Assembly (NCBI GenBank): GCA_028279345.1
Contig: JANQNY010000046.1
Span: forward strand, 1-64,000
Direction: 5' to 3'
Source: Geminicoccaceae bacterium
GTDB taxonomy: Bacteria; Pseudomonadota; Alphaproteobacteria; Geminicoccales; Geminicoccaceae
Length of the DNA stretch: 64,000 nucleotides
Part shown: in pieces, positions 1-64,000 of the stretch
Position numbering within the stretch: the first letter of the stretch is position 1
How the letters are laid out: every line of letters starts with the position of its first letter
Notes under the pieces: model-generated
Told to the model about the DNA's origin: nothing
Databases searched by the model: none
Seen by the model: the letters and a program-made list of their open reading frames with translations, nothing else
Position numbers and translations under genes: made by a program

Positions 1-904
1 CGTCGTCGTCGCGCTCCTCATAGACGAGGCCGGTGGCCGGCCGAAACGCGTCGAGCCCATCGGGGTCAGCCTCGACCATGAGAACATCGCCCGCACGGAG
101 CTGCAGATAGCGCAAGGGCCCACGCCGGCGCTTGCCGTCGCGCGCGACGCCGACGACCGCAACATCCGCCTCCTCCGCTGCCTCGAACAGCACCTCGGTC
201 CGCTCGCCGTCGTGCTGCCAGTCCTCCGGCACGAGCAGTTCGGCGATGTAGGCACCCATTTCCTGGAGGCGCGCCGCCGGGTCGGTCTCCGTCCGGGCTT
301 TGGGAATGAGCCGCCAGCCAACCAGCGCCACGAAGACGAGCCCGACCAAGGCGCACACGGCGCCGACGGGCGCGAAGTCGAACATCGCGAAGGGCGCGCC
401 CAGCCGCTCCTCGCGAATGGACGCGATGATGATGTTGGGTGGCGTGCCGATGAGCGTGACGAGACCGCCGAGAATCGTGGCGAAGGCCAGGGGCATCAGT
501 GTCACGCCGGCGCTGCGCCCGGCGCGCTTGGCCGTCTCCATGTCCACCGGCATCAACAGGGCAAGCGCTGCAACATTGTTCATGAAGGCGGAAAGCACCG
601 CGCCGACGCTGCCCATGACCGCGACGTGCTGCGGCACCGGGCGGTCGGCATCGAGCAGGCGGCGGGCAACGAGGGCCACGACACCCGCATTCGACAGGCC
701 GGCGGAGATCACGAGCACGAGCGCCACGATGACGGTCGCTGGGTGGCCGAAGCCGGCGAACGCGGCCTCGGCCGGCACCAGACCAAGGACGACGGCGGTG
801 AGCAGACCCGCGAACGCCACCACATCGTAGCGAAAGCGGCCCCATAGCAGGAAGCCGAGGATCAGACCGAGAAGGCCGAACAGCAGTCCTTGCTCAGTCG
901 TCAC
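1..904 (-). CDS. SLC13/DASS-family anion permease with RCK_C domain (partial, 3' end outside window)
   Basis: Inner-membrane transporter of the SLC13/divalent-anion:sodium symporter group; the family moves carboxylates, sulfate or phosphate, and the substrate cannot be told here. The first 301 residues are present and the gene runs off the left edge. Hydrophobic helices fill residues 5-195. MNN at 108-110 and GTPPN at 153-157 match the conserved loops of the family. From about 205 a soluble TrkA-C/RCK_C-like domain begins, usual in the longer bacterial members. The GTG start overlaps the stop of the upstream dehydrogenase as GTGA, so the two are translationally coupled. It is the last gene of a three-gene reverse-strand operon with a GST and a hydroxyacid dehydrogenase, which suggests uptake of an organic acid, though this is inference. 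Confidence 0.85.
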   Translation of the reverse strand, partial: MTTEQGLLFGLLGLILGFLLWGRFRYDVVAFAGLLTAVVLGLVPAEAAFAGFGHPATVIVALVLVISAGLSNAGVVALVARRLLDADRPVPQHVAVMGSVGAVLSAFMNNVAALALLMPVDMETAKRAGRSAGVTLMPLAFATILGGLVTLIGTPPNIIIASIREERLGAPFAMFDFAPVGAVCALVGLVFVALVGWRLIPKARTETDPAARLQEMGAYIAELLVPEDWQHDGERTEVLFEAAEEADVAVVGVARDGKRRRGPLRYLQLRAGDVLMVEADPDGLDAFRPATGLVYEERDDD

Positions 905-1797
905 ACGCCGTCGTCGCCGGGCAGCAGCAGGCCGGCGTTGCGCGCGTAGATTTTGGCGACAGCGGCGTCGTCCTCACCGCCCAGGCCCGCGCCGCTAGCC
1001 GCCAGGAACTGCTGCCAGGCAATGGCTGCGAGCGGGGCCGAGAACCGTGCCTCGCGCGCCATGTCGCAGACGATGCCGAGGTCCTTGACGAAGATATCGA
1101 CCGCCGAGCGCGGGGTGTAGTCGCCGTCGCGGATGTGCGGGCCGCGGTTCTCGAACATCCAAGAGGTCCCGGCGCACTGGCTGATCACCTCGATCGTGGT
1201 CGCGGCATCAACGCCATGCTTGAGCCCGAAGGTGATGGCTTCGGCCGCCGCCGCGATGTGCACACCGGCAAGAAGCTGGTTCACCATCTTCATCGCCGAG
1301 GCGGGACCGGCCGCGTCACCGAGCCGGAAGACGCTCGTGGCCATGGCGTCGAGCGCCGGCTCCGCGGCCACGAAGGCGGCAGGCGTGCCCGACGCCATGA
1401 TCGCAAGCGTTCCCTCAGCGGCCCGCACCGAGCCGCCCGAGATCGGCGCATCCAGATAGAGCACGCCGCGCTCGGCAAGCCGCGCCTCGAAGGCACGCGC
1501 CACATCCGGCGCTACCGTCGCGCAAGCGACCACCACGGCACCTGGCTCGAGCCGGTCGGCGAACCCGTCGGCACCAAACAGCGCCGCTTCGGTCTGCACG
1601 GCGTTCACGACGACCACGACCAGTACGTCGAGCGCCGCGTCACCCTGCCGACCGCCGCAGCCAACCAACGCGTCCACGCGCGCCGGCTCGACGTCGAAGC
1701 CGTAGGTTACGAGCCCGGCCCGAAGCAAGGAGCGCGCCATGCCGGAGCCCATCGACCCTAGCCCGACCACGCCGCAAACGGGAGCCGGTGGCGTCAT
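901..1797 (-). CDS. NAD(P)-dependent beta-hydroxyacid dehydrogenase, L-threonate dehydrogenase-like
   Basis: 298-residue member of the 3-hydroxyisobutyrate dehydrogenase family, which oxidises beta-hydroxy acids with NAD(P). The N-terminal Rossmann motif GLGSMGSGMA lies at about 11-20. The substrate-binding signature DAPISGGSVRAAEG is near 115 and the catalytic lysine is in the KMVNQLLAG segment. The C-terminal stretch YTPRSAVDIFVKDLG is typical of LtnD/YgbJ L-threonate dehydrogenases, so a sugar-acid substrate is favoured over hydroxyisobutyrate; this is by recollection of the family. The ATG start lies one base beyond the stop of the GST gene, and the stop overlaps the permease start. The residues in front of this ATG in the same frame have no similarity to the family and overlap the GST, so they were not included. 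Confidence 0.88.
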   Translation of the reverse strand: MTPPAPVCGVVGLGSMGSGMARSLLRAGLVTYGFDVEPARVDALVGCGGRQGDAALDVLVVVVVNAVQTEAALFGADGFADRLEPGAVVVACATVAPDVARAFEARLAERGVLYLDAPISGGSVRAAEGTLAIMASGTPAAFVAAEPALDAMATSVFRLGDAAGPASAMKMVNQLLAGVHIAAAAEAITFGLKHGVDAATTIEVISQCAGTSWMFENRGPHIRDGDYTPRSAVDIFVKDLGIVCDMAREARFSAPLAAIAWQQFLAASGAGLGGEDDAAVAKIYARNAGLLLPGDDGV

Positions 1798-1798
1798 C

Positions 1799-2428
1799 TC
1801 AGGGCAGCGGGATGTCGTTGACAAAGCTCGGCACGTGGTAGCCCTTCTGCACCGCCGGTCGAGCGGCCACGTCCGCATACCAGCGCTTGACGTTCGGGTA
1901 GTCGCCCAAGTCGATGCGCTGCCACTCGAAGCGCGAGATCCAGGGCCAAGTCGCGATATCGGCGACCGAATAGTCGCCGGCGAGGTAGGGCCGATCGGCG
2001 AGGCGCCTCTCCATGACGCCATAGAGCCGCGCCGCCTCCTTGAGGAACCGCTCCTCGGCGTAGGGCGCCTTGCCCTCGTTGAACCGGACGAAGTGGTGGA
2101 CCTGGCCGAGGAAGGGTCCGGCACCGCCCATCTGCCACATCAGCCACTCGATGGCCGTGTAGCGCGCCTGCCCTTCCTTGGGCAGGAACCGGCCGGTCTT
2201 CTCGGCGAGGTAGAGGAGGATCGCACCCGATTCCATGAGCTGGATCCCGGCCTCATGATCGACGATCGCCGGTATCTTGTTGTTGGGCGCGATTTCCAGG
2301 AACGCCGGCGCGAACTGCTCGTCCTCGCCGATGTTGATCGGCTTAACCGTGTAGGGCAGCCCCAGCTCTTCGAGCATGATGGAAACCTTGCGGCCGTTGG
2401 GCGTTCCCCAAGTGTAGAGGTCGATCAT
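1799..2428 (-). CDS. Glutathione S-transferase family protein, YfcG/YghU (nu-class) type
   Basis: 209-residue cytosolic GST. The N-terminal thioredoxin-fold half opens with a TPNGRKVS segment that matches the TPNG(H/R)K glutathione-site motif of YfcG-type enzymes. NNKIPAIVD near 51 supplies the cis-proline loop, and ESGAILLYLA near 70 is the conserved helix N-cap. The C-terminal half is all-helical with the WLMWQMGG and DYSVADIATWPW motifs. YfcG-type enzymes act mainly as glutathione-dependent disulfide reductases rather than conjugating transferases. First gene of the reverse-strand operon with the dehydrogenase and SLC13 permease; the start is 117 bases from the divergent acyl-CoA dehydrogenase gene, and this gap should hold both promoters. 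Confidence 0.88.
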   Translation of the reverse strand: MIDLYTWGTPNGRKVSIMLEELGLPYTVKPINIGEDEQFAPAFLEIAPNNKIPAIVDHEAGIQLMESGAILLYLAEKTGRFLPKEGQARYTAIEWLMWQMGGAGPFLGQVHHFVRFNEGKAPYAEERFLKEAARLYGVMERRLADRPYLAGDYSVADIATWPWISRFEWQRIDLGDYPNVKRWYADVAARPAVQKGYHVPSFVNDIPLP

Positions 2429-2545
2429 GGTGTCCCCCTGCTGATCCGAGCGCGTTCTACACGAGGGCGCCACCCTTGACAGCGCACATGCGCTCCGGGA
2501 AATGTGTTGCATCGCAGCAATGCATCCCCAACAGGAGTAGTGGCC

Positions 2546-3643
2546 TTGGCCATCGAGCGGATCGGCGTCATCGGCGCCGGCACCATGGGTACCGGTATCG
2601 CCATCGCGAGCGCGGCCCACGGGATCAACGTCAAGCTGCTCGACGCGTCCAGCGATGCTATCGGGCGTGCGAAGCAGACCGCCGACACGTTCTACGGTCG
2701 TGCCGCCGAGAAGGGGCGCATGAGCGCCGACGACGCCGCCGCGGCATCAGCCCGCATCACGGGCGCGGCAGCAATGGCCGATCTCGGCGACAGCGAACTC
2801 GTGATCGAGGCCGTGTTCGAGGACTTCGACCTCAAGGCCAAGGTGTTTGGCGACCTAGCGCCGGTAGTGGACGCGAGCTGCCTCGTCGCCACCAACACGA
2901 GCTGCCTCAAGGTCAGCGACCTTCAGGCGCAGATGCCCGCACCAGAGCGCTTCTTGGGCCTCCACTACTTCAGCCCGGCGCAGATCAACCCGATCGTCGA
3001 GGTGGTGAAGGGCGATGGCACGAGCGACGCGGCGTTCGCCGCAGCGATGGCCTTCTGCCAGGCGACCGGGAAGGACCCGCTTCCCTGTCGGGATCAGTAC
3101 GGCTTCGCCATCAACCGCTTCTTCTGCCCCTACACCAACGAAGCGGCGCGCGCCCTGGACGACGGCCTGGGCACGCCCGCGGAGATCGACGCCGTGGCCA
3201 AGGAGGCAATCGGCGCCGCTGCGGGCCCGTTCTTCGTCATGAACATCATCAAGCCCCGCATCAACCTGCACGCCATCCGCAACCTCGCACCGCTGGGCCC
3301 GTTCTACGCGCCGGCGGCGTCGATGGAGCGGACCGGCGATGCCGACGCGAACTGGGAGATCGGTGAGGCTGGCGAGATCCCCGCGGAGCGCGCCCAAGCA
3401 ATCGCGAACCGCTTGCGCGCCGGTTGCTTTCTGCCGACGCTGCAGGAACTCGACGAAGGCGTTGCCGAACCCCAGGTGATCGACCATGGCGCGCGCGAAG
3501 CTCTGAAGCTCGCGCGCCCGCCATGCGCATCGATGGACTCGCTTGGCAAGGACAAGGTCGCCGCCATCATCGCCCCTGCGCTGGAGACCTATGGTGTGGC
3601 CGTTCCCAAGGCGCTCGATCGTGTCGGTCATCTGCTGGGGTGA
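2546..3643 (+). CDS. 3-hydroxyacyl-CoA dehydrogenase (3-hydroxybutyryl-CoA type)
   Basis: 365-residue NAD-dependent enzyme oxidising L-3-hydroxyacyl-CoA to 3-ketoacyl-CoA. The Rossmann motif GVIGAGTMGTGIA starts near residue 7. ATNTSCLKV with the conserved Asn/Ser, HYFSPA (catalytic His) and VVKGDGT follow, then the dimerisation domain with YGFAINRFFCPYTNEA. The C-terminal region of about 80 residues makes it longer than the 280-residue monodomain enzymes. The start is taken as TTG at 2546 because AGGAG at 2533-2537 sits eight bases upstream; the GTG at 2540 is too close to it and the ATG at 2504 adds a non-conserved stretch. Followed three bases later by the MOSC gene. Confidence 0.88.
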   Translation: MAIERIGVIGAGTMGTGIAIASAAHGINVKLLDASSDAIGRAKQTADTFYGRAAEKGRMSADDAAAASARITGAAAMADLGDSELVIEAVFEDFDLKAKVFGDLAPVVDASCLVATNTSCLKVSDLQAQMPAPERFLGLHYFSPAQINPIVEVVKGDGTSDAAFAAAMAFCQATGKDPLPCRDQYGFAINRFFCPYTNEAARALDDGLGTPAEIDAVAKEAIGAAAGPFFVMNIIKPRINLHAIRNLAPLGPFYAPAASMERTGDADANWEIGEAGEIPAERAQAIANRLRAGCFLPTLQELDEGVAEPQVIDHGAREALKLARPPCASMDSLGKDKVAAIIAPALETYGVAVPKALDRVGHLLG

Positions 3644-3646
3644 GAT

Positions 3647-4489
3647 TTGACGGCGGGGGCCCGCATTGGCGGCCTCTTCGTCTATCCCGTCAAAGGCGGC
3701 GCCGCGGTGCCGCTCGCCGAGGCGAAGGTGACGCGGCGCGGCCTCGCGCATGATCGGCGTTGGGCGGTGGCGACCACGAGCGGCCGCGTCCTCACGCAGC
3801 GTGAGGTGCCCCAGCTCGCGCGCATCCGCTGCTGGCTGAACGGCGACGATGCCCTCGGGATGATGGTCCAAGGTGAGCGGTTCGCCATGCCGACACCCGG
3901 CACCGGCTTTCCTGAGGTGGTCCGCGTGTGGGGCGATGATGTCGTCGCCGAAGCCTATGGCGGCGCGCTCGACAACGCCCTCACCGACCTAGCTGGCCGG
4001 CCGGTGCGGCTCGTCCATTTCCCCGAGACGTCGCATCGATCGTGCGATCCGGCGGTGACGGCCGACGCAGAGACCGGTTTCGCCGATGGTTTTCCGATCC
4101 TCGTCACCAACGAGGCGACGCTCGTCTGGCTCGACGAGCGTCTCTTGGAGGTCGGTGGCCTGCCCGTGCCGATGAGCCGCTTCCGCCCCAACATCGTGCT
4201 GGAAGGCGCACCACCCAACGCGGAGGACGAGCATCTCCGGATTACCGCGGGTGATCTGACGCTGGAGCTGGTGAAGCCCTGCGAGCGGTGCGTGGTGACC
4301 ACCATCGATCAGGCCACGGGAACGCCCGACGGCGACCAGCCGCTCGCCACCCTGCGTCGGCTGCGGCGTCATCCGATGCTGCGGACTCCAGTCTTCGGCC
4401 AGAACGCCGTGCCCCGCCTGCCCACCGATGAGACGCGCATGCTCAAGGTCGGCGACGCCGTCCGGCTCGAAGGGCCCGCAGCGATCTGA
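3647..4489 (+). CDS. MOSC domain-containing protein (YcbX/mARC-like)
   Basis: 280-residue protein with an N-terminal MOSC beta-barrel domain (FVYPVKGGA near 10, GLAHDRRWAV near 32) followed by the MOSC catalytic domain. FRPNIVLEG near 184 and KPCERCVVTTID near 210 hold the cysteine thought to coordinate molybdenum in the YcbX/mARC group, which reduces N-hydroxylated compounds. The iron-sulfur ferredoxin domain of full-length YcbX is absent. TTG start three bases after the preceding dehydrogenase stop, so the two are co-transcribed. Whether the enzyme reduces N-hydroxy compounds or only carries sulfur is not resolved by sequence. Confidence 0.88.
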   Translation: MTAGARIGGLFVYPVKGGAAVPLAEAKVTRRGLAHDRRWAVATTSGRVLTQREVPQLARIRCWLNGDDALGMMVQGERFAMPTPGTGFPEVVRVWGDDVVAEAYGGALDNALTDLAGRPVRLVHFPETSHRSCDPAVTADAETGFADGFPILVTNEATLVWLDERLLEVGGLPVPMSRFRPNIVLEGAPPNAEDEHLRITAGDLTLELVKPCERCVVTTIDQATGTPDGDQPLATLRRLRRHPMLRTPVFGQNAVPRLPTDETRMLKVGDAVRLEGPAAI

Positions 4490-4506
4490 GGAGCACGGCC
4501 GACAGC

Positions 4507-4531
4507 AAAACGGCCGCAACGTGGCGGCCGT
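4507..4531 (-). terminator. Rho-independent terminator of the phasin gene
   Basis: Perfect 8-bp inverted repeat ACGGCCGC / GCGGCCGT (4510-4517 and 4524-4531) with a 6-base loop. Read on the reverse strand it is followed at once by TTTT (4510-4507). It lies 29 bases past the phasin stop between two converging genes, and lacks a T-run in the forward direction. Confidence 0.7.
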
Positions 4532-4559
4532 GGACAAGCGCTGAGCGATGCTGCTCGGC

Positions 4560-4958
4560 TCAGGCCGCGAGCTTCTTCATCTCGTCGAGATTGGTCATCA
4601 TGCAGGTGTTGACGACGTTGAGAGCGTCAGTCTGCGCCTTTGCGACGATGTCCAAGAGCTCGCGGGTGTCAGCGACCGCTTGCGCGTAGCTCTGCTTGAT
4701 CAACTCGACCGAGGTGCCGAGGTCGGTGAACTTCGGCCCCGCAAGCGCGGCCTCGGTCCGCTTCGCCAAGGCATCCATGCGCGCCTGCATGATCGCCGTC
4801 TGGCGCTCGCCGAAAGCGCGCGCACCGTCGACGAGGATGTTGGACGCGCTGCCCATGGCGTCGATGTTGCGCTGTTGTGCCGCCACTATGGCGTCGGCGT
4901 CGATGCCCTTGAGCGATGGCATCTCGAAGGCAGGAAACGGAAACGTCGTGCGAGTCAT
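4560..4958 (-). CDS. Phasin family protein
   Basis: 132-residue amphipathic helical protein of the phasin family, which coats polyhydroxyalkanoate granules and affects their size and number. The sequence has no signal peptide. After a short N-terminal segment rich in Phe and Pro, it is nearly all predicted helix with the QQRNIDAM and ERQTAIMQARMDAL pattern typical of PhaP-like phasins. The start is the ATG at 4958 because GGAGGG lies just upstream on the reverse strand; upstream in-frame residues are not phasin-like. A phasin together with a 3-hydroxyacyl-CoA dehydrogenase nearby is consistent with PHA metabolism, but no PHA synthase is in the window. Confidence 0.85.
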   Translation of the reverse strand: MTRTTFPFPAFEMPSLKGIDADAIVAAQQRNIDAMGSASNILVDGARAFGERQTAIMQARMDALAKRTEAALAGPKFTDLGTSVELIKQSYAQAVADTRELLDIVAKAQTDALNVVNTCMMTNLDEMKKLAA

Positions 4959-5067
4959 CAAGGACCCTCCTCTGGTATTGCTGCACTGCAGCATTCGCGC
5001 GATATGGTGCGCGTCCGAGGGCTCCGCAAGTGCTTTTTGCTGCATTGCACAAAAGTCGCAGACGGGA

Positions 5068-6246
5068 TCAAGCAGCCTGAGGCATCCTGCGCGGTAGGAC
5101 CACCAGACCTGCCAGTACGAGAACCAGCGGCGCGATGACGAGCAGGTTCATCGAGGTCCACCCCGCAACCCCGAGCACAGCACCGCTGAAGGACGAGGCG
5201 AGGACCACGGTGGTGAACAGAATGGTCTCGTTGACGCCTTCGACCCGCGAACGTTCCGCCGGCGCATAGGTGCTCGTGAGCAGCGTCGTCCCGCCGATGT
5301 ACATGAAGTTCCAACCGACCCCGAGCAGGACCAGACCGAGCCAGAAGTTCGTGAACGCGAGCCCTTGGCTGTTCACGGCGATGGCGGCGAGGATCAGCAG
5401 CACGCCGGCGCCGATGACCCGCTCGACACCGAGGCGAGCGATTAGTGTGCCCGTCACGAAGCTCGGCGCGAACATCCCCACGACGTGCCACTGCACGACG
5501 GTGGTCGCGTCCGAGAAACTGTGGCCACAGCCGAGCATGGCAAGCGGCGTCGACACCATCAAGAAAGCCATCGAGCTCTGCCCAATCGCAGCGCTCGCGA
5601 TCGCCAGGACGAAGCGCGGCTGGCGGACAATGGCACCGAGCGGTCGACCGCCGGCCCGCTCATGCGCCGTTGCCGGCGGCATGAAGCGCGTCAACTGCAC
5701 GACGCCGAGCATCAACATCGCCACGGTGCTGATCGCGAGATAGCAACCGGCATAGAGGTGTCGCGGCAGCAGCTCGGCCGAGGCATCGGCGATCGGTGGG
5801 CCAACGAACGCGGCGACCACCCCGCCGAGCAGCACCCAGGCGATGGCGCGCGGCTTGAGCATCGGGGTTACCGCTTCAGCAGCGGCGAAGCGAAAGAAGC
5901 CGCTGGTGCCCGCGTAGGTGCTGTAGAGGAAGGTCGCGAGGCAGAAGAGCGCGAAGCTGTCGATGACGATCGCGGCGGCGCCGATGAGCCCGGCCGTCAT
6001 GCCCAGACCGGCACCGAGCGAGAAGCCCCAACGGCGGCCGAGCCGGCCCATCAGCAGCGACATCGGTAGCGACGCTGTCACCATGCCCAAGAACTGGAGG
6101 CCCATCGGCAGCGTCACCACCAGCACGTGCGGCGCCAGCGAGGCGCCGACCAGCGCCGTCGTCGAGATGACGATCGTGTTCCCGGCAAAGAGCAGCGCCT
6201 GACACAGCGCCAGCGGCAACACGGTCTTCTGGAAGGGCATCCGCAT
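5068..6246 (-). CDS. Major facilitator superfamily transporter
   Basis: 392-residue inner-membrane protein with about 12 predicted transmembrane helices. GRLGRRWGFSLGAG near 70 is the MFS loop 2-3 motif. The overall pattern, including VGWNFMYIGGTTLLTSTYAPAERSRVEG near 310, resembles the drug/metabolite efflux MFS proteins of Proteobacteria. Substrate unknown. The start is placed at the ATG at 6246; a reading frame extends 29 codons upstream but that stretch is polar and not MFS-like. Divergent from the methanethiol oxidase gene. Confidence 0.85.
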   Translation of the reverse strand: MRMPFQKTVLPLALCQALLFAGNTIVISTTALVGASLAPHVLVVTLPMGLQFLGMVTASLPMSLLMGRLGRRWGFSLGAGLGMTAGLIGAAAIVIDSFALFCLATFLYSTYAGTSGFFRFAAAEAVTPMLKPRAIAWVLLGGVVAAFVGPPIADASAELLPRHLYAGCYLAISTVAMLMLGVVQLTRFMPPATAHERAGGRPLGAIVRQPRFVLAIASAAIGQSSMAFLMVSTPLAMLGCGHSFSDATTVVQWHVVGMFAPSFVTGTLIARLGVERVIGAGVLLILAAIAVNSQGLAFTNFWLGLVLLGVGWNFMYIGGTTLLTSTYAPAERSRVEGVNETILFTTVVLASSFSGAVLGVAGWTSMNLLVIAPLVLVLAGLVVLPRRMPQAA

Positions 6247-6368
6247 TGCGCTCAGCGCAAAGGAAAAAGCGGTATCACGGGAACCTCTAGACTTTGTCGG
6301 ACAGCGATCCCGCGTTCGGGTATGCTTCGGCAATCGGCGCGGAGACGTCGAGCTGAGGGAGGGATCTC

Positions 6369-7763
6369 ATGGCTACTTGGCAACCTGACCCGTCGTTCTA
6401 CCCGTCACCGAGGATGGCGGCCAAGGCGCCAGTCGAAGCCTTGGCGTACGTAGCCGCCTTCGACCCCGATCGCCAGCAGCCCGATTGCATAGCGGTCGTG
6501 GACGTCGACCCGGGCTCGCCAGACTACAGCGAAATCGTGGGCCAGTTGGACATGCCCAATACCGGCGACGAGCTGCACCATTTCGGCTGGAACGCATGCT
6601 CTTCGTGCCTCTGCCCCAACGCTCCGCACCCGCACGTCGAGCGCCGGTACCTCGTGGTGCCGGGTCTACGCTCGTCGCGCTTGCACATCGTCGACACCCG
6701 GCCCGACCCGCGCCAGCCGGAGCTGGTCCGAGTGATCGAGCCGCACGAGGTGATGGAACGAGCAGGCTATTCGCGCCTGCACACGGTCCATTGCGGGCCC
6801 GATGGGATCTACGTCAATGCGCTCGGCAACGCAGACGGCGGCACGCCAGGCGGCATCTTCCTCTTGGACCACGAGAGCTTCGATGTGCTCGGGCGCTGGG
6901 AGATGGACCGCGGGCCGCAGGAACTCGCCTACGACTTCTGGTGGCATCTCGGCCACGACACGATGATCACCAGCGAGTGGGGCACACCTGAGACCTTCGA
7001 GAACGGGCTCGTGCCCGAGGTGCTGCTCGGCAGCCGCTACGGGCGGCGCCTGCATTTCTGGGACCTCCACAGGCGCAAGCATCAGCAGACCATCGATCTG
7101 GGCGCCGAGCACCAGCTGGTGTTCGAGCTGCGACCGGCGCACGACCCCACCAGCGCTTACGGCTTCGTGGGCTGCGTCATCAGCCTGAAGGATCTCTCGG
7201 CTTCGATCTGGACCTGGTACCGCGACGGCGGCCAGTGGGCCGTAAGGAAGGTCATCGAGATCCCAGCGGAGCCCGCCGACCCAGAGCTGTTGCCACCGAT
7301 ACTGAAGGGCTTTGGTGCGGTGCCGCCGCTGGTCACGGACATCGATCTGTCGATGGACGACCGGTTTCTGTACGTGTCCTGCTGGGGCACGGGCGACATG
7401 CGGCAGTACGATGTGTCGGACCCTATGGACCCGAAGCTCACGGGCACGGTGCGTGTCGGCGGCATCGTCTCACGCGCGACACATCCCAGGGCAGCCAACG
7501 GAGCCCTCAATGGCGGCCCGCAGATGGTGGAGATCAGCCGCGACGGCAAACGCGTCTACTTCACCAACTCGCTCTACGGCGCCATCGACCCGCAATTCTA
7601 CCCTGACGGCATCGACGGCTGGATGGTGAAGCTCAACGCCGAGGACAACGGCGGCATCTCGTTCGACGGAGACTTCTTTGTCGACTGGCCGAAGAGCCAT
7701 CGCCCGCACCAAATCCGGTTGGAGGGCGGCGACTGCTCGTCGGACTCCTACTGCTACCCCTGA
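6369..7763 (+). CDS. mtoX: Methanethiol oxidase / selenium-binding protein SBP56 family
   Basis: 464 residues, full length for the SBP56/MtoX family, a beta-propeller copper enzyme that oxidises methanethiol to formaldehyde, hydrogen sulfide and hydrogen peroxide. Conserved stretches include the HHFGWNACSSC segment near 60-70, HTVHCGPDGIYVNALG near 137 and the C-terminal WPKSHRPHQIRLEGGDCSSD containing the conserved His and Cys. There is no clear signal peptide, although some characterised MtoX proteins are periplasmic. GGGAGGGA at 6357-6364 supports the ATG. The usual partners SCO1/SenC and MauG are not adjacent; a small membrane protein gene follows six bases downstream. Confidence 0.9.
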   Translation: MATWQPDPSFYPSPRMAAKAPVEALAYVAAFDPDRQQPDCIAVVDVDPGSPDYSEIVGQLDMPNTGDELHHFGWNACSSCLCPNAPHPHVERRYLVVPGLRSSRLHIVDTRPDPRQPELVRVIEPHEVMERAGYSRLHTVHCGPDGIYVNALGNADGGTPGGIFLLDHESFDVLGRWEMDRGPQELAYDFWWHLGHDTMITSEWGTPETFENGLVPEVLLGSRYGRRLHFWDLHRRKHQQTIDLGAEHQLVFELRPAHDPTSAYGFVGCVISLKDLSASIWTWYRDGGQWAVRKVIEIPAEPADPELLPPILKGFGAVPPLVTDIDLSMDDRFLYVSCWGTGDMRQYDVSDPMDPKLTGTVRVGGIVSRATHPRAANGALNGGPQMVEISRDGKRVYFTNSLYGAIDPQFYPDGIDGWMVKLNAEDNGGISFDGDFFVDWPKSHRPHQIRLEGGDCSSDSYCYP

Positions 7764-7769
7764 GCGCCG

Positions 7770-8396
7770 ATGCCTGAGCTGGCGCCGTGGTTGGCGCTTG
7801 CCGGTCTGGGCGCCTTCCACGGCGTCAATCCAGCGATGGGTTGGCTCTTCGCGGCAGCTTTGGGGCTCCACCGGCGCAGCGGTGCCGCCGTCTGGCAATC
7901 GCTCGTTCCCATCGCCGCCGGGCACGCGCTGTCTGTGGCGCTCGTGGTCGGTCTCGTGCTCGCCCTCGGCGCCGTCGTCGAGCAACGCTCGCTCGAGATC
8001 GCCGCTGGCCTTTTGCTCATCGGCTGGGCCGCCTATCACGCCGTCTACGGACACCGTCATCGCGTGCGAATCGGCTTTACCGCGGGCATGGCGGGGCTCG
8101 GCATCTGGTCGTTCCTGATGGCGACGGCCCACGGCGCGGGGTTGATGTTGATCCCCGTCGTGCTCCCCTTGTGCCTCGCGGCCACGCCAGCCCGCGAACT
8201 CACCGCGGCCGGCTCGCTGCCGATCTCGCTCGCCGCTCTCGGCGTCCATACCGCGGCCATGCTGTCGGTCATCGCCGTCGTCGCCTTCGCCGTGTACCAG
8301 TGGTTCGGTGTCGGCTTCCTGCGCCGCGGCTGGATCAATGTCGATCTGATCTGGATCGGTACGCTGGCGGTGACGGGTGGCGTGCTACTTGCTTGA
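7770..8396 (+). CDS. Conserved multi-pass membrane protein, function unknown
   Basis: 208 residues with about six predicted membrane helices. The first helix carries FHGVNPAMGW (about 16-25), with a second polar membrane segment AAGHALSV (about 49-56) and ATAHGAG (about 118-124). Histidines embedded in helices recall metal-ion transporters of the RcnA/HupE type, but the similarity is only in pattern and no function is assigned. It starts six bases after the methanethiol oxidase stop and is almost certainly co-transcribed, so a role in copper supply or in handling the oxidase products is a reasonable guess, not a demonstrated one. Confidence 0.75.
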   Translation: MPELAPWLALAGLGAFHGVNPAMGWLFAAALGLHRRSGAAVWQSLVPIAAGHALSVALVVGLVLALGAVVEQRSLEIAAGLLLIGWAAYHAVYGHRHRVRIGFTAGMAGLGIWSFLMATAHGAGLMLIPVVLPLCLAATPARELTAAGSLPISLAALGVHTAAMLSVIAVVAFAVYQWFGVGFLRRGWINVDLIWIGTLAVTGGVLLA

Positions 8397-8501
8397 CCCG
8401 AGCCAGCCATCTGACCTATCACCCGCGCCTTGAAATTGGGTGCTTTCGAGCGCGGCATTTTGGGGCCGGCCGTGGCATCAATCGGTGCGAAGGGGATCGT
8501 C

Positions 8502-8804
8502 ATGGCGCGTCGGTGCGTGCTTACCGGCAAGGGCGTACTCGTCGGCAACAACGTCAGTCACGCCAACAACAAGACCAAGCGGCGCTATCTGCCCAACCTG
8601 CAGAGCCGGCGCCTGTTCAGCGAGGGGTTGGGCGAGACTGTGCGCCTCAAGATCGCGCTCAACACGCTGAGGACCATCGACAAACAGGGTGGGCTCGACG
8701 GCTTTCTCATGTCGAGCAAGGAGCGTGATCTGCCGGCCGACCTCCGCCGCATGAAGAAGCGATTGGAAGAGCGGCAGGCCGAGGCCGCTCCGGCAGGCAG
8801 CTGA
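8502..8804 (+). CDS. rpmB: 50S ribosomal protein bL28
   Basis: 100-residue bL28 protein of the large ribosomal subunit. The start [11 protein letters not shown], the [14 protein letters not shown] motif and the C-terminal helix-rich tail are diagnostic. The tail after about residue 75 ([16 protein letters not shown]) is the alphaproteobacterial extension. GAAGGGGA upstream supports the ATG at 8502 over an in-frame start 72 bases earlier. The family cysteine pair that would bind zinc is absent apart from Cys5. Confidence 0.95.
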
Positions 8805-8866
8805 TCCGCGCGCCTTCGCCGTCGGACACCAGCGACCGGACAACTTGGCTCGCCGCATTCGGCGCC

Positions 8867-9349
8867 ATGGTGGTCGTCGTCACGGCCTCCAACGTTCTAG
8901 TCCAGTACCCGATCAACGACTGGCTCACCTGGGGCGCGTTGACCTACCCGGCGGCGTTCCTCGTGACCGACCTGACGAACCAGCGGCTCGGTCCCACGGC
9001 GGCGCGTCGCGTCGCCTATGCCGGCTTCGCCGTCGCCGTGGCGCTTTCGGTCGTGTTGGCCACACCCCGGATTGCCGTGGCTTCCGGCACAGCCTTCCTC
9101 ACGGCACAGCTGCTCGACGTCACCCTGTTCGATCGGCTGCGGCGGCGGCCCTGGTGGCAGGCGCCCCTCGCCTCCTCGGGCCTCGCCTCGGTCTGGGACA
9201 CGGCCATCTTCTTCAGCCTCGCCTTCGCCGGAACGGGGCTACCGTGGCCCACCTGGGCGCTCGGTGACCTAGCCGCCAAGTTCGCCATGGCCATTGCCCT
9301 CCTCTTGCCCTTCCGCTGGCTCATGGCGCAACGCGTCGCACCCGCCTGA
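8867..9349 (+). CDS. VUT-family (YhhQ-like) queuosine-precursor transporter
   Basis: About 160 residues, five predicted membrane helices. SNVLVQYPIND, WGALTYPAAFLVTDLTNQRLGP and the late SVWDTAIFFSLAF segment match the vitamin-uptake-transporter/YhhQ family that imports 7-cyano-7-deazaguanine for queuosine synthesis. The start is uncertain: the frame is open upstream without ATG or GTG, and the first helix appears to begin before the ATG at 8867, so a CTG at 8801 overlapping the bL28 stop is possible. The last 81 bases overlap, tail to tail, the 3' end of the converging gene. Confidence 0.8.
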   Translation: MVVVVTASNVLVQYPINDWLTWGALTYPAAFLVTDLTNQRLGPTAARRVAYAGFAVAVALSVVLATPRIAVASGTAFLTAQLLDVTLFDRLRRRPWWQAPLASSGLASVWDTAIFFSLAFAGTGLPWPTWALGDLAAKFAMAIALLLPFRWLMAQRVAPA

Positions 9350-10264
9350 GGCCCCGCCCGGCAAACGGTAGTGCAAGAGAACGGTTCGCTGCAGCGGCGA
9401 CTGGTTGTCGTCGCTGATGAGGAGGAACTCCAAGTCATCGTCGCGGACCTGGACGGCCAATCCCTCGAGATTGTCGATTCCATGGCTCACATCGAAGCGG
9501 GCAATCTCAACCGGCTGCAGAACGTCCTGCTCGAGGGCGGCCAGATCGAGACAGGCAACCCGCGCCTGCCAGCCGCCGAGCAAGCTCAACCGGCGTTCGA
9601 CGATGAACAGGCGATCACCGTACCGGTCGGCGCCCGTCGGCGCGTAGCCTTCGGCAGCGATGTAGGTCAGGCGACGACCTTCGCGCGTGTACGCAGCGTA
9701 GCCCAACTCGCCGAGGCTCTCCGCGATCGCAAGCCACGCGCCGTCCGGCAGGTCGGTGATCGCCTCGAAGCCTCGATTGCCGCTGAAGCCCAGATCGTCC
9801 CAGGTCATGTAGCTGGCGACACGTTCAGGCTCGAGCGTCGAACCCTCGAAGCGAATGACGTAGGGTGGCTCCTCGACGCTCACGAGCAGGTTGCCCTCGC
9901 TCACGGCAAGCCCCTCGAAGTCCTGGCTCCATCCGCTAGGCAAAGGCAGATCGATCTCGCGCCAGCCGGCAACCCCGGTGATGCCGCGACCCTCGCCGCG
10001 CACGAGGATCGCCTGAAAGAGCCGCCCACGGTCGCTCGCGAACAGAAGCCGGTCATCGCCCAAGGTCAGCACGGAGGACAACCCGCCGATCCCCTGGCCA
10101 CCGACGATCTCGAGTGCCGCTGCGCCGAGCAACGAGCCACTGGCCGGTGGCACCGCCAGCCGGTTGACGCTGACGTCGACATCGAGAGCGTCCGCGGCGC
10201 GCGCGCCCGCACCGGCACCAGAGAGGGCGAGGAGCAGAGCGACAAGCAGGCTGGACGTGCGCAT
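9269..10264 (-). CDS. Secreted esterase-like-activity-of-phytase family protein
   Basis: 331-residue protein with an N-terminal signal peptide (residues 1 to about 24, ending in an AxA site). The body matches the PF13449 phytase-esterase-like fold: a beta-propeller with the SSVLTLGDDRLLFASDRGR, DFEGLAV and DNLEGLAV repeats. Homologues are periplasmic or secreted; the reaction is poorly defined. The ATG at 10264 has AAGG upstream; a GTG lies two codons earlier. The family usually ends near LLHYRLP; here about 28 more residues rich in Gly, Glu and His are read antisense into the transporter gene, as if the original stop had been lost. Confidence 0.8.
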   Translation of the reverse strand: MRTSSLLVALLLALSGAGAGARAADALDVDVSVNRLAVPPASGSLLGAAALEIVGGQGIGGLSSVLTLGDDRLLFASDRGRLFQAILVRGEGRGITGVAGWREIDLPLPSGWSQDFEGLAVSEGNLLVSVEEPPYVIRFEGSTLEPERVASYMTWDDLGFSGNRGFEAITDLPDGAWLAIAESLGELGYAAYTREGRRLTYIAAEGYAPTGADRYGDRLFIVERRLSLLGGWQARVACLDLAALEQDVLQPVEIARFDVSHGIDNLEGLAVQVRDDDLEFLLISDDNQSPLQRTVLLHYRLPGGASGGCDALRHEPAEGQEEGNGHGELGG

Positions 10265-10332
10265 GGCCACGCCTTAGCCTTCCTCGGATAGGTGGGCAAG
10301 CGACCGCACCACCCGCTCTCTTTCGGCGCTCC

Positions 10333-10950
10333 ATGGAGCTTTCGCTAGACCCCCAATCGATAATGACGCTGCTCGCAGCCACGCTTCTCGCCATATGGCA
10401 GGCTGCAGCCTACGCGGCCGTGGCGAGTGCGGTCGGCAGCTTTACGCGGGCTTCGAGCACGTTCACGATCGTGGCGCTGCTTCTCCTCCTCGGGCTGAGC
10501 GCGCCCGCAAGCGCACTGCCCCTGCCGGACGCCCTCTCTACACATGTGCTGCCGGCCACGGCGATCGCGCTTGCTGCGGGTATCGCGATCGCCCTCATGG
10601 CCCTGCTCCGTCCGCGTTGGCGGCTCGCCATCCTCGAGCCCTCGGTGTCGCGGGAGCAGCGCTGCGCGACGCCGTGGATCGGCGCCGGGCTCTTGGCCTT
10701 CGCCATCACTTCGATGGCGATTGCTGCGGCGCTCCGAGGCGCGCTCGAGTTTGCCCCCGCCGCGTGGTCGCCCGTCATCTGCGCGCTGGCACTGCCGCCC
10801 GGCGCCGCCATAGGCTGTGCCGCCGCCGCAGGAGGCGTCGAGCTGCTGGTGCAGGTGACGACGGCTCCGCTGCCTGCGACGATGGCAGGGCTCGTCGTCG
10901 CCGCGGCACTCGCCGGCCTCTTGTCCAGATGGCGGGACGGATACGCGTGA
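10333..10950 (+). CDS. LivH-like (branched-chain amino acid type) ABC permease, shortened and divergent
   Basis: 205 residues, very hydrophobic, with six or seven predicted helices. The order of segments, including an N-terminal A-x4-YAAVASAVG helix and the late GAAIGCAAAAGGVELL, echoes LivH/UrtB permeases. It is about 85 residues shorter than the usual length of about 290 and lacks the conserved LivH GLTLGSIYALIALG motif. First gene of an eight-gene operon; its stop overlaps the next GTG as GTGA. Function as a transport channel is doubtful because both downstream ATPase subunits lack catalytic residues. Confidence 0.65.
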   Translation: MELSLDPQSIMTLLAATLLAIWQAAAYAAVASAVGSFTRASSTFTIVALLLLLGLSAPASALPLPDALSTHVLPATAIALAAGIAIALMALLRPRWRLAILEPSVSREQRCATPWIGAGLLAFAITSMAIAAALRGALEFAPAAWSPVICALALPPGAAIGCAAAAGGVELLVQVTTAPLPATMAGLVVAAALAGLLSRWRDGYA

Positions 10951-11816
10951 GGGCCGGCTACGACGCGGCGCTCTGGCTCGTGACCGCAGCCCTGGTCGCG
11001 GCCGCCATCCTCTTCGCCGTGCAGAGCTTCGATGCAACGTCTCGAGATGGCGCGTACTTGGTGATCGCCAGCGGCGCGCTTGCCGCCGCCAGCGCGTTCT
11101 TCGCCAACGGGCTCACCGGCCGGCCGATCCTTGCCCTATCAGTGCCGATGCTTGCAGGCTGGTGGGCGGCGACCTCGGTTGCCTACAGCCTCGACGCGGC
11201 CTTGGGCCTCGCTGCGCTGAGCGGGCTCATCGCCGGCGCCCTGATTGGCGCCGTCGCAACCACGCCAGCACGCCGCACGGCCGCGATCACCCTGGCGCTG
11301 GCGGTGCTTGCAGACCTCACCTCTGATGCCGTCGGCTTTGCTTTCGACCATACACTCGGCGCACCGACGATCGACAGCGGTGCGTGGATAGCCCTGCTGG
11401 CGCTTGCGGCGATCGGATTAGGCTGGCGTGCGGAGGGGAGCCTCGCCGCCGGTCTGTTGGCGCCACGCCCCCACGGCGGCGCGGCGGCGCTAGGCATCGG
11501 ACAGCGGCGCCTTCTGGCACTGAGCGGGGCCATCGGCGGGACCGCCGGCGGCATCGCAGGGGCGCTTCTGGCGATCTCTGCCAGTGGCCCGCCAGACGTG
11601 GTCACCGGGCTGGTGCTGGCCGCCGCAGCGCTCGCGGCCGGTGGCACGATGGCTGGCACCCTGGCGCTGGTGACCGCGCTCTGGGTGCTGCCGCAACTGG
11701 CGCTTCGCGCGACGCCGACGGCGATCGATCTCCAACTCTGGCTGGCCGGGGGCGTGGCGATCGTCGTGCTGGTGCTCGGTCTAGCGGCCAGCCTGCCACG
11801 GCGCGAGCATGGCTGA
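10947..11816 (+). CDS. LivM-like ABC permease, divergent
   Basis: 289-residue hydrophobic protein with about eight to ten helices. Order and spacing of segments follow LivM/UrtC permeases: NGLTGRPILALSVPMLAGW corresponds to the LTG-x-AGQ-x-SLG region, GALIGAVATTPARR to the LPALRLRG region, and VTGLVLAAAALAAGGTMAGTLALV to the late GG-x-G-x3-GP region. The conserved charged and glycine positions are mostly changed. The GTG at 10947 overlaps the previous stop; an ATG at 10929 is an alternative. Overlaps the next gene by eight bases. Identification as LivM-derived is inference from pattern, not from a strong motif. Confidence 0.65.
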   Translation: MRAGYDAALWLVTAALVAAAILFAVQSFDATSRDGAYLVIASGALAAASAFFANGLTGRPILALSVPMLAGWWAATSVAYSLDAALGLAALSGLIAGALIGAVATTPARRTAAITLALAVLADLTSDAVGFAFDHTLGAPTIDSGAWIALLALAAIGLGWRAEGSLAAGLLAPRPHGGAAALGIGQRRLLALSGAIGGTAGGIAGALLAISASGPPDVVTGLVLAAAALAAGGTMAGTLALVTALWVLPQLALRATPTAIDLQLWLAGGVAIVVLVLGLAASLPRREHG

Positions 11817-12561
11817 GCCTGTGCTGCGCGCTGAATCGCTGGACGTCCGCGCGGGCACTGCCACCGACCTCGCGTCGGTTTCCTTTTCGGTCGAGCCGGT
11901 GGGCCTGACCGCGCTGATTGGCCCCGATGCCTGGGACAAGGACACACTGGTCGCCGTGCTGCAGGGACGTCGGCGACCGGCTCGGGGCACGCTCAGGCTT
12001 GCTGGTCGGCCGATCACCGGCATGACGCCGGACGCACGGGTGCGTCAGGGCCTTGCCTGGACCACCCGGCCGCTCCTCCGCTTCGCCACCACGACGCTGA
12101 TCGACGCGTTGGCCCTGGCGATCCATGCGCTGCGCACGCCTTCGCCGCTGGACTTTTGGCGCCTGCGCCCCTCGCGGCCGAGCACCTATGCCGCCTTGGC
12201 GTTGCTCGACCGTGTGGGCCTCGCCGACTGTGCAGACGCGGCACCCGACAGCCTCAACGAAGCTAGGCGCGCCCGCTTGGACATCGCCCGCGCCCTGGCC
12301 GCGCGGCCGCGCCTGCTGATCGCCGACCGCATCACCGAAGACGTGTCACCGTCGGCCAGCCGCGAGCTGGCGAGCCTCCTCCATAGCCTCGCTCAAGCCG
12401 GACCCGCAGTGCTGTGGATCGAGGACGACGCCATGCTGGCGCTAGAGACGGCGGATCAGGTCGTGGTGCTGGTGGACGGCCGCGCGCTCGTGCCGAGCGC
12501 CGCCGGCAGGGAGGCGAGCGAGCAGGCGCTCGACGCGGCCTTTCTAGGGCGGAGCCGTTGA
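11809..12561 (+). CDS. LivG-like ABC ATPase homologue with degenerate catalytic motifs
   Basis: 250 residues with the layout of LivG but without a working ATP site. Where LivG has GPNGAGKTT, this has GPDAWDKDT (38-46): Lys44 remains, but the second glycine is Asp and the following Thr is Asp. The Q-loop glutamine is replaced (TTRPLLRF). The LSYGQQR-type signature is LNEARRA (149-155). Walker B keeps Asp173 but the catalytic Glu is Arg (LLIADRI), and the switch His is Asp206 (IEDD). The fold is likely kept because helix and strand spacing is normal. It cannot be expected to hydrolyse ATP, and may be structural or regulatory. Overlaps neighbours by 8 and 4 bases. Confidence 0.75.
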   Translation: MAEPVLRAESLDVRAGTATDLASVSFSVEPVGLTALIGPDAWDKDTLVAVLQGRRRPARGTLRLAGRPITGMTPDARVRQGLAWTTRPLLRFATTTLIDALALAIHALRTPSPLDFWRLRPSRPSTYAALALLDRVGLADCADAAPDSLNEARRARLDIARALAARPRLLIADRITEDVSPSASRELASLLHSLAQAGPAVLWIEDDAMLALETADQVVVLVDGRALVPSAAGREASEQALDAAFLGRSR

Positions 12562-13187
12562 GCGCCGAGCGCTTCGCCGTACCGCCGCCCGGCCATTTGA
12601 CCGCCGTGGTTCCTGCCGTCGGCGCCCAAGCTGCCGTCGACCTTGAACCAGTGCGCGCAGCGATCGCCCGAGGAGGCCGCCCCTTCGCCGTCGCTCAAGC
12701 CACTGCAGCCCCGACCGGCCAACTAGCGGCCGGGACGCGCCTGGCTGCCGTCCGGCCACTTCCTCGAGCGGCGAGCGGCGAGGCCTGGCTGCACCCTCTG
12801 CCGGAATTGCGCGGCCGGCTGGAGCGACCCTGGCAGGAACTCACCCACGCCGAACGCTACCTCGTCCAAATTGCGTGTGCCCGGTTGGAGGCGGTCGACC
12901 TGCTCGTCCTAGAGCTACCTTCGAGCCGCCTCGCCGGGCCACGGGTGCTGCGGTTGGTGGAGGATCTCGCCCGCGACGGCATGGGCATTCTCTGGCTCGA
13001 GCGGCGGCTCCGCCTGATCGCCAGCTTCGATATCGACGCTTGGCTGGCAGACGGCGACGTGGTCGAAGGCCCACTGCGGTCGTCTGAGCTGCTCCAGGAT
13101 CGCCGGGCGTTGCGCCTGTGCTTCGGTGGCGGGCTCGACGATTCTGCAGCGCCGAGCACCGAGCCTCCTGAGCGCACACACGCTTGA
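12558..13187 (+). CDS. LivF-like ABC ATPase homologue with degenerate catalytic motifs
   Basis: 209 residues, TTG start overlapping the previous stop as TTGA. The C-terminal two thirds follow the LivF pattern: LTHAERYLVQIACARL stands where LSGGEQQMLAIARAL would be, LLVLELPSSRLAG where LLLLDEPS-x-GLAP would be, then ILWLERR at the switch region. The N-terminal part, where the Walker A loop should be, reads VVPAVGAQAAVD and has no P-loop lysine. Walker B Asp and Glu are replaced by Glu and Leu. This is the second inactive nucleotide-binding-domain homologue of the operon. A gap of 112 bases, rich in converging stem potential, separates it from the binding-protein gene. Confidence 0.7.
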   Translation: MSAERFAVPPPGHLTAVVPAVGAQAAVDLEPVRAAIARGGRPFAVAQATAAPTGQLAAGTRLAAVRPLPRAASGEAWLHPLPELRGRLERPWQELTHAERYLVQIACARLEAVDLLVLELPSSRLAGPRVLRLVEDLARDGMGILWLERRLRLIASFDIDAWLADGDVVEGPLRSSELLQDRRALRLCFGGGLDDSAAPSTEPPERTHA

Positions 13188-13299
13188 CGCGTGCACCACG
13201 CCGCCCCGCTTCACTGAAAGCTAGGTGTCTCGCGATGTGCTGTGGACATTTCGGGCAAGTATCGGCAGCGTGTCTAATTCGAAGGGTGGGGTTCTGACC

Positions 13300-14298
13300 A
13301 TGACCGGGGTTGTCGGACGGTCCCGGACGTTCCGACGTCGAGCCCTGTTGCGAGCAACGACCACGCTCGGCGCAAGCGCGCCCTGGGCACTGCTCGCGAC
13401 GGAAGTTCGCTCGGCAGGCGGCGGGCGTCGGGTACTGCACATCGATTCCTACCACGCGGGCAACGAGTGGAACGACCGCATCGCCGCGGCCGTGGTAGGC
13501 GTGCTCGAGGACGCGGGTGTTGAGGTGCGCGTCTTCCACATGGACACCAAGCGCCGGCCCGCCGAAGCCGAGAAGCAGGCCGCCGCCGCGCGCGCGATTG
13601 AGGCGATCGACGCGTTCGCCCCGGATGTCGTCACGATGAGCGACGACAATGCGGTGAAGTACGTGCTGATGCCGCATTTCCGCGACGCCGATCTGCCCTT
13701 CGTTTTCTGCGGCTTGAATTGGGACGCGTCGGCGTACGGATTACCCTACAGCAACGCCACGGGCATGGTCGAGGTGGCGCCCATCCCGCAGCTGGTGGCA
13801 CTGCTTCGCCCGCATGCCCGCGGTGCGCGGCTGGGTTACCTGGCCGAAGACACGCCGACCAAACACAAGGAGAAGGCTTACCACGAAAAGCTCTTCGGGC
13901 TCGCCTACGAGCGCGCCTACTTCGTGGACGACTTCACCGCTTGGGAGGAGGCTTTCGCCCGCGCGCAACAGGAGGTCGACATGCTGCTCCTCCTCGGGGT
14001 CGGCGCCCTCACGGACTGGGACCACGAGGCGGCCAAGGCGCTTGCCGAGAGCACGACCGCGATTCCGACCGGGACCGACTTCGCCTGGCTGATGCCCTAT
14101 GCGATGCTCGGCATCGGCAAACTCCCTGAAGAGCAGGGGCGCTGGGCAGCCCAGGCAACGCTGAGAATCCTCGACGGCGTGTCGCCCGCCAGCATCCCGG
14201 TGACCCACAACATCGAGGGAGAACTCCTGTTCAATCCACGGATCGCGCAGCGCCTGCAGATCTCCGAGGTGCCCGCGCTCGCTCGGGTCGTGGAGTGA
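13300..14298 (+). CDS. ABC transporter substrate-binding protein (PF04392-like, TrpX-type)
   Basis: 332-residue exported binding protein. N-terminal basic region FRRRALLRA followed by a hydrophobic stretch to about residue 40 suggests export, possibly by Tat because of the paired arginines. The mature part has the two-lobe pattern of the ABC_sub_bind family: VLHIDSYHAGNEWNDRI near 47, PDVVTMSDDNAVKYVL near 107, LPFVFCGLNWD near 135 and LGYLAEDT near 180. Such proteins normally deliver ligands to LIV-type permeases. Here the partner ATPases are inactive and the histidine kinase gene begins directly after the stop (TGA then GTG), so the ligand-loaded protein may signal through the kinase. Start by ATG at 13300; a GTG at 13225 would extend it. 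Confidence 0.82.
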   Translation: MTGVVGRSRTFRRRALLRATTTLGASAPWALLATEVRSAGGGRRVLHIDSYHAGNEWNDRIAAAVVGVLEDAGVEVRVFHMDTKRRPAEAEKQAAAARAIEAIDAFAPDVVTMSDDNAVKYVLMPHFRDADLPFVFCGLNWDASAYGLPYSNATGMVEVAPIPQLVALLRPHARGARLGYLAEDTPTKHKEKAYHEKLFGLAYERAYFVDDFTAWEEAFARAQQEVDMLLLLGVGALTDWDHEAAKALAESTTAIPTGTDFAWLMPYAMLGIGKLPEEQGRWAAQATLRILDGVSPASIPVTHNIEGELLFNPRIAQRLQISEVPALARVVE

Positions 14299-17232
14299 GT
14301 GCCGGGCACCGTGCCGACCACCACATCGCCTGACGCCCTGGCCACTGAGCCGCGCACCTCGCTCGCCCGGCGCACGCTCCTTCGTGCCGCCATCCGTATT
14401 GCCTGCGTGGTGCTCGTCGCGAGCCTCATCGGCTATCTCCACGTCCGAGAGGGCATGGAGACGCAATCCCTCGACAACCTACAACGGTACGTCGAAGAGC
14501 GGCGCGCGCGCGAAAGTCAGGTGCTCGATGCGGCGGAGGCCAGCCTCGGGAGCCTCGATGCGGCCTTCCAGAACGCGCGACGTCAGCTGCCGGACGCCTC
14601 GGATCGGTTCGCCGAGCTGTTCGTCCTGCGACCGGACGAAACACGCCGGACTCCGCGAGCCCTGTTCGACCAAGCCGGGATCAGCGGGTTCGTCGGCAAG
14701 TATGCACGGTTGACGCCGGCCGAGCGCCGCACGCTCGTTGCCGCCGTCGACGTCCTCGACCGCCTGGGCCCGGCGCTGCGCGACCGCTTCCGCAATGCCT
14801 ACCTGGTCACCGCCGACAATGCGGTCGTGATGTACTGGCCGGGCGAGCCTTGGGCGCTCGACGGTGCCGACTGGGAGATCTTCGCGAAGCTCGCCTTGGC
14901 ACCGCGCGGCCAGAACGGCGACGTGCTGGTGACCGGCGCACCTGAGGACGGCGCGCTGGTGCAAGGCCCGCAATGGTCGCCGCTCTATTTCGACTACGGC
15001 ATCAACGAGTGGGTCGTGTCGGTGACGTTGCCGGTCAGCGTCGACGGGCAGGACAGCGCGGCGCTGGGCCATGACCTGCTGGTTCAAGATCTGATCGACC
15101 GCGTCGTCCGCAGCGACATCGACGGTGCCTACAACGTCCTCATCGACGGCGATGGCAACCTGATCGCGCATCCAGCCTATATGCCGGCGATCCAGGCGCA
15201 CAGCGGCGCCATCGCGATCGACGAGACCCATGACGACCTGCTCGTCGAGCTGCGGCGCATCGCCGACACGGCTCGTGACAAGACCCGGGTGTTCGAGCTG
15301 GCGCGCCACGACGTGTTCGTCGCCTGCACGCGCCTCGCGGGCCCGGACTGGTATCTCATGACCGTGTTCCCAAAGGCGCTGATCGCGTCGCAGGCGAGCG
15401 AGGTCGCCTGGCTGATCATCGGTCTGGGCTTGGCCGCGCTCGCGGTCGAGCTTCTATTGCTGTTCAACGTCTTGCGCGGTGGGGTGGGCATCCCGTTGCG
15501 CGCACTCGCCGACGCTGCCGACCGCATTGGTCAGGACCCGAGCGCCCCGCTCGATGCGGTCGAAACGGACTTGCAGCGCCGCGATGAGCTAGGCCGTCTC
15601 GCTCGTGCATTCCATCGGATGGTGGAACAGCTACGCGCACGCCACGACGAGCTGAGCGGTCTCAACCAGGCGCTCGCCCACGAGCTGAACCAGCGCCAGG
15701 AGGCCGAGCGTGAGCTCGAACGGCACCGGGAGCTCAACGCCCTGCTGAACACGATCAACTATGGCGTGCTGTTCGTCGATCAGGATCTCAACTCACGCCT
15801 GGTGAACGCTGCCTACAAGCGCCTTTGGCACACCCCGCCCGGCTTCTTCGAGACCTCACGCACCCTGCGCGAGGATATGGAGGAAAGCCGGCGGCAAGGG
15901 CTCTATGCGGTCAGTGACGACGACTGGCCGAACTATCTGGAGCATCGGCTCAGCACGGTGCGCAACGGCGATGTCGGCCCCGAGGAGATCCACTTCAACG
16001 ACGGTCGCACCCTCACCTATCAGTGCACGGCGCTGCCCGATGGTGGCCGCATGCTGACCTACTTCGACATCACCGAGATCAAGCGCACCGAGGCGACGCT
16101 GCGAGCGCATCTCGAGGGAATGGAAGCGTCGATGGATGGCATGGCGCTACTCGATAACAAGGGTCGCTACGTGTACGTCAACCAGGCGCACGCGGAGGTC
16201 TACGGCTTCCAACGCGACGCGATGATCGGGCAGTCCTGGCGCGAGCTCTACGACGAGGAGGCGTTACGCGACTTCGAGACCTCGATCATGCGGACGCTAG
16301 AAACAACCGGGCGTTGGCGCGGCGAGACGGTCGGGCGGCGGCGCAGCGGCCGGCGCTTTCCGCAAGAGCTGTCGCTCGCGGTGACCGAAACCGGCGGGCT
16401 CGTCTGCGTCGTAAGGGACATCACCGATCGTCGGAACCGCGAGCGTGCGCTCGCTCTGGCGGTGCGTCAGGCCGAGGAGTCCAATGCGGCGAAGTCGCGC
16501 TTCCTCGCCAGCATGAGCCACGAGCTGCGCACGCCGTTGAACGCGATCATCGGCTTCACCCGCATCGTCGCGCGGAAGACGGAGGGGCAGATCGATGCGC
16601 AGCAGCACGACAATCTTCTGAAGATCCAGAGCAGCGGCGAGCAGCTGTTGCGGCTGATCAACGATGTGCTCGACATCTCCAAGATCGAGGCGGGACGCAC
16701 CGAGGTGATGAACGCGCCCTACGCCCCGGCCCTATTGGCTGTCGAATGCGCGCGGATCATCGAGCCGATGCTCGCGCCGGGGGTGCGCCTCGTGACCGAG
16801 ACGGCCGGCGTCACCGAAGGGTGCATCGGCGACGCCGCGAAGGTCCGGCAGATCCTCACCAACCTCCTCAGCAACGCGGCGCGGCACACGATGTCAGGCA
16901 TGATCCGCCTGATCGTAAGCATCGACGAGCAGGTTCTGCGGTTCGTGGTCGAGGACACCGGACGCGGCATCCCGGCCGACGCACTAGACCTGATCTTCGA
17001 GGAGTTCGGCCAGGCGCGAGGTGCGGACCCGGCGCCCCCGGGCGGCACCGGGCTGGGCTTGACCATCAGCCGCCGGCTCGCCCGTCTAATGGGCGGCGAC
17101 ATCTCCGTTGCGAGCACGCCCGGCGAGGGTTCCAGCTTCACCTTGGAGCTGCCGTGGCAACCGGTGCGCGATCAGGCCAACCGCCCCCTGAGGAAGGCTG
17201 AGCCCGTCCAGAACGCAGCCGGCGATGACTGA
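14299..17232 (+). CDS. Membrane sensor histidine kinase: dCache-HAMP-PAS-PAS-HisKA-HATPase
   Basis: 977-residue inner-membrane kinase. TM1 at about 30-50; a large periplasmic region of about 315 residues with dCache features (VTADNAVVMYWPGEPW, VLIDGDGNLIAHP); TM2 at about 369-393; a HAMP and coiled linker to about 470; two PAS domains (about 485-590 and 600-715); HisKA with the H-box SHELRTPLNAI, phospho-acceptor His741; HATPase with ILTNLLSNAARH near 853, DTGRGIP near 888 and GGTGLGL near 915. No receiver domain of its own; the next two genes supply two. GTG start immediately after the binding-protein stop; 8-base overlap with the response regulator. Likely reports ligand occupancy of the binding protein, by inference. 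Confidence 0.9.
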   Translation: MPGTVPTTTSPDALATEPRTSLARRTLLRAAIRIACVVLVASLIGYLHVREGMETQSLDNLQRYVEERRARESQVLDAAEASLGSLDAAFQNARRQLPDASDRFAELFVLRPDETRRTPRALFDQAGISGFVGKYARLTPAERRTLVAAVDVLDRLGPALRDRFRNAYLVTADNAVVMYWPGEPWALDGADWEIFAKLALAPRGQNGDVLVTGAPEDGALVQGPQWSPLYFDYGINEWVVSVTLPVSVDGQDSAALGHDLLVQDLIDRVVRSDIDGAYNVLIDGDGNLIAHPAYMPAIQAHSGAIAIDETHDDLLVELRRIADTARDKTRVFELARHDVFVACTRLAGPDWYLMTVFPKALIASQASEVAWLIIGLGLAALAVELLLLFNVLRGGVGIPLRALADAADRIGQDPSAPLDAVETDLQRRDELGRLARAFHRMVEQLRARHDELSGLNQALAHELNQRQEAERELERHRELNALLNTINYGVLFVDQDLNSRLVNAAYKRLWHTPPGFFETSRTLREDMEESRRQGLYAVSDDDWPNYLEHRLSTVRNGDVGPEEIHFNDGRTLTYQCTALPDGGRMLTYFDITEIKRTEATLRAHLEGMEASMDGMALLDNKGRYVYVNQAHAEVYGFQRDAMIGQSWRELYDEEALRDFETSIMRTLETTGRWRGETVGRRRSGRRFPQELSLAVTETGGLVCVVRDITDRRNRERALALAVRQAEESNAAKSRFLASMSHELRTPLNAIIGFTRIVARKTEGQIDAQQHDNLLKIQSSGEQLLRLINDVLDISKIEAGRTEVMNAPYAPALLAVECARIIEPMLAPGVRLVTETAGVTEGCIGDAAKVRQILTNLLSNAARHTMSGMIRLIVSIDEQVLRFVVEDTGRGIPADALDLIFEEFGQARGADPAPPGGTGLGLTISRRLARLMGGDISVASTPGEGSSFTLELPWQPVRDQANRPLRKAEPVQNAAGDD

Positions 17233-17626
17233 ACCCGAGACCACATCGGGCCACACGCGGCCAAGAGTGCTGGTCGTCGAGGACGTGGACCTCAACCGGG
17301 AACTCCTCGAGCAGCTTCTCGAAGACACGTACGACGTGCGGAGTGCAGCGGACGGCGAGGCTGCACTCGCGGAGGCGCGCGCCTGGCGGCCGCATGTCGT
17401 GCTGCTCGATCTCTCGCTGCCGAAGCTCGACGGATGGGCGGTGGCGCGGTTGATCCGCAACGACAGGGAGCTCGCCAGCATGCGCGTTGTTGCGCTGACG
17501 GCCCATGCGATGTGCGGCGAGCGCGAGACGGCCCTTGCGGCCGGTTGCGATGCCTACCTGACCAAGCCAGTGGACGAGGCGACGCTGCTCGAGGTCGTTC
17601 GGCGCGCGGTCGAGGCGGCGAGGTGA
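17225..17626 (+). CDS. Single-domain response regulator (DivK-like)
   Basis: 133 residues, receiver domain only. Acidic pocket VVEDVD, phospho-acceptor Asp62 in LLDLSLPKLDG, conserved Thr in VVALTAHAM and Lys in YLTKPVD. No output domain, so it acts by protein interaction or as a phosphate relay. It overlaps the kinase gene by eight bases and the cyclase gene by four (GTGA). Probably phosphorylated by the neighbouring kinase and competing or sharing phosphate with the receiver of the cyclase. Confidence 0.9.
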   Translation: MTEPETTSGHTRPRVLVVEDVDLNRELLEQLLEDTYDVRSAADGEAALAEARAWRPHVVLLDLSLPKLDGWAVARLIRNDRELASMRVVALTAHAMCGERETALAAGCDAYLTKPVDEATLLEVVRRAVEAAR

Positions 17627-18678
17627 GCTCGGGCGGGCGGATTCTCGTGGTCGACGACGAGGCGCTCAACCGCGATCTCTTTCAACAAGAGCTCGAGTGC
17701 CTCGGCCATCGCGCGCTCGTCGCGGAGGACGGCCGGGCGGCGCTGGCCGTGCTGGCCACGGAGCCGGTCGATCTCGTCCTTCTCGACATCATGATGCCGG
17801 GCCTCAGCGGGTTCGACGTGCTCGAGCAGCTGCGTGCCGATCCCGTACTGCGGGAGACGCCGGTGATCGTGGTCTCTGCGCTACACGACCTCGCCCATAC
17901 GGCGCGGGGTATCGAACTGGGTGCCGTTGACTACCTACCCAAGCCGTTCGAGCCCGCACTTTTGAAGGCGCGGATCGATGCGTGCCTCGAGCGCCACCGC
18001 TGGCGTGCGCAGGAGCGCGCCTATCTGGACGAGATCGAGCGAGAACGGGCGCGCGCCGATGCGCTGTTGGAGGCCCTGCTGCCGAAGGATGCCGTCGTCG
18101 AGTGGAAGGCGTCGGGGGCGGTGCAGCCGCGCGCCATCGATGCGGTCGCCGTCATGTTCGTCGACATCGTCGGCTTCAGCCGCACGGTTCTCGACCTCTC
18201 GCCCGCAGAGACCGTCGACCAACTGACGCGCTTCACGCTGGCGGCCGAGACTCTGGCCGCCGACGCCGGCCTAGAAAAGATCAAGCTCGTGGGCGACGCG
18301 ATGATGATCTCGGGCAACCTCCTCGTCGCCCATCCGAAACCGGTGCCGGCCTGCCTGGCCGTCGCGCGGCAACTGGCGGCGACCGCACGCCGTATCGGCA
18401 GCGGCTGGTCGCTACGCGGCGGTCTGACTTTCGGTTCCGTCGTCGCCGGCGTGATCGGGCGGCATCGTTTCAGCTTCGACATCTGGGGGCCGACGGTGAA
18501 CCTGGCCGCGCGCCTCGCAGCCCTGCCAGAACCGGGCGTCCTGCACCTTGACGACGCCGCCTATCGCCATCTCGGCCAAGACCTCGCGGCGGAGGCGCTT
18601 GGCGGGCTCGGCCTGCGCGGCGTCGGCACGACCCGGGTCTACCGATGTTCGCTCGACGGCGACACGAGGCGCGGCTGA
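17623..18678 (+). CDS. Receiver-class III adenylate cyclase
   Basis: 351 residues. Receiver domain 1-120 with Asp55 in LLDIMMPGLSG and the Lys of YLPKPFEP. A charged coiled linker runs from about 125 to 150 (ERERARADALLEALLP), then a class III cyclase domain at about 165-330. Metal ligands are Asp181 in MFVDIVGFS and the Asp of KLVGDAMM. The Lys before GDA and the Asp in FDIWG are the adenine-selecting residues, and NLAARL holds the transition-state Asn and Arg, so ATP rather than GTP is the expected substrate. All catalytic positions appear intact. Last gene of the operon; the GTG overlaps the regulator stop and a terminator hairpin overlaps its own stop. Confidence 0.9.
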   Translation: MSSGGRILVVDDEALNRDLFQQELECLGHRALVAEDGRAALAVLATEPVDLVLLDIMMPGLSGFDVLEQLRADPVLRETPVIVVSALHDLAHTARGIELGAVDYLPKPFEPALLKARIDACLERHRWRAQERAYLDEIERERARADALLEALLPKDAVVEWKASGAVQPRAIDAVAVMFVDIVGFSRTVLDLSPAETVDQLTRFTLAAETLAADAGLEKIKLVGDAMMISGNLLVAHPKPVPACLAVARQLAATARRIGSGWSLRGGLTFGSVVAGVIGRHRFSFDIWGPTVNLAARLAALPEPGVLHLDDAAYRHLGQDLAAEALGGLGLRGVGTTRVYRCSLDGDTRRG

Positions 18679-18701
18679 GGTCCGAACCTCGCCGCGCTTT
18701 T
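18669..18701 (+). terminator. Strong Rho-independent terminator of the sensor operon
   Basis: Twelve-pair stem with one bulged T: GCGCGGC (18669-18675) pairs with GCCGCGC (18691-18697) and GAGGT (18677-18681) with ACCTC (18686-18690). The loop is CCGA and TTTT follows at 18698-18701. The left arm overlaps the TGA of the cyclase gene, so it ends the eight-gene operon. Confidence 0.85.
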
Positions 18702-18847
18702 GCCGACACGACAGCGGAACCAGAATGGTGACGGTTGCGCCTGGGCAAAGCCAAAGGGCTACGGGACGACCGCCGCGAGAGCCAAGCACCAGCCGTACGA
18801 TCGGTGTGCCCGCCGCCGTTGAGCGGCTGGCGTGCGTCAGGGCGGCA

Positions 18848-19348
18848 TCACACCGGGTAGCCGCACTCGCGAATGAGTCTCCAGATGTCGGCGTTCAGGT
18901 TAGCCAACTCCGCAAGCGCCTGCTGGATCGCCTCGACCGCGGTCTCGTCGATCGCCGAGACTTCCCCCACCTTGATGTTGTCCTTGCGATCGGCAATCCG
19001 CATCAGAATGGTTCGGGCGCTCCCGCTTTCGGCGTCGAACGAGTAGATGCAGTGGTTGTAGCGGTTGCGCAGCCCCGCAATCTTCAGGAGGCGACGGGTC
19101 AGGGTGAGTACGCGCTCACGTTCTTCAACAGGCGTGCGTTCCAGCTTCGCCAGCCGCTCGATAAGGTCGACGCGCGCACGAGTCGTGTTGAGGGTCAAGA
19201 AGACGATGACCGCCGTCTCCTTGTCGGTGCGACAGAGCCCTCCTATCAAATGAATGAGCAGACTCTCGGTATTGGTCCAAGTATAATTGAGTCGCCCAAT
19301 CAACAATAGTACGGAGTCAAACGGAACGACGCCGGCTACAGCACTCAT
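18848..19348 (-). CDS. Helical protein of unknown function with HEPN-like R-N-x3-H motif
   Basis: 166 residues, no signal peptide or membrane segment; predicted mostly alpha-helical. Residues 94-99 read RNRYNH, which fits the R-x4-6-H motif of HEPN ribonucleases, after a long helix with many Arg and Glu (ARVDLIERLAKLE). The N-terminal NYTWTNTESLLIHLIGGL segment is a plausible first helix. It overlaps the LuxR gene by four bases (ATGA), so the two are made together. The HEPN link is suggested only by the motif and helical content; many conserved alphaproteobacterial proteins of unknown role look similar. The 169 bases to the terminator on its 3' side hold no other gene. Confidence 0.6.
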   Translation of the reverse strand: MSAVAGVVPFDSVLLLIGRLNYTWTNTESLLIHLIGGLCRTDKETAVIVFLTLNTTRARVDLIERLAKLERTPVEERERVLTLTRRLLKIAGLRNRYNHCIYSFDAESGSARTILMRIADRKDNIKVGEVSAIDETAVEAIQQALAELANLNADIWRLIRECGYPV

Positions 19349-20034
19349 GACAGCAACTGAAGTGGCTCCGCCGCGGGCACGCCCTGCGAGATATACCAAC
19401 GAGCAGCGCCGGTACGATTGTACACACCGAGCTTCGTGATGATGTTGTGCAGGTGCAGTTTGACCGTGTGTTCCGAGAGCTTGAGCTCCGCGGCGATAGC
19501 CTTGTTGGATTGGCCACGGGCCACCAACTCGACCACGTCGAGCTCGCGCTGCGTCAGAACGCCATCAGCGGGCGAAACCGGTTGCCGTGACGGAACGACG
19601 GCGGCCACGACCGCTGGCTCCGTGGCCGGCAGCAGCTCCGGCGGCACGTAGGTCTCACCGTGCAAGAGCAGACGCAGGACCGAAAGCCAAGTGTCCAGCT
19701 GCCGGTTCATCGGCAAGAGCTTGATCGTCCTGTAACATGGCCGATTCTGACCGGCGTCGAGCAGCTCTTGCGCTGCTTCAGGCCGACGATACGCAAAGAC
19801 GAGGTCCGCCGAACCGGCCGCGTCGCGATAGGCCTGCCGCCGCGCCAGGAGATCGGCGCCAAGAGCCTCATCGAGAATCAGCAGACGCGCGGGCCGCCCC
19901 CCCGCGCTTGCTGTGCTCGCCATGGCATCGACACTGTCGAAGCGCCTAACGTCGAGGCCAGCAAACTCTTGCTCGACAACGCGCAAGATCCGCTTGGAAA
20001 AAGCGACGCACGTTCCTAGAAAAACGAGATCCAT
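19345..20034 (-). CDS. LuxR-family transcriptional regulator with receiver-like N-terminus
   Basis: 229 residues. N-terminal 120 residues have receiver-like strands (LLILDEALG near 55, YRTIKLLPM near 105) but the acidic pocket at strand 1 is missing, so phosphorylation is doubtful. An Ala/Val/Pro linker leads to a C-terminal GerE/LuxR HTH at about 165-222: LTQRELDVVELVARGQSNKAIA, recognition helix in SEHTVKLHLHNI. The start is the ATG at 20034 because GGAGGAGG lies a few bases upstream. It is transcribed away from the secretion genes across a 1.2 kb gap and is the likely regulator of that cluster, by position. Confidence 0.82.
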   Translation of the reverse strand: MDLVFLGTCVAFSKRILRVVEQEFAGLDVRRFDSVDAMASTASAGGRPARLLILDEALGADLLARRQAYRDAAGSADLVFAYRRPEAAQELLDAGQNRPCYRTIKLLPMNRQLDTWLSVLRLLLHGETYVPPELLPATEPAVVAAVVPSRQPVSPADGVLTQRELDVVELVARGQSNKAIAAELKLSEHTVKLHLHNIITKLGVYNRTGAARWYISQGVPAAEPLQLLS

Positions 20035-21209
20035 TAACCTCCTCCCGAGATAAGGATCGACAAGGCTCGCCACGTTTTTTTCTGTATTAACGACTACTTG
20101 AGCCAGTGCCGTGCCGAAAAACGAACGTCGGATCTCCTCAGGGTTGCGAACTCTTCTTAAACAAAAGCCAGTGGACAAAATACCAATTTACCCAAGAACC
20201 GCTTTTATCGCAACAAAACCCTAAATTACCTTTCTGTAAGACGATTTTTCACCTAATGATTGAGATGTTTGGCGTTCCTTGATCTAGAGAGTTACATCTT
20301 TTGTTAGCAGACTGCAACTCGGGAGACTATCGAGCCTGTGCATCATGTGATGCGTCTCGGTCGTATTCGGAGATGCATCGACCGCTGAACACCCTTCCAA
20401 CGAATGCCCGATCAGCGCGGCATCAGCGTTCTGAGCTCCGCGTCGCGGGTGTTGGTCCGACGGCGACGGGGAGCTGACGAGGCGGCCGTGCAGCCGTCCG
20501 TCGCCCGACCTATTGGCGCGAACCGTCTCATCGGCCCCTGCTCGAACGATCTAGTCACCCTCGGTAGTGGCGCCGTTGCTGGCGTCGATGTCGGTGGGCG
20601 GCCCTCGATGGCTGAGACCGACGGATCTCAACCACCAGACGTGCGCAACGTCGCACCGACGATCGTCGTCGGTGTCGGGCGAAAGCCAAGCGATCGGCGC
20701 GCCTCGCCATCATCGTCGTGCACGTGCAGCGCCGCTTCCTAACGTCGCCGCAGCGCGGCACGCTCGGGATTCGTGCAGAGATTCTTTATGAACTTCACCG
20801 CTGCGTCCGGCGCCGGCAACGTCAGGCGTGTCGCGCGGTCCGCGAATACCAGCGCTGTAAGTGATTGAAATCACATGAGCAATTCGATCTAGCTCGGCTT
20901 TCCAGCTTTCCGCCATACGGCCCCTCATGAGACCCTTTCGTTACGGTCGACTGAACGCGATCGGCGGTCTGGCGGGTGGAGCAGAGGCTTACGCCCGGCA
21001 GGCATCGCCGACGCAGTCAGCCGATCCGCGGGCTGAGGGATCGACAGGGGAAGGCACAATCACACCAATCTCCGCCGACGCGGTGCGCGCCCAAGCGATC
21101 GTCGCGAAGGCCTGACCTCAGTTCGAGACTAACCAGCGGGCACGGACGCACATACCACTTTTGAGATGAATGGTGGTCTGCAGCGTGCCCTCCACCCGAG
21201 GATACGAGA
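20035..21209. other. 1.2 kb intergenic region between regulator and secretion genes
   Basis: No convincing gene. The first 300 bases (about 20040-20340) are clearly richer in A and T than the rest of the window, with several A and T runs, and should hold the regulator promoter. The remainder returns to high GC. Short open frames in 20400-21110 lack ribosome sites and protein-like composition. A CRP-like palindrome lies at 20861-20874. GAGG in front of the ATG at 21210 is the ribosome site of the first secreted protein. The length suggests a complex regulatory region or a small RNA, but no RNA could be identified by reading. Confidence 0.6.
20860..20875. promoter_or_regulatory. CRP/FNR-type operator candidate
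   Basis: GTGATTGAAATCAC is an inverted repeat (GTGA-N6-TCAC) that fits the core of the CRP consensus TGTGA-N6-TCACA, with the right flank CA also matching. It sits 335 bases before the start of the low-complexity secreted protein gene. A cAMP-producing enzyme is encoded 2 kb away on the other side of the regulator. No binding has been shown; one such match is expected by chance now and then. Confidence 0.4.
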
Positions 21210-23807
21210 ATGTCAGAGCGACGCATCAACCAGACCACACCGATGGGTGATCCCAATGGCGGGACCCCGGACGACTATGTCCTGGATGGACACCACCCCA
21301 AGCATGACGGCGCCAAGGCGTGGGCCGACGCGGACGCCAAGTCCAAGAGCTACAACAAGAACAACAATAAAAATGACAACGAAAACGACAGCGATAACAA
21401 GAACGACAACGACAATCACAACAAAAACAATAACCACAATAACAACAAGAACCACGCCGACAACAAGGCAGACAACAAGGCGGAAAATAAGGCTAAGAAC
21501 GACGCCGATAACGAGAGCAAGAATTACGCCGACAACCATGCCGAAAATTACGCGTACAACAAGGCGAACAACCACACCGACGTCGATACCGACGTGGACA
21601 CCGACGTCGACGTGGACGTGGACCTAGCGCTCAACGGGCTCGAGCCGACGGACAACGATGTCGCCGACATCGACGTCTACAACGGCGCGAAGACGGGCGA
21701 CATCCTGACGGCGAAGGGCGACATCAACTTCGGCAACGATGTCGGCAGCATTCTCAACGGTTCGCTCAACGGCGGCGGCAACAACACGGGCACTGCCAAC
21801 CTCCAGTCGATCAACCTGAGCGACGACGACAAGCTCGACGGCGCCAAAGTCAGCAATGACGGCCACTTCATCCAGAAGGGCGACGCCAAGGGCGGCAAGG
21901 CCTATGCCGAGGAAGGCATTGATGCCGACTCGGACGGCGGCAACGGCAAGGGCTATGCCGATGCCGACGGCGGCGACGCCAAGGGCGGCAAGGCCTATGG
22001 CGGCGACGCGTACGCCGATGGTGGTGAGAGCGGTGACTCGTATAACAAGGCCAAATCCGGCGACGGCGGCGACAGCGGCGACGCGAAGTCGATCGGCGCG
22101 GGCTTGGGGCTCAGCAAAGGCGGTGAGGCCAAGAGCGACACGTACGGCGGCGATGGCGGCGACGCCGACAGCTACAACGAGAGCTGGAGCGACGCTGACG
22201 GCAAGAGCAAGACCTACGGCGATGCCTATGGTGGCGACGCGAAGGCCAAGAGCGACCCGGACAGCAAGGGCTACTCGGACGTAAAGCTCGACGCCGAGGG
22301 CGGCTATACGGGCGATGCGTACGCGGGTAGCAAGGCCGACGGCGACAGCAAGGCCTATAGCAAGAACTACTCGGACGGCGCCAACGGCGGCGATTCGTAT
22401 GCCAAGGCCAAGGGTGAGACCGACAACGACTCCAAGAGCAAGGCCGACGGCTACGGCGGCGATGGCGGCTATGCCGACTCGGATGGCTACGGCACCGGCG
22501 GTGAAAGCAACGCCAAGGCGAAGGCCGAGTCCGACGATGCCGACGGTGGCGACGCCAAGGGCTACGCGGATGGCTACGGCAAGGGCAAATCCGAGGCCGA
22601 GACCGACAAGGCCATCGGCGGAGACGCCGACGCGTACAGCGACGACACCAAGGCCGAGAGCGAGGGTGAGTCCGAGGCCGAGTCTGGCTATGCCGAGGGC
22701 GGCCCGGCCAAGGCCAAGGGCTACGGCGACGCAGACTCCACCGCGACCGCCACAGGCGGCATTCCTGACGGTCCTGCCAAAGCGAAGTCGGGCTACGTCG
22801 ACGACACCGGAAACGCTGACGCTGACGGTGGCAAAGCTACCAGTGGTTGGACGAAGTCGGGTGATGGCACCGGCGGTCCCGCCACGGCGACCGGCGGCAT
22901 GCACAATGCGACCGGCGGCGACGGCACCAGCGGCCCAGCAACGGCTGGTAACGGCACCGGCACCGGTACCGGCACCAACACCAGCACCGGCGGCATGGGT
23001 GGCGAGAGCGACGCTGATGCCGACGCGAAGTCGGACGCCAGCGGCACCGGCAAGGCCGATGCAACCGGCGGCGACGGCGGCCAGAACAACTCGAAGGCCC
23101 ACTCGCAGGCCGACGGTGACGGCACGGGCATGGCCGACAGCACCGGCGGCGACGGCGGTAAGGTCGACGGCTATTCGACCGCCAAGTCCGACGGCAGCGC
23201 GGACTCCCATGCGGACGCCTACAGTGGTGACGCCGATTCCGAGAACTCGGTGCACTCGACCGGCAATGGTGACACGTGGGGCAAGGCGGATGCCTACGGC
23301 GGCGACGCCAAGTCGGACGTCGACTCGCACTTCAAACTCGACTCGACGACCGACGGAATGGCCGAGGCGATTGCTGGCTACGGCGGCAACGCGCACTCGA
23401 CCACCAGCGCCGACAGCATGGCGACTGGCGAAGGCACGTCGACCTCCACGAGTGGCGCCGGTGGCGATGGCGGTTACGTCGAAGCCATGGGCGGCACGAC
23501 CGGCGACGCCAACGGCGGGCAAGCCAACGGCGGTGGGGCAACGGCCGAGGCGGCCATGGGCGGTGCCGGCGGCACGGCCACGGGCGGCGTCGGCGGCGAT
23601 GGCCACACCGGCTACTGGGGCTCGAACAACGGTGACGACGGGTTCGTGACCGGTGAGTCGTTCGCCTCCGCCGCAGCTGCGGTCGAGACGACGGCCTTCA
23701 ACCAGAACATCGTCCTCGGGGCGAATGTGCTGGGCAATCAGGTCGACATGACCGTCGTTGGTGGGTCGATGACCTCCACCGTGGTCGGCGACGACGACCT
23801 GAGCTGA
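21210..23807 (+). CDS. Giant low-complexity secreted protein, putative type I secretion substrate
   Basis: 865 residues, no N-terminal signal peptide, acidic and highly repetitive. Residues 1-45: mixed. About 47-121: almost only Asn, Lys, Asp, Glu, His and Ala. About 123-141: DVDTDVD runs. About 150-212: an ordered-looking block with GDINF and LQSINLSDDDKLDG. About 215-800: Gly, Asp, Ala, Ser, Lys and Tyr repeats built on units such as GGDAKGGKAY and AKAKSD, shifting to TGG and GDGG rich units towards the end. About 825-865: FNQNIVLGANVLGNQVDM and a VVGGSM motif. The last block and the DDDK block resemble the repeats of the next protein. Lack of a signal peptide, C-terminal conservation and the exporter genes downstream point to type I secretion. 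Matrix or surface-layer role is inference. No cysteine. Confidence 0.8.
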   Translation: MSERRINQTTPMGDPNGGTPDDYVLDGHHPKHDGAKAWADADAKSKSYNKNNNKNDNENDSDNKNDNDNHNKNNNHNNNKNHADNKADNKAENKAKNDADNESKNYADNHAENYAYNKANNHTDVDTDVDTDVDVDVDLALNGLEPTDNDVADIDVYNGAKTGDILTAKGDINFGNDVGSILNGSLNGGGNNTGTANLQSINLSDDDKLDGAKVSNDGHFIQKGDAKGGKAYAEEGIDADSDGGNGKGYADADGGDAKGGKAYGGDAYADGGESGDSYNKAKSGDGGDSGDAKSIGAGLGLSKGGEAKSDTYGGDGGDADSYNESWSDADGKSKTYGDAYGGDAKAKSDPDSKGYSDVKLDAEGGYTGDAYAGSKADGDSKAYSKNYSDGANGGDSYAKAKGETDNDSKSKADGYGGDGGYADSDGYGTGGESNAKAKAESDDADGGDAKGYADGYGKGKSEAETDKAIGGDADAYSDDTKAESEGESEAESGYAEGGPAKAKGYGDADSTATATGGIPDGPAKAKSGYVDDTGNADADGGKATSGWTKSGDGTGGPATATGGMHNATGGDGTSGPATAGNGTGTGTGTNTSTGGMGGESDADADAKSDASGTGKADATGGDGGQNNSKAHSQADGDGTGMADSTGGDGGKVDGYSTAKSDGSADSHADAYSGDADSENSVHSTGNGDTWGKADAYGGDAKSDVDSHFKLDSTTDGMAEAIAGYGGNAHSTTSADSMATGEGTSTSTSGAGGDGGYVEAMGGTTGDANGGQANGGGATAEAAMGGAGGTATGGVGGDGHTGYWGSNNGDDGFVTGESFASAAAAVETTAFNQNIVLGANVLGNQVDMTVVGGSMTSTVVGDDDLS
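21886..23640 (+). repeat. Degenerate coding repeats (Gly-Asp-Ala-Lys units)
   Basis: Irregular short repeats inside the first secreted-protein gene, for example the GGCGACGCCAAGGGCGGCAA unit at about 21888 and again near 21973, and many GGCGGCGACGCC copies. Unit length varies between about 6 and 14 codons and copies have diverged, so it is protein-level repetition rather than a satellite or a CRISPR. Confidence 0.75.
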
Positions 23808-23825
23808 TCGACTGCCGAACAAGGG

Positions 23826-23851
23826 ACCGGGGCCGCGGAGGCGGCCTCGGT
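23826..23851 (+). terminator. Hairpin between the two secreted-protein genes (partial terminator or processing site)
   Basis: Eleven-pair stem ACCGGGGCCGC / GCGGCCTCGGT with one G-T pair and a GGAG loop. It is followed by TTCGCTTCGG rather than a T-run, so termination would be partial. It could set the ratio between the first protein and the genes downstream. Confidence 0.5.
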
Positions 23852-23924
23852 TCGCTTCGGACGCAGCGTACAGGCCACGTATCGTGATGCTTGGTATTGT
23901 TGAACCTTTGGGGTGGCATTGAAC

Positions 23925-26126
23925 ATGGCACTAGACGCCGCCACCGAGACCATTGCCCACTTCGCCGGGCTCTTCGAAGTCGCCGTTGAGGCGCCTCGCC
24001 TCCAGATCAAGTTCGATGCCTTCGAGATGGAGCGCGCGTCGTCCGAGCTGGCACCCCTGGAACCGGGCCCGCCCATCGCGCTCAACGCCCCCTACGAGTT
24101 CGCGACCTATAAGGGATCGGTGAGCTACGAGCCCGATCGCGTCACCATCGACGAGACGTTCGAGTGGGCGGCCGAGCCCCTACCCCAATCCATCACCCCG
24201 CCGGCGCCCATCGTTCCACCACCCTTCGAGGCCCTGCTCGAGACAGACCTCTCTGGGGCCGGCGGCTCGGTCGTCACCAACGTCATCGTGCTCGAGGCAC
24301 CGCCGGTCGACATCCCCACGCTGCCGACCCCGCCGTCGGTCGCCACGGTGACCATCCAGCAGAACTACCTCTCCGACAACGACCTGATCACGTCGGATGG
24401 CGACATCACCTTCGCGCCGCTGGCACCATTCGCAGCGGACTTGCTGGCAGCGCAGCAGATTACAGCGGTTGTTTCGGACGCGGTGCTCGGCGACATCCTC
24501 GCGTCGGCAGCGCCGACATCGGCGTTCGCCGCATCGGTCGTCGAGCAGCTCGACCAGGCACGAGAGCCGGTCGTCGACGGGCTCGAGGCGACGATGCTGC
24601 GCGGTGCAGAGGCGGAAGGGCTCTACGTCGACGGCGTCGCGGCCGAGGAGCTGCCCGACTGGCGCGAAAGCCTCCCAGCCGCGTTGCAACCCGAGGAAGA
24701 CGGCGACAGCGAAAGCGGCGCCGATGCCGACGACAGCTCCGGCAAGCCCGGCGTAGCCGTGGCGGGCGATCCGCTCTCGAGTGACGTCGCCTCGGCAACT
24801 GCCGACGAGGACGAGCCCGACGGCGACGAGGAAACGCCACCTGAAACACCCGACAAGGATCCGTTCACGGGAACGCCGGGAGCAGACGACGACGAGGACA
24901 GCCCGTTCGATGTGGATCCGGGCCACGAGATCGTCACCGGCGCCAATCAGGTGATCAACGAGGCCGCCGTGTCCTACGGATGGCTCGACGGCAAGGTCAT
25001 CTCCGTCGCCGGTGACGTGATCGACGTCGACGTGGTGAGCCAGCAGAACCTGCTCATCGACCGCGATGGCACAAGCGGCGAGCAGGCGTCGGCTGCCGCG
25101 GCCGCACCATCACTGGCAGCGGCGAGCGAGGAGGCACCCGCACCGCGCTCGCCCGAGGCGATCAATGCCGCACGCATTTCGAAGGAATCCGCCGCTACCG
25201 ACGATTCGGCGGCGACGGCCGACCTCGACTTGCCTTCCTTCGCCGCCGTCACCCGTATCGACGGGGACGTCTCGCTATTCAACCATATCAAGCAGCACAA
25301 CTACCTCACCGATATGGACCGCGCCGAAGTAAAATTGACGGCGTCCAACTCGTTTATCGGCACCGGCGAAAATATCGCGTTCAACGAAACCTTGCTGACC
25401 GAGATCGGCCTGCGTTTCGACATGATCATGGTCGGCGGCGACATGCTCAAGGTCGACATCGTCGATCAGGTCAACGTGCTGCTCGACAATGACATCGGCA
25501 ACTTCGCCGAGATGCAGGCAAAAAAAGACGCGCTCAGCGACAATCTGCTGATGAACCGCGCCGTCGTCGAGAGCAAGTCGCTCGATACCTACAGCGCCAT
25601 GCAGGACGCCTACGCGCAGAACATGCAGGATTTCAAGGATGGGATGGACACCCTGTCCGATGAGATCATGCAAGACAGCCTCTTTGCCGGCCGGGACCTG
25701 CTCACGGCGCTGTACATCGAGGGCAACTTGTCCCTGGTGAACATCATCGAGCAGCGTAACTACGTCGGTGATCAGGACCAGGTGCATCTGGCCCGTGACG
25801 CCTTCGTCGCCGAGACCGGCGCGCCCATCACCGTCACGACGGGATCCAACGCGCTCCTGAACGCAGCGACGATCACCGAGCATGGCGTCGATTCCGTCGT
25901 CATGGCGGGCGGCGATACGTACAGCGACGCGCTCCTGTACCAAGCCGGCTTCGTGGACACCGACGCGACGCCCACGGGCGTGAGCCTGCCTGCGCTTGCC
26001 AACGAAGCGGTTGCCTTTCTCGCCGACGGCCTGGTGGCCCCGGCGGCGACGGACCACGAGCATGCGCCGTCCATGGCGGACGATTGGTCGACCCCCGTCG
26101 ACGTCATGCAAACCATGCTGACCTGA
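23925..26126 (+). CDS. Acidic repeat protein, second putative type I secretion substrate
   Basis: 733 residues, acidic, no signal peptide. A signature of the form (I/V)-x-Q-x-N-(Y/L/V)-x2-D-x-D occurs five times, near residues 143, 369, 454, 512 and 607 (for example IQQNYLSDND, SQQNLLIDRD, IKQHNYLTDMD, VDQVNVLLDND and IEQRNYVGDQD). Several copies follow a VxGGDM or VAGDV strand. Between copies 1 and 2 lies a Glu/Asp-rich disordered stretch (about 255-330). The D-x-D ends may bind calcium, although the RTX nonapeptide is absent. ATG at 23925 is preferred, with GGGGTGG upstream; a GTG lies 12 bases earlier. The exporter gene follows after 19 bases. I do not recognise a described family. Confidence 0.75.
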   Translation: MALDAATETIAHFAGLFEVAVEAPRLQIKFDAFEMERASSELAPLEPGPPIALNAPYEFATYKGSVSYEPDRVTIDETFEWAAEPLPQSITPPAPIVPPPFEALLETDLSGAGGSVVTNVIVLEAPPVDIPTLPTPPSVATVTIQQNYLSDNDLITSDGDITFAPLAPFAADLLAAQQITAVVSDAVLGDILASAAPTSAFAASVVEQLDQAREPVVDGLEATMLRGAEAEGLYVDGVAAEELPDWRESLPAALQPEEDGDSESGADADDSSGKPGVAVAGDPLSSDVASATADEDEPDGDEETPPETPDKDPFTGTPGADDDEDSPFDVDPGHEIVTGANQVINEAAVSYGWLDGKVISVAGDVIDVDVVSQQNLLIDRDGTSGEQASAAAAAPSLAAASEEAPAPRSPEAINAARISKESAATDDSAATADLDLPSFAAVTRIDGDVSLFNHIKQHNYLTDMDRAEVKLTASNSFIGTGENIAFNETLLTEIGLRFDMIMVGGDMLKVDIVDQVNVLLDNDIGNFAEMQAKKDALSDNLLMNRAVVESKSLDTYSAMQDAYAQNMQDFKDGMDTLSDEIMQDSLFAGRDLLTALYIEGNLSLVNIIEQRNYVGDQDQVHLARDAFVAETGAPITVTTGSNALLNAATITEHGVDSVVMAGGDTYSDALLYQAGFVDTDATPTGVSLPALANEAVAFLADGLVAPAATDHEHAPSMADDWSTPVDVMQTMLT

Positions 26127-26145
26127 GCACCGGAGGACATCCCCG

Positions 26146-28542
26146 TTGACCACACAAGCGCAGAAGCTGGGATGGCTCCGCAAGGGGCGCGCCGGTGACG
26201 ATAGAGGCGAAGTTTCGAACGATCTAACGGGCGATGAGCCCTCCGAACCTAGGCGGGAGGGGCGCGGGGGCGTCGTCATCCAGCACCCGCGCCGCCGGCT
26301 GCCGGAGAACGCGACGCCGGCGACCGACGATGCGGGTACGCCGCCGGCAACGGCGCCGACGCGCAATGCCTCGAAGGCAGATGCGGCTCAAGAGCCGGTC
26401 CGAGAGGTGATGGAGCCGAGCACGGCACCGGTGGGCGGCGCGGCGGCAGAAGCCGTGGAGGCGGCGCTCCCGTCCGCCGGCGCCGACCAGTCCGCATCCG
26501 TCAATGCGGCGGGCGAAGGCCACGCCGAGAACGCTCCGCCACCGGTCCGGCATGCCGACGATGCTGCCGACCGGCGACACGCGCCCGACCCGGCACGGCG
26601 AAGGCCAGCCGCGGCCTATATGCGCAAGGCCGATCCGGCCGAGGAGCCGGCCGTCGCCAAGTCAACAGAGCCCAAGGAAACAGCGGGGCTCACCATCGAG
26701 CTCAAGGCCAACGAGCCGATCCTCCGCGACGGCGGCAGCCCCCCGGATCGGGGTGGTGGCAAAGGCGGTGGCGGAGGGGGCGGCGGGGGTGCTTTTCACA
26801 AGCGCTTGGGCCCGGAGGACTTCGCGCAGAGCCTGCGCCAGGGGATCGGCGCGGTCTCCCGCAACCTCGTCTTGGTCATGGTGCTGACCTGCGCGACCAA
26901 CATCCTCATCCTGGCGATCCCGATCTATCTCTTTCAGATCTCGGATCGGGTGCTGACGAGCCGCTCGATCGATACGCTCGTCATGCTGACGGCGGTCATC
27001 GTCGGCGCCATCGTCTTCCAGTGCATCTTCGACGCCATTCGCCGCTTCATGCTGATGCGCACGGCGGTGGAGGTTGCAGCGCGCCTCGGCTCGCCGATTC
27101 TCAGCGCCGCTGCGTCCGCCTCGCTGCACGGCACGGGCCGTGAGTATCAGACCTTGGGAGACCTGCAGCAGCTCCGCAGCTTTCTCGTGTCGGGAACGCT
27201 CTTGTCGTTTCTCGACATCCCTTTCGCGCCGTTGTTCATCCTGGCCATCTTCCTCATCCATCCCGACCTCGGCGCCATCGTGGTCGTGACGGCGATAGCC
27301 CTCCTGGTGATCGCGCTCGTCAATCAGCGGATGACATCGCAGCCCTTCGCCGAAGCCAACTTCTCGCAGGCCAAGGCGAACCAGCATCTCGATTCCATGT
27401 CGCGCAACAGCCAGATCATCAACGCGTTGGCGATGATCCCCGAGGCGGTGATCATCTGGGGCCGTGACACGGCGGCGTCGCTCCGCTCTCAGGTCCGAGC
27501 GCAAGATCGCAACATCGTGTCGGCCGCCATCTCGCGTTGCGTCCGCCTATTGACCCAGGTCGGCATCCTCGGCTGGGGCGCCTACCTTGCCATCCAGGGC
27601 GAGGTGACAGGTGGCATGGTTATCGCCGCATCGATCATCGCCGGCCGGGCGCTCGCACCGATCGAGGGATCGATCGAAGGCTGGAACGCGTTTCTGCTCT
27701 CGCGCGCAGCCTATGGGCGCATCGCGCAACTGTTGAAGAGCTCGGCCCAGCAGTACGAAAAGCTCCGCCTGCCGAGCCCGGAGGGCCGGCTCGACGTCGA
27801 GCGGCTGCTGTTCGTGCCGGCCGGCACCAAGCAGGTGGTCCTCAACGGGATCAGCTTTTCGCTAGCGCCTGGCGAATCGCTGGCGGTGGTGGGCAATTCC
27901 GGTGCCGGCAAGACAACGCTCGGGAAGATGCTGGTGGGCTCGATCCTGCCGACCTCGGGCAATGTGCGGCTGGACCTCATGGACCTGCGCAACTGGGACC
28001 CCCGCCAGTTCGGCGAGAGTATCGGCTATCTGCCGCAGGACGTGCAGCTCTTTCCGGGCACGATCAAGGACAATATCGGCCGGATGCGGCCCGACGCGAC
28101 CGACGAGCAAATCTATGAGGCGGCGGTGCTCGCGGACGTCCACCAGATGATCGCCAACATGCCCAAGGGCTACGAGACGGTCGTCACAGCCGATGGCTCG
28201 CCGCTTTCGGGTGGACAGAAGCAGCGCATCGCGCTCGCGCGCGCCTTCTTCGGCAACCCGCGCATGCTGGTGTTGGACGAACCCAACTCGAACCTGGACG
28301 TCGCGGGCGACAAGGCGCTCGCGCGCGCCATGGAGCACGCCAAGACGAATGGCATCACCGTCGTCGTGATCACGCAGAAGCCAGCGCTCCTGGGCGTCGT
28401 CGACAAGGTGATGCTGCTCACGGACGGCACCGTCGCGCTGTTCGGTCAGCGTGACGACGTGCTGAAGCGCTTGAACGGGAACAAGGGTGCCGGTGGTTCC
28501 GGACCTGTTCCCAAGCCTCTCGGAGAGCAGCCCGATGCGTAA
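26146..28542 (+). CDS. Type I secretion ABC transporter (PrtD-type permease/ATPase)
   Basis: 798 residues. The first 200 or so are Pro/Ala/Glu-rich, apparently disordered, ending in a run of glycines (about 203-216); this extension is missing from ordinary PrtD proteins of about 580 residues. A membrane domain of about six helices spans 235-515. The ATPase has Walker A GNSGAGKTT near 585, signature LSGGQKQR near 686, Walker B MLVLDEP near 706 and QKP at the switch position, where His is more usual. Energises export of the two proteins encoded upstream together with the HlyD adaptor; the outer-membrane TolC partner is not in the window. TTG start supported by GGAGGA at 26132-26137. Confidence 0.9.
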   Translation: MTTQAQKLGWLRKGRAGDDRGEVSNDLTGDEPSEPRREGRGGVVIQHPRRRLPENATPATDDAGTPPATAPTRNASKADAAQEPVREVMEPSTAPVGGAAAEAVEAALPSAGADQSASVNAAGEGHAENAPPPVRHADDAADRRHAPDPARRRPAAAYMRKADPAEEPAVAKSTEPKETAGLTIELKANEPILRDGGSPPDRGGGKGGGGGGGGGAFHKRLGPEDFAQSLRQGIGAVSRNLVLVMVLTCATNILILAIPIYLFQISDRVLTSRSIDTLVMLTAVIVGAIVFQCIFDAIRRFMLMRTAVEVAARLGSPILSAAASASLHGTGREYQTLGDLQQLRSFLVSGTLLSFLDIPFAPLFILAIFLIHPDLGAIVVVTAIALLVIALVNQRMTSQPFAEANFSQAKANQHLDSMSRNSQIINALAMIPEAVIIWGRDTAASLRSQVRAQDRNIVSAAISRCVRLLTQVGILGWGAYLAIQGEVTGGMVIAASIIAGRALAPIEGSIEGWNAFLLSRAAYGRIAQLLKSSAQQYEKLRLPSPEGRLDVERLLFVPAGTKQVVLNGISFSLAPGESLAVVGNSGAGKTTLGKMLVGSILPTSGNVRLDLMDLRNWDPRQFGESIGYLPQDVQLFPGTIKDNIGRMRPDATDEQIYEAAVLADVHQMIANMPKGYETVVTADGSPLSGGQKQRIALARAFFGNPRMLVLDEPNSNLDVAGDKALARAMEHAKTNGITVVVITQKPALLGVVDKVMLLTDGTVALFGQRDDVLKRLNGNKGAGGSGPVPKPLGEQPDA

Positions 28543-29884
28543 GACATCTCAACTGCCGGCGGTCACCACGGTCTCGGGCTGGTACAATGACGTGCCACGC
28601 TCCATCACCGCCCATGCCGTCGTCGGGCTCGTTCTCATGGTCGTCGCCTTCGGCGGCTTCGGCGCCTGGGCATTCTTCGCCCCCCTCGCCGCCGCGGTCA
28701 TCGCGCAGGGTAGCTTCGTCGCGACCGGCCAAAACAAGGTGGTTCAGCACCTCGAGGGTGGCATTATTAGCGAGCTCCTCGTGAGCGAAGGCGACTTCGT
28801 CCGCGCCGGGCAGCCACTGGTCCGCATGGACGAGACCCAGGCGAAAGCGAACAAGCGAGAGCTGTTTATCCGCCAGGTGCGCCTCGAAGCGACCGCGGCG
28901 CGACTGCTCGCGGAGTACGACGGACGGGAGGAACTCGTCTTTCCCGACCGTGTTCTGGCGGCCGAGGATGACCCCGAAGTGGGAACGATCATCGATGAGC
29001 AGATGCTGGCGTTCAAGACGCGGCGGCTGTCGCTCGAGAAGGACGTCGCACTCCTGTCGCGCAACATCGACGCCTTGGACTTGCGGGCGCGCGGCTACGA
29101 GATGCAGCTCGAATCGTTCCGCGCCCAGGTGGAGATCTTCGAGGAGGAAAAAGGGGCCAAGGCGCAGCTCCTCGCCAAGGGTTTGACCCTGCGGACCGAG
29201 ATGAACGCTCTCAAGCGGGCAACAGTGGAGGCCGTCGGGCACATCGGGCGATTGGAGGCCGAAATGGCCGAGATCGACCAGATCCGCCTCCGCTACGAGG
29301 TGCAGATCGAACGGACGCAGAGCGAGTACCGGCAGGCGGCGTTGGACGAGCTGCAGCTCGTGCAGAGCGAGTTCGAAAGCGTCCGCGAAAAGATGCGCAA
29401 GGCGGACGACGTGCTGCATCGTTCGGTGGTCACGGCGCCGGTGACCGGCACCGTGTTTCGGATGCACTACCACACGCCGGGTGGCGTCATCGAGAGCGGC
29501 AAAGCGATCCTCGAAATCCTGCCGTCCGAAGCACCACTGATCATCGAAGCTCAGGTTCCGCGCACCGATATCGACAGCGTGCAGCCGAACCAGACGGCAA
29601 CCGTCAGGCTGTCGGCGCTGAACCAGCGCACGACCCCGGTGCTCTACGGGGAAGTCTTCTATGTCTCCGCCGACGCGATCGCCGATACGGCCGATGCCGC
29701 GGCGACCGAGGTCTACGTCGCCAGGATTTCTCTGGACGCAGATCAGCTCCAACGGGTCCGCGGGTTCACACCTACCCCCGGCATGCCCGCCGAGATCATG
29801 ATCCAGACCGAAGAACGGACCTTCGCCCAGTACATCGCGCGCCCCGTGGTCGACAGCATGCAGAGGGCCTTCCGCGAGCAGTGA
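28535..29884 (+). CDS. Type I secretion membrane fusion protein (HlyD/PrtE family)
   Basis: 449-residue periplasmic adaptor. One N-terminal membrane helix (about 27-50), then the lipoyl half-motif QHLEGGIISELLVSEGDFV near 73, a long alpha-helical hairpin (about 105-300), the second lipoyl half VTAPVTGTVFRM near 305, and a C-terminal beta domain with the family-typical GMPAEIMIQTEERT. It links the exporter to a TolC-type channel. The start is the ATG at 28535, overlapping the exporter gene by eight bases. Last gene of the secretion cluster. Confidence 0.92.
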   Translation: MRKTSQLPAVTTVSGWYNDVPRSITAHAVVGLVLMVVAFGGFGAWAFFAPLAAAVIAQGSFVATGQNKVVQHLEGGIISELLVSEGDFVRAGQPLVRMDETQAKANKRELFIRQVRLEATAARLLAEYDGREELVFPDRVLAAEDDPEVGTIIDEQMLAFKTRRLSLEKDVALLSRNIDALDLRARGYEMQLESFRAQVEIFEEEKGAKAQLLAKGLTLRTEMNALKRATVEAVGHIGRLEAEMAEIDQIRLRYEVQIERTQSEYRQAALDELQLVQSEFESVREKMRKADDVLHRSVVTAPVTGTVFRMHYHTPGGVIESGKAILEILPSEAPLIIEAQVPRTDIDSVQPNQTATVRLSALNQRTTPVLYGEVFYVSADAIADTADAAATEVYVARISLDADQLQRVRGFTPTPGMPAEIMIQTEERTFAQYIARPVVDSMQRAFREQ

Positions 29885-29886
29885 GC

Positions 29887-29907
29887 AGCGGACGCCGCAG
29901 GTCCGCT
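29887..29907 (+). terminator. Hairpin just after the hlyD-type gene
   Basis: Seven-pair stem AGCGGAC / GTCCGCT (29887-29893 and 29901-29907) with a 7-base loop, three bases after the stop codon. Only two T residues end it, so it is a weak terminator at best. The remaining 260 bases to the next gene hold nothing recognisable. Confidence 0.4.
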
Positions 29908-30168
29908 TGAGGGCGCCGAGCCGGCCGAAGGTTCGACACTGCAGGAAGGCGCAACCACAGCTCGAGCGAGCGCGCCGCGTGCCATGGTCGCGCTTGCTCG
30001 CTTCGAGGAACGGGTGCTAGCGCTCGGCCCACGCGAAAGGTGCGCTCCTCATGCTCGTTCTCGATGCCCCGCTCGTCGCCGGGCGCGCGATCATCCCTAC
30101 TCATCGCCGGCGCTCCCCCCCGCTGGGCCCGCGTCGCGTCGCGACGCTCGCCGCCTAGGCCGGGCCGC

Positions 30169-31656
30169 ATGCACCGCTGCCGTCGCGTGGTCGTCGTCGG
30201 CGCCGGCATGGGCGGGCTTGCCGCGGCAATCGACCTCGCCAATGCCGGGATGGAGGTCATCGTCTGCGAGCGCGCGGACCGCCCCGGCGGCAAGATGCGC
30301 GAGCTCGACGTCGACGGCCTCCGCATCGCCGGCGGACCGACCGTTTTCACGATGCGGTGGATCTTCGAGGGTCTGTTCGCCGACGCTGACGCTACGCTTG
30401 ACGACTGGCTCGACCTAGTCCCGGCCGAGGTGCTGGCGCGGCACGCCTGGCGGTCCGGCGGCCGCCTCGACCTCTTCGCCGACATCGACCGCTCGGCCGA
30501 CGCGATCGGCGCCTTCGCCGGTGCCGCGGAAGCGAAGGGCTATCGCGCCTTCTGCGCACGCAGCGCCGATATCTTCCGGACACTCAAGGACAGCTTCATC
30601 GCCGCCGATCGACCATCGATGCACGGCTTGGTCGGCCGCGTCGGGGTCAAGAATCTTGCCGCCATGAAGCGCACCGTTCCCTACATCACCATGTGGCGGG
30701 CGCTCGGCGAGCACTTCAAGGACCCGAGGCTCCGCCAGCTCTTCGCCCGCTACGCCACCTATGTCGGCTCGTCACCCTGGCACACACCGGCGACCTTGAT
30801 GCTCATCGCGCATGTCGAGCAGGAAGGCGTGTGGCTCGTCCGGGGCGGCATCTGCCGGGTCGCCGATGCGCTCCGCGAGTTCGCCGAAGCCAAGGGCGCA
30901 CAGTTCCGCTTCGAGACATCCGTGGCCGAGATCGCCGTCGCCCAAGGGCGCGCCGCGGGCGTGGTCCTCGAGACAGGCGAGAACGTTCAGGCGGATGCCG
31001 TCGTGTTCAACGGCGACACCCAGGCCCTCGCCACCGGCCTCCTCGGCGGCGGTGTGCGCGATGCGGTGCCGCCGATCGCGCCCGAGGAGCGCTCACTTTC
31101 CGCCATCACATGGTGCATCAAGGCCGAGACCAGCGGCTTCCCGCTCCACCACCACAACGTGTTCTTCGCGGAGGACTACGCCCGCGAGTTCGACGCGGTG
31201 TTCAAGGAGCGGACCATCACCGAAGCACCGACCGTCTACATCTGCGCGCAGGACAGGGGCGAGGCAGCCGACGGCGTGCCGACCGACGGCGAGCGGTTGC
31301 TCCTGCTTGTCAACGCACCACCTGACGGCGATCGCCAGGATTTCGCCGCGCTCAAGGCCAGCGTTGAAGAGCGCGCCATGGCCTTGCTGCGGGCTTGCGG
31401 TCTGGAGATCGACCGGCGCGCCGAGGTGGTGACCACGCCGTACCAGTTCGACCAGCTCTTTCCAGCCACCGGCGGCGCCCTCTACGGGCGCGCCAGCCAT
31501 GGCATGACCGCGTCCTTCAAGCGGCCGAGCGCCGTGACCAAAGTCCCCGGCGTCTATGCCTGCGGGGGCTCCGTCCACCCGGGCGCCGGCGTACCCATGG
31601 CCGCGATGTCCGGCCGACTCGCGGCCCGTCGACTGCTTGCCGACAACGGCACGTGA
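30169..31656 (+). CDS. Phytoene desaturase-family carotenoid oxidoreductase, CrtD-like
   Basis: 495-residue FAD enzyme. Dinucleotide-binding motif VVVVGAGMGGLAAAIDLA at about 7-24 with GGKMRE near 43; CrtI/CrtD hallmark segments YATYVGSSPW near 197, VRGGICRVADAL near 224 and the C-terminal YACGGSVHPGAGVPMAAMSG. Length and the TPATLMLIAHVE region favour hydroxyneurosporene/methoxyneurosporene-type 3,4-desaturases (CrtD) over CrtI. No other carotenoid or photosynthesis gene is nearby, so it may use an imported or distantly encoded precursor pathway. The start at the ATG at 30169 begins directly before the FAD motif. Substrate assignment is tentative. Confidence 0.78.
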   Translation: MHRCRRVVVVGAGMGGLAAAIDLANAGMEVIVCERADRPGGKMRELDVDGLRIAGGPTVFTMRWIFEGLFADADATLDDWLDLVPAEVLARHAWRSGGRLDLFADIDRSADAIGAFAGAAEAKGYRAFCARSADIFRTLKDSFIAADRPSMHGLVGRVGVKNLAAMKRTVPYITMWRALGEHFKDPRLRQLFARYATYVGSSPWHTPATLMLIAHVEQEGVWLVRGGICRVADALREFAEAKGAQFRFETSVAEIAVAQGRAAGVVLETGENVQADAVVFNGDTQALATGLLGGGVRDAVPPIAPEERSLSAITWCIKAETSGFPLHHHNVFFAEDYAREFDAVFKERTITEAPTVYICAQDRGEAADGVPTDGERLLLLVNAPPDGDRQDFAALKASVEERAMALLRACGLEIDRRAEVVTTPYQFDQLFPATGGALYGRASHGMTASFKRPSAVTKVPGVYACGGSVHPGAGVPMAAMSGRLAARRLLADNGT

Positions 31657-31827
31657 AAAGTGGGATCACGGAGCGGGCGTAAGCGTGGCGAAAACGCTTG
31701 CTCAACCGTGCCGTCGAGCGGCCGCGACGCTCTCGCCGATAGCCGGTTCCAGGTGGACTACCACCTCTGATCTTGACGACGGCGCCGCCGCGCGCTGCCA
31801 TCGGGCCATGCTCCAGGAGCAAGTGCG

Positions 31828-32484
31828 TTGAACGTCACCTCTAGCGGCGTCGTCGGCGAGAGCCGGAACGAGCGGCTTGCCGACGCCATCATCCACGCGC
31901 TCGCCATCGTTGGCGCGCTTGCCGGCGCGGGGCTCTTGATGACCGCAGCCGCACGCACTGGCGACGCCGTCACGCTCGCGGCCATGGGCGTCTACGTGAC
32001 GGCGCTGATGCTCATGCCGTGCGTGTCCGCGGCGTACCACCACGGCACCGATGCACGCCGGCGCGCGCGCTTCCAAGACTATGACAAGGCGACGATCTTC
32101 GTCTTCATCGCTGGCACCTACACGCCCTTCACGCTACTCGCGATCGGCGGTCCGCTCGGTGTTGGGCTGCTGCTCTTCGTCTGGGCGGTCGCGCTTGCAG
32201 GCGTGCTCGTCAAGCTGCTCCACCCCGGGCGTCTCGAGAAGCGCCTCGCCATCGTGCTCTACCTCGCCCTCGGCTGGTGCGGCCTCGTCGCCTTGCCGGC
32301 GCTGCTCAGCAACCTGACGCCGCTGCCGCTGACGCTGCTTGCCGCCGGCGGCGTGCTCTATACCGCTGGTGTCGCCTTCCACGTGCGCGAGGACCTGCCC
32401 TTCAGCAACGCCGTCTGGCATGGCTTCGTGCTCGCCGCCGGCGTCTGCCACTTCATCTCGGTGCGCCTGCTCTTGCCGAGCTGA
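31828..32484 (+). CDS. Hemolysin III / TrhA (YqfA) family membrane protein
   Basis: 218 residues, seven predicted membrane helices. Matches the PAQR-related TrhA family: first-helix ADAIIHALAIVGA with conserved His, SAAYHHGTD near 58, DYDKATIFVFIAGTYTPF near 74 and the C-terminal WHGFVLAAGVCHF. These residues form a zinc-binding, hydrolase-like site; bacterial members affect membrane energetics and lipid homeostasis, and true haemolysis is doubtful. TTG start with AGGAG at 31815-31819. Confidence 0.88.
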   Translation: MNVTSSGVVGESRNERLADAIIHALAIVGALAGAGLLMTAAARTGDAVTLAAMGVYVTALMLMPCVSAAYHHGTDARRRARFQDYDKATIFVFIAGTYTPFTLLAIGGPLGVGLLLFVWAVALAGVLVKLLHPGRLEKRLAIVLYLALGWCGLVALPALLSNLTPLPLTLLAAGGVLYTAGVAFHVREDLPFSNAVWHGFVLAAGVCHFISVRLLLPS

Positions 32485-32515
32485 GCGGTCGGGCCTCGCG
32501 ACCCGCACCCTTCGA

Positions 32516-33487
32516 TCAGCGGGCCGCGACCCGCTCGACGTCGTCCTTGGGCTTGTCCGCGGGCCCCAGAATGCGGCCAGCCAAGCGCTTGAGGTTGGGC
32601 CGCTCGGCGATCACGAAGGGCACAGGCCGGGCAAGCGCCATCGCTTCGCAACCGAGGCGCGCGGAGAGCATCGCGTTGGCCGCACCCTGACCCGCCTTGG
32701 CCGAGACCAGCCTCAAAAACCCGGCGCCCATGACATCGGCAGCACCGTGCGTGACGAGATCGGCAAGCCCGGCCAAGAGCATGTTGCGGACCGAGCGGCG
32801 CAACAGCATGGCGCTCGCGATGGCGCCCATCGGCAGACCGTAGGCCCTGGCGATGCCGCGCAGCATGGCGATCGTCCGCCAGAGCACCAGGGCCGCGTCG
32901 AGCAGGCCGAGGGGGCTGATCGCCGTGAGCACGCCAATGTCGCGCGAGCCGCGCACGACGGCGCGGTAGGCGTCGTCGTCCATGCCGACGACCACGGTCC
33001 GCTCGAACAGGCGCAGCCGCTCGCCGTCGGCTAGCGTATCGTCGTCGTGCCGGCGAAACCGTTCGACCAGCTCGCCGCGATCGCCGAGCCGACCTAGCAC
33101 GGGCTCGATCAACGGTCCGCTCTTGCCGTGCAGTTCCGAGGTCAGCATGCGCTCGGCGGTCGCGCGCTGCTGCGGCAGCGACCCCAGCCGGCGCGTCGCC
33201 ACCCACTCGCGCACAAGCATGACGAGGCCCACGACCAGCGTCGCCGCGAGCAACGCTGCCAGCGGGTAGCCGAAGAGCGGCTGTGTGACCATCCACATCG
33301 CCGTCGACGCGATCGCGTTGGCGATCAGGAGAAGCGCCGTGACGCCCGCCACCCCACCCCAAAACCACCACCAGCCCAACCGCGGCCCGCGGCGCGGCGG
33401 TGGCGCCGGCATCGGTGTCACCGGCGGCTTAGGCTCGTCGACGAGCACCGCTTCCTCGGGATCAAGCTCGAACGGCTTCGGCATCAT
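32516..33487 (-). CDS. YcjF family (TIGR01620) inner-membrane protein
   Basis: 323 residues. N-terminal Pro-rich cytosolic segment, two membrane helices at about 45-64 and 75-95, then a soluble DUF697-type helical region with LGLLDAALVLWRTIAMLRGIA near 195. Partner of the YcjX ATPase encoded just upstream (seven bases between them), the same pairing as in Escherichia coli, where both are induced by envelope or phage stress. Function otherwise unknown. Converges on the TrhA gene. Confidence 0.85.
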   Translation of the reverse strand: MMPKPFELDPEEAVLVDEPKPPVTPMPAPPPRRGPRLGWWWFWGGVAGVTALLLIANAIASTAMWMVTQPLFGYPLAALLAATLVVGLVMLVREWVATRRLGSLPQQRATAERMLTSELHGKSGPLIEPVLGRLGDRGELVERFRRHDDDTLADGERLRLFERTVVVGMDDDAYRAVVRGSRDIGVLTAISPLGLLDAALVLWRTIAMLRGIARAYGLPMGAIASAMLLRRSVRNMLLAGLADLVTHGAADVMGAGFLRLVSAKAGQGAANAMLSARLGCEAMALARPVPFVIAERPNLKRLAGRILGPADKPKDDVERVAAR

Positions 33488-33494
33488 CGCACCG

Positions 33495-34919
33495 TCACAT
33501 CAAGCGGTCGCCGACCGCTGCCTCGAGCACCTGGTCGAGGCGGATATGGCCGGAGCCATTCCGCCCGGGCCCACTTTCGGCAAGCCGCCGCGGCGCAAAC
33601 CGGCGGAAATCGAAGTGCTGTGCGTCCCAGTCCGCCTCACGCGGCATCGTCGGCGGCACCTCGCCCGGAAAGATGATCCGCTCCCGGCGCGTATCGTCAA
33701 GCACGCCACGCACGCAGGACAGGAGCTGATTGTCATAGTGCGTTTTCACGGTGTCGGTCGAGCGCAAGGCCGCGATGGCGAGGCTCTCGGTCGGGATGCC
33801 CTCCAGCCGAACGCGTCGTGCGGCGTCGTCCACCATGTCCTGCAGCAAGAGCTTGAGATTGGCATGCTGGGTCGCAGCGACGTGATCGGCCTTTGTGGCG
33901 CAGAAGATCAGGCGCTCGACCTTCGGCGCCAGGAGCCGCTGCCAGTAGCCGCTGCGGCCGTAGTTGAAACCTTGCAAGATCATCGCAATGGAGGCGCGCG
34001 CATCTTCGAAATGGGCCGGCCCGCGATTGAGGCTTTCTAGAACGTCCACCAGAACGATCTGGCGGTCGACGGCGTCGACCACGTGCGTCTTGAACGGTGC
34101 CACCCAGCGCTCGAGATAGTCGTCATAGCGTCGGCGATAGGTCGGCGCGAGCGGGTGGTCGGGCGGCACCGGCGCGAACAGAACGTCTTCCGGCAGTACG
34201 CTGAACGAGGAGGGCGTCAGCGCGCGGCCCGGCTGCAGGAGGCTCAGCCGATCCTCACGGCAGCTCTCCAGGCCTGCGACGTAGAACTTCACGAGCGCCG
34301 CTGCATCGCGCTCCGTGTCAGCGTCGAGGAACGCGCGCATGCGCCCGCGATAGGGCGGCCTCTCGAGCCGTGGCAACGTCACCTCGGCCCAGGCGTCGTA
34401 GGACTGGCCGAGCAGCGGCAAGTCGATCAGCCACTCGCCTGGATAGTCGACGATGTCGAGCATGAGATGTCGCTCACCCGTCATCGTCGTGAGTCCACGG
34501 CGGGGCTGAAAGCGCAGCTCCAACCGCAAGAGGCTCAGATCGGTCGACGGGTCGGGCCAATAGGGTCGGTCGCCGCGCAACGCTGCGGCATGCGCGTGGT
34601 AGGGGAAGGCGTCGACGCCCTCGGGCAGCTCGTTGAGGATCCGCGCACCGCGAAAGCGACGGTCGGCGACCGCGTTCAGGAACGGCAGGCCGGTGCCGTG
34701 CTCCAGGTGATGGGCGAGACACGTGATGAAGACCGTCTTGCCCGACCGCGAGAGACCGGTCACCGCGACCTTGAGCCGGCGGTTGAGCAAGGCCTCGCCA
34801 GCCGACCTGAGCCCGGCCTCGAGCCCCGACCAGCTCGTCAGCTCCTTGGGCAAGAGCGCGCGGGCTCGCTCCAGCCAGAGGGCGGCCTCTCGCCCGAACG
34901 AACCACGATCAGGGGCCAA
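33495..34919 (-). CDS. YcjX family (DUF463) P-loop NTPase
   Basis: 474 residues, normal length. P-loop GLSRSGKT near 50, DIVDYPGEWL near 135, FCATKADHV near 335 (NKxD-like specificity motif), and FAPVPP-, YRRRYDDYLERWV-type family segments. Cytosolic GTPase-like protein related to dynamin-fold NTPases. The start is the TTG at 34919, overlapping the ubiA stop by 11 bases. The frame stays open far upstream through the ubiA gene but that sequence is only a by-product of codon bias. It is made together with YcjF. Confidence 0.85.
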   Translation of the reverse strand: MAPDRGSFGREAALWLERARALLPKELTSWSGLEAGLRSAGEALLNRRLKVAVTGLSRSGKTVFITCLAHHLEHGTGLPFLNAVADRRFRGARILNELPEGVDAFPYHAHAAALRGDRPYWPDPSTDLSLLRLELRFQPRRGLTTMTGERHLMLDIVDYPGEWLIDLPLLGQSYDAWAEVTLPRLERPPYRGRMRAFLDADTERDAAALVKFYVAGLESCREDRLSLLQPGRALTPSSFSVLPEDVLFAPVPPDHPLAPTYRRRYDDYLERWVAPFKTHVVDAVDRQIVLVDVLESLNRGPAHFEDARASIAMILQGFNYGRSGYWQRLLAPKVERLIFCATKADHVAATQHANLKLLLQDMVDDAARRVRLEGIPTESLAIAALRSTDTVKTHYDNQLLSCVRGVLDDTRRERIIFPGEVPPTMPREADWDAQHFDFRRFAPRRLAESGPGRNGSGHIRLDQVLEAAVGDRLM

Positions 34920-35829
34920 GGCGAGCGGCGAGCAGCGCGAGGAAGACCACGAGCCCGACGTCGCGATGCCGTCGGAACTGCGCCAGGCAAGCTTGGGCAT
35001 CGTCGATTTCGAGCCGGCGTACGCTGAGAAGGAGCAGCGCGGCGATGACGGCAACGCCGAGATAGGCCACCGGGCCGCTTTCGATCTGCCAGAGGACGAC
35101 CGCGAGGAGGACCGCCATTGCGGCATAGAAGCCGCCGATCCATGGGCGCGAGCGATCACCGAAGAGCCGTGCCGTCGACTTGATGCCGACCAGCGCGTCG
35201 TCCTCCTTGTCCTGGTGCGCGTAGATCGTGTCGTAGCCCAAGGTCCAGGCGACGCCGGCGGCGTAGAGCAGCAGCGCTGGCGCCTCGAGGGCACCCGCAG
35301 CGGCCGTGTAGCCGACCAGCGCGCCCCAGTTGAAGGTGATCCCCAAGAACGCCTGGGGCCACCACGTCAACCGCTTCATGAAGGGGTAGATGAGGACGAG
35401 CGGCACGGACAGCCAGCCGACGAGCTGCGCCGTCGGGTTGAGGCTCAACAGCACGAGCAGCCCCACGGCACATTGCACGAGCACAAAGCCTACGGCCTCA
35501 GCGACGCTCACCCGGCCGGAAGGGAGTGGGCGGGTCGCCGTGCGCGCAACGTGACCGTCGAGGTCACGGTCGACGATGTCGTTGACGGTGCAACCGGCAC
35601 CGCGCATGGCGAACGCACCAAGGAGGAAGAGCGGCATGAGCCACCAGGCGAACGGTCCCGGCGCGATGGCCACGCCCCAGGCGCATGGCCAAAACAGAAG
35701 CCACGCACCGATGGGCCGGTCCCAACGCGCGAGCTCACCGAGGGCGCGCCGCTTCGACGACCAGTGCGCGAGGCGATCGTGCTCGCGATCGCGAATGAGG
35801 CTTTCGCTGTCTGACATGGGGCGCTTCAT
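34909..35829 (-). CDS. ubiA: 4-hydroxybenzoate polyprenyltransferase
   Basis: 306-residue integral membrane enzyme that joins the polyprenyl tail to 4-hydroxybenzoate in ubiquinone synthesis. First Asp-rich motif NDIVDRDLDGHVARTATRP near 80 and second motif DTIYAHQDKEDD near 195 bind the prenyl diphosphate through magnesium. About eight membrane helices. The start is uncertain: the ATG at 35829 is used, while ATGs at 35817 and 35862 are also in frame, the last overlapping the divergent rsmE start. Ubiquinone feeds the electron chain ending in the oxidase encoded 3 kb away. Confidence 0.9.
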   Translation of the reverse strand: MKRPMSDSESLIRDREHDRLAHWSSKRRALGELARWDRPIGAWLLFWPCAWGVAIAPGPFAWWLMPLFLLGAFAMRGAGCTVNDIVDRDLDGHVARTATRPLPSGRVSVAEAVGFVLVQCAVGLLVLLSLNPTAQLVGWLSVPLVLIYPFMKRLTWWPQAFLGITFNWGALVGYTAAAGALEAPALLLYAAGVAWTLGYDTIYAHQDKEDDALVGIKSTARLFGDRSRPWIGGFYAAMAVLLAVVLWQIESGPVAYLGVAVIAALLLLSVRRLEIDDAQACLAQFRRHRDVGLVVFLALLAARLGP

Positions 35830-35860
35830 AACACGCCGCGACGGGGCGTAAACGGGAGCC

Positions 35861-36577
35861 ATGTCGACGCGGACCCGGCGGCTCTTCAGTGTTGCCGACC
35901 TGGCGCAGGGCGCCCGGATCGAGCTCGAAACGGGCCAAGCGCATCAGCTCCGCCATGTCCTGCGGCAGCGGAGCGGCGATGTCGTGCACCTTTTCAACAA
36001 CCGCAACGGCGAGTGGCGGGCGAGGCTGGAGATCGAGCGCCGGGCCGTCTCGGCAATGGTGGTCGAGCAAGTCCGACCACCCGGGGCCGAGCCGGGCCCG
36101 ACGCTGGCCTTCGCGGCGCTCAAGCGCAGCAGGCTGGAGCTGGTCGTCGAGAAGGCGTGCGAGCTGGGCGCCGCGGCCTTGCAGCCGCTCGTCACCGAGC
36201 GCAGCGTCGTCGATCGCCTCAATGTCGAGCGCGTCGGCTCGATCCTGCGGGAGGCCGCCGAGCAGTGCGAGCGGCTGAGCGTCCCGACCCTCCACCAACT
36301 AGCACCACTCGGCGATTGGCTGCGGGCGCGCCCCGAGACCCCGCCGCTCTATGCTGCTCTGGAGCGGTGCGCCGCACCCGGCCTGGACGAGGCTCTGAGG
36401 ACGCACGGAGCGGGCGATCTCCTGGTCGGCCCCGAGGGCGGCTTCTCGGTAAAGGAGTGCGCGCTCCTCACCGATCGCCCGGGAGTCGTCACCATCAGCC
36501 TCGGTCCCCGCATCCTCCGCGCCGAAACGGCCGCGATCGCGGGTCTGGGCGTCATGGCCATCCGGATGTCGCGTTGA
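35861..36577 (+). CDS. rsmE: 16S rRNA (uracil(1498)-N(3))-methyltransferase RsmE
   Basis: 238-residue SPOUT-class methyltransferase. N-terminal PUA-like RNA-binding part with HQLRHVLRQRSGD near 29, then the knotted domain: KRSRLELVVEKACELGA near 88, ERSVV near 113, LLVGPEGGFS near 187 and the knot segment LGPRILRAETA near 216. Methylates U1498 in the small ribosomal subunit. Divergent from ubiA; the DUF3422 gene follows downstream. Promoters for both must lie in the very short gap or within the ubiA 5' end. Confidence 0.93.
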   Translation: MSTRTRRLFSVADLAQGARIELETGQAHQLRHVLRQRSGDVVHLFNNRNGEWRARLEIERRAVSAMVVEQVRPPGAEPGPTLAFAALKRSRLELVVEKACELGAAALQPLVTERSVVDRLNVERVGSILREAAEQCERLSVPTLHQLAPLGDWLRARPETPPLYAALERCAAPGLDEALRTHGAGDLLVGPEGGFSVKECALLTDRPGVVTISLGPRILRAETAAIAGLGVMAIRMSR

Positions 36578-36627
36578 CGCCGCAGGGCCATTTGCGGCTC
36601 ATTCGCGGCTTAACTCGGAGAGCGCTG

Positions 36628-37926
36628 TTGGACGATCAGCCGTCGGCGACCATCCTGCCTCAGTTGCACGACGATCGTGCCGCCATCGTCGCGGAGATCC
36701 ACAACCGCCCGCAGCCCGAGCTGGCCGCGCCGGCGCGCATGAGCCACTTGGCGTTGCAGTCGTCAAATGACGCCAAAGCGGAGGAGCGCCGGCTACTTGC
36801 CGAGCTGTGCAGCGCCTACAGTGCGCTGCCACCCGCCGAGGACGCGCTCTACCACGTCGCGCGGCTGGGCGAGTTGCAGCTGCGATGGGAGCGCCACACG
36901 GAGTTCTCGACCTTCACGCTGATCCGTGAGGGTCCGTTCACGGCGCCTTTCGAGGAGACGGCGCTCAAGCTGTTTGCCAAGCCGTGGCTGGAACGGCTGC
37001 CCGGCCGCCTGGTCGCCGCCAACCACGTGGCGGCGCTCGCCGACGATGCGCCTATGCCCGACCGAGAACGGCTGAGCGAGCTGTTCGAGGGCCATCATCT
37101 GCTGAGCGGCCGCATCCAGAACGAAGACGTGCAGCTCTGGACGAGCCTCAGGGTGCACGCCGACGGCTTCGGGCGGATTCTCGTCAAGAATGCCGGCTAC
37201 GACCGGTTCCGGCTCGGCCGCTTCGTGCAACGCACACTGGAACTCGAGACCTACCGGCTCATGGCGCTCTTGGGGCTCGTTCAGGCGCGCCGCCTGAGCG
37301 CACCGATCGATGCGCTGGAGACGCGGCTCTTGGCGCTCACCATCGGCATGCGCGACAGCCATGACGTCGCCGCGGAACGCGAGCTGCTCGGCCAGCTCTC
37401 GGACCTTGCGGCCGAGCACGCCACGCACGCTTCCGACAGCGCATTCCGCTTTGGAGCGACGCGCGCCTATGCCGAGCTCGTGCACGAGCGTCTCGACCGG
37501 CTCAAGCTGGAACGGAATGAGGACTTCGAGGTTGTCGGATCGTTTCTCAAGCGCCGGTTCGAGCCGGCGATGCGCACCTGTAGCGCCGTCGAGGAACGGA
37601 TGGCGGGGCTCGGCGAGCGGATCGGACGCGCCGCCGATCTTCTACGCACCCGTGTCGACCTGGCGCTGCAGGAGCAGAACCAAGCGCTTTTGACGTCGAT
37701 GGACCGCCGGGCGAAGCTGCAGCTGCGCTTGCAGCAGACCGTTGAGGGGCTCTCGGTGGCGGCTGTTAGCTACTACATCGTCGGGCTTTGGTCATATGTC
37801 TTGAAGCTCACGGTACCTGCGATCGGCGACAAGGGTGTGGCGATCGCGACCGGCCTCGCCGTGCCGGTGGTCATCATCGGCGTGTGGCTCGCGGTGCGAC
37901 GGTTTCGGGCGCGAATCGGCCATTGA
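36628..37926 (+). CDS. DUF3422 family protein with C-terminal membrane anchor
   Basis: 432 residues. The N-terminal part with VAEIHNRPQPEL matches the DUF3422 opening (EVHARP), then RWERHTEFSTFTL near 92 and LRVHADGFGRILV near 175. A long helical region with SDSAFRFGATRAYAELVHERLDRL near 270 leads to two C-terminal membrane helices (about 372-392 and 400-420). Thought to be a membrane-anchored helical protein related to CorA-like architecture; role unknown. The start is TTG at 36628 with GGAG seven bases before; TTG codons at 36574 and 36592 would make it longer. Confidence 0.82.
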   Translation: MDDQPSATILPQLHDDRAAIVAEIHNRPQPELAAPARMSHLALQSSNDAKAEERRLLAELCSAYSALPPAEDALYHVARLGELQLRWERHTEFSTFTLIREGPFTAPFEETALKLFAKPWLERLPGRLVAANHVAALADDAPMPDRERLSELFEGHHLLSGRIQNEDVQLWTSLRVHADGFGRILVKNAGYDRFRLGRFVQRTLELETYRLMALLGLVQARRLSAPIDALETRLLALTIGMRDSHDVAAERELLGQLSDLAAEHATHASDSAFRFGATRAYAELVHERLDRLKLERNEDFEVVGSFLKRRFEPAMRTCSAVEERMAGLGERIGRAADLLRTRVDLALQEQNQALLTSMDRRAKLQLRLQQTVEGLSVAAVSYYIVGLWSYVLKLTVPAIGDKGVAIATGLAVPVVIIGVWLAVRRFRARIGH

Positions 37927-37986
37927 GGACATCGCTTGCGACAACTGGTGCAATCGCCGGACCGACCGTCGAGGCTAGCTAGCGTC

Positions 37987-38016
37987 TTGTGATTTCCAGC
38001 ACCTCGGTGGTATTTG
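37987..38016 (+). promoter_or_regulatory. Candidate promoter of the cytochrome oxidase operon
   Basis: TTGTGA (37987-37992) and TATTTG (38011-38016) with an 18-base spacer, about 40 bases before the ctaC ATG. AAGGAG at 38048-38053 is the ribosome site. Only weak sequence match, but the position fits. Confidence 0.35.
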
Positions 38017-38057
38017 CTGCACCGCAGTGACGTGGCGTTCGTTGCCAAGGAGAGGAC

Positions 38058-40500
<2,443 letters not shown>

Positions 40501-40508
40501 TCGGCCCC

Positions 40509-41411
40509 ATGCCCGCCACCTTCGCCAATGCCGAGCTTGCCGGCCCCCGGACCCGGGACTGGTGGCTCTTGATGAAGCCCAACGTGATGCGTCTGGTGCT
40601 CTTCTCGGGCATCACGGGCCTCGTCCTGGCGCCCGGAGCGCTGCACCCCGTCTTGTTGCTCGCGGCCATATTGTGCATCGCGGTCGGCTCAGGGGCCGCG
40701 GCCGCGATCAATAACTGGTACGACGTCGACATCGACCGGTTGATGCTGCGGACGCGCCTGCGGCCCACCGCAACCGGCCGGATCGCGGCTGCCGACGCCC
40801 TCGCCTTCGGGATCACGCTCGCCATCTTCGCCGTCATGGTGATGGGGTTGGCCCTCAATTGGGTCGCGGCAGGGCTCTTGGCCTTCACCATCGGCTTCTA
40901 CGTGTTCGTCTACACGCTCTGGCTGAAGCGTCGGACGCCGCAGAACATCGTCATCGGCGGTGCTGCCGGAGCGCTTCCTCCGGTGGTGGGCTGGGCAGCG
41001 GTCACCGGCGGCGTCGATGTCCTGCCTTTGCTCATCTTCCTCATCATTTTCCTTTGGACCCCGCCGCATTTCTGGGCGCTCGCGCTCTACAGATCGCGGG
41101 ACTATGCCGCCGCCGGCGTGCCGATGCTGCCCGTGGTCGCAGGTGCGCCGGCCACGCGGTGGCACGTCGTGGCCTACACGGCCGTTCTGCTCACGGCCTC
41201 GGCACTGCCCGCGGTTCTCGCCTACACCGGCCCCATCTACGCGGTGGCGGCGCTGGGCCTAGGCGCCTACTACGCCGTGCATGTCTGGCGGCTGTGGCGC
41301 GACCCGTGCGAGCGAACGGCGATCCGCGCCTTCAAGGTCTCGATCGTCTATCTGTTCGGCATTCTGGCGGCGCTCTTGGCTGACTACGGCGCTGCGGGGT
41401 GGTGGTCGTGA
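40509..41411 (+). CDS. ctaB: Protoheme IX farnesyltransferase
   Basis: 300-residue UbiA-superfamily enzyme that converts heme b to heme o. Motifs: LMKPNVMRLVLFSGITG near 19, INNWYDVDIDRLMLRTRLRP near 66 (Asp-rich prenyl site), LWLKRRTPQNIVIGGAAGALPP near 138 and WTPPHFWALALYRSRDYAAAGVPMLP near 185. The ATG at 40509 is used; a GTG at 40497 overlapping the ctaD stop as GTGA is equally possible. Works with ctaA, five genes downstream, to make heme a. Confidence 0.94.
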   Translation: MPATFANAELAGPRTRDWWLLMKPNVMRLVLFSGITGLVLAPGALHPVLLLAAILCIAVGSGAAAAINNWYDVDIDRLMLRTRLRPTATGRIAAADALAFGITLAIFAVMVMGLALNWVAAGLLAFTIGFYVFVYTLWLKRRTPQNIVIGGAAGALPPVVGWAAVTGGVDVLPLLIFLIIFLWTPPHFWALALYRSRDYAAAGVPMLPVVAGAPATRWHVVAYTAVLLTASALPAVLAYTGPIYAVAALGLGAYYAVHVWRLWRDPCERTAIRAFKVSIVYLFGILAALLADYGAAGWWS

Positions 41412-41539
41412 CCGGCGAAACGGCCGAGTTCCGCCGCCGGCGACTGCGGCGTCGCAATCTTGCGCTGTTGGGCGTGCTGCTGGGGCTCGTAGTGCTCTTC
41501 TACCTGATCACCCTGGTCAAGATCGGGGGTAATGTCTGA
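41408..41539 (+). CDS. Small CoxF-like membrane protein of the oxidase operon
   Basis: 43-residue protein, GTG start overlapping the ctaB stop (GTGA); its TGA overlaps the ctaG ATG by one base. Highly basic N-terminus (FRRRRLRRRNLAL at about 8-20) followed by one membrane helix (about 20-37) ending ITLVKIGGNV. This layout and position are those of the tiny CoxF-type proteins found between ctaB and ctaG in alphaproteobacterial oxidase operons. A role in assembly is inferred from position. Confidence 0.75.
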   Translation: MTGETAEFRRRRLRRRNLALLGVLLGLVVLFYLITLVKIGGNV

Positions 41540-42111
41540 TGGACCGGAACCTCAAGACGGCAGGGCTGGGCGTCGGCGTCATCGTCTTCATGGTCGGCCT
41601 CACCGCGGCGGCGGTACCGCTCTACGATCTCTTTTGCCGCGTGACCGGCTATGGTGGGACGACGCAGGTCTCGGCGCAGGCGCCGGCCGACGTGCTGGAG
41701 CAGACGATCGAGATACGCTTCAACGCGGACGTCTCACCCGAACTCGGCTGGAACTTCGCGCCCGTCGAGCGGGCGATCCCCGTCAAGCTCGGCGAGAACC
41801 GGCTGGCCTTCTACACGGCCAGCAACACGACCGACCGTCCGCTGGTCGGCACCGCCACCTTCAATGTCACACCGCACCAGGCAGGACCCTACTTTTCGAA
41901 GATCGCCTGCTTCTGTTTCGAGGAGCAGGCCCTGCTACCGGGCGAAAGCGTCGAGATGCCGGTCTCGTTCTATGTCGATCCGGCGATCCTCGACGACCCC
42001 GCCGCCGCCTACCTGCAGAGCATCACGCTCTCCTACACGTTCTTCCTGGCCGAGGACGCAACCCGCGAGCTCGCAGCGGAGCGTCCATCGAACACACGGC
42101 TCGGAGGCTGA
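41539..42111 (+). CDS. ctaG: Cytochrome c oxidase assembly protein, Cox11 family
   Basis: 190-residue copper chaperone for the copper-B site of subunit I. One N-terminal membrane helix (about 9-29) and a periplasmic immunoglobulin-like domain with the copper ligands Cys124 and Cys126 in KIACFCFEEQ and the essential Cys in YDLFCRVTGYGG. Normal length. Overlaps the coxF stop by one base and is followed four bases later by ctaE. Confidence 0.95.
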   Translation: MDRNLKTAGLGVGVIVFMVGLTAAAVPLYDLFCRVTGYGGTTQVSAQAPADVLEQTIEIRFNADVSPELGWNFAPVERAIPVKLGENRLAFYTASNTTDRPLVGTATFNVTPHQAGPYFSKIACFCFEEQALLPGESVEMPVSFYVDPAILDDPAAAYLQSITLSYTFFLAEDATRELAAERPSNTRLGG

Positions 42112-42115
42112 GGCA

Positions 42116-43018
42116 GTGGCTAAACCCGCTTCGGTGATGACAGAAGACGCCCCGGTGAGCTCGACCGAGACGGCGGACCATCACCACGACGTCAAGCACG
42201 ACTTCCACCTCGTCGATCCGAGCCCCTGGCCCTTTACGGGAGCCCTCTCCGCCTTCGTCCTCACGGTCGGCGCGGTGCTGTGGATGCACGGCCTAACCTT
42301 CGGCATGGTCCTCACGCTCGCTGGGTTCGCCGGCGTCCTCGGCACGATGTTCGTCTGGTGGCGCGACGTCATCCGCGAAAGCCGGAGCGGCGCGCATAAG
42401 GAGGTCGTGAATGTCGGGCTGCGCACCGGTTTCGCGCTCTTCATCACGTCCGAGGTGTTCTTCTTCCTGGCGTTCTTCTGGGCGTTCTTCTGGGGAGCGC
42501 TGGTGCCGCCGGAGACTGTGGCCGCCTCCTGGCCACCCGAGGGTGTCCACGCGATCCCGCCCTGGGGCATTCCGCTCCTGAACACGATGCTCCTGCTCTT
42601 GTCGGGGACGACGCTCACCTGGGCGCATCACGAGGTCCGCGAAGGCAACATGAAGGCGGGGTTCCATGCTCTGCTCGTGACCGTCGCGCTGGGCTCGGTC
42701 TTCCTCGGCTTCCAGATCTACGAGTACGTCCATCTCCACCATCTCGGCATGACGCTGCAGAGCGGTGTCTTTGGCTCGACCTTCTACATGGCGACGGGCT
42801 TCCATGGCGTGCATGTGCTCGTCGGCACGGCCTTTCTGATCGTCTGTACGATGCGCGCGGCACAGCTGACAATCACACCGGAGAAGCACGTCGGCTTCGA
42901 GGCGGCGGCTTGGTACTGGCACTTTGTCGACGTCGTCTGGCTGTTTCTCTTCGTCTGCGTCTACATGTGGGGAGCGACCCATCACCTTCAGGTCGAGCCG
43001 CTCATCGACGTGTTTTGA
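42116..43018 (+). CDS. ctaE: Cytochrome c oxidase subunit III
   Basis: 300 residues, seven membrane helices. HDFHLVDPSPWPF near 27, WWRDVIRES near 81, ITSEVFFFLAFFWAFFW near 112, HEVREGNMKAG near 173 and AAAWYWHFVDVVWLFLFVCVYMWG near 265 are conserved. The N-terminus carries a His/Asp-rich soluble stretch. GTG start at 42116 chosen for GGAGG eight bases before; an ATG lies seven codons in. Stabilises the catalytic core. Confidence 0.95.
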   Translation: MAKPASVMTEDAPVSSTETADHHHDVKHDFHLVDPSPWPFTGALSAFVLTVGAVLWMHGLTFGMVLTLAGFAGVLGTMFVWWRDVIRESRSGAHKEVVNVGLRTGFALFITSEVFFFLAFFWAFFWGALVPPETVAASWPPEGVHAIPPWGIPLLNTMLLLLSGTTLTWAHHEVREGNMKAGFHALLVTVALGSVFLGFQIYEYVHLHHLGMTLQSGVFGSTFYMATGFHGVHVLVGTAFLIVCTMRAAQLTITPEKHVGFEAAAWYWHFVDVVWLFLFVCVYMWGATHHLQVEPLIDVF

Positions 43019-43050
43019 GCCGCGCCGCACGAGCGGCGCCGGGTGAGCCC

Positions 43051-43755
43051 ATGCCCGCCTTCCGCCCCGGGCTCTGGCCGACGCTGACCGTCCTGTTCGC
43101 GCTACCCGTGTTGCTCATGCTCGGCACCTGGCAGGTCAAACGCTTGGAGTGGAAGTCCGAGCTTATCGCCTCGATGGAGGCGAGGAGCACGGCGCCACCG
43201 ACGGCCTTGCCATCGAATACCGCGCTCGAGCCCACGCTCGACTACCGCCACGTCGAGGTGCAGGCGACGCTGCAATCCGAGCCGGCACTCCGCTTCGGTC
43301 TGACCCGCCTCCAAGGCGCGCCCGCCCACAACGTGCTGCAGCTCGCCACCTTGGCCGACGGACGCCATCTCGTCGTTGACCGCGGCGCCGTGTCCGCCGA
43401 CACCGCCCTGCCGCCGACCCCCGAGGGGGAGCGAACGCTCGACGGATATGTTCGCTGGATCGGCGATGACGAGCGGCAGTGGCCCGTGCCACCGAACGAG
43501 CCTGACGCCAATCGCTGGTATTGGTACGACCGGGCGGCGCTCGAAGACGTCTTTGGCGTGCAACTGCTGCCGGTCGTGCTGGTCCTTGCGCCGACGAGCA
43601 CCTCGTTGCAACCGGCCGCGCCCGTGCCACAGCCGCTCGCCATCGACCTGCCCAACAATCATCTGGGCTACGCAATCACCTGGTACGGCCTCGCCGTGTC
43701 GCTCGTCGTCATCTACGGCGTCTACGGCCACCAACGCGGAAAGGGAAACGCTTGA
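43051..43755 (+). CDS. SURF1 family oxidase assembly protein
   Basis: 234 residues, membrane helices at both ends (about 7-26 and 205-226) with a loop domain between, as in SURF1, which helps insert heme a into subunit I. Motifs LGTWQVKRLEWK near 24, LDYRHVEVQA near 63, VDRGAVS near 109 and the C-terminal NNHLGYAITWYGLAVSLVVIY. The stop overlaps the ctaA TTG as TTGA. Confidence 0.92.
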   Translation: MPAFRPGLWPTLTVLFALPVLLMLGTWQVKRLEWKSELIASMEARSTAPPTALPSNTALEPTLDYRHVEVQATLQSEPALRFGLTRLQGAPAHNVLQLATLADGRHLVVDRGAVSADTALPPTPEGERTLDGYVRWIGDDERQWPVPPNEPDANRWYWYDRAALEDVFGVQLLPVVLVLAPTSTSLQPAAPVPQPLAIDLPNNHLGYAITWYGLAVSLVVIYGVYGHQRGKGNA

Positions 43756-44705
43756 AGGCGCTGCGCTGGACCCTCGGCCTCGCCCTCGCCACCACCTACG
43801 TCCTCATCGTCCTGGGCGGCTGGGTGCGGGCCACGAACAGCGGCCTATCCTGCCCCGACTGGCCCACCTGCTATGGCCAGTGGGTGGTCACGCCCGCCGA
43901 CTTCGAAGCCCTGGGAGATGTGGGCTACACGTATCTGCAGGTCATGCTCGAGTGGGTGCATCGGGCGATCGCCGGCTTCGTCGTGGGCCCGCTCATCCTG
44001 GCGGCACTCGTGATGAGCCTCGTGCTGCGCCGACGCCGCCCCGAGCTGGTGAGCTGGTGCGTCCTGCTCGTCGTGCTGCTCCTGATCCAGGCCAAGCTCG
44101 GCGGGATCACAGTGTTCGACGCGAACAGCCCCTGGTCGGTGGCGCTGCATCTCGGCAATGCGCTTCTGGTCTTCGCCGTCACCGCCAAGATCTTCGTGGC
44201 GACCGGCCCGCGTCCGGCGCAGGCCATGGGTGAAGCGCCAAGGCTCTTGGCTGCCGGCGCTTGGCTGGCGGCGCTCTTGACGATGATCGCCGCGGCCGTC
44301 ACGGCCAAGAGCGGTGCCAGCCTCGCCTGCTACACGTGGCCCGACTGCAATGGCGCCTGGCTACCGCCACTCAACGACCCGCTCGTCCGCGTGCACTTCT
44401 TTCATCGCGCGCTGGCCCTCATCACGACGACGCTCGTCCTGCTGCTGCTCTGGGTGGGCTGGCGTCAGGGCGATGCCTCGACCCGACGGGTTCTGTTGCT
44501 GCTGCCGCTTCTGGTGCTCACGCAGGCCGGCATCGGCGCGCTCGTCATCGTGCTGCACGTGCCGATCTGGACGGCGGTGCTGCACCAGGCGGTCGGTGTG
44601 CTGCTGTTCTTAGTCTTGAGCCATCTGCTCTGGCGCATCCGCGCGGCGCCGCGTCCCGCGTTGGAGCTCGGCGAGGAAAGTCATGCAAGCCTACAACGCG
44701 CTTGA
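43752..44705 (+). CDS. ctaA: Heme A synthase, COX15/CtaA family
   Basis: 317-residue membrane enzyme that oxidises heme o to heme a. Eight helices in two similar halves. It has a cysteine pair in each half: Cys34 and Cys40 (SCPDWPTC) and Cys193 and Cys199 (ACYTWPDC). Heme-ligating histidines lie in LEWVHRAIAG and HLGNALLVF in the first half, HFFHRALAL and LHQAVGVLL in the second. The cysteine pairs are the pattern of Bacillus-type rather than the common alphaproteobacterial CtaA. TTG start overlapping the SURF1 stop. Overlaps the following peptidase gene by 23 bases. Confidence 0.88.
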   Translation: MKALRWTLGLALATTYVLIVLGGWVRATNSGLSCPDWPTCYGQWVVTPADFEALGDVGYTYLQVMLEWVHRAIAGFVVGPLILAALVMSLVLRRRRPELVSWCVLLVVLLLIQAKLGGITVFDANSPWSVALHLGNALLVFAVTAKIFVATGPRPAQAMGEAPRLLAAGAWLAALLTMIAAAVTAKSGASLACYTWPDCNGAWLPPLNDPLVRVHFFHRALALITTTLVLLLLWVGWRQGDASTRRVLLLLPLLVLTQAGIGALVIVLHVPIWTAVLHQAVGVLLFLVLSHLLWRIRAAPRPALELGEESHASLQRA

Positions 44706-46161
44706 GCGGCGCTTCGCGCGTCTCGCCGCCCTCGGTCACGCGCTCTCGATCCTCTCCTGGGACCGCTCGGTGATGATGCCGCACGCGAGCAATGCCGGCC
44801 GCAGCGACACGCTCGCCGAACTGGAGGTCATGGCGCACGAGCTGCTGGTCGACCCTGTGGTCGCGGGTGACCTCGCGCAAGCCGAAGCGGCGCCCCCGAG
44901 CGACCCGTGGCAGGCCGCCAATCTCGCGGAGATGCGCCGGGCGCATCGGCGCGCCACCGCTGTGCCTGCCGCCCTGGTGGCGGCGCTCTCGCATGCCACG
45001 GCGCGCTGCGAGATGACCTGGCGCGCCGCGCGTCCGCAGGGGGATTTCGCGCTGATCGAGGCCGAGCTTACCGAGGTCGTGGCCCGCACCCGCGAAGCCG
45101 CCATCGCCAAGGGCGAAGCGTTGGGACTGGCACCCTACGACGCGCTGCTCGACGACTTTCAGCCCGGCCTGCAGCGCGCCCATATCGAGCCGATCTTCGC
45201 GACGTTGAGCGAGGCCTTAAGGCCGCGCCTTGAGCGCATCCTGGAGCGCCAAGACGTGCCACTACGGCCCGCTGGCCCCTTTCCGGCCGAACGCCAACGC
45301 GAGATCGCGATCAACCTGATGGGCAGGCTCGGCTTCGACTTCAACCACGGCCGCCTGGACGAGAGCGCGCATCCCTTCTGCGGCGGAAACCCCGACGACA
45401 TCCGGATGACCACGCGTTGGGACGAGGCGGACGTGGTGACGGGCCTCATGGCCGTGCTGCACGAGACCGGTCACGCGCTCTACGAGACGGGGCTGCCGTT
45501 CGACTGGCGCCAGCAGCCCGTCGGACGCTCCGGCGGCATGGCGCTGCACGAGAGCCAGTCGCTCCTGATCGAGATGCAGGCGTGCCGCTCGCCGGCGTTC
45601 GTCGCCTTTCTAGGGCCGCAGTTGAGGGCGGCGTTCGGTGACGACCCGGCGCTCACCGATGCCAATCTGGAACGCGTCTACCATCACGTTCACCCGGGCC
45701 TGATCCGCGTCGATGCCGACGAGGTCACCTATCCGCTGCACATCATTCTGCGCTACCGCCTGGAGCAGGCGCTCATCGACGGCACGCTCCGCGTTGCCGA
45801 TCTGCCCGAAGCCTGGAACGCTCAGATGAGCGAGCTTCTGGGTGTGACGCCGCCGAACGATGGCGTGGGCTGTCTCCAGGACATCCACTGGCCCGCCGGC
45901 GCCTTCGGCTACTTTCCGAGCTATTCGCTGGGCGCGCTGCTCGCGGCACAGTTCTACGAGGCAGCGCACGTGGCGCTGCCGGAACTCGACGCCGATCTCA
46001 TGGAGGGCAATGTCGAGAAGCTGGTAGATTGGCTAAGGGCCAACATCCATAGTCGCGCCCGCTCGGTGCCGTTCGACCAGCTCGTGACCGAAGCGACCGG
46101 CGCACCGCTGGGCATCGACGCCTTCGTCCGGCACGTCAATCGACGCTATCCGACGAGCTGA
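44683..46161 (+). CDS. M32 family metallo-carboxypeptidase (carboxypeptidase Taq)
   Basis: 492 residues, normal length. Zinc motif HETGH with His260, Glu261 and His264, and the downstream ligand Glu in HESQSLLIE near 288. Family motifs DIRMTTRWDE near 236, HPGLIRVDADEVTYPLHIILRY near 336 and GYFPSYSLGALLAAQFYE near 407 are all present. Cytosolic, removes C-terminal residues. It overlaps ctaA by 23 bases, so it is transcribed with the oxidase operon, although no link in function is known. Confidence 0.93.
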   Translation: MQAYNALERRFARLAALGHALSILSWDRSVMMPHASNAGRSDTLAELEVMAHELLVDPVVAGDLAQAEAAPPSDPWQAANLAEMRRAHRRATAVPAALVAALSHATARCEMTWRAARPQGDFALIEAELTEVVARTREAAIAKGEALGLAPYDALLDDFQPGLQRAHIEPIFATLSEALRPRLERILERQDVPLRPAGPFPAERQREIAINLMGRLGFDFNHGRLDESAHPFCGGNPDDIRMTTRWDEADVVTGLMAVLHETGHALYETGLPFDWRQQPVGRSGGMALHESQSLLIEMQACRSPAFVAFLGPQLRAAFGDDPALTDANLERVYHHVHPGLIRVDADEVTYPLHIILRYRLEQALIDGTLRVADLPEAWNAQMSELLGVTPPNDGVGCLQDIHWPAGAFGYFPSYSLGALLAAQFYEAAHVALPELDADLMEGNVEKLVDWLRANIHSRARSVPFDQLVTEATGAPLGIDAFVRHVNRRYPTS

Positions 46162-46166
46162 GCAGC

Positions 46167-46872
46167 CTACCAGGCGCTGCCGCCGCCACCTCCTAACGGG
46201 CCGCCGCCCGACCCGGAGCCACCACCGCTGCGTTCGGCCGTCCGCTCGGTACCACGCTGCAGGTCGCGATCGAGCGTGCGCGCGAAGTGGTCGTGGTCGG
46301 GCCGCGCGCCGACGTACAAGGCGGCGCCGGCACCGGTGCGCGCGCCTGCAAACTGCGCCGTCCAGCTCGGGACGAGGTCGAGGTCGATGGCATAGGGCAA
46401 GAGCTGCTCGAACGGCTCGGGCGTGCGGTCGAGAGGATGCAACGCCTCGAGCCGCTCGGCCTCGGCCGTGCCGAGATAGAGCTCCAGACCCGCCACCCGA
46501 TCAAGCAGGTGGCGGCCAGCCTGAGTAGGTGCTGCCATCGCTGCGGAAAAGCCACCGAGAAGCGTGCCAAGCAGCCGACCGCCGGCGATGAGGGCACCGA
46601 TCTCCAAGAGCCCATCGCCGTAGAGCGACGCGCCGCCGTCTCCTGGGATGCCGAAGGGCGCGATGGCGCCCATCGCCGCGCCGTAGCTGGAAGTCACCGA
46701 CGCTGCCGCGGCGGGTTTCATCGCCTTCGACATCGACCCGGATGGTCTCCTTCACCTGCAGGACGCCGTCGCCGGCAATTCCCACTTCGGCGGCGAACCG
46801 TTCGATGACCTCACGCGCCGTGGCCGGCAGCGCTGCCGCGAGCAGGAGCAGTGCAACCACCAGAGCCCGCAT
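46167..46872 (-). pseudogene. Decayed DUF2207 membrane protein gene (internal deletion plus frameshift)
   Basis: Two frames each hold part of one DUF2207 protein. From the ATG at 46872, a signal peptide and the start of the domain (REVIERFAAEVGIAGDGVLQV, then VDVEGDE and RRGSVGDFQ) are read to about 46675. After that the family-like sequence continues in another frame: YGAAMGAIAPFGIPG, a hydrophobic segment, a helical region, and the typical Gly/Ser-rich tail ending GGGGSAW at 46167. The full-length family has about 550-650 residues; here the middle third or more is gone. The codon bias is still normal, so the event looks recent. A programmed shift is less likely because the central domain is missing. 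Confidence 0.65.
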
Positions 46873-47044
46873 CAGCCATGTCGGGCGAACGCGACCTGGG
46901 GCACCGCGAGCGTCACGGCCGCGGCAAGTCGAGGGCGATCCAGAGGCCCATCAACGATCCCCGACTGGTGCGGTCGGGCGATGCCGCGTGGCCGGGCCTG
47001 TGTCAATCGTCGAGGGACGGACGCTCGACGAAGCGGCAGCCCGC

Positions 47045-47881
47045 TCAGATCCGCTGCACGACCATGATGACGGGCTCGATCTGGTGCGCCTCGACGGCTG
47101 CGAAGTAGTTGCGGAACTTCTCACCCGCGTTGGCGCCGGTCAGCAGATGAAGCCCCAGCGGCGGCGGCCCGCCCGCCTCGTCCATCGCCCGGAAGGCCTC
47201 GCGGAAATAGTCGATCGCGAAGGACCGCAGGTTTTCCTCGACCGTAAGCCTGAACCCCGCGCCTTCGAGTAGCGCCGCGGTCGCATCGCGCGAGTGGAGG
47301 AAGCTGATCGTCTCGTCCTCCGCCCAAGGGACGGGATAGCGCATGCCGGACGTAGGGCCCTTCATGACGTCGAAAAGGCAGAACGGCGCGCCCGGTCGGA
47401 GGATCCGCGCCACCTCGGCGTACAGCGCTGCCCGCGCCTCGATGTTCATCGCGGCATGGAACGTCACGGCCGCATCGAAGCTCGCCGCATCGAACGGCAC
47501 GGCGAGCGCCGAGGCCACCTGGAAGCGGCAGCGCTCGTCGAGGCCAACGCGCGCCGTCAGCGCACGCGCCAGGTCGATGAAGCTCTGCGTCACGTCGATG
47601 CCATCGACCTCGCAGTCGTGGTGCTCCGCGAGCCGACGCGCTGTGCCGCCGAGCCCGCAGCCGACGTCGAGCACCCGCATACCGGGTACGAGCGGCATCA
47701 GCTCCAGTGCGCGCACGGTCGTCACATGGCCCGCGGTGTGGAACTCGTCGACCGGCGCCAGCTCATCCAGCGTCGGGTGGGCCGGATCGGCACCGATGGC
47801 GCGGAGCCCGTCGGCGATCGCCTCCGCGAGCCCAGGCACGTCGTAGTGAGCCTCTATGGCTCGGATGATGTCCGCCACCAT
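47045..47881 (-). CDS. Class I SAM-dependent methyltransferase
   Basis: 278 residues. SAM-binding motif VLDVGCGLGGTARRLA near 70 and acidic loop CEVDGIDVTQSF near 89; FDAAVTFHAAMNIEARAALYAEVARILRPGA near 134 is the later Methyltransf_11 region. The sequence before the motif, with DEFHTAGHVTTVRAL, resembles small-molecule (sarcosine/dimethylglycine or quinone-type) methyltransferases. Substrate unknown. Stands alone on the reverse strand, with 172 bases before the DUF2207 remnant that contain nothing clear. Confidence 0.82.
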   Translation of the reverse strand: MVADIIRAIEAHYDVPGLAEAIADGLRAIGADPAHPTLDELAPVDEFHTAGHVTTVRALELMPLVPGMRVLDVGCGLGGTARRLAEHHDCEVDGIDVTQSFIDLARALTARVGLDERCRFQVASALAVPFDAASFDAAVTFHAAMNIEARAALYAEVARILRPGAPFCLFDVMKGPTSGMRYPVPWAEDETISFLHSRDATAALLEGAGFRLTVEENLRSFAIDYFREAFRAMDEAGGPPPLGLHLLTGANAGEKFRNYFAAVEAHQIEPVIMVVQRI

Positions 47882-47955
47882 CGCCCCGCTCCCCCTGCTC
47901 GTTTCTCCTGACGGCTAGACGCTTAGGATAACCTGCGGACACCGGTTCGCGAAGC

Positions 47956-49341
47956 TCACCAGTCTGCGGAATCGTGGCCGTAGGGCGTGGGACCCCGGTC
48001 CCACCGCGGCGGCGTCTGGTCGAGTTGCGCCGCGTGCCTTACCGCGGCGATGCCGTCGCGGGTCTCGATGAGCGGCTCGACCGCCGAGCCGGTCGGGGTG
48101 TCTGCGGCGAAGCCGTCGCCGAGCCGGCCCAGGCCGCGGAGCCAAGCCGCCGTCCGCGCCAGCGACACCTCGACGTGCCAGAAGCCGCCCATCTCGGCCT
48201 GGCGGCGTACCGCCGTGGTGATTCCTGCTGCCAGCAGATGTCCCGAGGCATGATCGAGGATCTGCGCCGGCAGCGGGCGCGGCGGCGGTTCGCCCGCAGC
48301 GTCGGCCTCGGCCGCGTTGAAGCCCGTCGTGGTCTGAACGAGGCTGTCGAAGCCGCGCTTGCCGCCCCAGGGGCCGCTGCGCCCATAGGCCGACAGCTCC
48401 GCAACGACGAGCCCCGGGTGCCGCTCGGCGAGATCGTCCGTCCCGAAGCCGTGGCGAGCGAGCACGCCCGGGCGGTAGGACTGCAGGAAGACGTGCGCCT
48501 GGCCAGCAAGCGTATCGAGCCGCGACCGGCCGGCGGCGTCGTCGAGATCGATGATCGCCGAGCGCTTGCCGCGGCCGGTGTCGCGATCGAGCGCGTCGAA
48601 GGTCGGGACATGCGCGCCCTTCAGCCTGAGCACATCGGCGCCGTGAGCGGCGAGCGTGCGCCCGGCAACGGGACCGGCGATGACCCGCGTGAGGTCGAGC
48701 ACGCGCACACCTTCGAGCGGCCGTTCGGCGGGCTTCCAGGCACGGGGCGGCGCATCGCCGATCCGCGTCAGCGCGATCAACGGTGCCAGACCGATCTCGG
48801 CGGCTTGCGGGTGCGCATCCCATTCCGTGAAGCGCCGCAGCACGGCGACACAGAGCCCGCGCGCCGTCGCCAGTTGCTCGAAAGCCCCGGCGTCCCAGGC
48901 GCTGAGCGCGGCGGCGACGGCCGGGCGGGTGCTCGCACCACCCAGCAAGTCGACGATCCCTCGCTTATGGTGCGGGAAGTTGGTGTGCAAGCGGACAATG
49001 CCGTGAGCGCATGAGTAGGCGCCCGCCAGCTCGTCCCAGAGTTCGCCCGGCGCTTGCCCGGCAACGCGCAGTTGATGCTCGCTTCGGCATTCGACCGCCG
49101 CATGCAGCATGTCGACCGCGAGGTGCTGACGCCTGCCCGAGCGCAAGTGGTCGAAGGCGATGGCACCAAGGGCCGCCGCGGCAATGCTCACCTGCGCCGC
49201 GGTGCCAACGCGGAAGCTCGAAGGGAGGACCGGTTCGTAGCCGGTCAGCGCGACGTCGTCGAGCAGCTCCGGTGGACCGCCCAGCCCGCGCCAGACCTCC
49301 GCGAGCACAGCTTCCGCGCGGTCGTTCTCTCGCTGCTCCAA
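47956..49341 (-). CDS. Family III CoA-transferase (CaiB/BaiF), permuted domain order
   Basis: 461 residues. The usual CaiB start, LEGVRVLDLTRVIAGPVAGRTLAAHGADVLR, appears only at about residue 210. FDSLVQTTTGF near 340 holds the expected catalytic Asp. The first 200 residues (LDDVALTGYEPVLPSSFRVG, AVDMLHAAVECRSE, and GIVRLHTNFPHH) instead resemble the C-terminal half of a CaiB chain, so the halves seem swapped. Such proteins move CoA between carboxylic acids; substrates are unknown. The TTG start at 49341 is favoured by a GGAGGAGG ribosome site three bases away; upstream ATGs would add an unrelated basic stretch. Confidence 0.82.
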   Translation of the reverse strand: MEQRENDRAEAVLAEVWRGLGGPPELLDDVALTGYEPVLPSSFRVGTAAQVSIAAAALGAIAFDHLRSGRRQHLAVDMLHAAVECRSEHQLRVAGQAPGELWDELAGAYSCAHGIVRLHTNFPHHKRGIVDLLGGASTRPAVAAALSAWDAGAFEQLATARGLCVAVLRRFTEWDAHPQAAEIGLAPLIALTRIGDAPPRAWKPAERPLEGVRVLDLTRVIAGPVAGRTLAAHGADVLRLKGAHVPTFDALDRDTGRGKRSAIIDLDDAAGRSRLDTLAGQAHVFLQSYRPGVLARHGFGTDDLAERHPGLVVAELSAYGRSGPWGGKRGFDSLVQTTTGFNAAEADAAGEPPPRPLPAQILDHASGHLLAAGITTAVRRQAEMGGFWHVEVSLARTAAWLRGLGRLGDGFAADTPTGSAVEPLIETRDGIAAVRHAAQLDQTPPRWDRGPTPYGHDSADW

Positions 49342-49457
49342 GCTCCTCCTCCCGAACCGGCAGGCAATGACGAGGGACCGCCGGGCTATTCGTCGCGCCA
49401 TTGCTGGACGTCGGCCCCGAGCGGCGTAGAAAGGCCGCACCAACGCGGGAGACGGGC

Positions 49458-50831
49458 TTGGCGCTCAGCTATATCAGCACGCGCGGCGAAGCGCCGGAAG
49501 CGAGCTTCGAGGAGGTTCTGCTCGCGGGCCTCGCCCCGGACGGCGGGCTCTATTTGCCCTCGAGCTGGCCCGCACTTGACGAGGATCTGCGCGGCCTGAG
49601 CTACGCCGACACAGCGGCCGCTGTGCTGGCGCCCTTCACCGCTGGCTGCTTCACGCGCGCCGAGCTAGCAGCAATGGCGCACGCAACCTACGCGGCCTTC
49701 GACCATCCGGCGACGGCGCCGCTGCGCCAGCTCGCGCCGGATCACTGGCTCCTCGAGCTGACCCACGGGCCGACGCTCGCGTTCAAGGATTACGCGATGC
49801 AGCTCCTGGGGCGTCTGTTCGAGGCGCTCTTGGAGCGGCGCGGCGAGCGGGTGACGATCATCGGGGCGACCTCGGGCGACACGGGTGCCGCCGCGGTCGC
49901 AGCGTTCGCCGGGCTCGCCGCGGTCGACATCGCGATCCTCCATCCGCTGGACCGCGTCTCCGAGGTCCAGCGGCGTCAGATGACGACCTGCACGGCACCG
50001 AACGTCCTCAACATCGCCATCGAGGGGACCTTCGACGACTGCCAGGATCTGGTGAAGGCGATGTTCAACGACCGCGACTTCAACAACGAGCTGCGCCTCT
50101 CTGGCATCAACTCGATCAACTGGGCGCGGATCGCAGCGCAGACGGGCTATTACGCGTACGCCGCAAGGCGCCTTGCCGGACCGGTGAGCTTCGTCGTCCC
50201 GAGCGGCAATTTCGGCAATGTCTTCGCGGGCTATGTCGCCAAGGCCATCGGCGTGGCGATTGACCGATTGGTCATCGCGACCAACCTCAACGACATCCTC
50301 GCGCGGTTCTTCAGGGACGGCGGCGTCTACATCGGTGACACGGTCACGCCGACCATGAGTCCATCCATGGATATCCAGGTCGCCTCCAACTTCGAGCGCG
50401 CCCTGTTCGAGGCGGCCGGCCGCGACGCGACGCAGGTCTGCCGCTGGATGGACCGGTTTGGCCAATCCCGTCGCTTCGAGGTCGACGCTTCGACACTCGC
50501 GGCGCTGGTCGGTCAGTTCGCCGCACAGCGCGTCGACGAGACGGCAACGCGCGCAAGGCTCCGGCGCACCTTTGAACTCGGCCAAGGCCAAGTCGACCCG
50601 CACACTGCCGTCGGGCTCGACGTGGCGGCGGCGCTTGATCTCGAGGGCCCGGTCGTGACGCTCGCGACGGCGCATCCGGCAAAGTTCCCCGACGCAGCGC
50701 GCGCCGCAGGCCTTCCGATGCCAGCCCTGCCACCGGCGCTCGCCGACCTCTACGAACGCGAGGAGCGCTACACGCGTCTGCCGCCGGACCTCGACGCCGT
50801 GCAGGCGCATTTGCGGCAGAGCTTCCGATGA
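49458..50831 (+). CDS. thrC: Threonine synthase
   Basis: 457-residue PLP enzyme making threonine from O-phosphohomoserine. SYISTRGEAPEASFEE at the start, ELTHGPTLAFKDYAMQ with PLP-binding Lys110, GATSGDTGAAAV near 137, TFDDCQDLVKAMF near 193, SINWARIAAQTGYY near 217 and PSGNFGNVFAGY near 245 identify the long (class 2, proteobacterial-fungal) form. TTG start at 49458 with GGGAG before it. Divergent from the CoA-transferase and overlapping the SDR gene by four bases. Confidence 0.95.
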   Translation: MALSYISTRGEAPEASFEEVLLAGLAPDGGLYLPSSWPALDEDLRGLSYADTAAAVLAPFTAGCFTRAELAAMAHATYAAFDHPATAPLRQLAPDHWLLELTHGPTLAFKDYAMQLLGRLFEALLERRGERVTIIGATSGDTGAAAVAAFAGLAAVDIAILHPLDRVSEVQRRQMTTCTAPNVLNIAIEGTFDDCQDLVKAMFNDRDFNNELRLSGINSINWARIAAQTGYYAYAARRLAGPVSFVVPSGNFGNVFAGYVAKAIGVAIDRLVIATNLNDILARFFRDGGVYIGDTVTPTMSPSMDIQVASNFERALFEAAGRDATQVCRWMDRFGQSRRFEVDASTLAALVGQFAAQRVDETATRARLRRTFELGQGQVDPHTAVGLDVAAALDLEGPVVTLATAHPAKFPDAARAAGLPMPALPPALADLYEREERYTRLPPDLDAVQAHLRQSFR

Positions 50832-51547
50832 GCGGTCCCGATCTCACCGGACGGGTCGTGCTGGTGACCGGCGCCAGCCGTGGCCTGGGTCAGGCCACCG
50901 CCCTGGCGGCCGCGCGCGCCGGCACGCATTTGGTGCTCACCGCACGCACCCAAGGTGCCCTCGAGGACCTGGACGACAGCTTGCGCGCGGAAGGCCTCGA
51001 AGCGCCGACGCTGGCGCCTTTGGATCTCACGGACGGCGATGCGGTACGCGGCCTGGGTGCTGCGATCATGGACCGCTTCGGCCGCCTGGACGGCCTCGTG
51101 CATGCGGCCGGCATGCTCGGCATCCTGTCACCGGTCGCGCACATCAAGACGGACGTGATGGATGCCGCCCTCGCACTGGGCTTCAGCGCCGTGCACCGCC
51201 TGATCGCGTCCCTCGACCTGCCGCTGAGGCAAAGTGCTTCAGGGCGTGCCGTCTTCGTCACCTGCCGGCTGGGCCGCGATGGACGGCCCTTCTTCGGCGC
51301 GTTCGCCGCACCTCGCGCTGGCGCCGAGGCGCTCGTTCTCGCTTACGCCCAGGAGACCGCCAAGACGTCCCTTCGCGTCAACTTGTTCGATCCCGGACCG
51401 ATGGCGACGCGGCTCCGCCGCGACGGCTATCCCGGCGAGCCCGCCGACGCGCACCCCCCACCGGCTGCAATCGCGCCGCAACTCCTTAGCTTGCTCGACC
51501 CGGCCTTCGGCGAGACCGGCAGCCTCCTCACCGCGGCAGCGCCGTGA
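50828..51547 (+). CDS. SDR family protein lacking catalytic residues
   Basis: 239 residues, Rossmann fold with intact cofactor motif TGASRGLGQA near 14 and VHAAGMLG near 91. The catalytic tetrad is lost: the Ser position is Cys146, and the Tyr-x3-Lys is F159-A-A-P-R163. Spacing (13 residues Ser to Tyr) is as in active enzymes, so these are the same positions. It can be expected to bind NAD(P) or to act as a regulatory or structural protein rather than as a dehydrogenase. It is coupled to thrC by an ATGA overlap. Its last 20 bases overlap the converging solute-binding-protein gene. Confidence 0.82.
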   Translation: MSGPDLTGRVVLVTGASRGLGQATALAAARAGTHLVLTARTQGALEDLDDSLRAEGLEAPTLAPLDLTDGDAVRGLGAAIMDRFGRLDGLVHAAGMLGILSPVAHIKTDVMDAALALGFSAVHRLIASLDLPLRQSASGRAVFVTCRLGRDGRPFFGAFAAPRAGAEALVLAYAQETAKTSLRVNLFDPGPMATRLRRDGYPGEPADAHPPPAAIAPQLLSLLDPAFGETGSLLTAAAP

Positions 51548-52373
51548 GCCGGTAGAGCGCGAGCAGGAGCTCGGTCATCTCGGCACCCTCGCCGAAGGAC
51601 TCGGCAAACAGCACGTCGACCTCGCCCGAGAGGTAGAGCCTCGAAAGCCCGCGGTCGACGGCGAGGCGGAGACCCGAATCGCCGCGGGGAAGCGCCAACG
51701 CGTGCGTCTCGATGGTCAGCTGATCGCTGGCGACGACGATATCCTCGGCACCCGAGTTGGCCACCAGAAACTGAAGAATGGCACGGTCCGCGAGATAGGC
51801 TTGAACCTCGTCACTCCTCAACATCTCGAGACCGGCATTGTGGTCGGCGACCACGACCACCTCGATCTCGCGCTCCTGCTCCTCGACCATCCGCATAATG
51901 GCCTCCTCGGTGGTCGTGCCACCGACCACGGCGACCTTGCCTCCGGCCAAGTCGTCGAACGAGCGGGCACCGTCGCGCTTGAGCGCGATCCCGGCCCCGT
52001 CGACGAAGGTGGGAATCGAGAAGTCGACGCGCGCACGTCGCGAGAGGGTTTGCGTGGCGGCGCCACAAAGCAAGTCGATCTCGCCTTGCACCAGGGCGTC
52101 GAAGCGACCTGCCGCCGAGACGGGCACGAAGCTCAGCTCCACTTGGTTGACCCCGGCAGCACCGGCGATTTCCTCGGCGATGGCCTCGCAGAGCGCCACG
52201 GAGTACCCGGCTGGCGCACCGGTCTCGGGATCCGCGTACGAGAACGGCACGGCCGTCTCGCGATAACCGATCCGCAAGACACCATCGTCGGCGATGCGCT
52301 CGAGCGTGTCCGCCGCGGCGGCGACGGGCGCTAGCAACGCAAACGCGAGCGCGACTATTCTTGTTCTCTGCAT
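51528..52373 (-). CDS. Periplasmic solute-binding protein, amino-acid ABC (SBP_bac_3) type
   Basis: 281 residues. Signal peptide to about residue 20 (ALLAPVAAAADT), then DGVLRIGYRETAVPFSYAD near 30, GYSVALCEAIAEE near 56, FDALVQGEIDLLCGAATQT near 91 and GGKVAVVGGTTTEEA near 144. It binds a polar amino acid or related compound, not identifiable. No permease or ATPase is adjacent. ATG at 52373 with AGGAGG upstream. The 268-base gap to the next gene has no gene. Confidence 0.88.
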   Translation of the reverse strand: MQRTRIVALAFALLAPVAAAADTLERIADDGVLRIGYRETAVPFSYADPETGAPAGYSVALCEAIAEEIAGAAGVNQVELSFVPVSAAGRFDALVQGEIDLLCGAATQTLSRRARVDFSIPTFVDGAGIALKRDGARSFDDLAGGKVAVVGGTTTEEAIMRMVEEQEREIEVVVVADHNAGLEMLRSDEVQAYLADRAILQFLVANSGAEDIVVASDQLTIETHALALPRGDSGLRLAVDRGLSRLYLSGEVDVLFAESFGEGAEMTELLLALYRLTALPR

Positions 52374-52641
52374 GCGATCCTCCTGGGGCAAAGTGTGGTC
52401 TGCCGGCCGCCGCCGACGAGAACGCATCATCGGATGGGGAGCGGGAATACGATGCCACGGGAGAAGGACCTGCGCCATCCGATCGAGCGTAGCGCCCACG
52501 GGCCGCCGTGCGCGTCGACGCGACGCAGCGACCGAGATGGCCCTCCTTGAGCCGAAAGGTCATGAAGCCAGACCGTGTCGCAGTCGCTAGCGAACCGTCG
52601 CCTGTCGGTCCGCGATCCATCGAGACGAAGGGAAGATCCTG

Positions 52642-53412
52642 ATGCTGGCTCCCCAAGCACTGCTCGCCGAGGTCGTAAAGCTCGTCGACGCCGCGGCGGT
52701 GGTCGCCATGCAGCACTACGACGCGGACGTCGCAGTCACGATCAAAGCCGACGCGTCGCCGGTCACCGCTGCGGACGAAGCGGCCGAAGCCATCCTTACC
52801 AATGGCTTGCGCGCGCTGACGCCCGACGTGCCGGTCGTGGCCGAAGAGGAGGTGGCGAAAGGCGGCCTTGATGCGGCAGCGGTCGGCGCCGCACGGTTCT
52901 GGCTGGTCGACCCGCTCGACGGAACCAAGGAGTTCATTCAGCGCAACGGCGAGTTCACGCTCAATGTGGGGCTCGTGGAAGCAGGTCGGCCGGTGCTCGG
53001 CGTCGTCGCGGCACCCGCGATTGCGACCGCCTGGTGGGGAGCAGCAGGCATCGGCGCGACGGTGCGCGACGGCGGCACTGCCCGGACGATTGCTGTCCGT
53101 GCCGTGCCCGGCGCAGGACCTGCGGCGATGGTCAGCCGCAGCCACGGCAGCCCGGACGAGGAAGCGCTGCTGGCCGAAGAAGGCGTTGCCGAGCGGGTGG
53201 CCGCTGGCAGCTCGCTGAAGTTCTGCCGCATCGCCGAGGGCATTGCCGACCTCTATCCGCGGTTCGGCCGGACCATGGAGTGGGATACGTGCGCCGGCGA
53301 CGCCGTTCTACGCGCCGCCGGCGGCCGTGTGATGACGCGCTCGGGCGAGCCGCTCCGGTACGGCAAGCCCGATTTCGCCAATGATGGCGGCTTCATCGCC
53401 CGCGGCGGCTGA
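52642..53412 (+). CDS. CysQ-like 3'(2'),5'-bisphosphate nucleotidase (inositol monophosphatase family)
   Basis: 256-residue magnesium-dependent phosphatase. Metal-binding motifs: EEE near 71, DPLDGTKEFI near 93 and WDTCAGDAVLRAAGG near 214. The KEFI form of the second motif and SPVTAADEAAE near 40 are those of CysQ/3'-phosphoadenosine 5'-phosphate phosphatases rather than inositol phosphatases. It would recycle PAP from sulfate assimilation. AAGGGAAG upstream supports the ATG. Confidence 0.88.
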   Translation: MLAPQALLAEVVKLVDAAAVVAMQHYDADVAVTIKADASPVTAADEAAEAILTNGLRALTPDVPVVAEEEVAKGGLDAAAVGAARFWLVDPLDGTKEFIQRNGEFTLNVGLVEAGRPVLGVVAAPAIATAWWGAAGIGATVRDGGTARTIAVRAVPGAGPAAMVSRSHGSPDEEALLAEEGVAERVAAGSSLKFCRIAEGIADLYPRFGRTMEWDTCAGDAVLRAAGGRVMTRSGEPLRYGKPDFANDGGFIARGG

Positions 53413-53500
53413 CCTCCGGGAAACCCTGCGAGCGCCATGGTCGACGAGCGCCGTTGGGTGCGCCGGTACATTGCGGCCAGAGGCATGAGGACAACACGCG

Positions 53501-53932
53501 ATGCAAACCTCGCGAGCCCGGATCTCCCTCCTTGCTGCGCCGCTGCTGCTGCTGTGGACGGCGGCGGACGCATGCGCGGCCGGCAGCGGTGCGGAAACCG
53601 GGCCGACCGACGAGGGCACGGCCTACCGGGCCAGCCAGGGCGACTTCGACGCTACCGGTGAGATCGCCTGCGCCCAGGCCGCGGGCCAGCCGATGCGGCC
53701 GTGCGCCTTCGGGGTCGCTCGCGGTCCCGGCGGCGAGGCGACAGTGGTCGTCACCAGGCCCGATGGCACGACGCGCGCGCTGTTCTTTGCGGGCGGAGCG
53801 TTCGTCAGCGCCGACACGAGCGAGGTCGACGGCTATCCCGAACCGAGCGCCACCAAGGAAGCCGACCTCAACATGATCCGCGTCAGCAGCGAGCGCTACG
53901 AGATACCCGACGCAGCGATCGTCGGCAGCTGA
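53501..53932 (+). CDS. Conserved hypothetical secreted protein
   Basis: 143 residues. Signal peptide to about residue 27 (ACAAG). The mature part has GDFDATGEIACAQAAGQPMRPCAFGVAR with two cysteines that could form a disulfide, then ATVVVTRPDGTTRALFFAGG and the tail NMIRVSSERYEIPDAAIVG, a pattern I associate with a widespread proteobacterial periplasmic family of unknown role. GAGGAC upstream fits the ATG. 233 non-coding bases follow. Confidence 0.75.
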   Translation: MQTSRARISLLAAPLLLLWTAADACAAGSGAETGPTDEGTAYRASQGDFDATGEIACAQAAGQPMRPCAFGVARGPGGEATVVVTRPDGTTRALFFAGGAFVSADTSEVDGYPEPSATKEADLNMIRVSSERYEIPDAAIVGS

Positions 53933-54168
53933 CACCATCGGCTGGCGGACGCGGAACCGCTGCCGAGACGACGATCGCAGCGCAAGCGGATGAAGAGACC
54001 GCTCGGGTCGGCTGCTCAATGATTGGCAGCAGCGCTACCGGCTCGTGCCCTTGCGCATTCGTGCGACGCGGGAAGGAGATCGTAGGCTGGCTCGTCAACT
54101 AGCTGAGCACGGCTGCGCCTCGGCGAGGCGCCAGCGGCGCCGAGCGGGTTGGACTGCGAAGCGAAGTG

Positions 54169-54624
54169 ATGACGGGGACATACCTGCAGACGACGCGATG
54201 GCGGGAGCGAGCGGTCGGCCTCGTTGGGCATGTAGGCTTTGGCGTGCTCGGCCTGTCGTTGCTGGCGGGTGGTGCCGGCGCCCAAGGCTTCGCCTTCCCC
54301 GTCGCGACCCAACCCCACACGATCGAGGCGATGCAGGCCGCGGTCGACTGTCGCTTCGAGGACGCGCTCAGGCTCGCCTCGGCACCTGGCGCGTCGCCGC
54401 CGGGGGTACTGCTCTTCAGCCGGCTCGTGCTGGCCGCGGTCCACACGGAACTGGGTCAGACCGGGCAAGCCGCTCGCGTGATCGAGCAGACGACCAACGA
54501 TCCGGCGCTCAATCCCAGCGGCGCCGCGAGCCACGCGGAGGTGGCAGAGGGCGCCGAGGAGGTGCTCGCGGCCATTCGCCGACGACGCAGCGAGCGAACC
54601 GGCTCCGGCCTCTGCCCATTCTGA
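54169..54624 (+). CDS. Hypothetical protein with signal anchor
   Basis: 151 residues. One hydrophobic segment (about 15-38) ending GAQG, probably a signal peptide. The remainder, with VDCRFEDALRLAS and LVLAAVHTELGQTGQAARVIEQ, looks like a single pair of TPR-like helices. A GTG one codon upstream is an alternative start. No family recognised. Codon third positions are GC-rich like its neighbours, which supports coding. Confidence 0.6.
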   Translation: MTGTYLQTTRWRERAVGLVGHVGFGVLGLSLLAGGAGAQGFAFPVATQPHTIEAMQAAVDCRFEDALRLASAPGASPPGVLLFSRLVLAAVHTELGQTGQAARVIEQTTNDPALNPSGAASHAEVAEGAEEVLAAIRRRRSERTGSGLCPF

Positions 54625-54738
54625 GACGGCGTGTCGGCAACCGCGAGGCGCCGCGATGGTGCTGGTCGTGGCCCGAGATGCCGGCTAAGGCCTTAGCGCG
54701 TCTTCATTGCTCGACCGCCAAGGGTAAGGAACGGACTC

Positions 54739-55059
54739 GTGCTCTATCGTGCAAGCGCCGCGGCGCTGTTGAGCGTGTCTCTGGCCGCCTGCGCCGGGAC
54801 AGGTATGGGCAGTGGGCAGACGGCGCCCGCCCCGTCGCCCGCCGACACGAGCGCAATGGAGCAGTCCTGCCTCACGGCCGTTGGGAACCAGGTGGGCGAG
54901 AACCAAGTCTCAGTGCTGCGCGTCGAGCCCAACGCCCGAGGCGACGTGAGCACCGTCTATGTCCGTGTCGTCGGCGAGGACACGCCCTATGTCTGCCACG
55001 TCGAGCCCGATGGCCAGATTCAGGCCCTCATGCACTTAGGGCAGGAAGTGACGCTCTGA
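54739..55059 (+). CDS. Small predicted lipoprotein
   Basis: 106 residues, GTG start. Lipobox LAAC at 15-18 after a hydrophobic stretch. The mature protein has an Ala/Pro-rich spacer then CLTAVGNQVGENQVSVLRVEPNARG and YVCHVEPDGQIQALMHLG, with two cysteines. Similar small domains occur in periplasmic proteins of unknown function. AAGGA lies upstream. Followed by the CsbD gene 33 bases on. Confidence 0.7.
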   Translation: MLYRASAAALLSVSLAACAGTGMGSGQTAPAPSPADTSAMEQSCLTAVGNQVGENQVSVLRVEPNARGDVSTVYVRVVGEDTPYVCHVEPDGQIQALMHLGQEVTL

Positions 55060-55092
55060 GCCGAGCGCGCAGCGGAAACCGAGGAAAGCACG

Positions 55093-55290
55093 ATGCATTG
55101 GGACGAGATCAAGGGAAAGTGGAAGGAGCTCAGCGGCTCGATCCACGCCGCCTGGGGTGAGCTCACCAGTGACGAGATCGCCGAGATCGACGGCGATCGC
55201 GAGCGGTTGGAGGACAAGCTTCAACAGAAGTACGGCAAATCGAAGGAAGAGGCGAGGAAGCTCGTCGATGAGTTCTTGAAGAAGCTCTAA
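55093..55290 (+). CDS. CsbD family stress-associated protein
   Basis: 65-residue hydrophilic protein with the CsbD signature: MHWDEIKGKWKELSG at the start, WGELTSDE and DGDRERLEDKLQQKYGKSKEEA. Small, charged and helical; members are induced by general stress in many bacteria, with no known biochemical role. GAGGAAAGC precedes the ATG. Confidence 0.88.
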   Translation: MHWDEIKGKWKELSGSIHAAWGELTSDEIAEIDGDRERLEDKLQQKYGKSKEEARKLVDEFLKKL

Positions 55291-55443
55291 AATGAACGAA
55301 ACTTGGCGGTACTCTGGGGCTTGCGAAGCACTTAAGAAACAGCAGCCACCAACGCAGGCTACAATACGATCGCCTTCAGTGGTCATGCGACCGTAACCAG
55401 GTAGGGTTTAGCCCGAGCCAGCAGACAAACGTTGCGCTCATTG

Positions 55444-55452
55444 TGGTATATC
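55444..55452 (+). promoter_or_regulatory. Extended -10 element candidate upstream of the TPR gene
   Basis: TGGTATATC matches an extended -10 (TGnTATAAT-like) about 30 bases before the GTG start; no clear -35. GGAG at about 55472 is the ribosome site. Confidence 0.3.
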
Positions 55453-55483
55453 TGGAGGTGCTGATAGCGCTCCGGAGACTGAC

Positions 55484-57190
55484 GTGCGCGCTCTTGTTTT
55501 GAGTGTTCTTCTTCTCACGCTCGCGATCCCCGCGGCAGGACAAACCATCGGCGACTACCGGCGCGTCGATTGCGGCAAGCTCGACGGTAGCCAGAGTGTC
55601 GATAGCGCTCTGAGCATCGTGTGCGGGCTGACGGCAGATCAAGTCGGGAGCCTCGTGGGGCTCGCTATCTCGCCTCAGGCGACTGACCAAGCAACCCTGC
55701 GCCGCCGCCTCGACGACCTGTTGCCGGCAACGACCCAGCTTTCTTCGACAACGGTCCAGAGCCTCTTCGGGTCGCTCGCGGAAGCCGGCGTGCCGCCCGC
55801 GCAACTCCGAAACCGCTTCGCGGAGATCGCACAGCGCCATCTCGATCTGCTCGATGAGCTGGAGCGCACGCGCGGCGATGACGGACCCGTGCAGGACTTG
55901 CGCGAGGCGGCTGCCGCCGCCCTGCGGGCCAACCCGGCCAACCAAGATTTAGCGCTGGTGCGGCTCGACGACGCTCGGAGGCTGCTCCGCGCCCGCCACA
56001 AGGACGCCGATCGCGAGGAGGCAGCCCTCATGCGGGCGCAGGCAGGTATCGAGGAGACGCGCTTGCGTTTCGCCGCCGCAGCGCGGTTCTATGAGGAGGC
56101 GGCCGATCGGTTGCCAAATGAGGATGCCGACGCGCGCTGGCTGAACCTGCTGCTCGCCGGCCATCGTTATCAGGACGACAATCGCATCGTTGGGGACCAG
56201 AGCGTGTTCGAAGACGCCATCGCCGCGTACCGCGGCGCTCTGGACGTCCGCCCACGAGCCGCAGAGCCCACCGACTGGGCAATGACCCAGCACAGCGTCG
56301 GCGCTGCACTAGCCACGCTCGGTACGCACGAGCGCGGCACGACGAAGCTCGAGGAGGCAGCCGCCGCCTTCCGCGCCGCCCTCACGGTGTACACCCGCGA
56401 CCGCCACCCGCTCCGCTGGGCCCAGACCCAGAACAATCTGGGTAGAACGCTCACGACCCTCGGCTTACGTGAACGGAGCACCGAAAGGCTAGAGGAGGCC
56501 GTCGCCGCGCTCCAGGCCACCCTCACCGAGCGGACCCGCGAGCGCGCTCCACTGGCCTGGGCGGAAACCTCGAACAACTTGGGCGATGCACTTTTGGCGC
56601 TTGGAGTGCGCTCATTTGGCAGCATCAAGCTTCGAGAAGCGATTGCGGCGTATCGCGCGGCCCTGCTCGAGTACGACCGCTCTCGTTTCCCTCTCAAATG
56701 GGCGATGGTGCACAACAACCTGGGCTTGGCCCTGTCGCATCTTGGCAGACGCCCGAACAATGCGGTCAAGCTCGAAAGCGCGATCGCCGCGTTTCGTGCC
56801 GCCCTCACCGAACGGACACGCACGCGTGCCCCGCACGATTGGGCCGAGACGCAAACCAACCTCGGAGTAGCGCTTTCGCGCCTCGGCCAGCTCGAGAACG
56901 GCATCGCCAAGCTCGAGGAGGCCCTGGCGGCGTTTCGCGCGGCCCGCACCGAGCACACGCGCAAACGGGCCCCCCTCGACTGGGCGCGAACTAGGATGGG
57001 CGAGGGGCGGACGCTGTTACTGATCGCCGCGCGAAAGAGATCGTTAGAGGATGTAGTGGCCGCTGAGGCTGCGCTCCACGATGCGTGGTCGATCTACGCC
57101 GCGGCACGACCGAAACACGACGAGTGGTTCAGGGCAAAGATCAACGAAGCGAGAGCATTGTCGGCCGCACTGGGTGCGAAGGAAATATAG
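55484..57190 (+). CDS. Secreted TPR-repeat protein
   Basis: 568 residues, GTG start, signal peptide to about residue 19 (PAAGQT). Residues 25-215 are helical. From about 238 to 515 there are six repeats of about 47 residues, each built on LEEA-x-AAFRAAL-x-ERTR-x-RAPLDWA-x-TQNNLG-x-AL-x-LG, a TPR-like unit found in many proteobacterial proteins. Probably a periplasmic scaffold for protein binding. The last repeat (RTRMGEGRTLLLIAAR) is degenerate. No catalytic domain. Confidence 0.82.
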   Translation: MRALVLSVLLLTLAIPAAGQTIGDYRRVDCGKLDGSQSVDSALSIVCGLTADQVGSLVGLAISPQATDQATLRRRLDDLLPATTQLSSTTVQSLFGSLAEAGVPPAQLRNRFAEIAQRHLDLLDELERTRGDDGPVQDLREAAAAALRANPANQDLALVRLDDARRLLRARHKDADREEAALMRAQAGIEETRLRFAAAARFYEEAADRLPNEDADARWLNLLLAGHRYQDDNRIVGDQSVFEDAIAAYRGALDVRPRAAEPTDWAMTQHSVGAALATLGTHERGTTKLEEAAAAFRAALTVYTRDRHPLRWAQTQNNLGRTLTTLGLRERSTERLEEAVAALQATLTERTRERAPLAWAETSNNLGDALLALGVRSFGSIKLREAIAAYRAALLEYDRSRFPLKWAMVHNNLGLALSHLGRRPNNAVKLESAIAAFRAALTERTRTRAPHDWAETQTNLGVALSRLGQLENGIAKLEEALAAFRAARTEHTRKRAPLDWARTRMGEGRTLLLIAARKRSLEDVVAAEAALHDAWSIYAAARPKHDEWFRAKINEARALSAALGAKEI

Positions 57191-57406
57191 TTTGAACCGC
57201 GTGTGCCTCGTCGAGCCGGCCTGCCAACGCGGCGACGTGAGACTTGCACACGACGCGCTGCTTTCTCCCCATACCAGGCCCACTTAATCGGCGTCTGCGC
57301 GTACAACACAGGGTCGATACGGACCAGTACGATTGGCGTGCCGGCCCAGCTGACCGAGCACGCGTAGACCGCGGAGCGTCCTGAGACGACACCGCACATC
57401 AAGCAC

Positions 57407-59740
57407 CTACTCCGCCGCCACCTTGGCCACCTCCCCATGCATCAGGTCCCAGACCACCTGCGGCGTCGCGGGCATGTCGATCTCGCGGATGCCTAGATCG
57501 GCGAGCGCGTCGATGAGCGCGTTGACGACGGCGGCGCACGAGCCGACCGAGCCGGCCTCGCCGCAGCCTTTGACGCCCATCTCGTTGCTCTTGCAGGGGG
57601 CGCCGTCGAAGGTCGAGAGGTCGAACAAGGGCACGTCGTCGGCGCGCGGCATGGCGTAGTCCATGAAGGAGCCGGAGAGCATCTGGCCGGTCTCGTCAAA
57701 GACAGCGTGCTCCAGGAGTGCCTGGCCGATACCCTGGACGGTGCCGCCGTGGACCTGGCCCGCCACGAGGAGCGGGTTCACCACCTGGCCGAAGTCGTCG
57801 ACAATCGTGTAGCGCACGACCTCGGTGACACCCGTCGCCTCGTCGATCTCGACCTCGGCGATGTGGCATCCGTTGGGGAACGTCCAGGCGTCAAGCGTGA
57901 TCGTTTCCGCGGCATCCAGGCCCTCAGGCTCGGCCCCGGCGAACATGGCCATGGACTTCGCCTTGGCGCCAAGCTCGAGGATATCGATCCTGCGGTCGGT
58001 GCCGACGACGCTGAAAACACCGGCTTCGAAGGCGACGTCCGCAGGCGCCACTTCGAAGTCCTGGGCGGCGTGGACCTTGCCCTTCTTGATCACCTCGTCG
58101 GCTGCGTGCCGGATGGCCACGCCCTGCGCAGTGAGCGAGCGCGAGCCGCCGGTGCCGCCGCCCAAGGGAATACGATCGCTATCGCCCTGGACCACGCGGA
58201 TCTTGTCGATCGGCACGCCGAGCTTGTCGTGCAGAACCTGGGCGTAGGCGGTCTCGTGGCCCTGCCCGTTGGACTGCGTGCCGACACCGATCGACACAGC
58301 GCCATCTTCTTCGAAGCGAATATCGGCGGTCTCGCTCGGGCTCCCCATGGTCGCTTCGATGTAATAGCACATGCCGATGCCACGCCGCTTGCCGGGAGCG
58401 GGCCGCCGGCGCCCCTCGAAGCCCACCCAGTCGGCGCGCTGTATGCAGCGCTCCATGACCGTGGCAAACGCCCCACTGTCGTAGACCTCGCCAACTGCGG
58501 TCTCGAAAGGCATCGCCTCAGTACGCACGAAGTTGCGGCGCCTGAGGTCGACCCGGTCCACGCCCAGCTCGCGCGCTGCCTTCTCGATAAGCCGCTCAAT
58601 GCAGTAGATGGACTCGGGCCGGCCAGCGCCGCGATAGGCGTCGACCGATGCCGTGTTGGTGAACGCTGCCTCGACCCGATAGACGAGGTGCTTCACGTCA
58701 TAAACGCCGCAGAGCACCTTGAGTGCTGCGCCCGTGGGGATGAACGGGGCGAAGTACGAAAGGTGCGCGCCCATGTTGGCAAGCGTGTGTACGCGCATGC
58801 CGAGGATCCGGTGGTCTTCATCGAACGCCATCTCGGCGCTGGTCACGTGATCGCGCCCGCCCGCATCGGCGAGGAAGCCCTCCGACCGGTCGGCGGTCCA
58901 TTTTACGGGCCGCGCGAGCTTGCGCGCGGCGAACGCTGCCATCCCGTACTCGGGGTAGAAGAAGATCTTCATGCCGAAGCCGCCGCCCACATCGGCCGTC
59001 CGCACGCGGACATCCTCCGGCGCGATATGCAGAATGCGCGTCGCGAAGATGTCCTTGATCTCCCAGACGCCCTGCGAGCAGACCTGGACGTCGAGCTTCC
59101 CTTCGGCGGCGTCCCAATCGGCAACGATGGCGCGGGTCTCCAGCGGATTGGCGACCAGCCGGTTGTTGATCAGCTCGAGGCGGGTGACATGAGCGGCGCC
59201 GGCGAAGGCCGCGTCCACCGCCGCGTCGTCACCGAACTGCCAGTCGAAGACACGATTGCCAGGGGCCGAGTCGTGAACGAGCACGTCGCTCGTCATCGCG
59301 GCGCGGCTAGTCGCGACCGCCGGCAACTCGTCGATGTCGTAGGTGACCAGATCGGCAGCGTCCTTGGCTGCTGCAATGCTGTCGGCGACGACGAAGGCGA
59401 TGCCCTCGCCGACAAACCGCACCTTGTCGCTCGCCAGCACAGGCCGCCCCGGATCGGCGCGGTCGCTGCCGTCACGGTTCTTGATCGGGACGACGGAGGG
59501 CAGGACGTTCGCGCCGGCTGCATCGAAATCGGCGCCAGTGAGCACAGCGTGCACACCCGGCGCAGCGCTAGCCGCCGCCACGTCCACGCTCCGGAGGTAG
59601 CCGTGCGCGATGGGCGAGCGCACGACAACGCCGTAGAGCTGACCGTCGACGTTGATGTCGTCGGTGTAGCGGCCGTGCCCGGTGATGAACCGGATGTCCT
59701 CCAGGCGCTTGACCGGCTGGCCGGACCCGAACTTCGCCAT
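57407..59740 (-). CDS. Xanthine dehydrogenase/CoxL-family molybdenum hydroxylase large subunit (form II)
   Basis: 777 residues, normal length. Molybdopterin-cytosine-dinucleotide-binding protein with GGGFGMKIFFYPEY near 250, AYRGAGRPES (the AYRGAGR form II loop, not the AYRCSFR of true CO dehydrogenase) near 375, GTGGSRS near 545 and GVKGCGEAGSVGS with the catalytic Glu near 735. It should hydroxylate an N-heterocycle or an aldehyde. No small (iron-sulfur) or medium (FAD) subunit gene is adjacent, which is unusual. GGAGAGAAGAGC precedes the ATG at 59740; a GTG lies nine codons upstream. Confidence 0.9.
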   Translation of the reverse strand: MAKFGSGQPVKRLEDIRFITGHGRYTDDINVDGQLYGVVVRSPIAHGYLRSVDVAAASAAPGVHAVLTGADFDAAGANVLPSVVPIKNRDGSDRADPGRPVLASDKVRFVGEGIAFVVADSIAAAKDAADLVTYDIDELPAVATSRAAMTSDVLVHDSAPGNRVFDWQFGDDAAVDAAFAGAAHVTRLELINNRLVANPLETRAIVADWDAAEGKLDVQVCSQGVWEIKDIFATRILHIAPEDVRVRTADVGGGFGMKIFFYPEYGMAAFAARKLARPVKWTADRSEGFLADAGGRDHVTSAEMAFDEDHRILGMRVHTLANMGAHLSYFAPFIPTGAALKVLCGVYDVKHLVYRVEAAFTNTASVDAYRGAGRPESIYCIERLIEKAARELGVDRVDLRRRNFVRTEAMPFETAVGEVYDSGAFATVMERCIQRADWVGFEGRRRPAPGKRRGIGMCYYIEATMGSPSETADIRFEEDGAVSIGVGTQSNGQGHETAYAQVLHDKLGVPIDKIRVVQGDSDRIPLGGGTGGSRSLTAQGVAIRHAADEVIKKGKVHAAQDFEVAPADVAFEAGVFSVVGTDRRIDILELGAKAKSMAMFAGAEPEGLDAAETITLDAWTFPNGCHIAEVEIDEATGVTEVVRYTIVDDFGQVVNPLLVAGQVHGGTVQGIGQALLEHAVFDETGQMLSGSFMDYAMPRADDVPLFDLSTFDGAPCKSNEMGVKGCGEAGSVGSCAAVVNALIDALADLGIREIDMPATPQVVWDLMHGEVAKVAAE

Positions 59741-59829
59741 GCTCTTCTCTCCCGCGTCGAACACCACCTACATAGTGCGTCCGCGTGCGCACGGCAGCGC
59801 CCTACCCACGACCGAGGGTCGCTCGAGGA

Positions 59830-60600
59830 TCAGACCTGCTCGACGGCCGCCGTCGAACCACGACGACCGGTGACGAACCGCGTGACCGTGCCGCCGACAC
59901 AATCGACCACGTAGACCATCGCGATCTCGCCGAGGCTGGTCACGAGGATGGCCGCCGCGCGACCGCCGCCCAGGCCGGTCGCCGTACCGATCCCCTGCAT
60001 CAGCCCGGCGATGAGCTGTGTCGCCATAAGCAGGGTCACCAGTGCCAACCCCGTGCACAACATCGTGCAGCCCAAGATCTTGAGGCCATGTCCGCTGGTC
60101 GACTGGAATGTCTCGCCGAGCGTGAGTGGCTGGCCGAGGAACACGGTGTACGGAAACGGTAGGAGCCGTACGGCCAACCAGACGACCACCAGAGAGAGAC
60201 CCAGCCCGACCAGTGCGGCCCCGCCGGCAACGCCGCCGGATTGCGCGAGCCCCGCCATGACCACCAGCAGCGGCAATGACAGCACCACCGCCAAGAGCAG
60301 CTGGCGCAGGATGAACGCATAGGCGCGCGGCTCGCGGATGACGCTATCGAAGCGCGTGTAGGTCTGGTCGCCGGTGACGACGAAGCCGCTGATCCCCGCC
60401 GACACCACGCGCGTGAGGACAAACAGCAGTGCCTGCGCCACGACCGTGGCGCCACCCTCCGGCAGGACGAAGCCGACGAAGGCTGCGATCGCGAGCGCGA
60501 TCAGCGCCGCGACCGCGAGCAATGGCTGGCAGGGCCGCCAGGCGTTGAGGATGGTGGCGACCACGGCGCGCAATAGTTCTTGAAAGGTGAAGCTGTTCAT
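59830..60600 (-). CDS. Conserved membrane protein of unknown function
   Basis: 256 residues with five or six membrane helices. Starts MNSFTFQELLRAVVATILNAWR; central REPRAYAFILRQLLLAVVLSLP and PFPYTVFLGQPLTLGETFQ. The pattern recalls the membrane domains of DUF-type integral proteins in Rhodospirillales with no described role. The ATG at 60600 is chosen because the upstream frame is polar and not conserved-looking. Lies upstream of the CoxL-like gene with 89 bases between, so co-transcription is likely. Confidence 0.7.
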   Translation of the reverse strand: MNSFTFQELLRAVVATILNAWRPCQPLLAVAALIALAIAAFVGFVLPEGGATVVAQALLFVLTRVVSAGISGFVVTGDQTYTRFDSVIREPRAYAFILRQLLLAVVLSLPLLVVMAGLAQSGGVAGGAALVGLGLSLVVVWLAVRLLPFPYTVFLGQPLTLGETFQSTSGHGLKILGCTMLCTGLALVTLLMATQLIAGLMQGIGTATGLGGGRAAAILVTSLGEIAMVYVVDCVGGTVTRFVTGRRGSTAAVEQV

Positions 60601-61681
60601 CGGTGTCTCAAGGGCGGGGCACGCAACCCGTAGCCCATCCGCGGTCTTCACCCAAGCCTCGCTCGGGCGCTGCGCGGCGACAGGCTGAGCCTTCGACAGC
60701 TCAAGGGCCGGTGTCGCCGAGCGTTCTCGTTCGCTTCTGGCTGGGGTCAACGTCCGTGGTCCGAAACGGCCGGGATCGTCGTCTGGCGACGCGCGCGCCA
60801 TCTTGGTCGCCCCCACCTCTTGGCCTGCGACGGAGAGTCGCAGATGACGTCTGGAATAAGGTCGCTAGAGCGTGCGGGAACTGTGGCCGTAGCCGCACAG
60901 GGCGGCCCAAAACAGATCGCGATGTCAAGCGCCGGTGGCTGACAAGCGACCAACAGTTTAGTAAACTTACTCAAAAGCTCATTGGGAATGCCTCATGGAA
61001 GCTCTGCTCGTTGCGCCGACGTCGATGTCGCCTGTGCGCCAGATTGACGTCGTGCTGAAGGAGGCGGGCATCGTCCGCACGCTTCGGCTCGAGGACCCCG
61101 TCGCGATCCAGGCGATGATGGACGTGCTGGAGCGTTTTCAGCCGTTTTCCAACAGTCGACGCGCGGAGGGCAAGACGCCGGCGCTGAACAAGTGACGTAG
61201 ACCACACGGCCGTCACCGGCCGGAGCGCTCCAAACCGCGGGTAAGCGGTTGCCACGCGGCCATATTAGTTGTTTGAGGTGCGCACTCAACAGACGCCCTC
61301 GACAGCCCGACGAGCGACGGCGTGCAGGAGGCGATCGGCCGCCTCACGCGCAAGGCCGACACCACCACGACAATCATCACACAGGGCCGCGATCGCCAGC
61401 TCGATCGACACGCGCATCGTCGAGGATTGCATCAACCCCGCCCCGGAGCCGGCGGTGAAGTCCTAGGGCGCGTACGTCGTTGCTAGGCTAGGAAGCACGC
61501 TGGCAAGCGTTCCCTCCCAGCGACGAAACGCCGACGTCACCCTGGTCCAGCTGGGCCGCTGCAACCCCACATACGCCGAGGTCCTGCCGGCAGGTACCTT
61601 AGTGATTCGGGTGCCAAGCGCCTGCGCGCACGACTGGGCAAACGCCGGAACGCGCCCTTGCTGGGCCGCGCCGCCTCGAAG
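60601..61681. other. Sparsely coding stretch before the phosphonate operon
   Basis: 1.1 kb with only one small plausible gene (60995-61195). A second short piece near 61265-61463 shows GC-rich codon third positions in two successive frames, ending NPAPEPAVKS and a stop, and may be the remnant of a small gene broken by a frameshift. No RNA gene or repeat was recognised. Confidence 0.5.
60995..61195 (+). CDS. Small hypothetical protein
   Basis: 66 residues: MEALLVAPTSMSPVRQID, VLKEAGIVRTLRLEDPVAIQ and a basic tail. The third codon positions are strongly G or C (about 85 percent), as in real genes here, and the protein is helical and not repetitive. No clear ribosome site and no family recognised. 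Could be a real small protein or a remnant. Confidence 0.4.
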   Translation: MEALLVAPTSMSPVRQIDVVLKEAGIVRTLRLEDPVAIQAMMDVLERFQPFSNSRRAEGKTPALNK

Positions 61682-61699
61682 CTGTCACCAGATCGTCAC
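61682..61699 (+). promoter_or_regulatory. Pho box (PhoB-binding site)
   Basis: CTGTCAC-CAGA-TCGTCAC: two 7-base direct repeats with 11-base periodicity, close to the consensus CTGTCAT-N4-CTGTCAT. It ends 40 bases before the phnC ATG, with TTGTTA (61706-61711) as a possible -10. This predicts induction under phosphate starvation. The transcript would begin near 61718, which makes the ATG at 61740 a better start than the one at 61722. Confidence 0.7.
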
Positions 61700-61739
61700 C
61701 TCGGCTTGTTAAGCGGCCCGCATGCTGGGTGCTAACACC

Positions 61740-62564
61740 ATGGCCGTGAGTGTTCGCGGGCTGACGAAGACCTTCCGCCAGGGCCATCGGCCGGCGCTCG
61801 ACAACGTCACCTTCAGCGCTCGGCCGTCAGAAATGGTGGCGTTGATCGGCGCGTCAGGCTCGGGAAAGTCGACCTTGATCCGCCATCTCGCGGGCCTCGC
61901 CACGGCTGATCGTGACGGTGACGGCGAGGTTCGTATTCTCGACCGCACCATGCAGTCGCGCGGTCGTCGCGGGCGTGAGCTCGCTACGCTACGCACGGAC
62001 GTCGGCGTCGTCTTCCAGCAGTTCAATCTCGTGGGGCGATTGTCGGTCCTCACCAACGTCTTGATGGGCGTCCTCGGACGCGCGCCAGCGTGGCGGACGT
62101 CGCTCGGCCAGTTCACGCGTCAGGAACGGGTTGACGCGATGGCCTGCCTCGATCGCGTCGGGCTCGCGGATCGCGCGGCGCAGCGCGCGTCGACCCTATC
62201 GGGTGGCCAGCAGCAACGCGCGGCCATCGCCAGGGCGCTCCTGCAACGGGCGCGGATCCTGCTCGCCGACGAGCCGATCGCGTCGCTGGACCCGCAGGCC
62301 GCCCGCCGCGTGATGGAGATCCTCTCCGACATCAACCGCAGCGACGGCGTGACCGTGCTCGTGTCTTTGCATCAGGTCGCCTACGCCGCCGCCTACTGCC
62401 ATCGGACGCTGGCGCTGCGCGAAGGCGAACTGGTCTTCGATGGCCCCAGCACCGAGCTGACGCCGGCCATGCTCGGCAATCTCTACGGCGCGGAGAGCGA
62501 AGAACTCTTCCTTCCCGAGCTGCCGGCCCAATCCCCGACGCCGATGGCGCTCGCCGCCGGCTGA
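61740..62564 (+). CDS. phnC: Phosphonate ABC transporter ATP-binding protein
   Basis: 274 residues. Walker [10 protein letters not shown] near 34, Q-loop [21 protein letters not shown] near 88, signature [16 protein letters not shown] near 152, Walker [14 protein letters not shown] near 175 and SLHQVAYA at the switch. The [14 protein letters not shown] segment is typical of PhnC. Energises import of phosphonate or phosphite with PhnD and PhnE. The in-frame ATG at 61722 is judged too close to the predicted transcript start. Confidence 0.93.
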
Positions 62565-62596
62565 CACAAACCAGCTACCGTACTTGGGAGACCAAC

Positions 62597-63610
62597 ATGC
62601 GTATCACGCTGATCGCCGCCAGCCTGACGGTCCTGCTCGGCGGCACCGCTCACGCGCAAGCGCCCGAGCAGATCAACTTCGGGATCATCTCGACCGAATC
62701 GGCGCAAGCACTGCAGGAGAGCTTCGGCCCCTTTGTCGAAGACATGTCGGCGTTCATGGGCGTGCCGGTCGAGCCGTTCTTCGCGCCGGACTATGCCGGC
62801 GTCATCGAGGGCATGCGCTTCGACAAGGTCGATGTCGCCTGGTTCGGCAACAAGTCGGCCATGGAGGCCGTCGATCGCGCGGGTGGTGAGATCTTCGCGC
62901 AGACCATCAAGGATGACGGCAGCGAAGGCTACTACTCGCTCCTGATCGCCCACGTCGACAGCCCGATCGACTCGCTCGACGACGTCCTCGCTACCTGTGC
63001 CGACCAGAGCCTCGACTTCGGCAATGGCGACCCGAACTCGACCTCCGGGTTCCTCGTGCCGTCCTATTACGTCTTTGCGCTTAACGAGGTGAACCCGCAG
63101 GACTGCTTCGCGAATGTCACGACGGCCAATCACGAGACCAACGCGATGGCCGTCGCCAACCAGCAGGTCGACGTTGCCACCAACAACACCGAATCGCTCT
63201 ATGCCCGGCTCGCGCAGACGCAACCCGAGGCTGCCGCCAAGATCAAGGAAGTCTGGCGCTCACCCTTGATTCCTTCCGATCCGATGGTCTGGCGCGCCAA
63301 CCTGCCGGAGGAGACCAAACAGGAGATCCTCTACTTCTTCATGCAGTATGGGCGCTTCGGTGATGCCGAAAAGGTCGCCCGCGAGCGCCAGGTCCTCGAG
63401 GAGCTCAGCGACGGTTGGGGGCCGTTCCTCATGAGCTCCAACCTGCAGCTCATCCCGATCCGCGAGCTCGAGCTGTTCCGCAACAAGGTGCAGATCGAGA
63501 GCGACGACACGATCAGCGACGCGGACAAGAAAGCCGCGATCGACGAGATCAACGCGCAGCTCGCGGAGCTCTCCGAGCTTGCCGCCCTCGTGACCGTGGT
63601 CGCGAACTAG
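62597..63610 (+). CDS. phnD: Phosphonate ABC transporter substrate-binding protein
   Basis: 337 residues with a signal peptide ending AHAQ at about 21. INFGIISTESAQALQESFGPF near 26, FFAPDYAGVIEGMRFDKVDVAWFGNKSAME near 61 and DFGNGDPNSTSGFLVPSYY near 141 are characteristic of PhnD, whose aromatic and Ser/Thr residues hold the phosphonate. Periplasmic. TTGGGAG before the ATG is the ribosome site; 32 bases separate it from phnC. Confidence 0.94.
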   Translation: MRITLIAASLTVLLGGTAHAQAPEQINFGIISTESAQALQESFGPFVEDMSAFMGVPVEPFFAPDYAGVIEGMRFDKVDVAWFGNKSAMEAVDRAGGEIFAQTIKDDGSEGYYSLLIAHVDSPIDSLDDVLATCADQSLDFGNGDPNSTSGFLVPSYYVFALNEVNPQDCFANVTTANHETNAMAVANQQVDVATNNTESLYARLAQTQPEAAAKIKEVWRSPLIPSDPMVWRANLPEETKQEILYFFMQYGRFGDAEKVARERQVLEELSDGWGPFLMSSNLQLIPIRELELFRNKVQIESDDTISDADKKAAIDEINAQLAELSELAALVTVVAN

Positions 63611-63647
63611 TCTGGGCGTCAACGGCTTGGCACTAGGGCAGCAAGGC

Positions 63648-64000
63648 GTGGAGGCTGCACCGGCCGGCACGGTGCCGCCTCCTCCTTCCGTTGCCCCGCG
63701 CCGGCGGCTGATCGACGTTGTCGTCGTCGCAGCCGTCGTGGGCGTCCTAGCGTGGGCCTGGGAAGGCGCGGACATGCGCCCCATGGACCTGTGGACGTTC
63801 CGCGGCAACATGGCGACGTTCCTCGGCGACTTTCTCGAGCCCGACTTCCGGCGCTGGCAGCTCTACCTCGAACAGATGATCGTCACCGTGCAGATCGCGA
63901 TCTGGGGCACGGTGCTGGCGGTGGTGTTGGCGATACCACTGGGCGTTCTGTGCGCGGAAAACGTCGTGCCGATCTGGGTCTACTATCCGATCCGCCGGCT
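63648..64000 (+). CDS. phnE: Phosphonate ABC transporter permease (partial, cut by window end)
   Basis: First 117 codons. N-terminal Pro/Ala-rich cytosolic stretch, one membrane helix (about 25-42), then LYLEQMIVTVQIAIWGTVLAVVLAIPLGVLCAENV, the start of the permease core with family-typical spacing, followed by WVYYPIRR as in PhnE. The GTG at 63648 is taken as start; a TTG at 63627 is in the same frame. Completes the phnCDE order. Confidence 0.85.
   Translation, partial: MEAAPAGTVPPPPSVAPRRRLIDVVVVAAVVGVLAWAWEGADMRPMDLWTFRGNMATFLGDFLEPDFRRWQLYLEQMIVTVQIAIWGTVLAVVLAIPLGVLCAENVVPIWVYYPIRR

Follow-up and report, generated by a model that had tools for sequence, protein, structure and literature searches.

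The window analysed here is a stretch of 64,000 nucleotides from a Geminicoccaceae bacterium (contig JANQNY010000046.1), and two of its minus-strand genes are coupled through a stop/start overlap (Table 1). The upstream gene of the pair encodes a LuxR-type regulator and the downstream gene a 166-residue protein, which we refer to as the partner. The initial annotation had described this coupling, together with the sequence RNRYNH at residues 94–99 of the partner and a position beside secretion genes, and all three descriptions hold: both open reading frames and the shared ATGA (19348 to 19345) are present, the motif is in place, and ABC transporter and HlyD genes lie at 26146–29881, past a divergent gene for a secreted protein.

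Table 1. Coordinates of the genes and leader elements at the locus, numbered from the first nucleotide of the window.
Feature	Coordinates	Strand	Remarks
HEPN-like partner, 166 aa	18848–19348	−	ATG at 19348, stop 18848–18850
ATGA stop/start overlap of the LuxR and partner genes	19345–19348	−	
LuxR-type regulator, 229 aa, GerE domain	19345–20034	−	ATG at 20034
Leader RNA hairpin, two helices, GARAUGA-type loop	21133–21198	+	Directly 5' of the ribosome-binding site
Outer helix, 5' arm	21138–21144	+	Pairs with 21184–21190
Inner helix, 5' arm	21154–21158	+	Pairs with 21173–21177
Apical loop, 14 nt, conserved	21159–21172	+	
Inner helix, 3' arm	21173–21177	+	
Outer helix, 3' arm	21184–21190	+	
Shine-Dalgarno-like AGGA	21199–21202	+	Before ATG at 21210; read from sequence
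Low-complexity protein, 865 aa, presumed type I-secreted adhesin	21210–23807	+	
737-aa protein, no known family	23913–26126	+	Start uncertain
Type I secretion ABC transporter	26146–28542	+	TIGR01842, 691 bits
HlyD-type periplasmic adaptor	28487–29884	+	TIGR01843, 384 bits; start uncertain

The GerE domain of the regulator scores 70 bits, and a GerE search of the window's genome gives two matches, the LuxR of the pair and one other. Its open frame can also be read longer, from a TTG at 20178. Judged by eye, the N-terminal region resembles a degenerate receiver domain; of the 77 aligned LuxR sequences, 48 have D and 12 have E at position 55.

A scan of genome contigs returned 226 stretches coding for relatives of the partner, and the best 80 of these, whose titles are mostly Rhodobacterales with some Rhizobiales, make up the locus set used below. 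These loci were fetched with six peptide seeds, and the set leans towards members that keep the motif, because one of the seeds spans RNRYNH. In most loci the partner and LuxR genes face a divergent operon that encodes the low-complexity protein, the 737-aa protein, the ABC transporter and the HlyD adaptor. The 865-aa protein has no match in Pfam and is presumed to be a type I-secreted adhesin; its homologues are rich in QX, NX or SE dipeptides. The 737-aa protein has no match in Pfam, NCBIfam or the PDB sequences. Among the best 80 of the 226 relatives, a homologue of the 737-aa protein occurs in 75 loci, and one of the low-complexity protein likewise in 75, a count that BLAST may inflate.

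The same association is found on plasmids. In a census of 72,556 plasmid records, the partner occurs in 33 and the 737-aa protein in 32, all of which fall within the 33, and several of these 32 are close strains, so that they do not represent 32 independent events. The remaining record, Sinorhizobium fredii pSF25509b, has the partner, but no match to the 737-aa protein, to HlyD or to LuxR lies within 8 kb of it, and this copy is possibly a remnant of the island. It is the only case among the records examined in which the partner stands apart from the rest of the island, and hardly any islands without a partner were found. The partner belongs to the secretion island, and not to LuxR as such.

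A LuxR homologue lies close upstream of the partner in 76 of the best 80 of the 226 relatives, and in 37 of these 76 loci the start codon is precisely at the ATGA position; on these counts, the arrangement of the two genes exceeds chance. Two of the four loci without an upstream LuxR lie at contig edges, and the other two (L072 and L074) have none within the locus sequence, as is also the case beside the partner in the plasmid loci L192, L228 and L229. In L091, L196 and L231 the partner gene follows HlyD and closes the secretion operon, with the LuxR gene at the opposite end. The two proteins also differ in how closely they match their relatives: the window's partner shares 54–67% identity (median 60) with its 80 relatives, and the window's LuxR 29–54% (median 37) with its 76, and in every one of the 76 loci that have both, the partner is the nearer to the window's copy. 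One record (L191, 10239–11486) has LuxR and HEPN-like domains in a single 416-aa frame, and this fusion is considered doubtful because the nearby genes of that record are fragmented. Another (L074) has, downstream of its full copy, a second and partial HEPN-like stretch at 8302–8562 (E = 1.3e-5).

Among 60 genomes searched, 30 of the other 59 being of the same genus or family, only the window's own has a convincing match to the partner, and for this reason horizontal acquisition is likely. A weak match in one other genome of the family (locus L004, G026) has, by eye, the appearance of a seryl-tRNA synthetase and was dropped as a homologue. When 385 genomes of the class were searched by profile, the window's genome and two others matched, and in the order of genome G215 (76 genomes) eight genomes have homologues, with ten matches in total. 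Most of the distant homologues are 230–304 aa long and carry additional sequence at the N-terminus (L126 is truncated at a contig end), and R-N-x3-H is kept in eight of the ten, being absent from L089 and L131. L089 matches just the first half of the profile and has lost the R/H motif. Four distant homologues (L127, L130, L132 and L133), all with the extra N-terminal region and R-N-x3-H, adjoin transposase genes and look like HEPN-like passengers carried by an insertion sequence; an IS1595-type zinc ribbon was found in both of the neighbors tested (L127 and L133), and the other transposase calls were made by eye.

In searches of Pfam, NCBIfam and PADLOC the partner has no significant match, its matches to PDB sequences are weak (E of 0.2 or worse), and phage records give none; in PHROGs it matches phrog_38776, of unknown function, at E = 0.01. 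The family that the partner represents thus has no name in Pfam or NCBIfam.

HEPN proteins share a fold of four helices in an up-down arrangement, to which Csx1 adds a beta-hairpin directly after the motif; the Rx4-6H motif lies at the end of helix 3 or where the loop towards helix 4 begins, the residue after R is polar (mostly N, D or H), and many families, though not all, have an Ex3[KR] acidic residue in helix 2 (PMC3710099). The initial annotation had described the partner as helical and HEPN-like, and much of this pattern is found in it. The motif R94-x4-H99, with the polar N95, is present in 81/81 island members (the window and the best 80 of the 226 relatives), in all of which R94, N95 and H99 are invariant. 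In a 45-row alignment that includes eight distant homologues and leaves out the motif-less L089 and L131, 13 columns are invariant, among them the R and H of the motif (45/45), and L133 shares 26–34% identity with the island members; the residue after R is H in L092 and L194. At position 61, 76 of the 81 have D and the other 5 have E, R65 is present in all 81, and both residues lie within a helix predicted by AF2 at 56–67. This acidic-x3-R feature is found in seven of the eight distant homologues, L130 having G.

The AF2 models place the motif in a similar setting. That of the window's partner (pLDDT 87.7) has a helix at 74–97 followed by a strand at 100–104, and that of a distant homologue (pLDDT 91.0) a helix at 69–93 and a strand at 95–99, with R89 and H94. 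In both models there are four main helical segments (two of the four are kinked in the window's model); R sits where the third segment ends and H just after it, followed by beta-strands and a long last helix. In the window's model, some 35 residues rich in beta structure separate the motif from this helix. The predicted fold is thus helical and appears compatible with HEPN, and Arg94 and His99 are conserved, so that the two results that the initial annotation had named as refuting its claim, a fold without the HEPN four-helix arrangement and a lack of conservation of these residues, were not obtained.

Comparison with solved structures and family profiles is less decisive. Foldseek finds no match to either model in the PDB at E≤0.001. 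The VIA-align matches of the window's model to Csm6 4rgp (Z 7.4, rmsd 3.6, 108 aligned), MntA-HepT 6m6u (Z 6.8, rmsd 4.4, 105 aligned) and HepT 7bxo (Z 5.7, rmsd 4.0, 104 aligned) are at the level of the helical-bundle background, as is that of the second model to MtlR 6kcr_C (Z 5.4, rmsd 4.0, 106 aligned); Csm6 and HepT are not among the best 50 matches listed for the second model, which proves nothing either way. The best BFVD match of the second model by Foldseek is A0A4Y5TZQ9, an unnamed 159-aa viral protein (probability 1.00, TM 0.63, E = 1.3e-3, 16% identity). A profile check against HEPN families, which the initial annotation had called for, gives no match in the libraries; by hhalign, the partner aligns to HepT-like motif on motif (E = 0.0075, probability only about 5%), and PF05168, PF08780 and PF18734 align more weakly, HepT-like being the only one of the four families in which motif falls on motif. 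In an hmmscan of 63 members, no HEPN family is matched; 14 families are matched at E≤0.1, and MtlR, of which Pfam presumably includes a model, is not among them. Single members also match HTH_30, FliG and other families at E of about 0.001–0.1, which we attribute to chance. The HEPN-like description is supported by motif conservation and by the site of the motif at the end of helix 3, and receives no backing from family profiles or a significant fold match. Together with the acidic-x3-R of helix 2, these features make membership of the HEPN superfamily probable, short of proof, and in our judgement it is likely. No MNT nucleotidyltransferase was found beside the partner, the coupled gene being the GerE regulator, and none adjoins the copies in L090, L193, L194 and L195. 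Elsewhere in the window's genome there are HepT-like and AbiU2-type HEPN matches (G000:C54:9791-10072 and G000:C1:33066-33569).

The second element of the locus that bears on function is an RNA hairpin in the leader of the adhesin gene. It came from an intergenic k-mer search aimed at a LuxR operator, in which the initial motif count was weak (35/74, against 12–16 in shuffles). At the 5' end of the adhesin gene there is an inverted repeat whose arms vary by genus while a loop of approximately UUUUGARAUGANUG is kept. A loose scan finds the hairpin in 54 of 76 leaders, compared with 5–8 in mononucleotide shuffles and 17 hairpin-like matches on the opposite strand. Under a stricter rule (GARATGA in the loop with at most one mismatch and a stem of at least 5), which was learned from the same leaders, 51/83 leaders match and 2–4 shuffled leaders do so. 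The same rule matches 7/76 regions upstream of LuxR, 2/80 upstream of the partner, 0/75 upstream of the 737-aa gene and 13 of 400 random stretches.

The arms of the hairpin covary. For a 13-pair structure in an alignment of 34 sequences (A2), 68.4% of cells are paired, compared with 55.9±1.6% after shuffling (0/500), and the covariation is 0.479 versus 0.257 (0/500); sliding the partners by 1–3 columns lowers the pairing to 28–47%. By helix, 51.1% of cells are paired in the outer and 88.7% in the inner, and the 34 sequences had been chosen using the inner helix, with the outer helix unused. Since the inner helix had selected the sequences, the test was repeated with sites chosen by the loop only (n = 50), and here the paired runs again exceed those obtained when arms are swapped between loci (inner 3.24 versus 1.84±0.18; outer 4.74 versus 3.81±0.11). 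Minimum-energy folds of eight leaders contain both helices or parts of them, with modest z-scores (−0.26 to −2.76). In 31 of the 48 elements tabled, an adhesin start with Shine-Dalgarno support lies no more than 14 nt past the 66-nt element. The AUG of the loop was considered as a conserved upstream start codon and rejected, its frame relative to the adhesin being distributed 17/16/15 over 48 elements (56 were looked at). Rfam gives nothing at gathering score in five loci and nothing overlapping the window's element at E≤5.

Covariance models place the hairpin almost exclusively at this position. Model R1 matches the window's element, one of its training sequences, with 43.1 bits (E = 5.2e-8), and in 90 sources (1.2 Mb) it gives 65 matches at E≤1, one per source, of which 31 come from sequences not used in training (24 of them at E≤0.01). 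Of the 62 matches for which adhesin ORF coordinates are available, 61 lie between −33 and +14 nt of the 5' end of the ORF, and the exception has E = 0.49. The 65 matches are 72.6% paired with a covariation of 0.470 versus 0.245, in an alignment that is itself fitted to the structure. At E≤1 the window's genome has a single R1 match, at 21133–21198. Thirty other genomes were picked from the loci, 20 of them being those of training loci. In 29 of the thirty, R1 matches at E≤0.1 with a bit score equal to that obtained for the leader, and nine of the ten non-training genomes are among these; two of the 29 have a second, weak match (E of 0.05–0.08).

The 25 of 90 sources that R1 misses are 5 whose locus sequence contains no adhesin 5' end, 11 from rhizobia, 2 from the Paracoccus denitrificans group and 7 from elsewhere. 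A second model, R2, recovers four of these seven, at E≤0.05 among 21 loci tried. The rhizobial leaders are missed by both models, and R1 run unfiltered on six rhizobial loci finds nothing at the leader. A looser rule, which has no control of its own, picks out hairpins in L192, L196, L228, L229 and L231 that share the loop core and differ in their stems; the hairpin of L230 is weak and that of L091 doubtful. Under the stricter rule, L072 and L074, the two loci in which no LuxR was seen, have no hairpin in their leaders. The adhesin Shine-Dalgarno is preceded by a leader hairpin that covaries and is specific to the island.

An RNase-type motif, a structured RNA before a ribosome-binding site and a strict genomic link together make action of the partner on RNA the simplest reading. 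In the explanation that we prefer, the partner would be an RNA-acting protein of the HEPN superfamily, most likely a metal-independent endoribonuclease, and would be dedicated to the post-transcriptional control of the presumed adhesin that belongs to the same type I secretion island. It would recognize the adhesin mRNA leader hairpin, with its conserved GARAUGA-type loop and free stem sequence, and would cleave or occupy it just 5' of the Shine-Dalgarno, thereby setting translation or stability of the message, while the coupled LuxR-type regulator would control transcription of the divergent genes. As a whole, we consider this explanation to have slightly less than an even chance of being correct. 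The initial annotation had suggested regulation at the RNA level, to which the covarying leader hairpin lends support; the link between protein and RNA we infer, as we do the binding and cleavage of the hairpin, the control of these promoters by LuxR and the sign of the regulation, which by likeness to the HEPN protein MtlR is more likely repression. The conserved RNase-signature protein, the island and the hairpin together suggest, without proving, a dedicated RNA-level switch. Somewhat more speculatively, a HEPN ribonuclease may have evolved with the single cis hairpin of one adhesin leader and, together with LuxR, may form a self-contained transcription-plus-mRNA unit that has spread with the island through Rhodobacterales and Rhizobiales.

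The initial annotation had also offered an anti-activator function. A partner that binds LuxR, as anti-activator or co-regulator, would leave the hairpin under other control, for instance by a thermosensor, a small RNA or a different RNA-binding protein, and it would agree with the LuxR genes close upstream in 76/80 loci and the ATGA-position start codons in 37/76. It does not agree with L072, L074, L192, L228 and L229, whose locus sequences have no LuxR beside the partner, nor with L091, L196 and L231, in which the partner ends the secretion operon; moreover, the partner is closer than LuxR to the window's copy in 76/76 loci, and its conserved residues appear catalytic rather than interface-like. 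We therefore regard this proposal as unlikely. The same loci without LuxR argue against a toxin–antitoxin-like pair, in which a HEPN toxin and LuxR, as its upstream antitoxin or regulator, would form an addiction element beside the island. Such a pair would explain the upstream regulator with its 4-base overlap, the presence on plasmids and the HEPN-type motif, but the gene coupled to the partner is not a nucleotidyltransferase, the plasmid copies track one secretion island, and the partner evolves slowly, as its identity to the best 80 of the 226 relatives indicates; in our view this arrangement is decidedly improbable.

Two further alternatives concern the hairpin and the activity of the partner. 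The divergent intergenic location and inverted arms of the repeat would be natural for a DNA operator of LuxR rather than an RNA structure, but its arms vary by genus with complementarity kept, its conservation is in the loop and not in the arms, it lies directly before the adhesin Shine-Dalgarno in many loci, and, under the looser rule, hairpins occur in L192, L228 and L229, which have no adjoining LuxR. A DNA operator is thus very unlikely. The partner might instead bind the leader RNA without cutting it, as a HEPN-like or an unrelated helical protein, and so block or assist its translation; the lack of a significant match to a solved structure is consistent with this, as is the precedent of MtlR, of which a large fraction is without the motif (PMC3710099). 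With the motif kept in 81/81 island members examined, a non-cutting partner seems rather improbable.

Most of what is known of HEPN proteins concerns toxins and defense RNases, and among these (HepT of HEPN-MNT pairs, Csm6/Csx1, Abi) it is Csx1 that likewise has a beta-hairpin right after the motif (PMC3710099). The partner differs from them in having no profile match, in the beta-rich stretch between motif and last helix, and in being tied to a secretion island rather than to defense or a toxin–antitoxin pair. A nearer functional likeness is MtlR, a HEPN-family repressor of the mannitol operon, which is reported to be no ordinary DNA-binding factor and is proposed to act on RNA (PMC3710099). 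Like MtlR, the partner would be a HEPN-type regulator dedicated to one operon, and MtlR chain 6kcr_C is a weak structural neighbor; unlike MtlR, to which it has no sequence match, the partner has a motif fully conserved in island members and a dedicated leader hairpin.

As regards the secreted protein, the likeness is to BapA of Paracoccus denitrificans, a type I-secreted, low-complexity, dipeptide-repeat surface protein, as is presumed for the adhesin here. BapA differs in its Asp-Ala repeats and in an operon (BapBCD, Pden_2411-2413) with an outer-membrane component, and the available portion of its description mentions neither a HEPN-like protein nor a leader hairpin (PMC5588039). A search of the open-access literature found no HEPN protein tied to a type I-secreted adhesin or to this leader hairpin. 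To our knowledge, BapA, although from a different operon, is the nearest secreted protein described.

If the preferred explanation is correct, the partner would act, as a HEPN enzyme, on a defined physiological mRNA rather than in defense or as a toxin, and would be a HEPN-like protein serving as a dedicated gene regulator, with both target and protein named and testable in cultivable marine Ruegeria and Sulfitobacter. A function would thereby be assigned both to a family unnamed in Pfam and NCBIfam, with 226 relatives in one scan, and to an RNA element unmatched in Rfam.

LuxR regulators of the CsgD/VpsT type control biofilm genes. The window's LuxR shares the GerE domain with CsgD, whose model matches its DNA-binding part at 48.8 bits, far under the CsgD cut-off of 250, and it differs from CsgD in being coupled to a HEPN-like gene. 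Just past the partner, at 14299–18678 of the window, are genes for a sensor histidine kinase (PAS, Cache) and a receiver/guanylate-cyclase protein, and a link of these two to control by LuxR is possible.

Follow-up and report, generated by a model that had tools for sequence, protein, structure and literature searches.

A low-complexity protein and its repeat-bearing partner as a probable type I-secreted surface or matrix material of Alphaproteobacteria

We analysed a stretch of 64,000 nucleotides (the window) from a Geminicoccaceae bacterium, in which a large low-complexity protein (A) is encoded beside a second protein (B) and a type I secretion (T1SS) exporter. We consider it probable that A and B make up a two-component, type I-secreted extracellular surface or matrix material. 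The T1SS pair, the acidic, Cys-poor character of the candidate substrates and the design of A, with fixed ends and a variable spacer, together point to exported material of this kind.

The gene for A and its cassette

Protein A (865 residues) is encoded by a single open reading frame on the forward strand (21210..23807), a frame that the first-pass annotation had already described, with its compositional zones, as a low-complexity protein. A has no Cys, a pI of 4.17 and a net charge of about −89, and its GC3 (0.836) is similar to that of the adjoining genes. Since an antisense ORF of 732 aa covers the same stretch (21624-23822, reverse strand) and some plasmid gene tables, themselves incomplete, list nothing at A, the frame could be spurious, a repetitive GC-rich region that happens to lack stop codons. 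We give this reading practically no credence, as conservation already refutes it: synteny is fixed, the frame is kept in 87 relatives, where the first-pass annotation had raised the prospect of relatives lacking it, and dN/dS lies at 0.01–0.07 in all four zones of Ensifer strain pairs with dS of 0.3–0.6 (in the pair L097 and L101, the Q/N tract has 0.01, the C-terminus 0.02, the Gly tract 0.05 and the N-domain 0.07). The conserved frame is the sense frame of A and not the antisense ORF, which looks like a by-product of GC-rich low-complexity codons. The ORF of A is real and coding.

The cassette holds six genes. Those of a LuxR regulator and a small protein (S) run divergently from the other four, which encode, in order, A, B, a PrtD-type ABC exporter and HlyD. 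The type I secretion permease/ATPase of PrtD type (26146..28542, forward strand) scores 691 bits against NCBIfam TIGR01842 (cut-off 510) and the HlyD-type periplasmic adaptor (28487..29884, forward strand) 384 bits against TIGR01843 (cut-off 209); the two are bona fide T1SS exporter genes. No outer-membrane channel (TolC/OEP) gene belongs to the conserved cassette. Among the loci sampled for their surroundings, OEP (outer-membrane efflux) genes stand beside it at L013 and L044, and polysaccharide-type genes at L009, L014, L021, L026 and L120. Both A and B have acidic pI values (median 4.05), Cys is missing from nearly all A members, and neither protein starts with a strongly hydrophobic segment. 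T1SS substrates often end in Asp and hydrophobic residues, and the C-terminus of B is of this type (DVMQTMLA-like). From synteny, we infer that A and B are exported by the ABC/HlyD pair.

The LuxR-type regulator (19345..20178, reverse strand) carries a GerE helix-turn-helix (Pfam GerE, 1.5e-19) and its position divergent from A is conserved. S (183 aa; 18848..19399, reverse strand) matches no family, and its homologues, 45–60% identical, lie beside LuxR in related loci. The motif R-N-x-[YF]-[NS]-H, found in 89 of 90 S proteins, resembles the Rx4-6H of HEPN ribonucleases and may be an HEPN-like Rx4H motif; S has no Pfam match. The divergent intergenic region of about 1 kb (20179..21209) is presumed from its position to hold the promoter and operator; no sigma-70-like site was found in it. 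LuxR and S would presumably regulate A and B. Beyond S, the window (14299-18678) carries a sensor histidine kinase gene and then response-regulator genes, one of them fused to an adenylate/guanylate cyclase domain.

We assessed the spread of the cassette with HMMs for the six genes at 80 loci, kept from a search of a species-level genome collection with an alignment of S. The full set is present at 71 of them. Of the nine incomplete loci, eight run into a contig end, and L082 has no LuxR match. Relatives of S are encoded in 415 stretches of the collection. B was found by tblastn in 32 plasmid records (Rhodobacter, Cereibacter, Paracoccus, Sulfitobacter, Ensifer and others), and the Rhodobacter, Cereibacter, Sulfitobacter and Qingshengfaniella plasmids carry the same neighbouring genes in the gene order of the window. 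Class-wide genome draws are poor estimates of prevalence because they held few carriers. The full cassette is also present on a 1.73-Mb replicon of Paracoccus denitrificans HAMBI_2443 (L008), a species for which TXSScan has reported one T1SS (PMC5588039), possibly in another strain; TXSScan may miss an exporter pair that has no channel gene. In the open-licence literature we found no description specific to the cassette. On a Phaeobacter inhibens plasmid, two T1SS-related ORFs have been described as being ‘for transport of exopolysaccharides’ (PMC4062626); the carriers of B or S listed from the plasmid collection include no Phaeobacter plasmid, which leaves these ORFs as no more than a possible counterpart of the cassette genes.

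In the order of the host, one of 31 genomes carries the cassette. The exporter tree places the window sequence inside Rhodobacterales, as sister (99/97) to a group containing Ruegeria. Nearby, coxA is 92% identical to its counterpart in a genome of the same genus and a crtI-like gene 71%; judged by these identities, the genes near the cassette are host genes. Rhodobacterales placement of the exporter, together with host genes nearby, thus fits horizontal acquisition and not contamination, and the best reading of these sequences is that this host gained the cassette horizontally from Rhodobacterales. No empty site could be shown in the same-genus genome, where a different sequence adjoins the neighbouring gene.

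Fixed ends and changing tracts of protein A

The Asn/Lys/Asp, Val-Asp and Gly-rich zones and the C-terminal block delineated by the first-pass annotation were recovered, and a second conserved, ordered segment that it had missed was added. The Asn/Lys/Asp tract (residues 46-122; 21345..21575, forward strand) contains 39% Asn, 16% Lys and 13% Asp; relatives have a Gln-rich tract, an Asn-rich tract or both at this position. It is followed by the Val-Asp tract (residues 123-138; 21576..21623), whose VDVDV-like stretches also occur in relatives. The added segment, which we call the N-domain (residues 139-245; 21624..21944), emerges from the conservation profile with 36-48% identity in relatives and the pattern PTDxDxADxD ... 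NGSLNGxGN ... Q.xxL.D.D ... VSNxG. The long tract behind it (residues ~246-800; 21945..23609), of variable length among relatives, is made of Gly (25%), Ala (15%), Asp (14%), Ser (10%), Thr (8%), Lys (7%) and Tyr (5%). Finally, the ordered-looking C-terminal block (residues 801-865; 23610..23804), 36-78% identical in relatives, could serve as a secretion signal and assembly module. All these segments lie on the forward strand.

Several finer points of the earlier description changed. The AT-richness of the Asn/Lys/Asp zone, which had been put down to AT-rich codons, is due to its amino acids: third positions favour C or G, with AAC over AAT for Asn (54 to 14 in A) and AAG over AAA for Lys (55 to 9). 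Cys is indeed absent, but Trp is scattered (residues 38, 326, 547, 690 and 803) and not limited to the end. Tyr and Gly-Gly had been described as regularly spaced. For Tyr, periodicity analysis did not support a clearly regular spacing, the z values at lags of 24 and 28 residues being only about 2.5; Gly-Gly spacing in the window protein is irregular, with weak 12/24/26-residue autocorrelation only, while the average autocorrelation of the A family peaks at 26. The motif GGxGG is enriched in A (8 versus 2.1 ± 1.5 in shuffled sequences). AlphaFold predicts A to be mostly disordered (mean pLDDT 41.8, most of the model below 50); the fold prediction, which had been proposed as a check for a beta-solenoid, yielded weak strands at residues 355-465 (pLDDT ~60) and no reliable solenoid.

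Across the 87 A proteins compared, conservation is limited to the two ends, and the tracts differ in length and in kind (Gln or Asn). A ranges from 277 to 1379 aa among the compared loci, its tracts from 0 to more than 1000 residues. Of the A proteins above 400 aa, 26 combine a Gln and an Asn tract, 44 have only the former, 6 only the latter and 7 neither. The low-complexity tracts thus appear to be the replaceable part of A. In the Gly tract, the window protein has the highest Tyr (5.0%) and Lys (7.5%) of all members above 400 aa; its Tyr richness is therefore local and not a family feature, and by this comparison the richness in both residues is peculiar to this species. Repeat number had been put forward for comparison between strains, and the number of units does change, mainly in the Gln tract: in near-identical Ensifer adhaerens strains (L097-L100, including Casida A), A has 578, 580 or 582 aa, and these 2-residue steps fall in the Gln-Gly/Gln-Asp tract.

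On pSymB of Sinorhizobium meliloti Ak57 (L117:2593-3144), A has 183 aa and keeps the two end motifs while all low-complexity tracts, the Gly tract included, are absent; this is a natural minimal form, and the S gene is located after HlyD at this locus. In genome G190 (L015:4012-4854 and 5173-6003), two tandem short A genes of 281 and 277 aa precede B, their N-termini Gln-rich and their Gly tracts almost absent; no S gene was found near them. In Rhodobacter sp. CZR27 (L006:7626-12179), the annotated CDS spans A and B, the N-terminal part of A being in frame with B and its C-terminus in another frame, by either a sequencing error or a real change; the shorter A length at this locus is an artefact of the frame change and was left out of the range above.

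Pfam and NCBIfam scans of A, B, S and their relatives returned no convincing family. The ClfA/ClfB matches of A were rejected as composition matches (about 21 bits against cut-offs of at least 999): A resembles the Ser-Asp stalks of MSCRAMM proteins (ClfA/ClfB/Sdr) in composition only (E ~5e-5), and no sortase-type context is seen around it, unlike these stalks.

Protein B and the motifs common to A and B

B (737 aa; 23913..26126, forward strand) belongs to no known family and is built of degenerate 43-aa repeats. The B of the window has two full copies, at residues 343-385 (24939..25067) and 485-527 (25365..25493), both on the forward strand, plus partial copies; the full copies score 48 and 61 bits, respectively, with a unit HMM that was itself built from such units. 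The unit comprises two half-motifs, GxNxxxN...D-I-x-V-G-G (half-motif 1) and ...Q-x-N-x-L-x-D-x-D (half-motif 2). In A, the two are found at opposite ends: half-motif 2 in the N-domain (QSINLSDDD, residues 199-207; 21804..21830, forward strand) in 85 of 87 A proteins, and half-motif 1 at the C-terminus (GANVLGN, residues 837-843; 23718..23738, forward strand) in all 87. Half-motif 2 does not occur in the last 70 residues of any of them. Profile comparison with hhalign gave 35.8 for the C-terminus of A against B (shuffled maximum 21.0) and 30.9 for the N-domain against B (shuffled maximum 20.8), both ends of A outscoring all 60 column-shuffled profiles. The similarity spans 20-34 columns, at hhalign probabilities of 23% and 72%, and because it is so short, common ancestry of the A ends and the B repeats is likely rather than certain.

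The AlphaFold model of B has a mean pLDDT of 73.4, with 310 residues at or above 90 and runs of long strands; B is thus predicted to be a long-stranded beta structure without a clear known fold. Foldseek searches of PDB and viral structures and VIA gave no significant match to this model, a result that does not prove a new fold; the best solved structures were the FapC functional amyloid and SufB/SufD, the FapC fibril ranking first at a Foldseek E of 0.66 and a VIA Z of 3.6, neither being significant. Sequence searches of PDB yielded no useful match for B, S or the B unit; an amine-oxidase match was discarded, as it covered only 20 residues, aligned to a Rossmann-type stretch.

The functional amyloids curli (CsgA/CsgB) and Fap (FapB/FapC) have repeated short units in which Asn, Gln and Gly are conserved, and a second component accompanies the major one. 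By analogy, B, alone or together with A, could polymerise into a cross-beta fibre of the curli or Fap kind, with B as its core or nucleator and A as decoration. The repetition of G-x-N-x3-N and Q-x-N-x-L-x-D-x-D in units with long predicted strands, the rank of the FapC fibril and the Q/N-rich tracts of A all speak for such a functional amyloid. We nonetheless hold it to be unlikely: the sequence and fold matches are not significant, the B profile matches to FapA (E 0.0039) and CsgB (E 0.15) each arose with 1 of 11 members and did not recur in 63 members, and the cassette encodes a type I exporter pair and has no Fap or curli secretion genes such as FapF or CsgG.

Proposed function and its meaning for the family

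The first-pass annotation likened A to a structural polymer, adhesive or hydrogel protein rather than an enzyme, and our results support this in part. A structural, secreted and non-enzymatic role agrees with all of them: A has no enzyme-family match and no enzyme signature, its cassette holds a dedicated T1SS pair, and it is acidic, Cys-free and predicted to be disordered, with variable tracts between conserved ends. A more specific adhesive or hydrogel nature would be one possibility within this role. B, the exporter and the regulators, the context on which our reading depends, had escaped the first-pass annotation, as had the replaceable nature of the tracts. T1SS-exported low-complexity surface proteins are already known, and by analogy the closest functional counterpart would be BapA of P. 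denitrificans, an Asp-Ala repeat biofilm adhesin secreted by a T1SS (PMC5588039). Like BapA, A is large, very acidic and encoded beside a T1SS, with a low-complexity core between divergent ends. A could accordingly be an ordinary RTX or BapA-like calcium-dependent biofilm adhesin, as its richness in Asp, Gly and Ala and its T1SS context would also allow. This seems very improbable to us. Firstly, the RTX nonapeptide GGxGxDxUx with its hydrophobic position has no match in the A of the window, and none of 42 A members matches an RTX family. Secondly, BapA consists of 891 Asp-Ala dipeptides and its bapABCD operon includes the outer-membrane channel gene (PMC5588039), whereas sequence and k-mer counts reveal no long Asp-Ala array in A, which has Gly-rich and Q/N tracts, and the cassette has B, LuxR and S but no channel gene. 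Thirdly, the cassette of P. denitrificans (L008) is arranged differently from bapABCD.

The most serious functional rival is contact-dependent antagonism of the Cdz type, in which A and B would be secreted, their surface aggregates would kill neighbouring cells and S would be the immunity protein. CdzABCDI of Caulobacter crescentus is likewise an alphaproteobacterial T1SS with two substrates and divergent operons, whose glycine-rich substrates are retained on the cell surface as aggregates (PMC5380434), and our cassette also has two candidate substrates and a constant small protein. This reading is nevertheless quite improbable, on grounds of size and composition and because glycine zippers are not enriched. 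CdzC and CdzD are hydrophobic glycine-zipper bacteriocins of 84-86 aa (below 90), 75% Gly and small hydrophobic residues (PMC5380434), whereas A and B are large, acidic and hydrophilic; the zipper GxxxGxxxG is at chance in A (8 versus 6.6 ± 2.8) and absent from B. The immunity protein CdzI is an inner-membrane protein (PMC5380434), whereas S has no clear membrane segment in its conserved part.

In the reading that we prefer, a secreted two-component surface or matrix material, A and B would be the two substrates of the dedicated PrtD-type ABC exporter and HlyD, working with an outer-membrane channel encoded outside the cassette, and LuxR and S would switch production. A would consist of two short conserved end modules, a long hydrophilic, acidic and disordered Gly/Ala/Asp spacer and a polar Asn/Gln tract; B would provide a repetitive beta scaffold with the same motifs as the ends of A. 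Once exported, A would assemble via these motifs with B, possibly also with other A molecules, and its low-complexity tracts may form a hydrated, sticky coat.

A bolder version, which we put forward only tentatively and think rather unlikely, makes A a split-unit polymer subunit. The N-terminal half-motif 2 of one A molecule and the C-terminal half-motif 1 of the next, or halves contributed by A and B, would together make up one beta unit, and chains would in this way join head to tail or onto B. The disordered spacers would be interchangeable, their length would set the mesh size of a hydrogel or fibre, and the design would hold across Rhodobacterales and Rhizobiaceae. The functional complementation of the A and B half-motifs is here a hypothesis.

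What is new is a two-protein cassette with common half-motifs, found neither in family libraries nor in the open-licence papers searched; current libraries miss the system, and annotations give only ‘hypothetical protein’. If our reading is true, several hundred alphaproteobacterial species carry a dedicated two-protein extracellular system, and the carriers include many marine surface colonisers and soil rhizobia (S. meliloti, E. adhaerens). The A proteins would then amount to a naturally occurring set of modular protein polymers whose ends are fixed and whose spacers change freely. Such a set could serve as a model for designing hydrogels and for studying selection that acts on composition rather than sequence, as where Gln and Asn tracts interchange.
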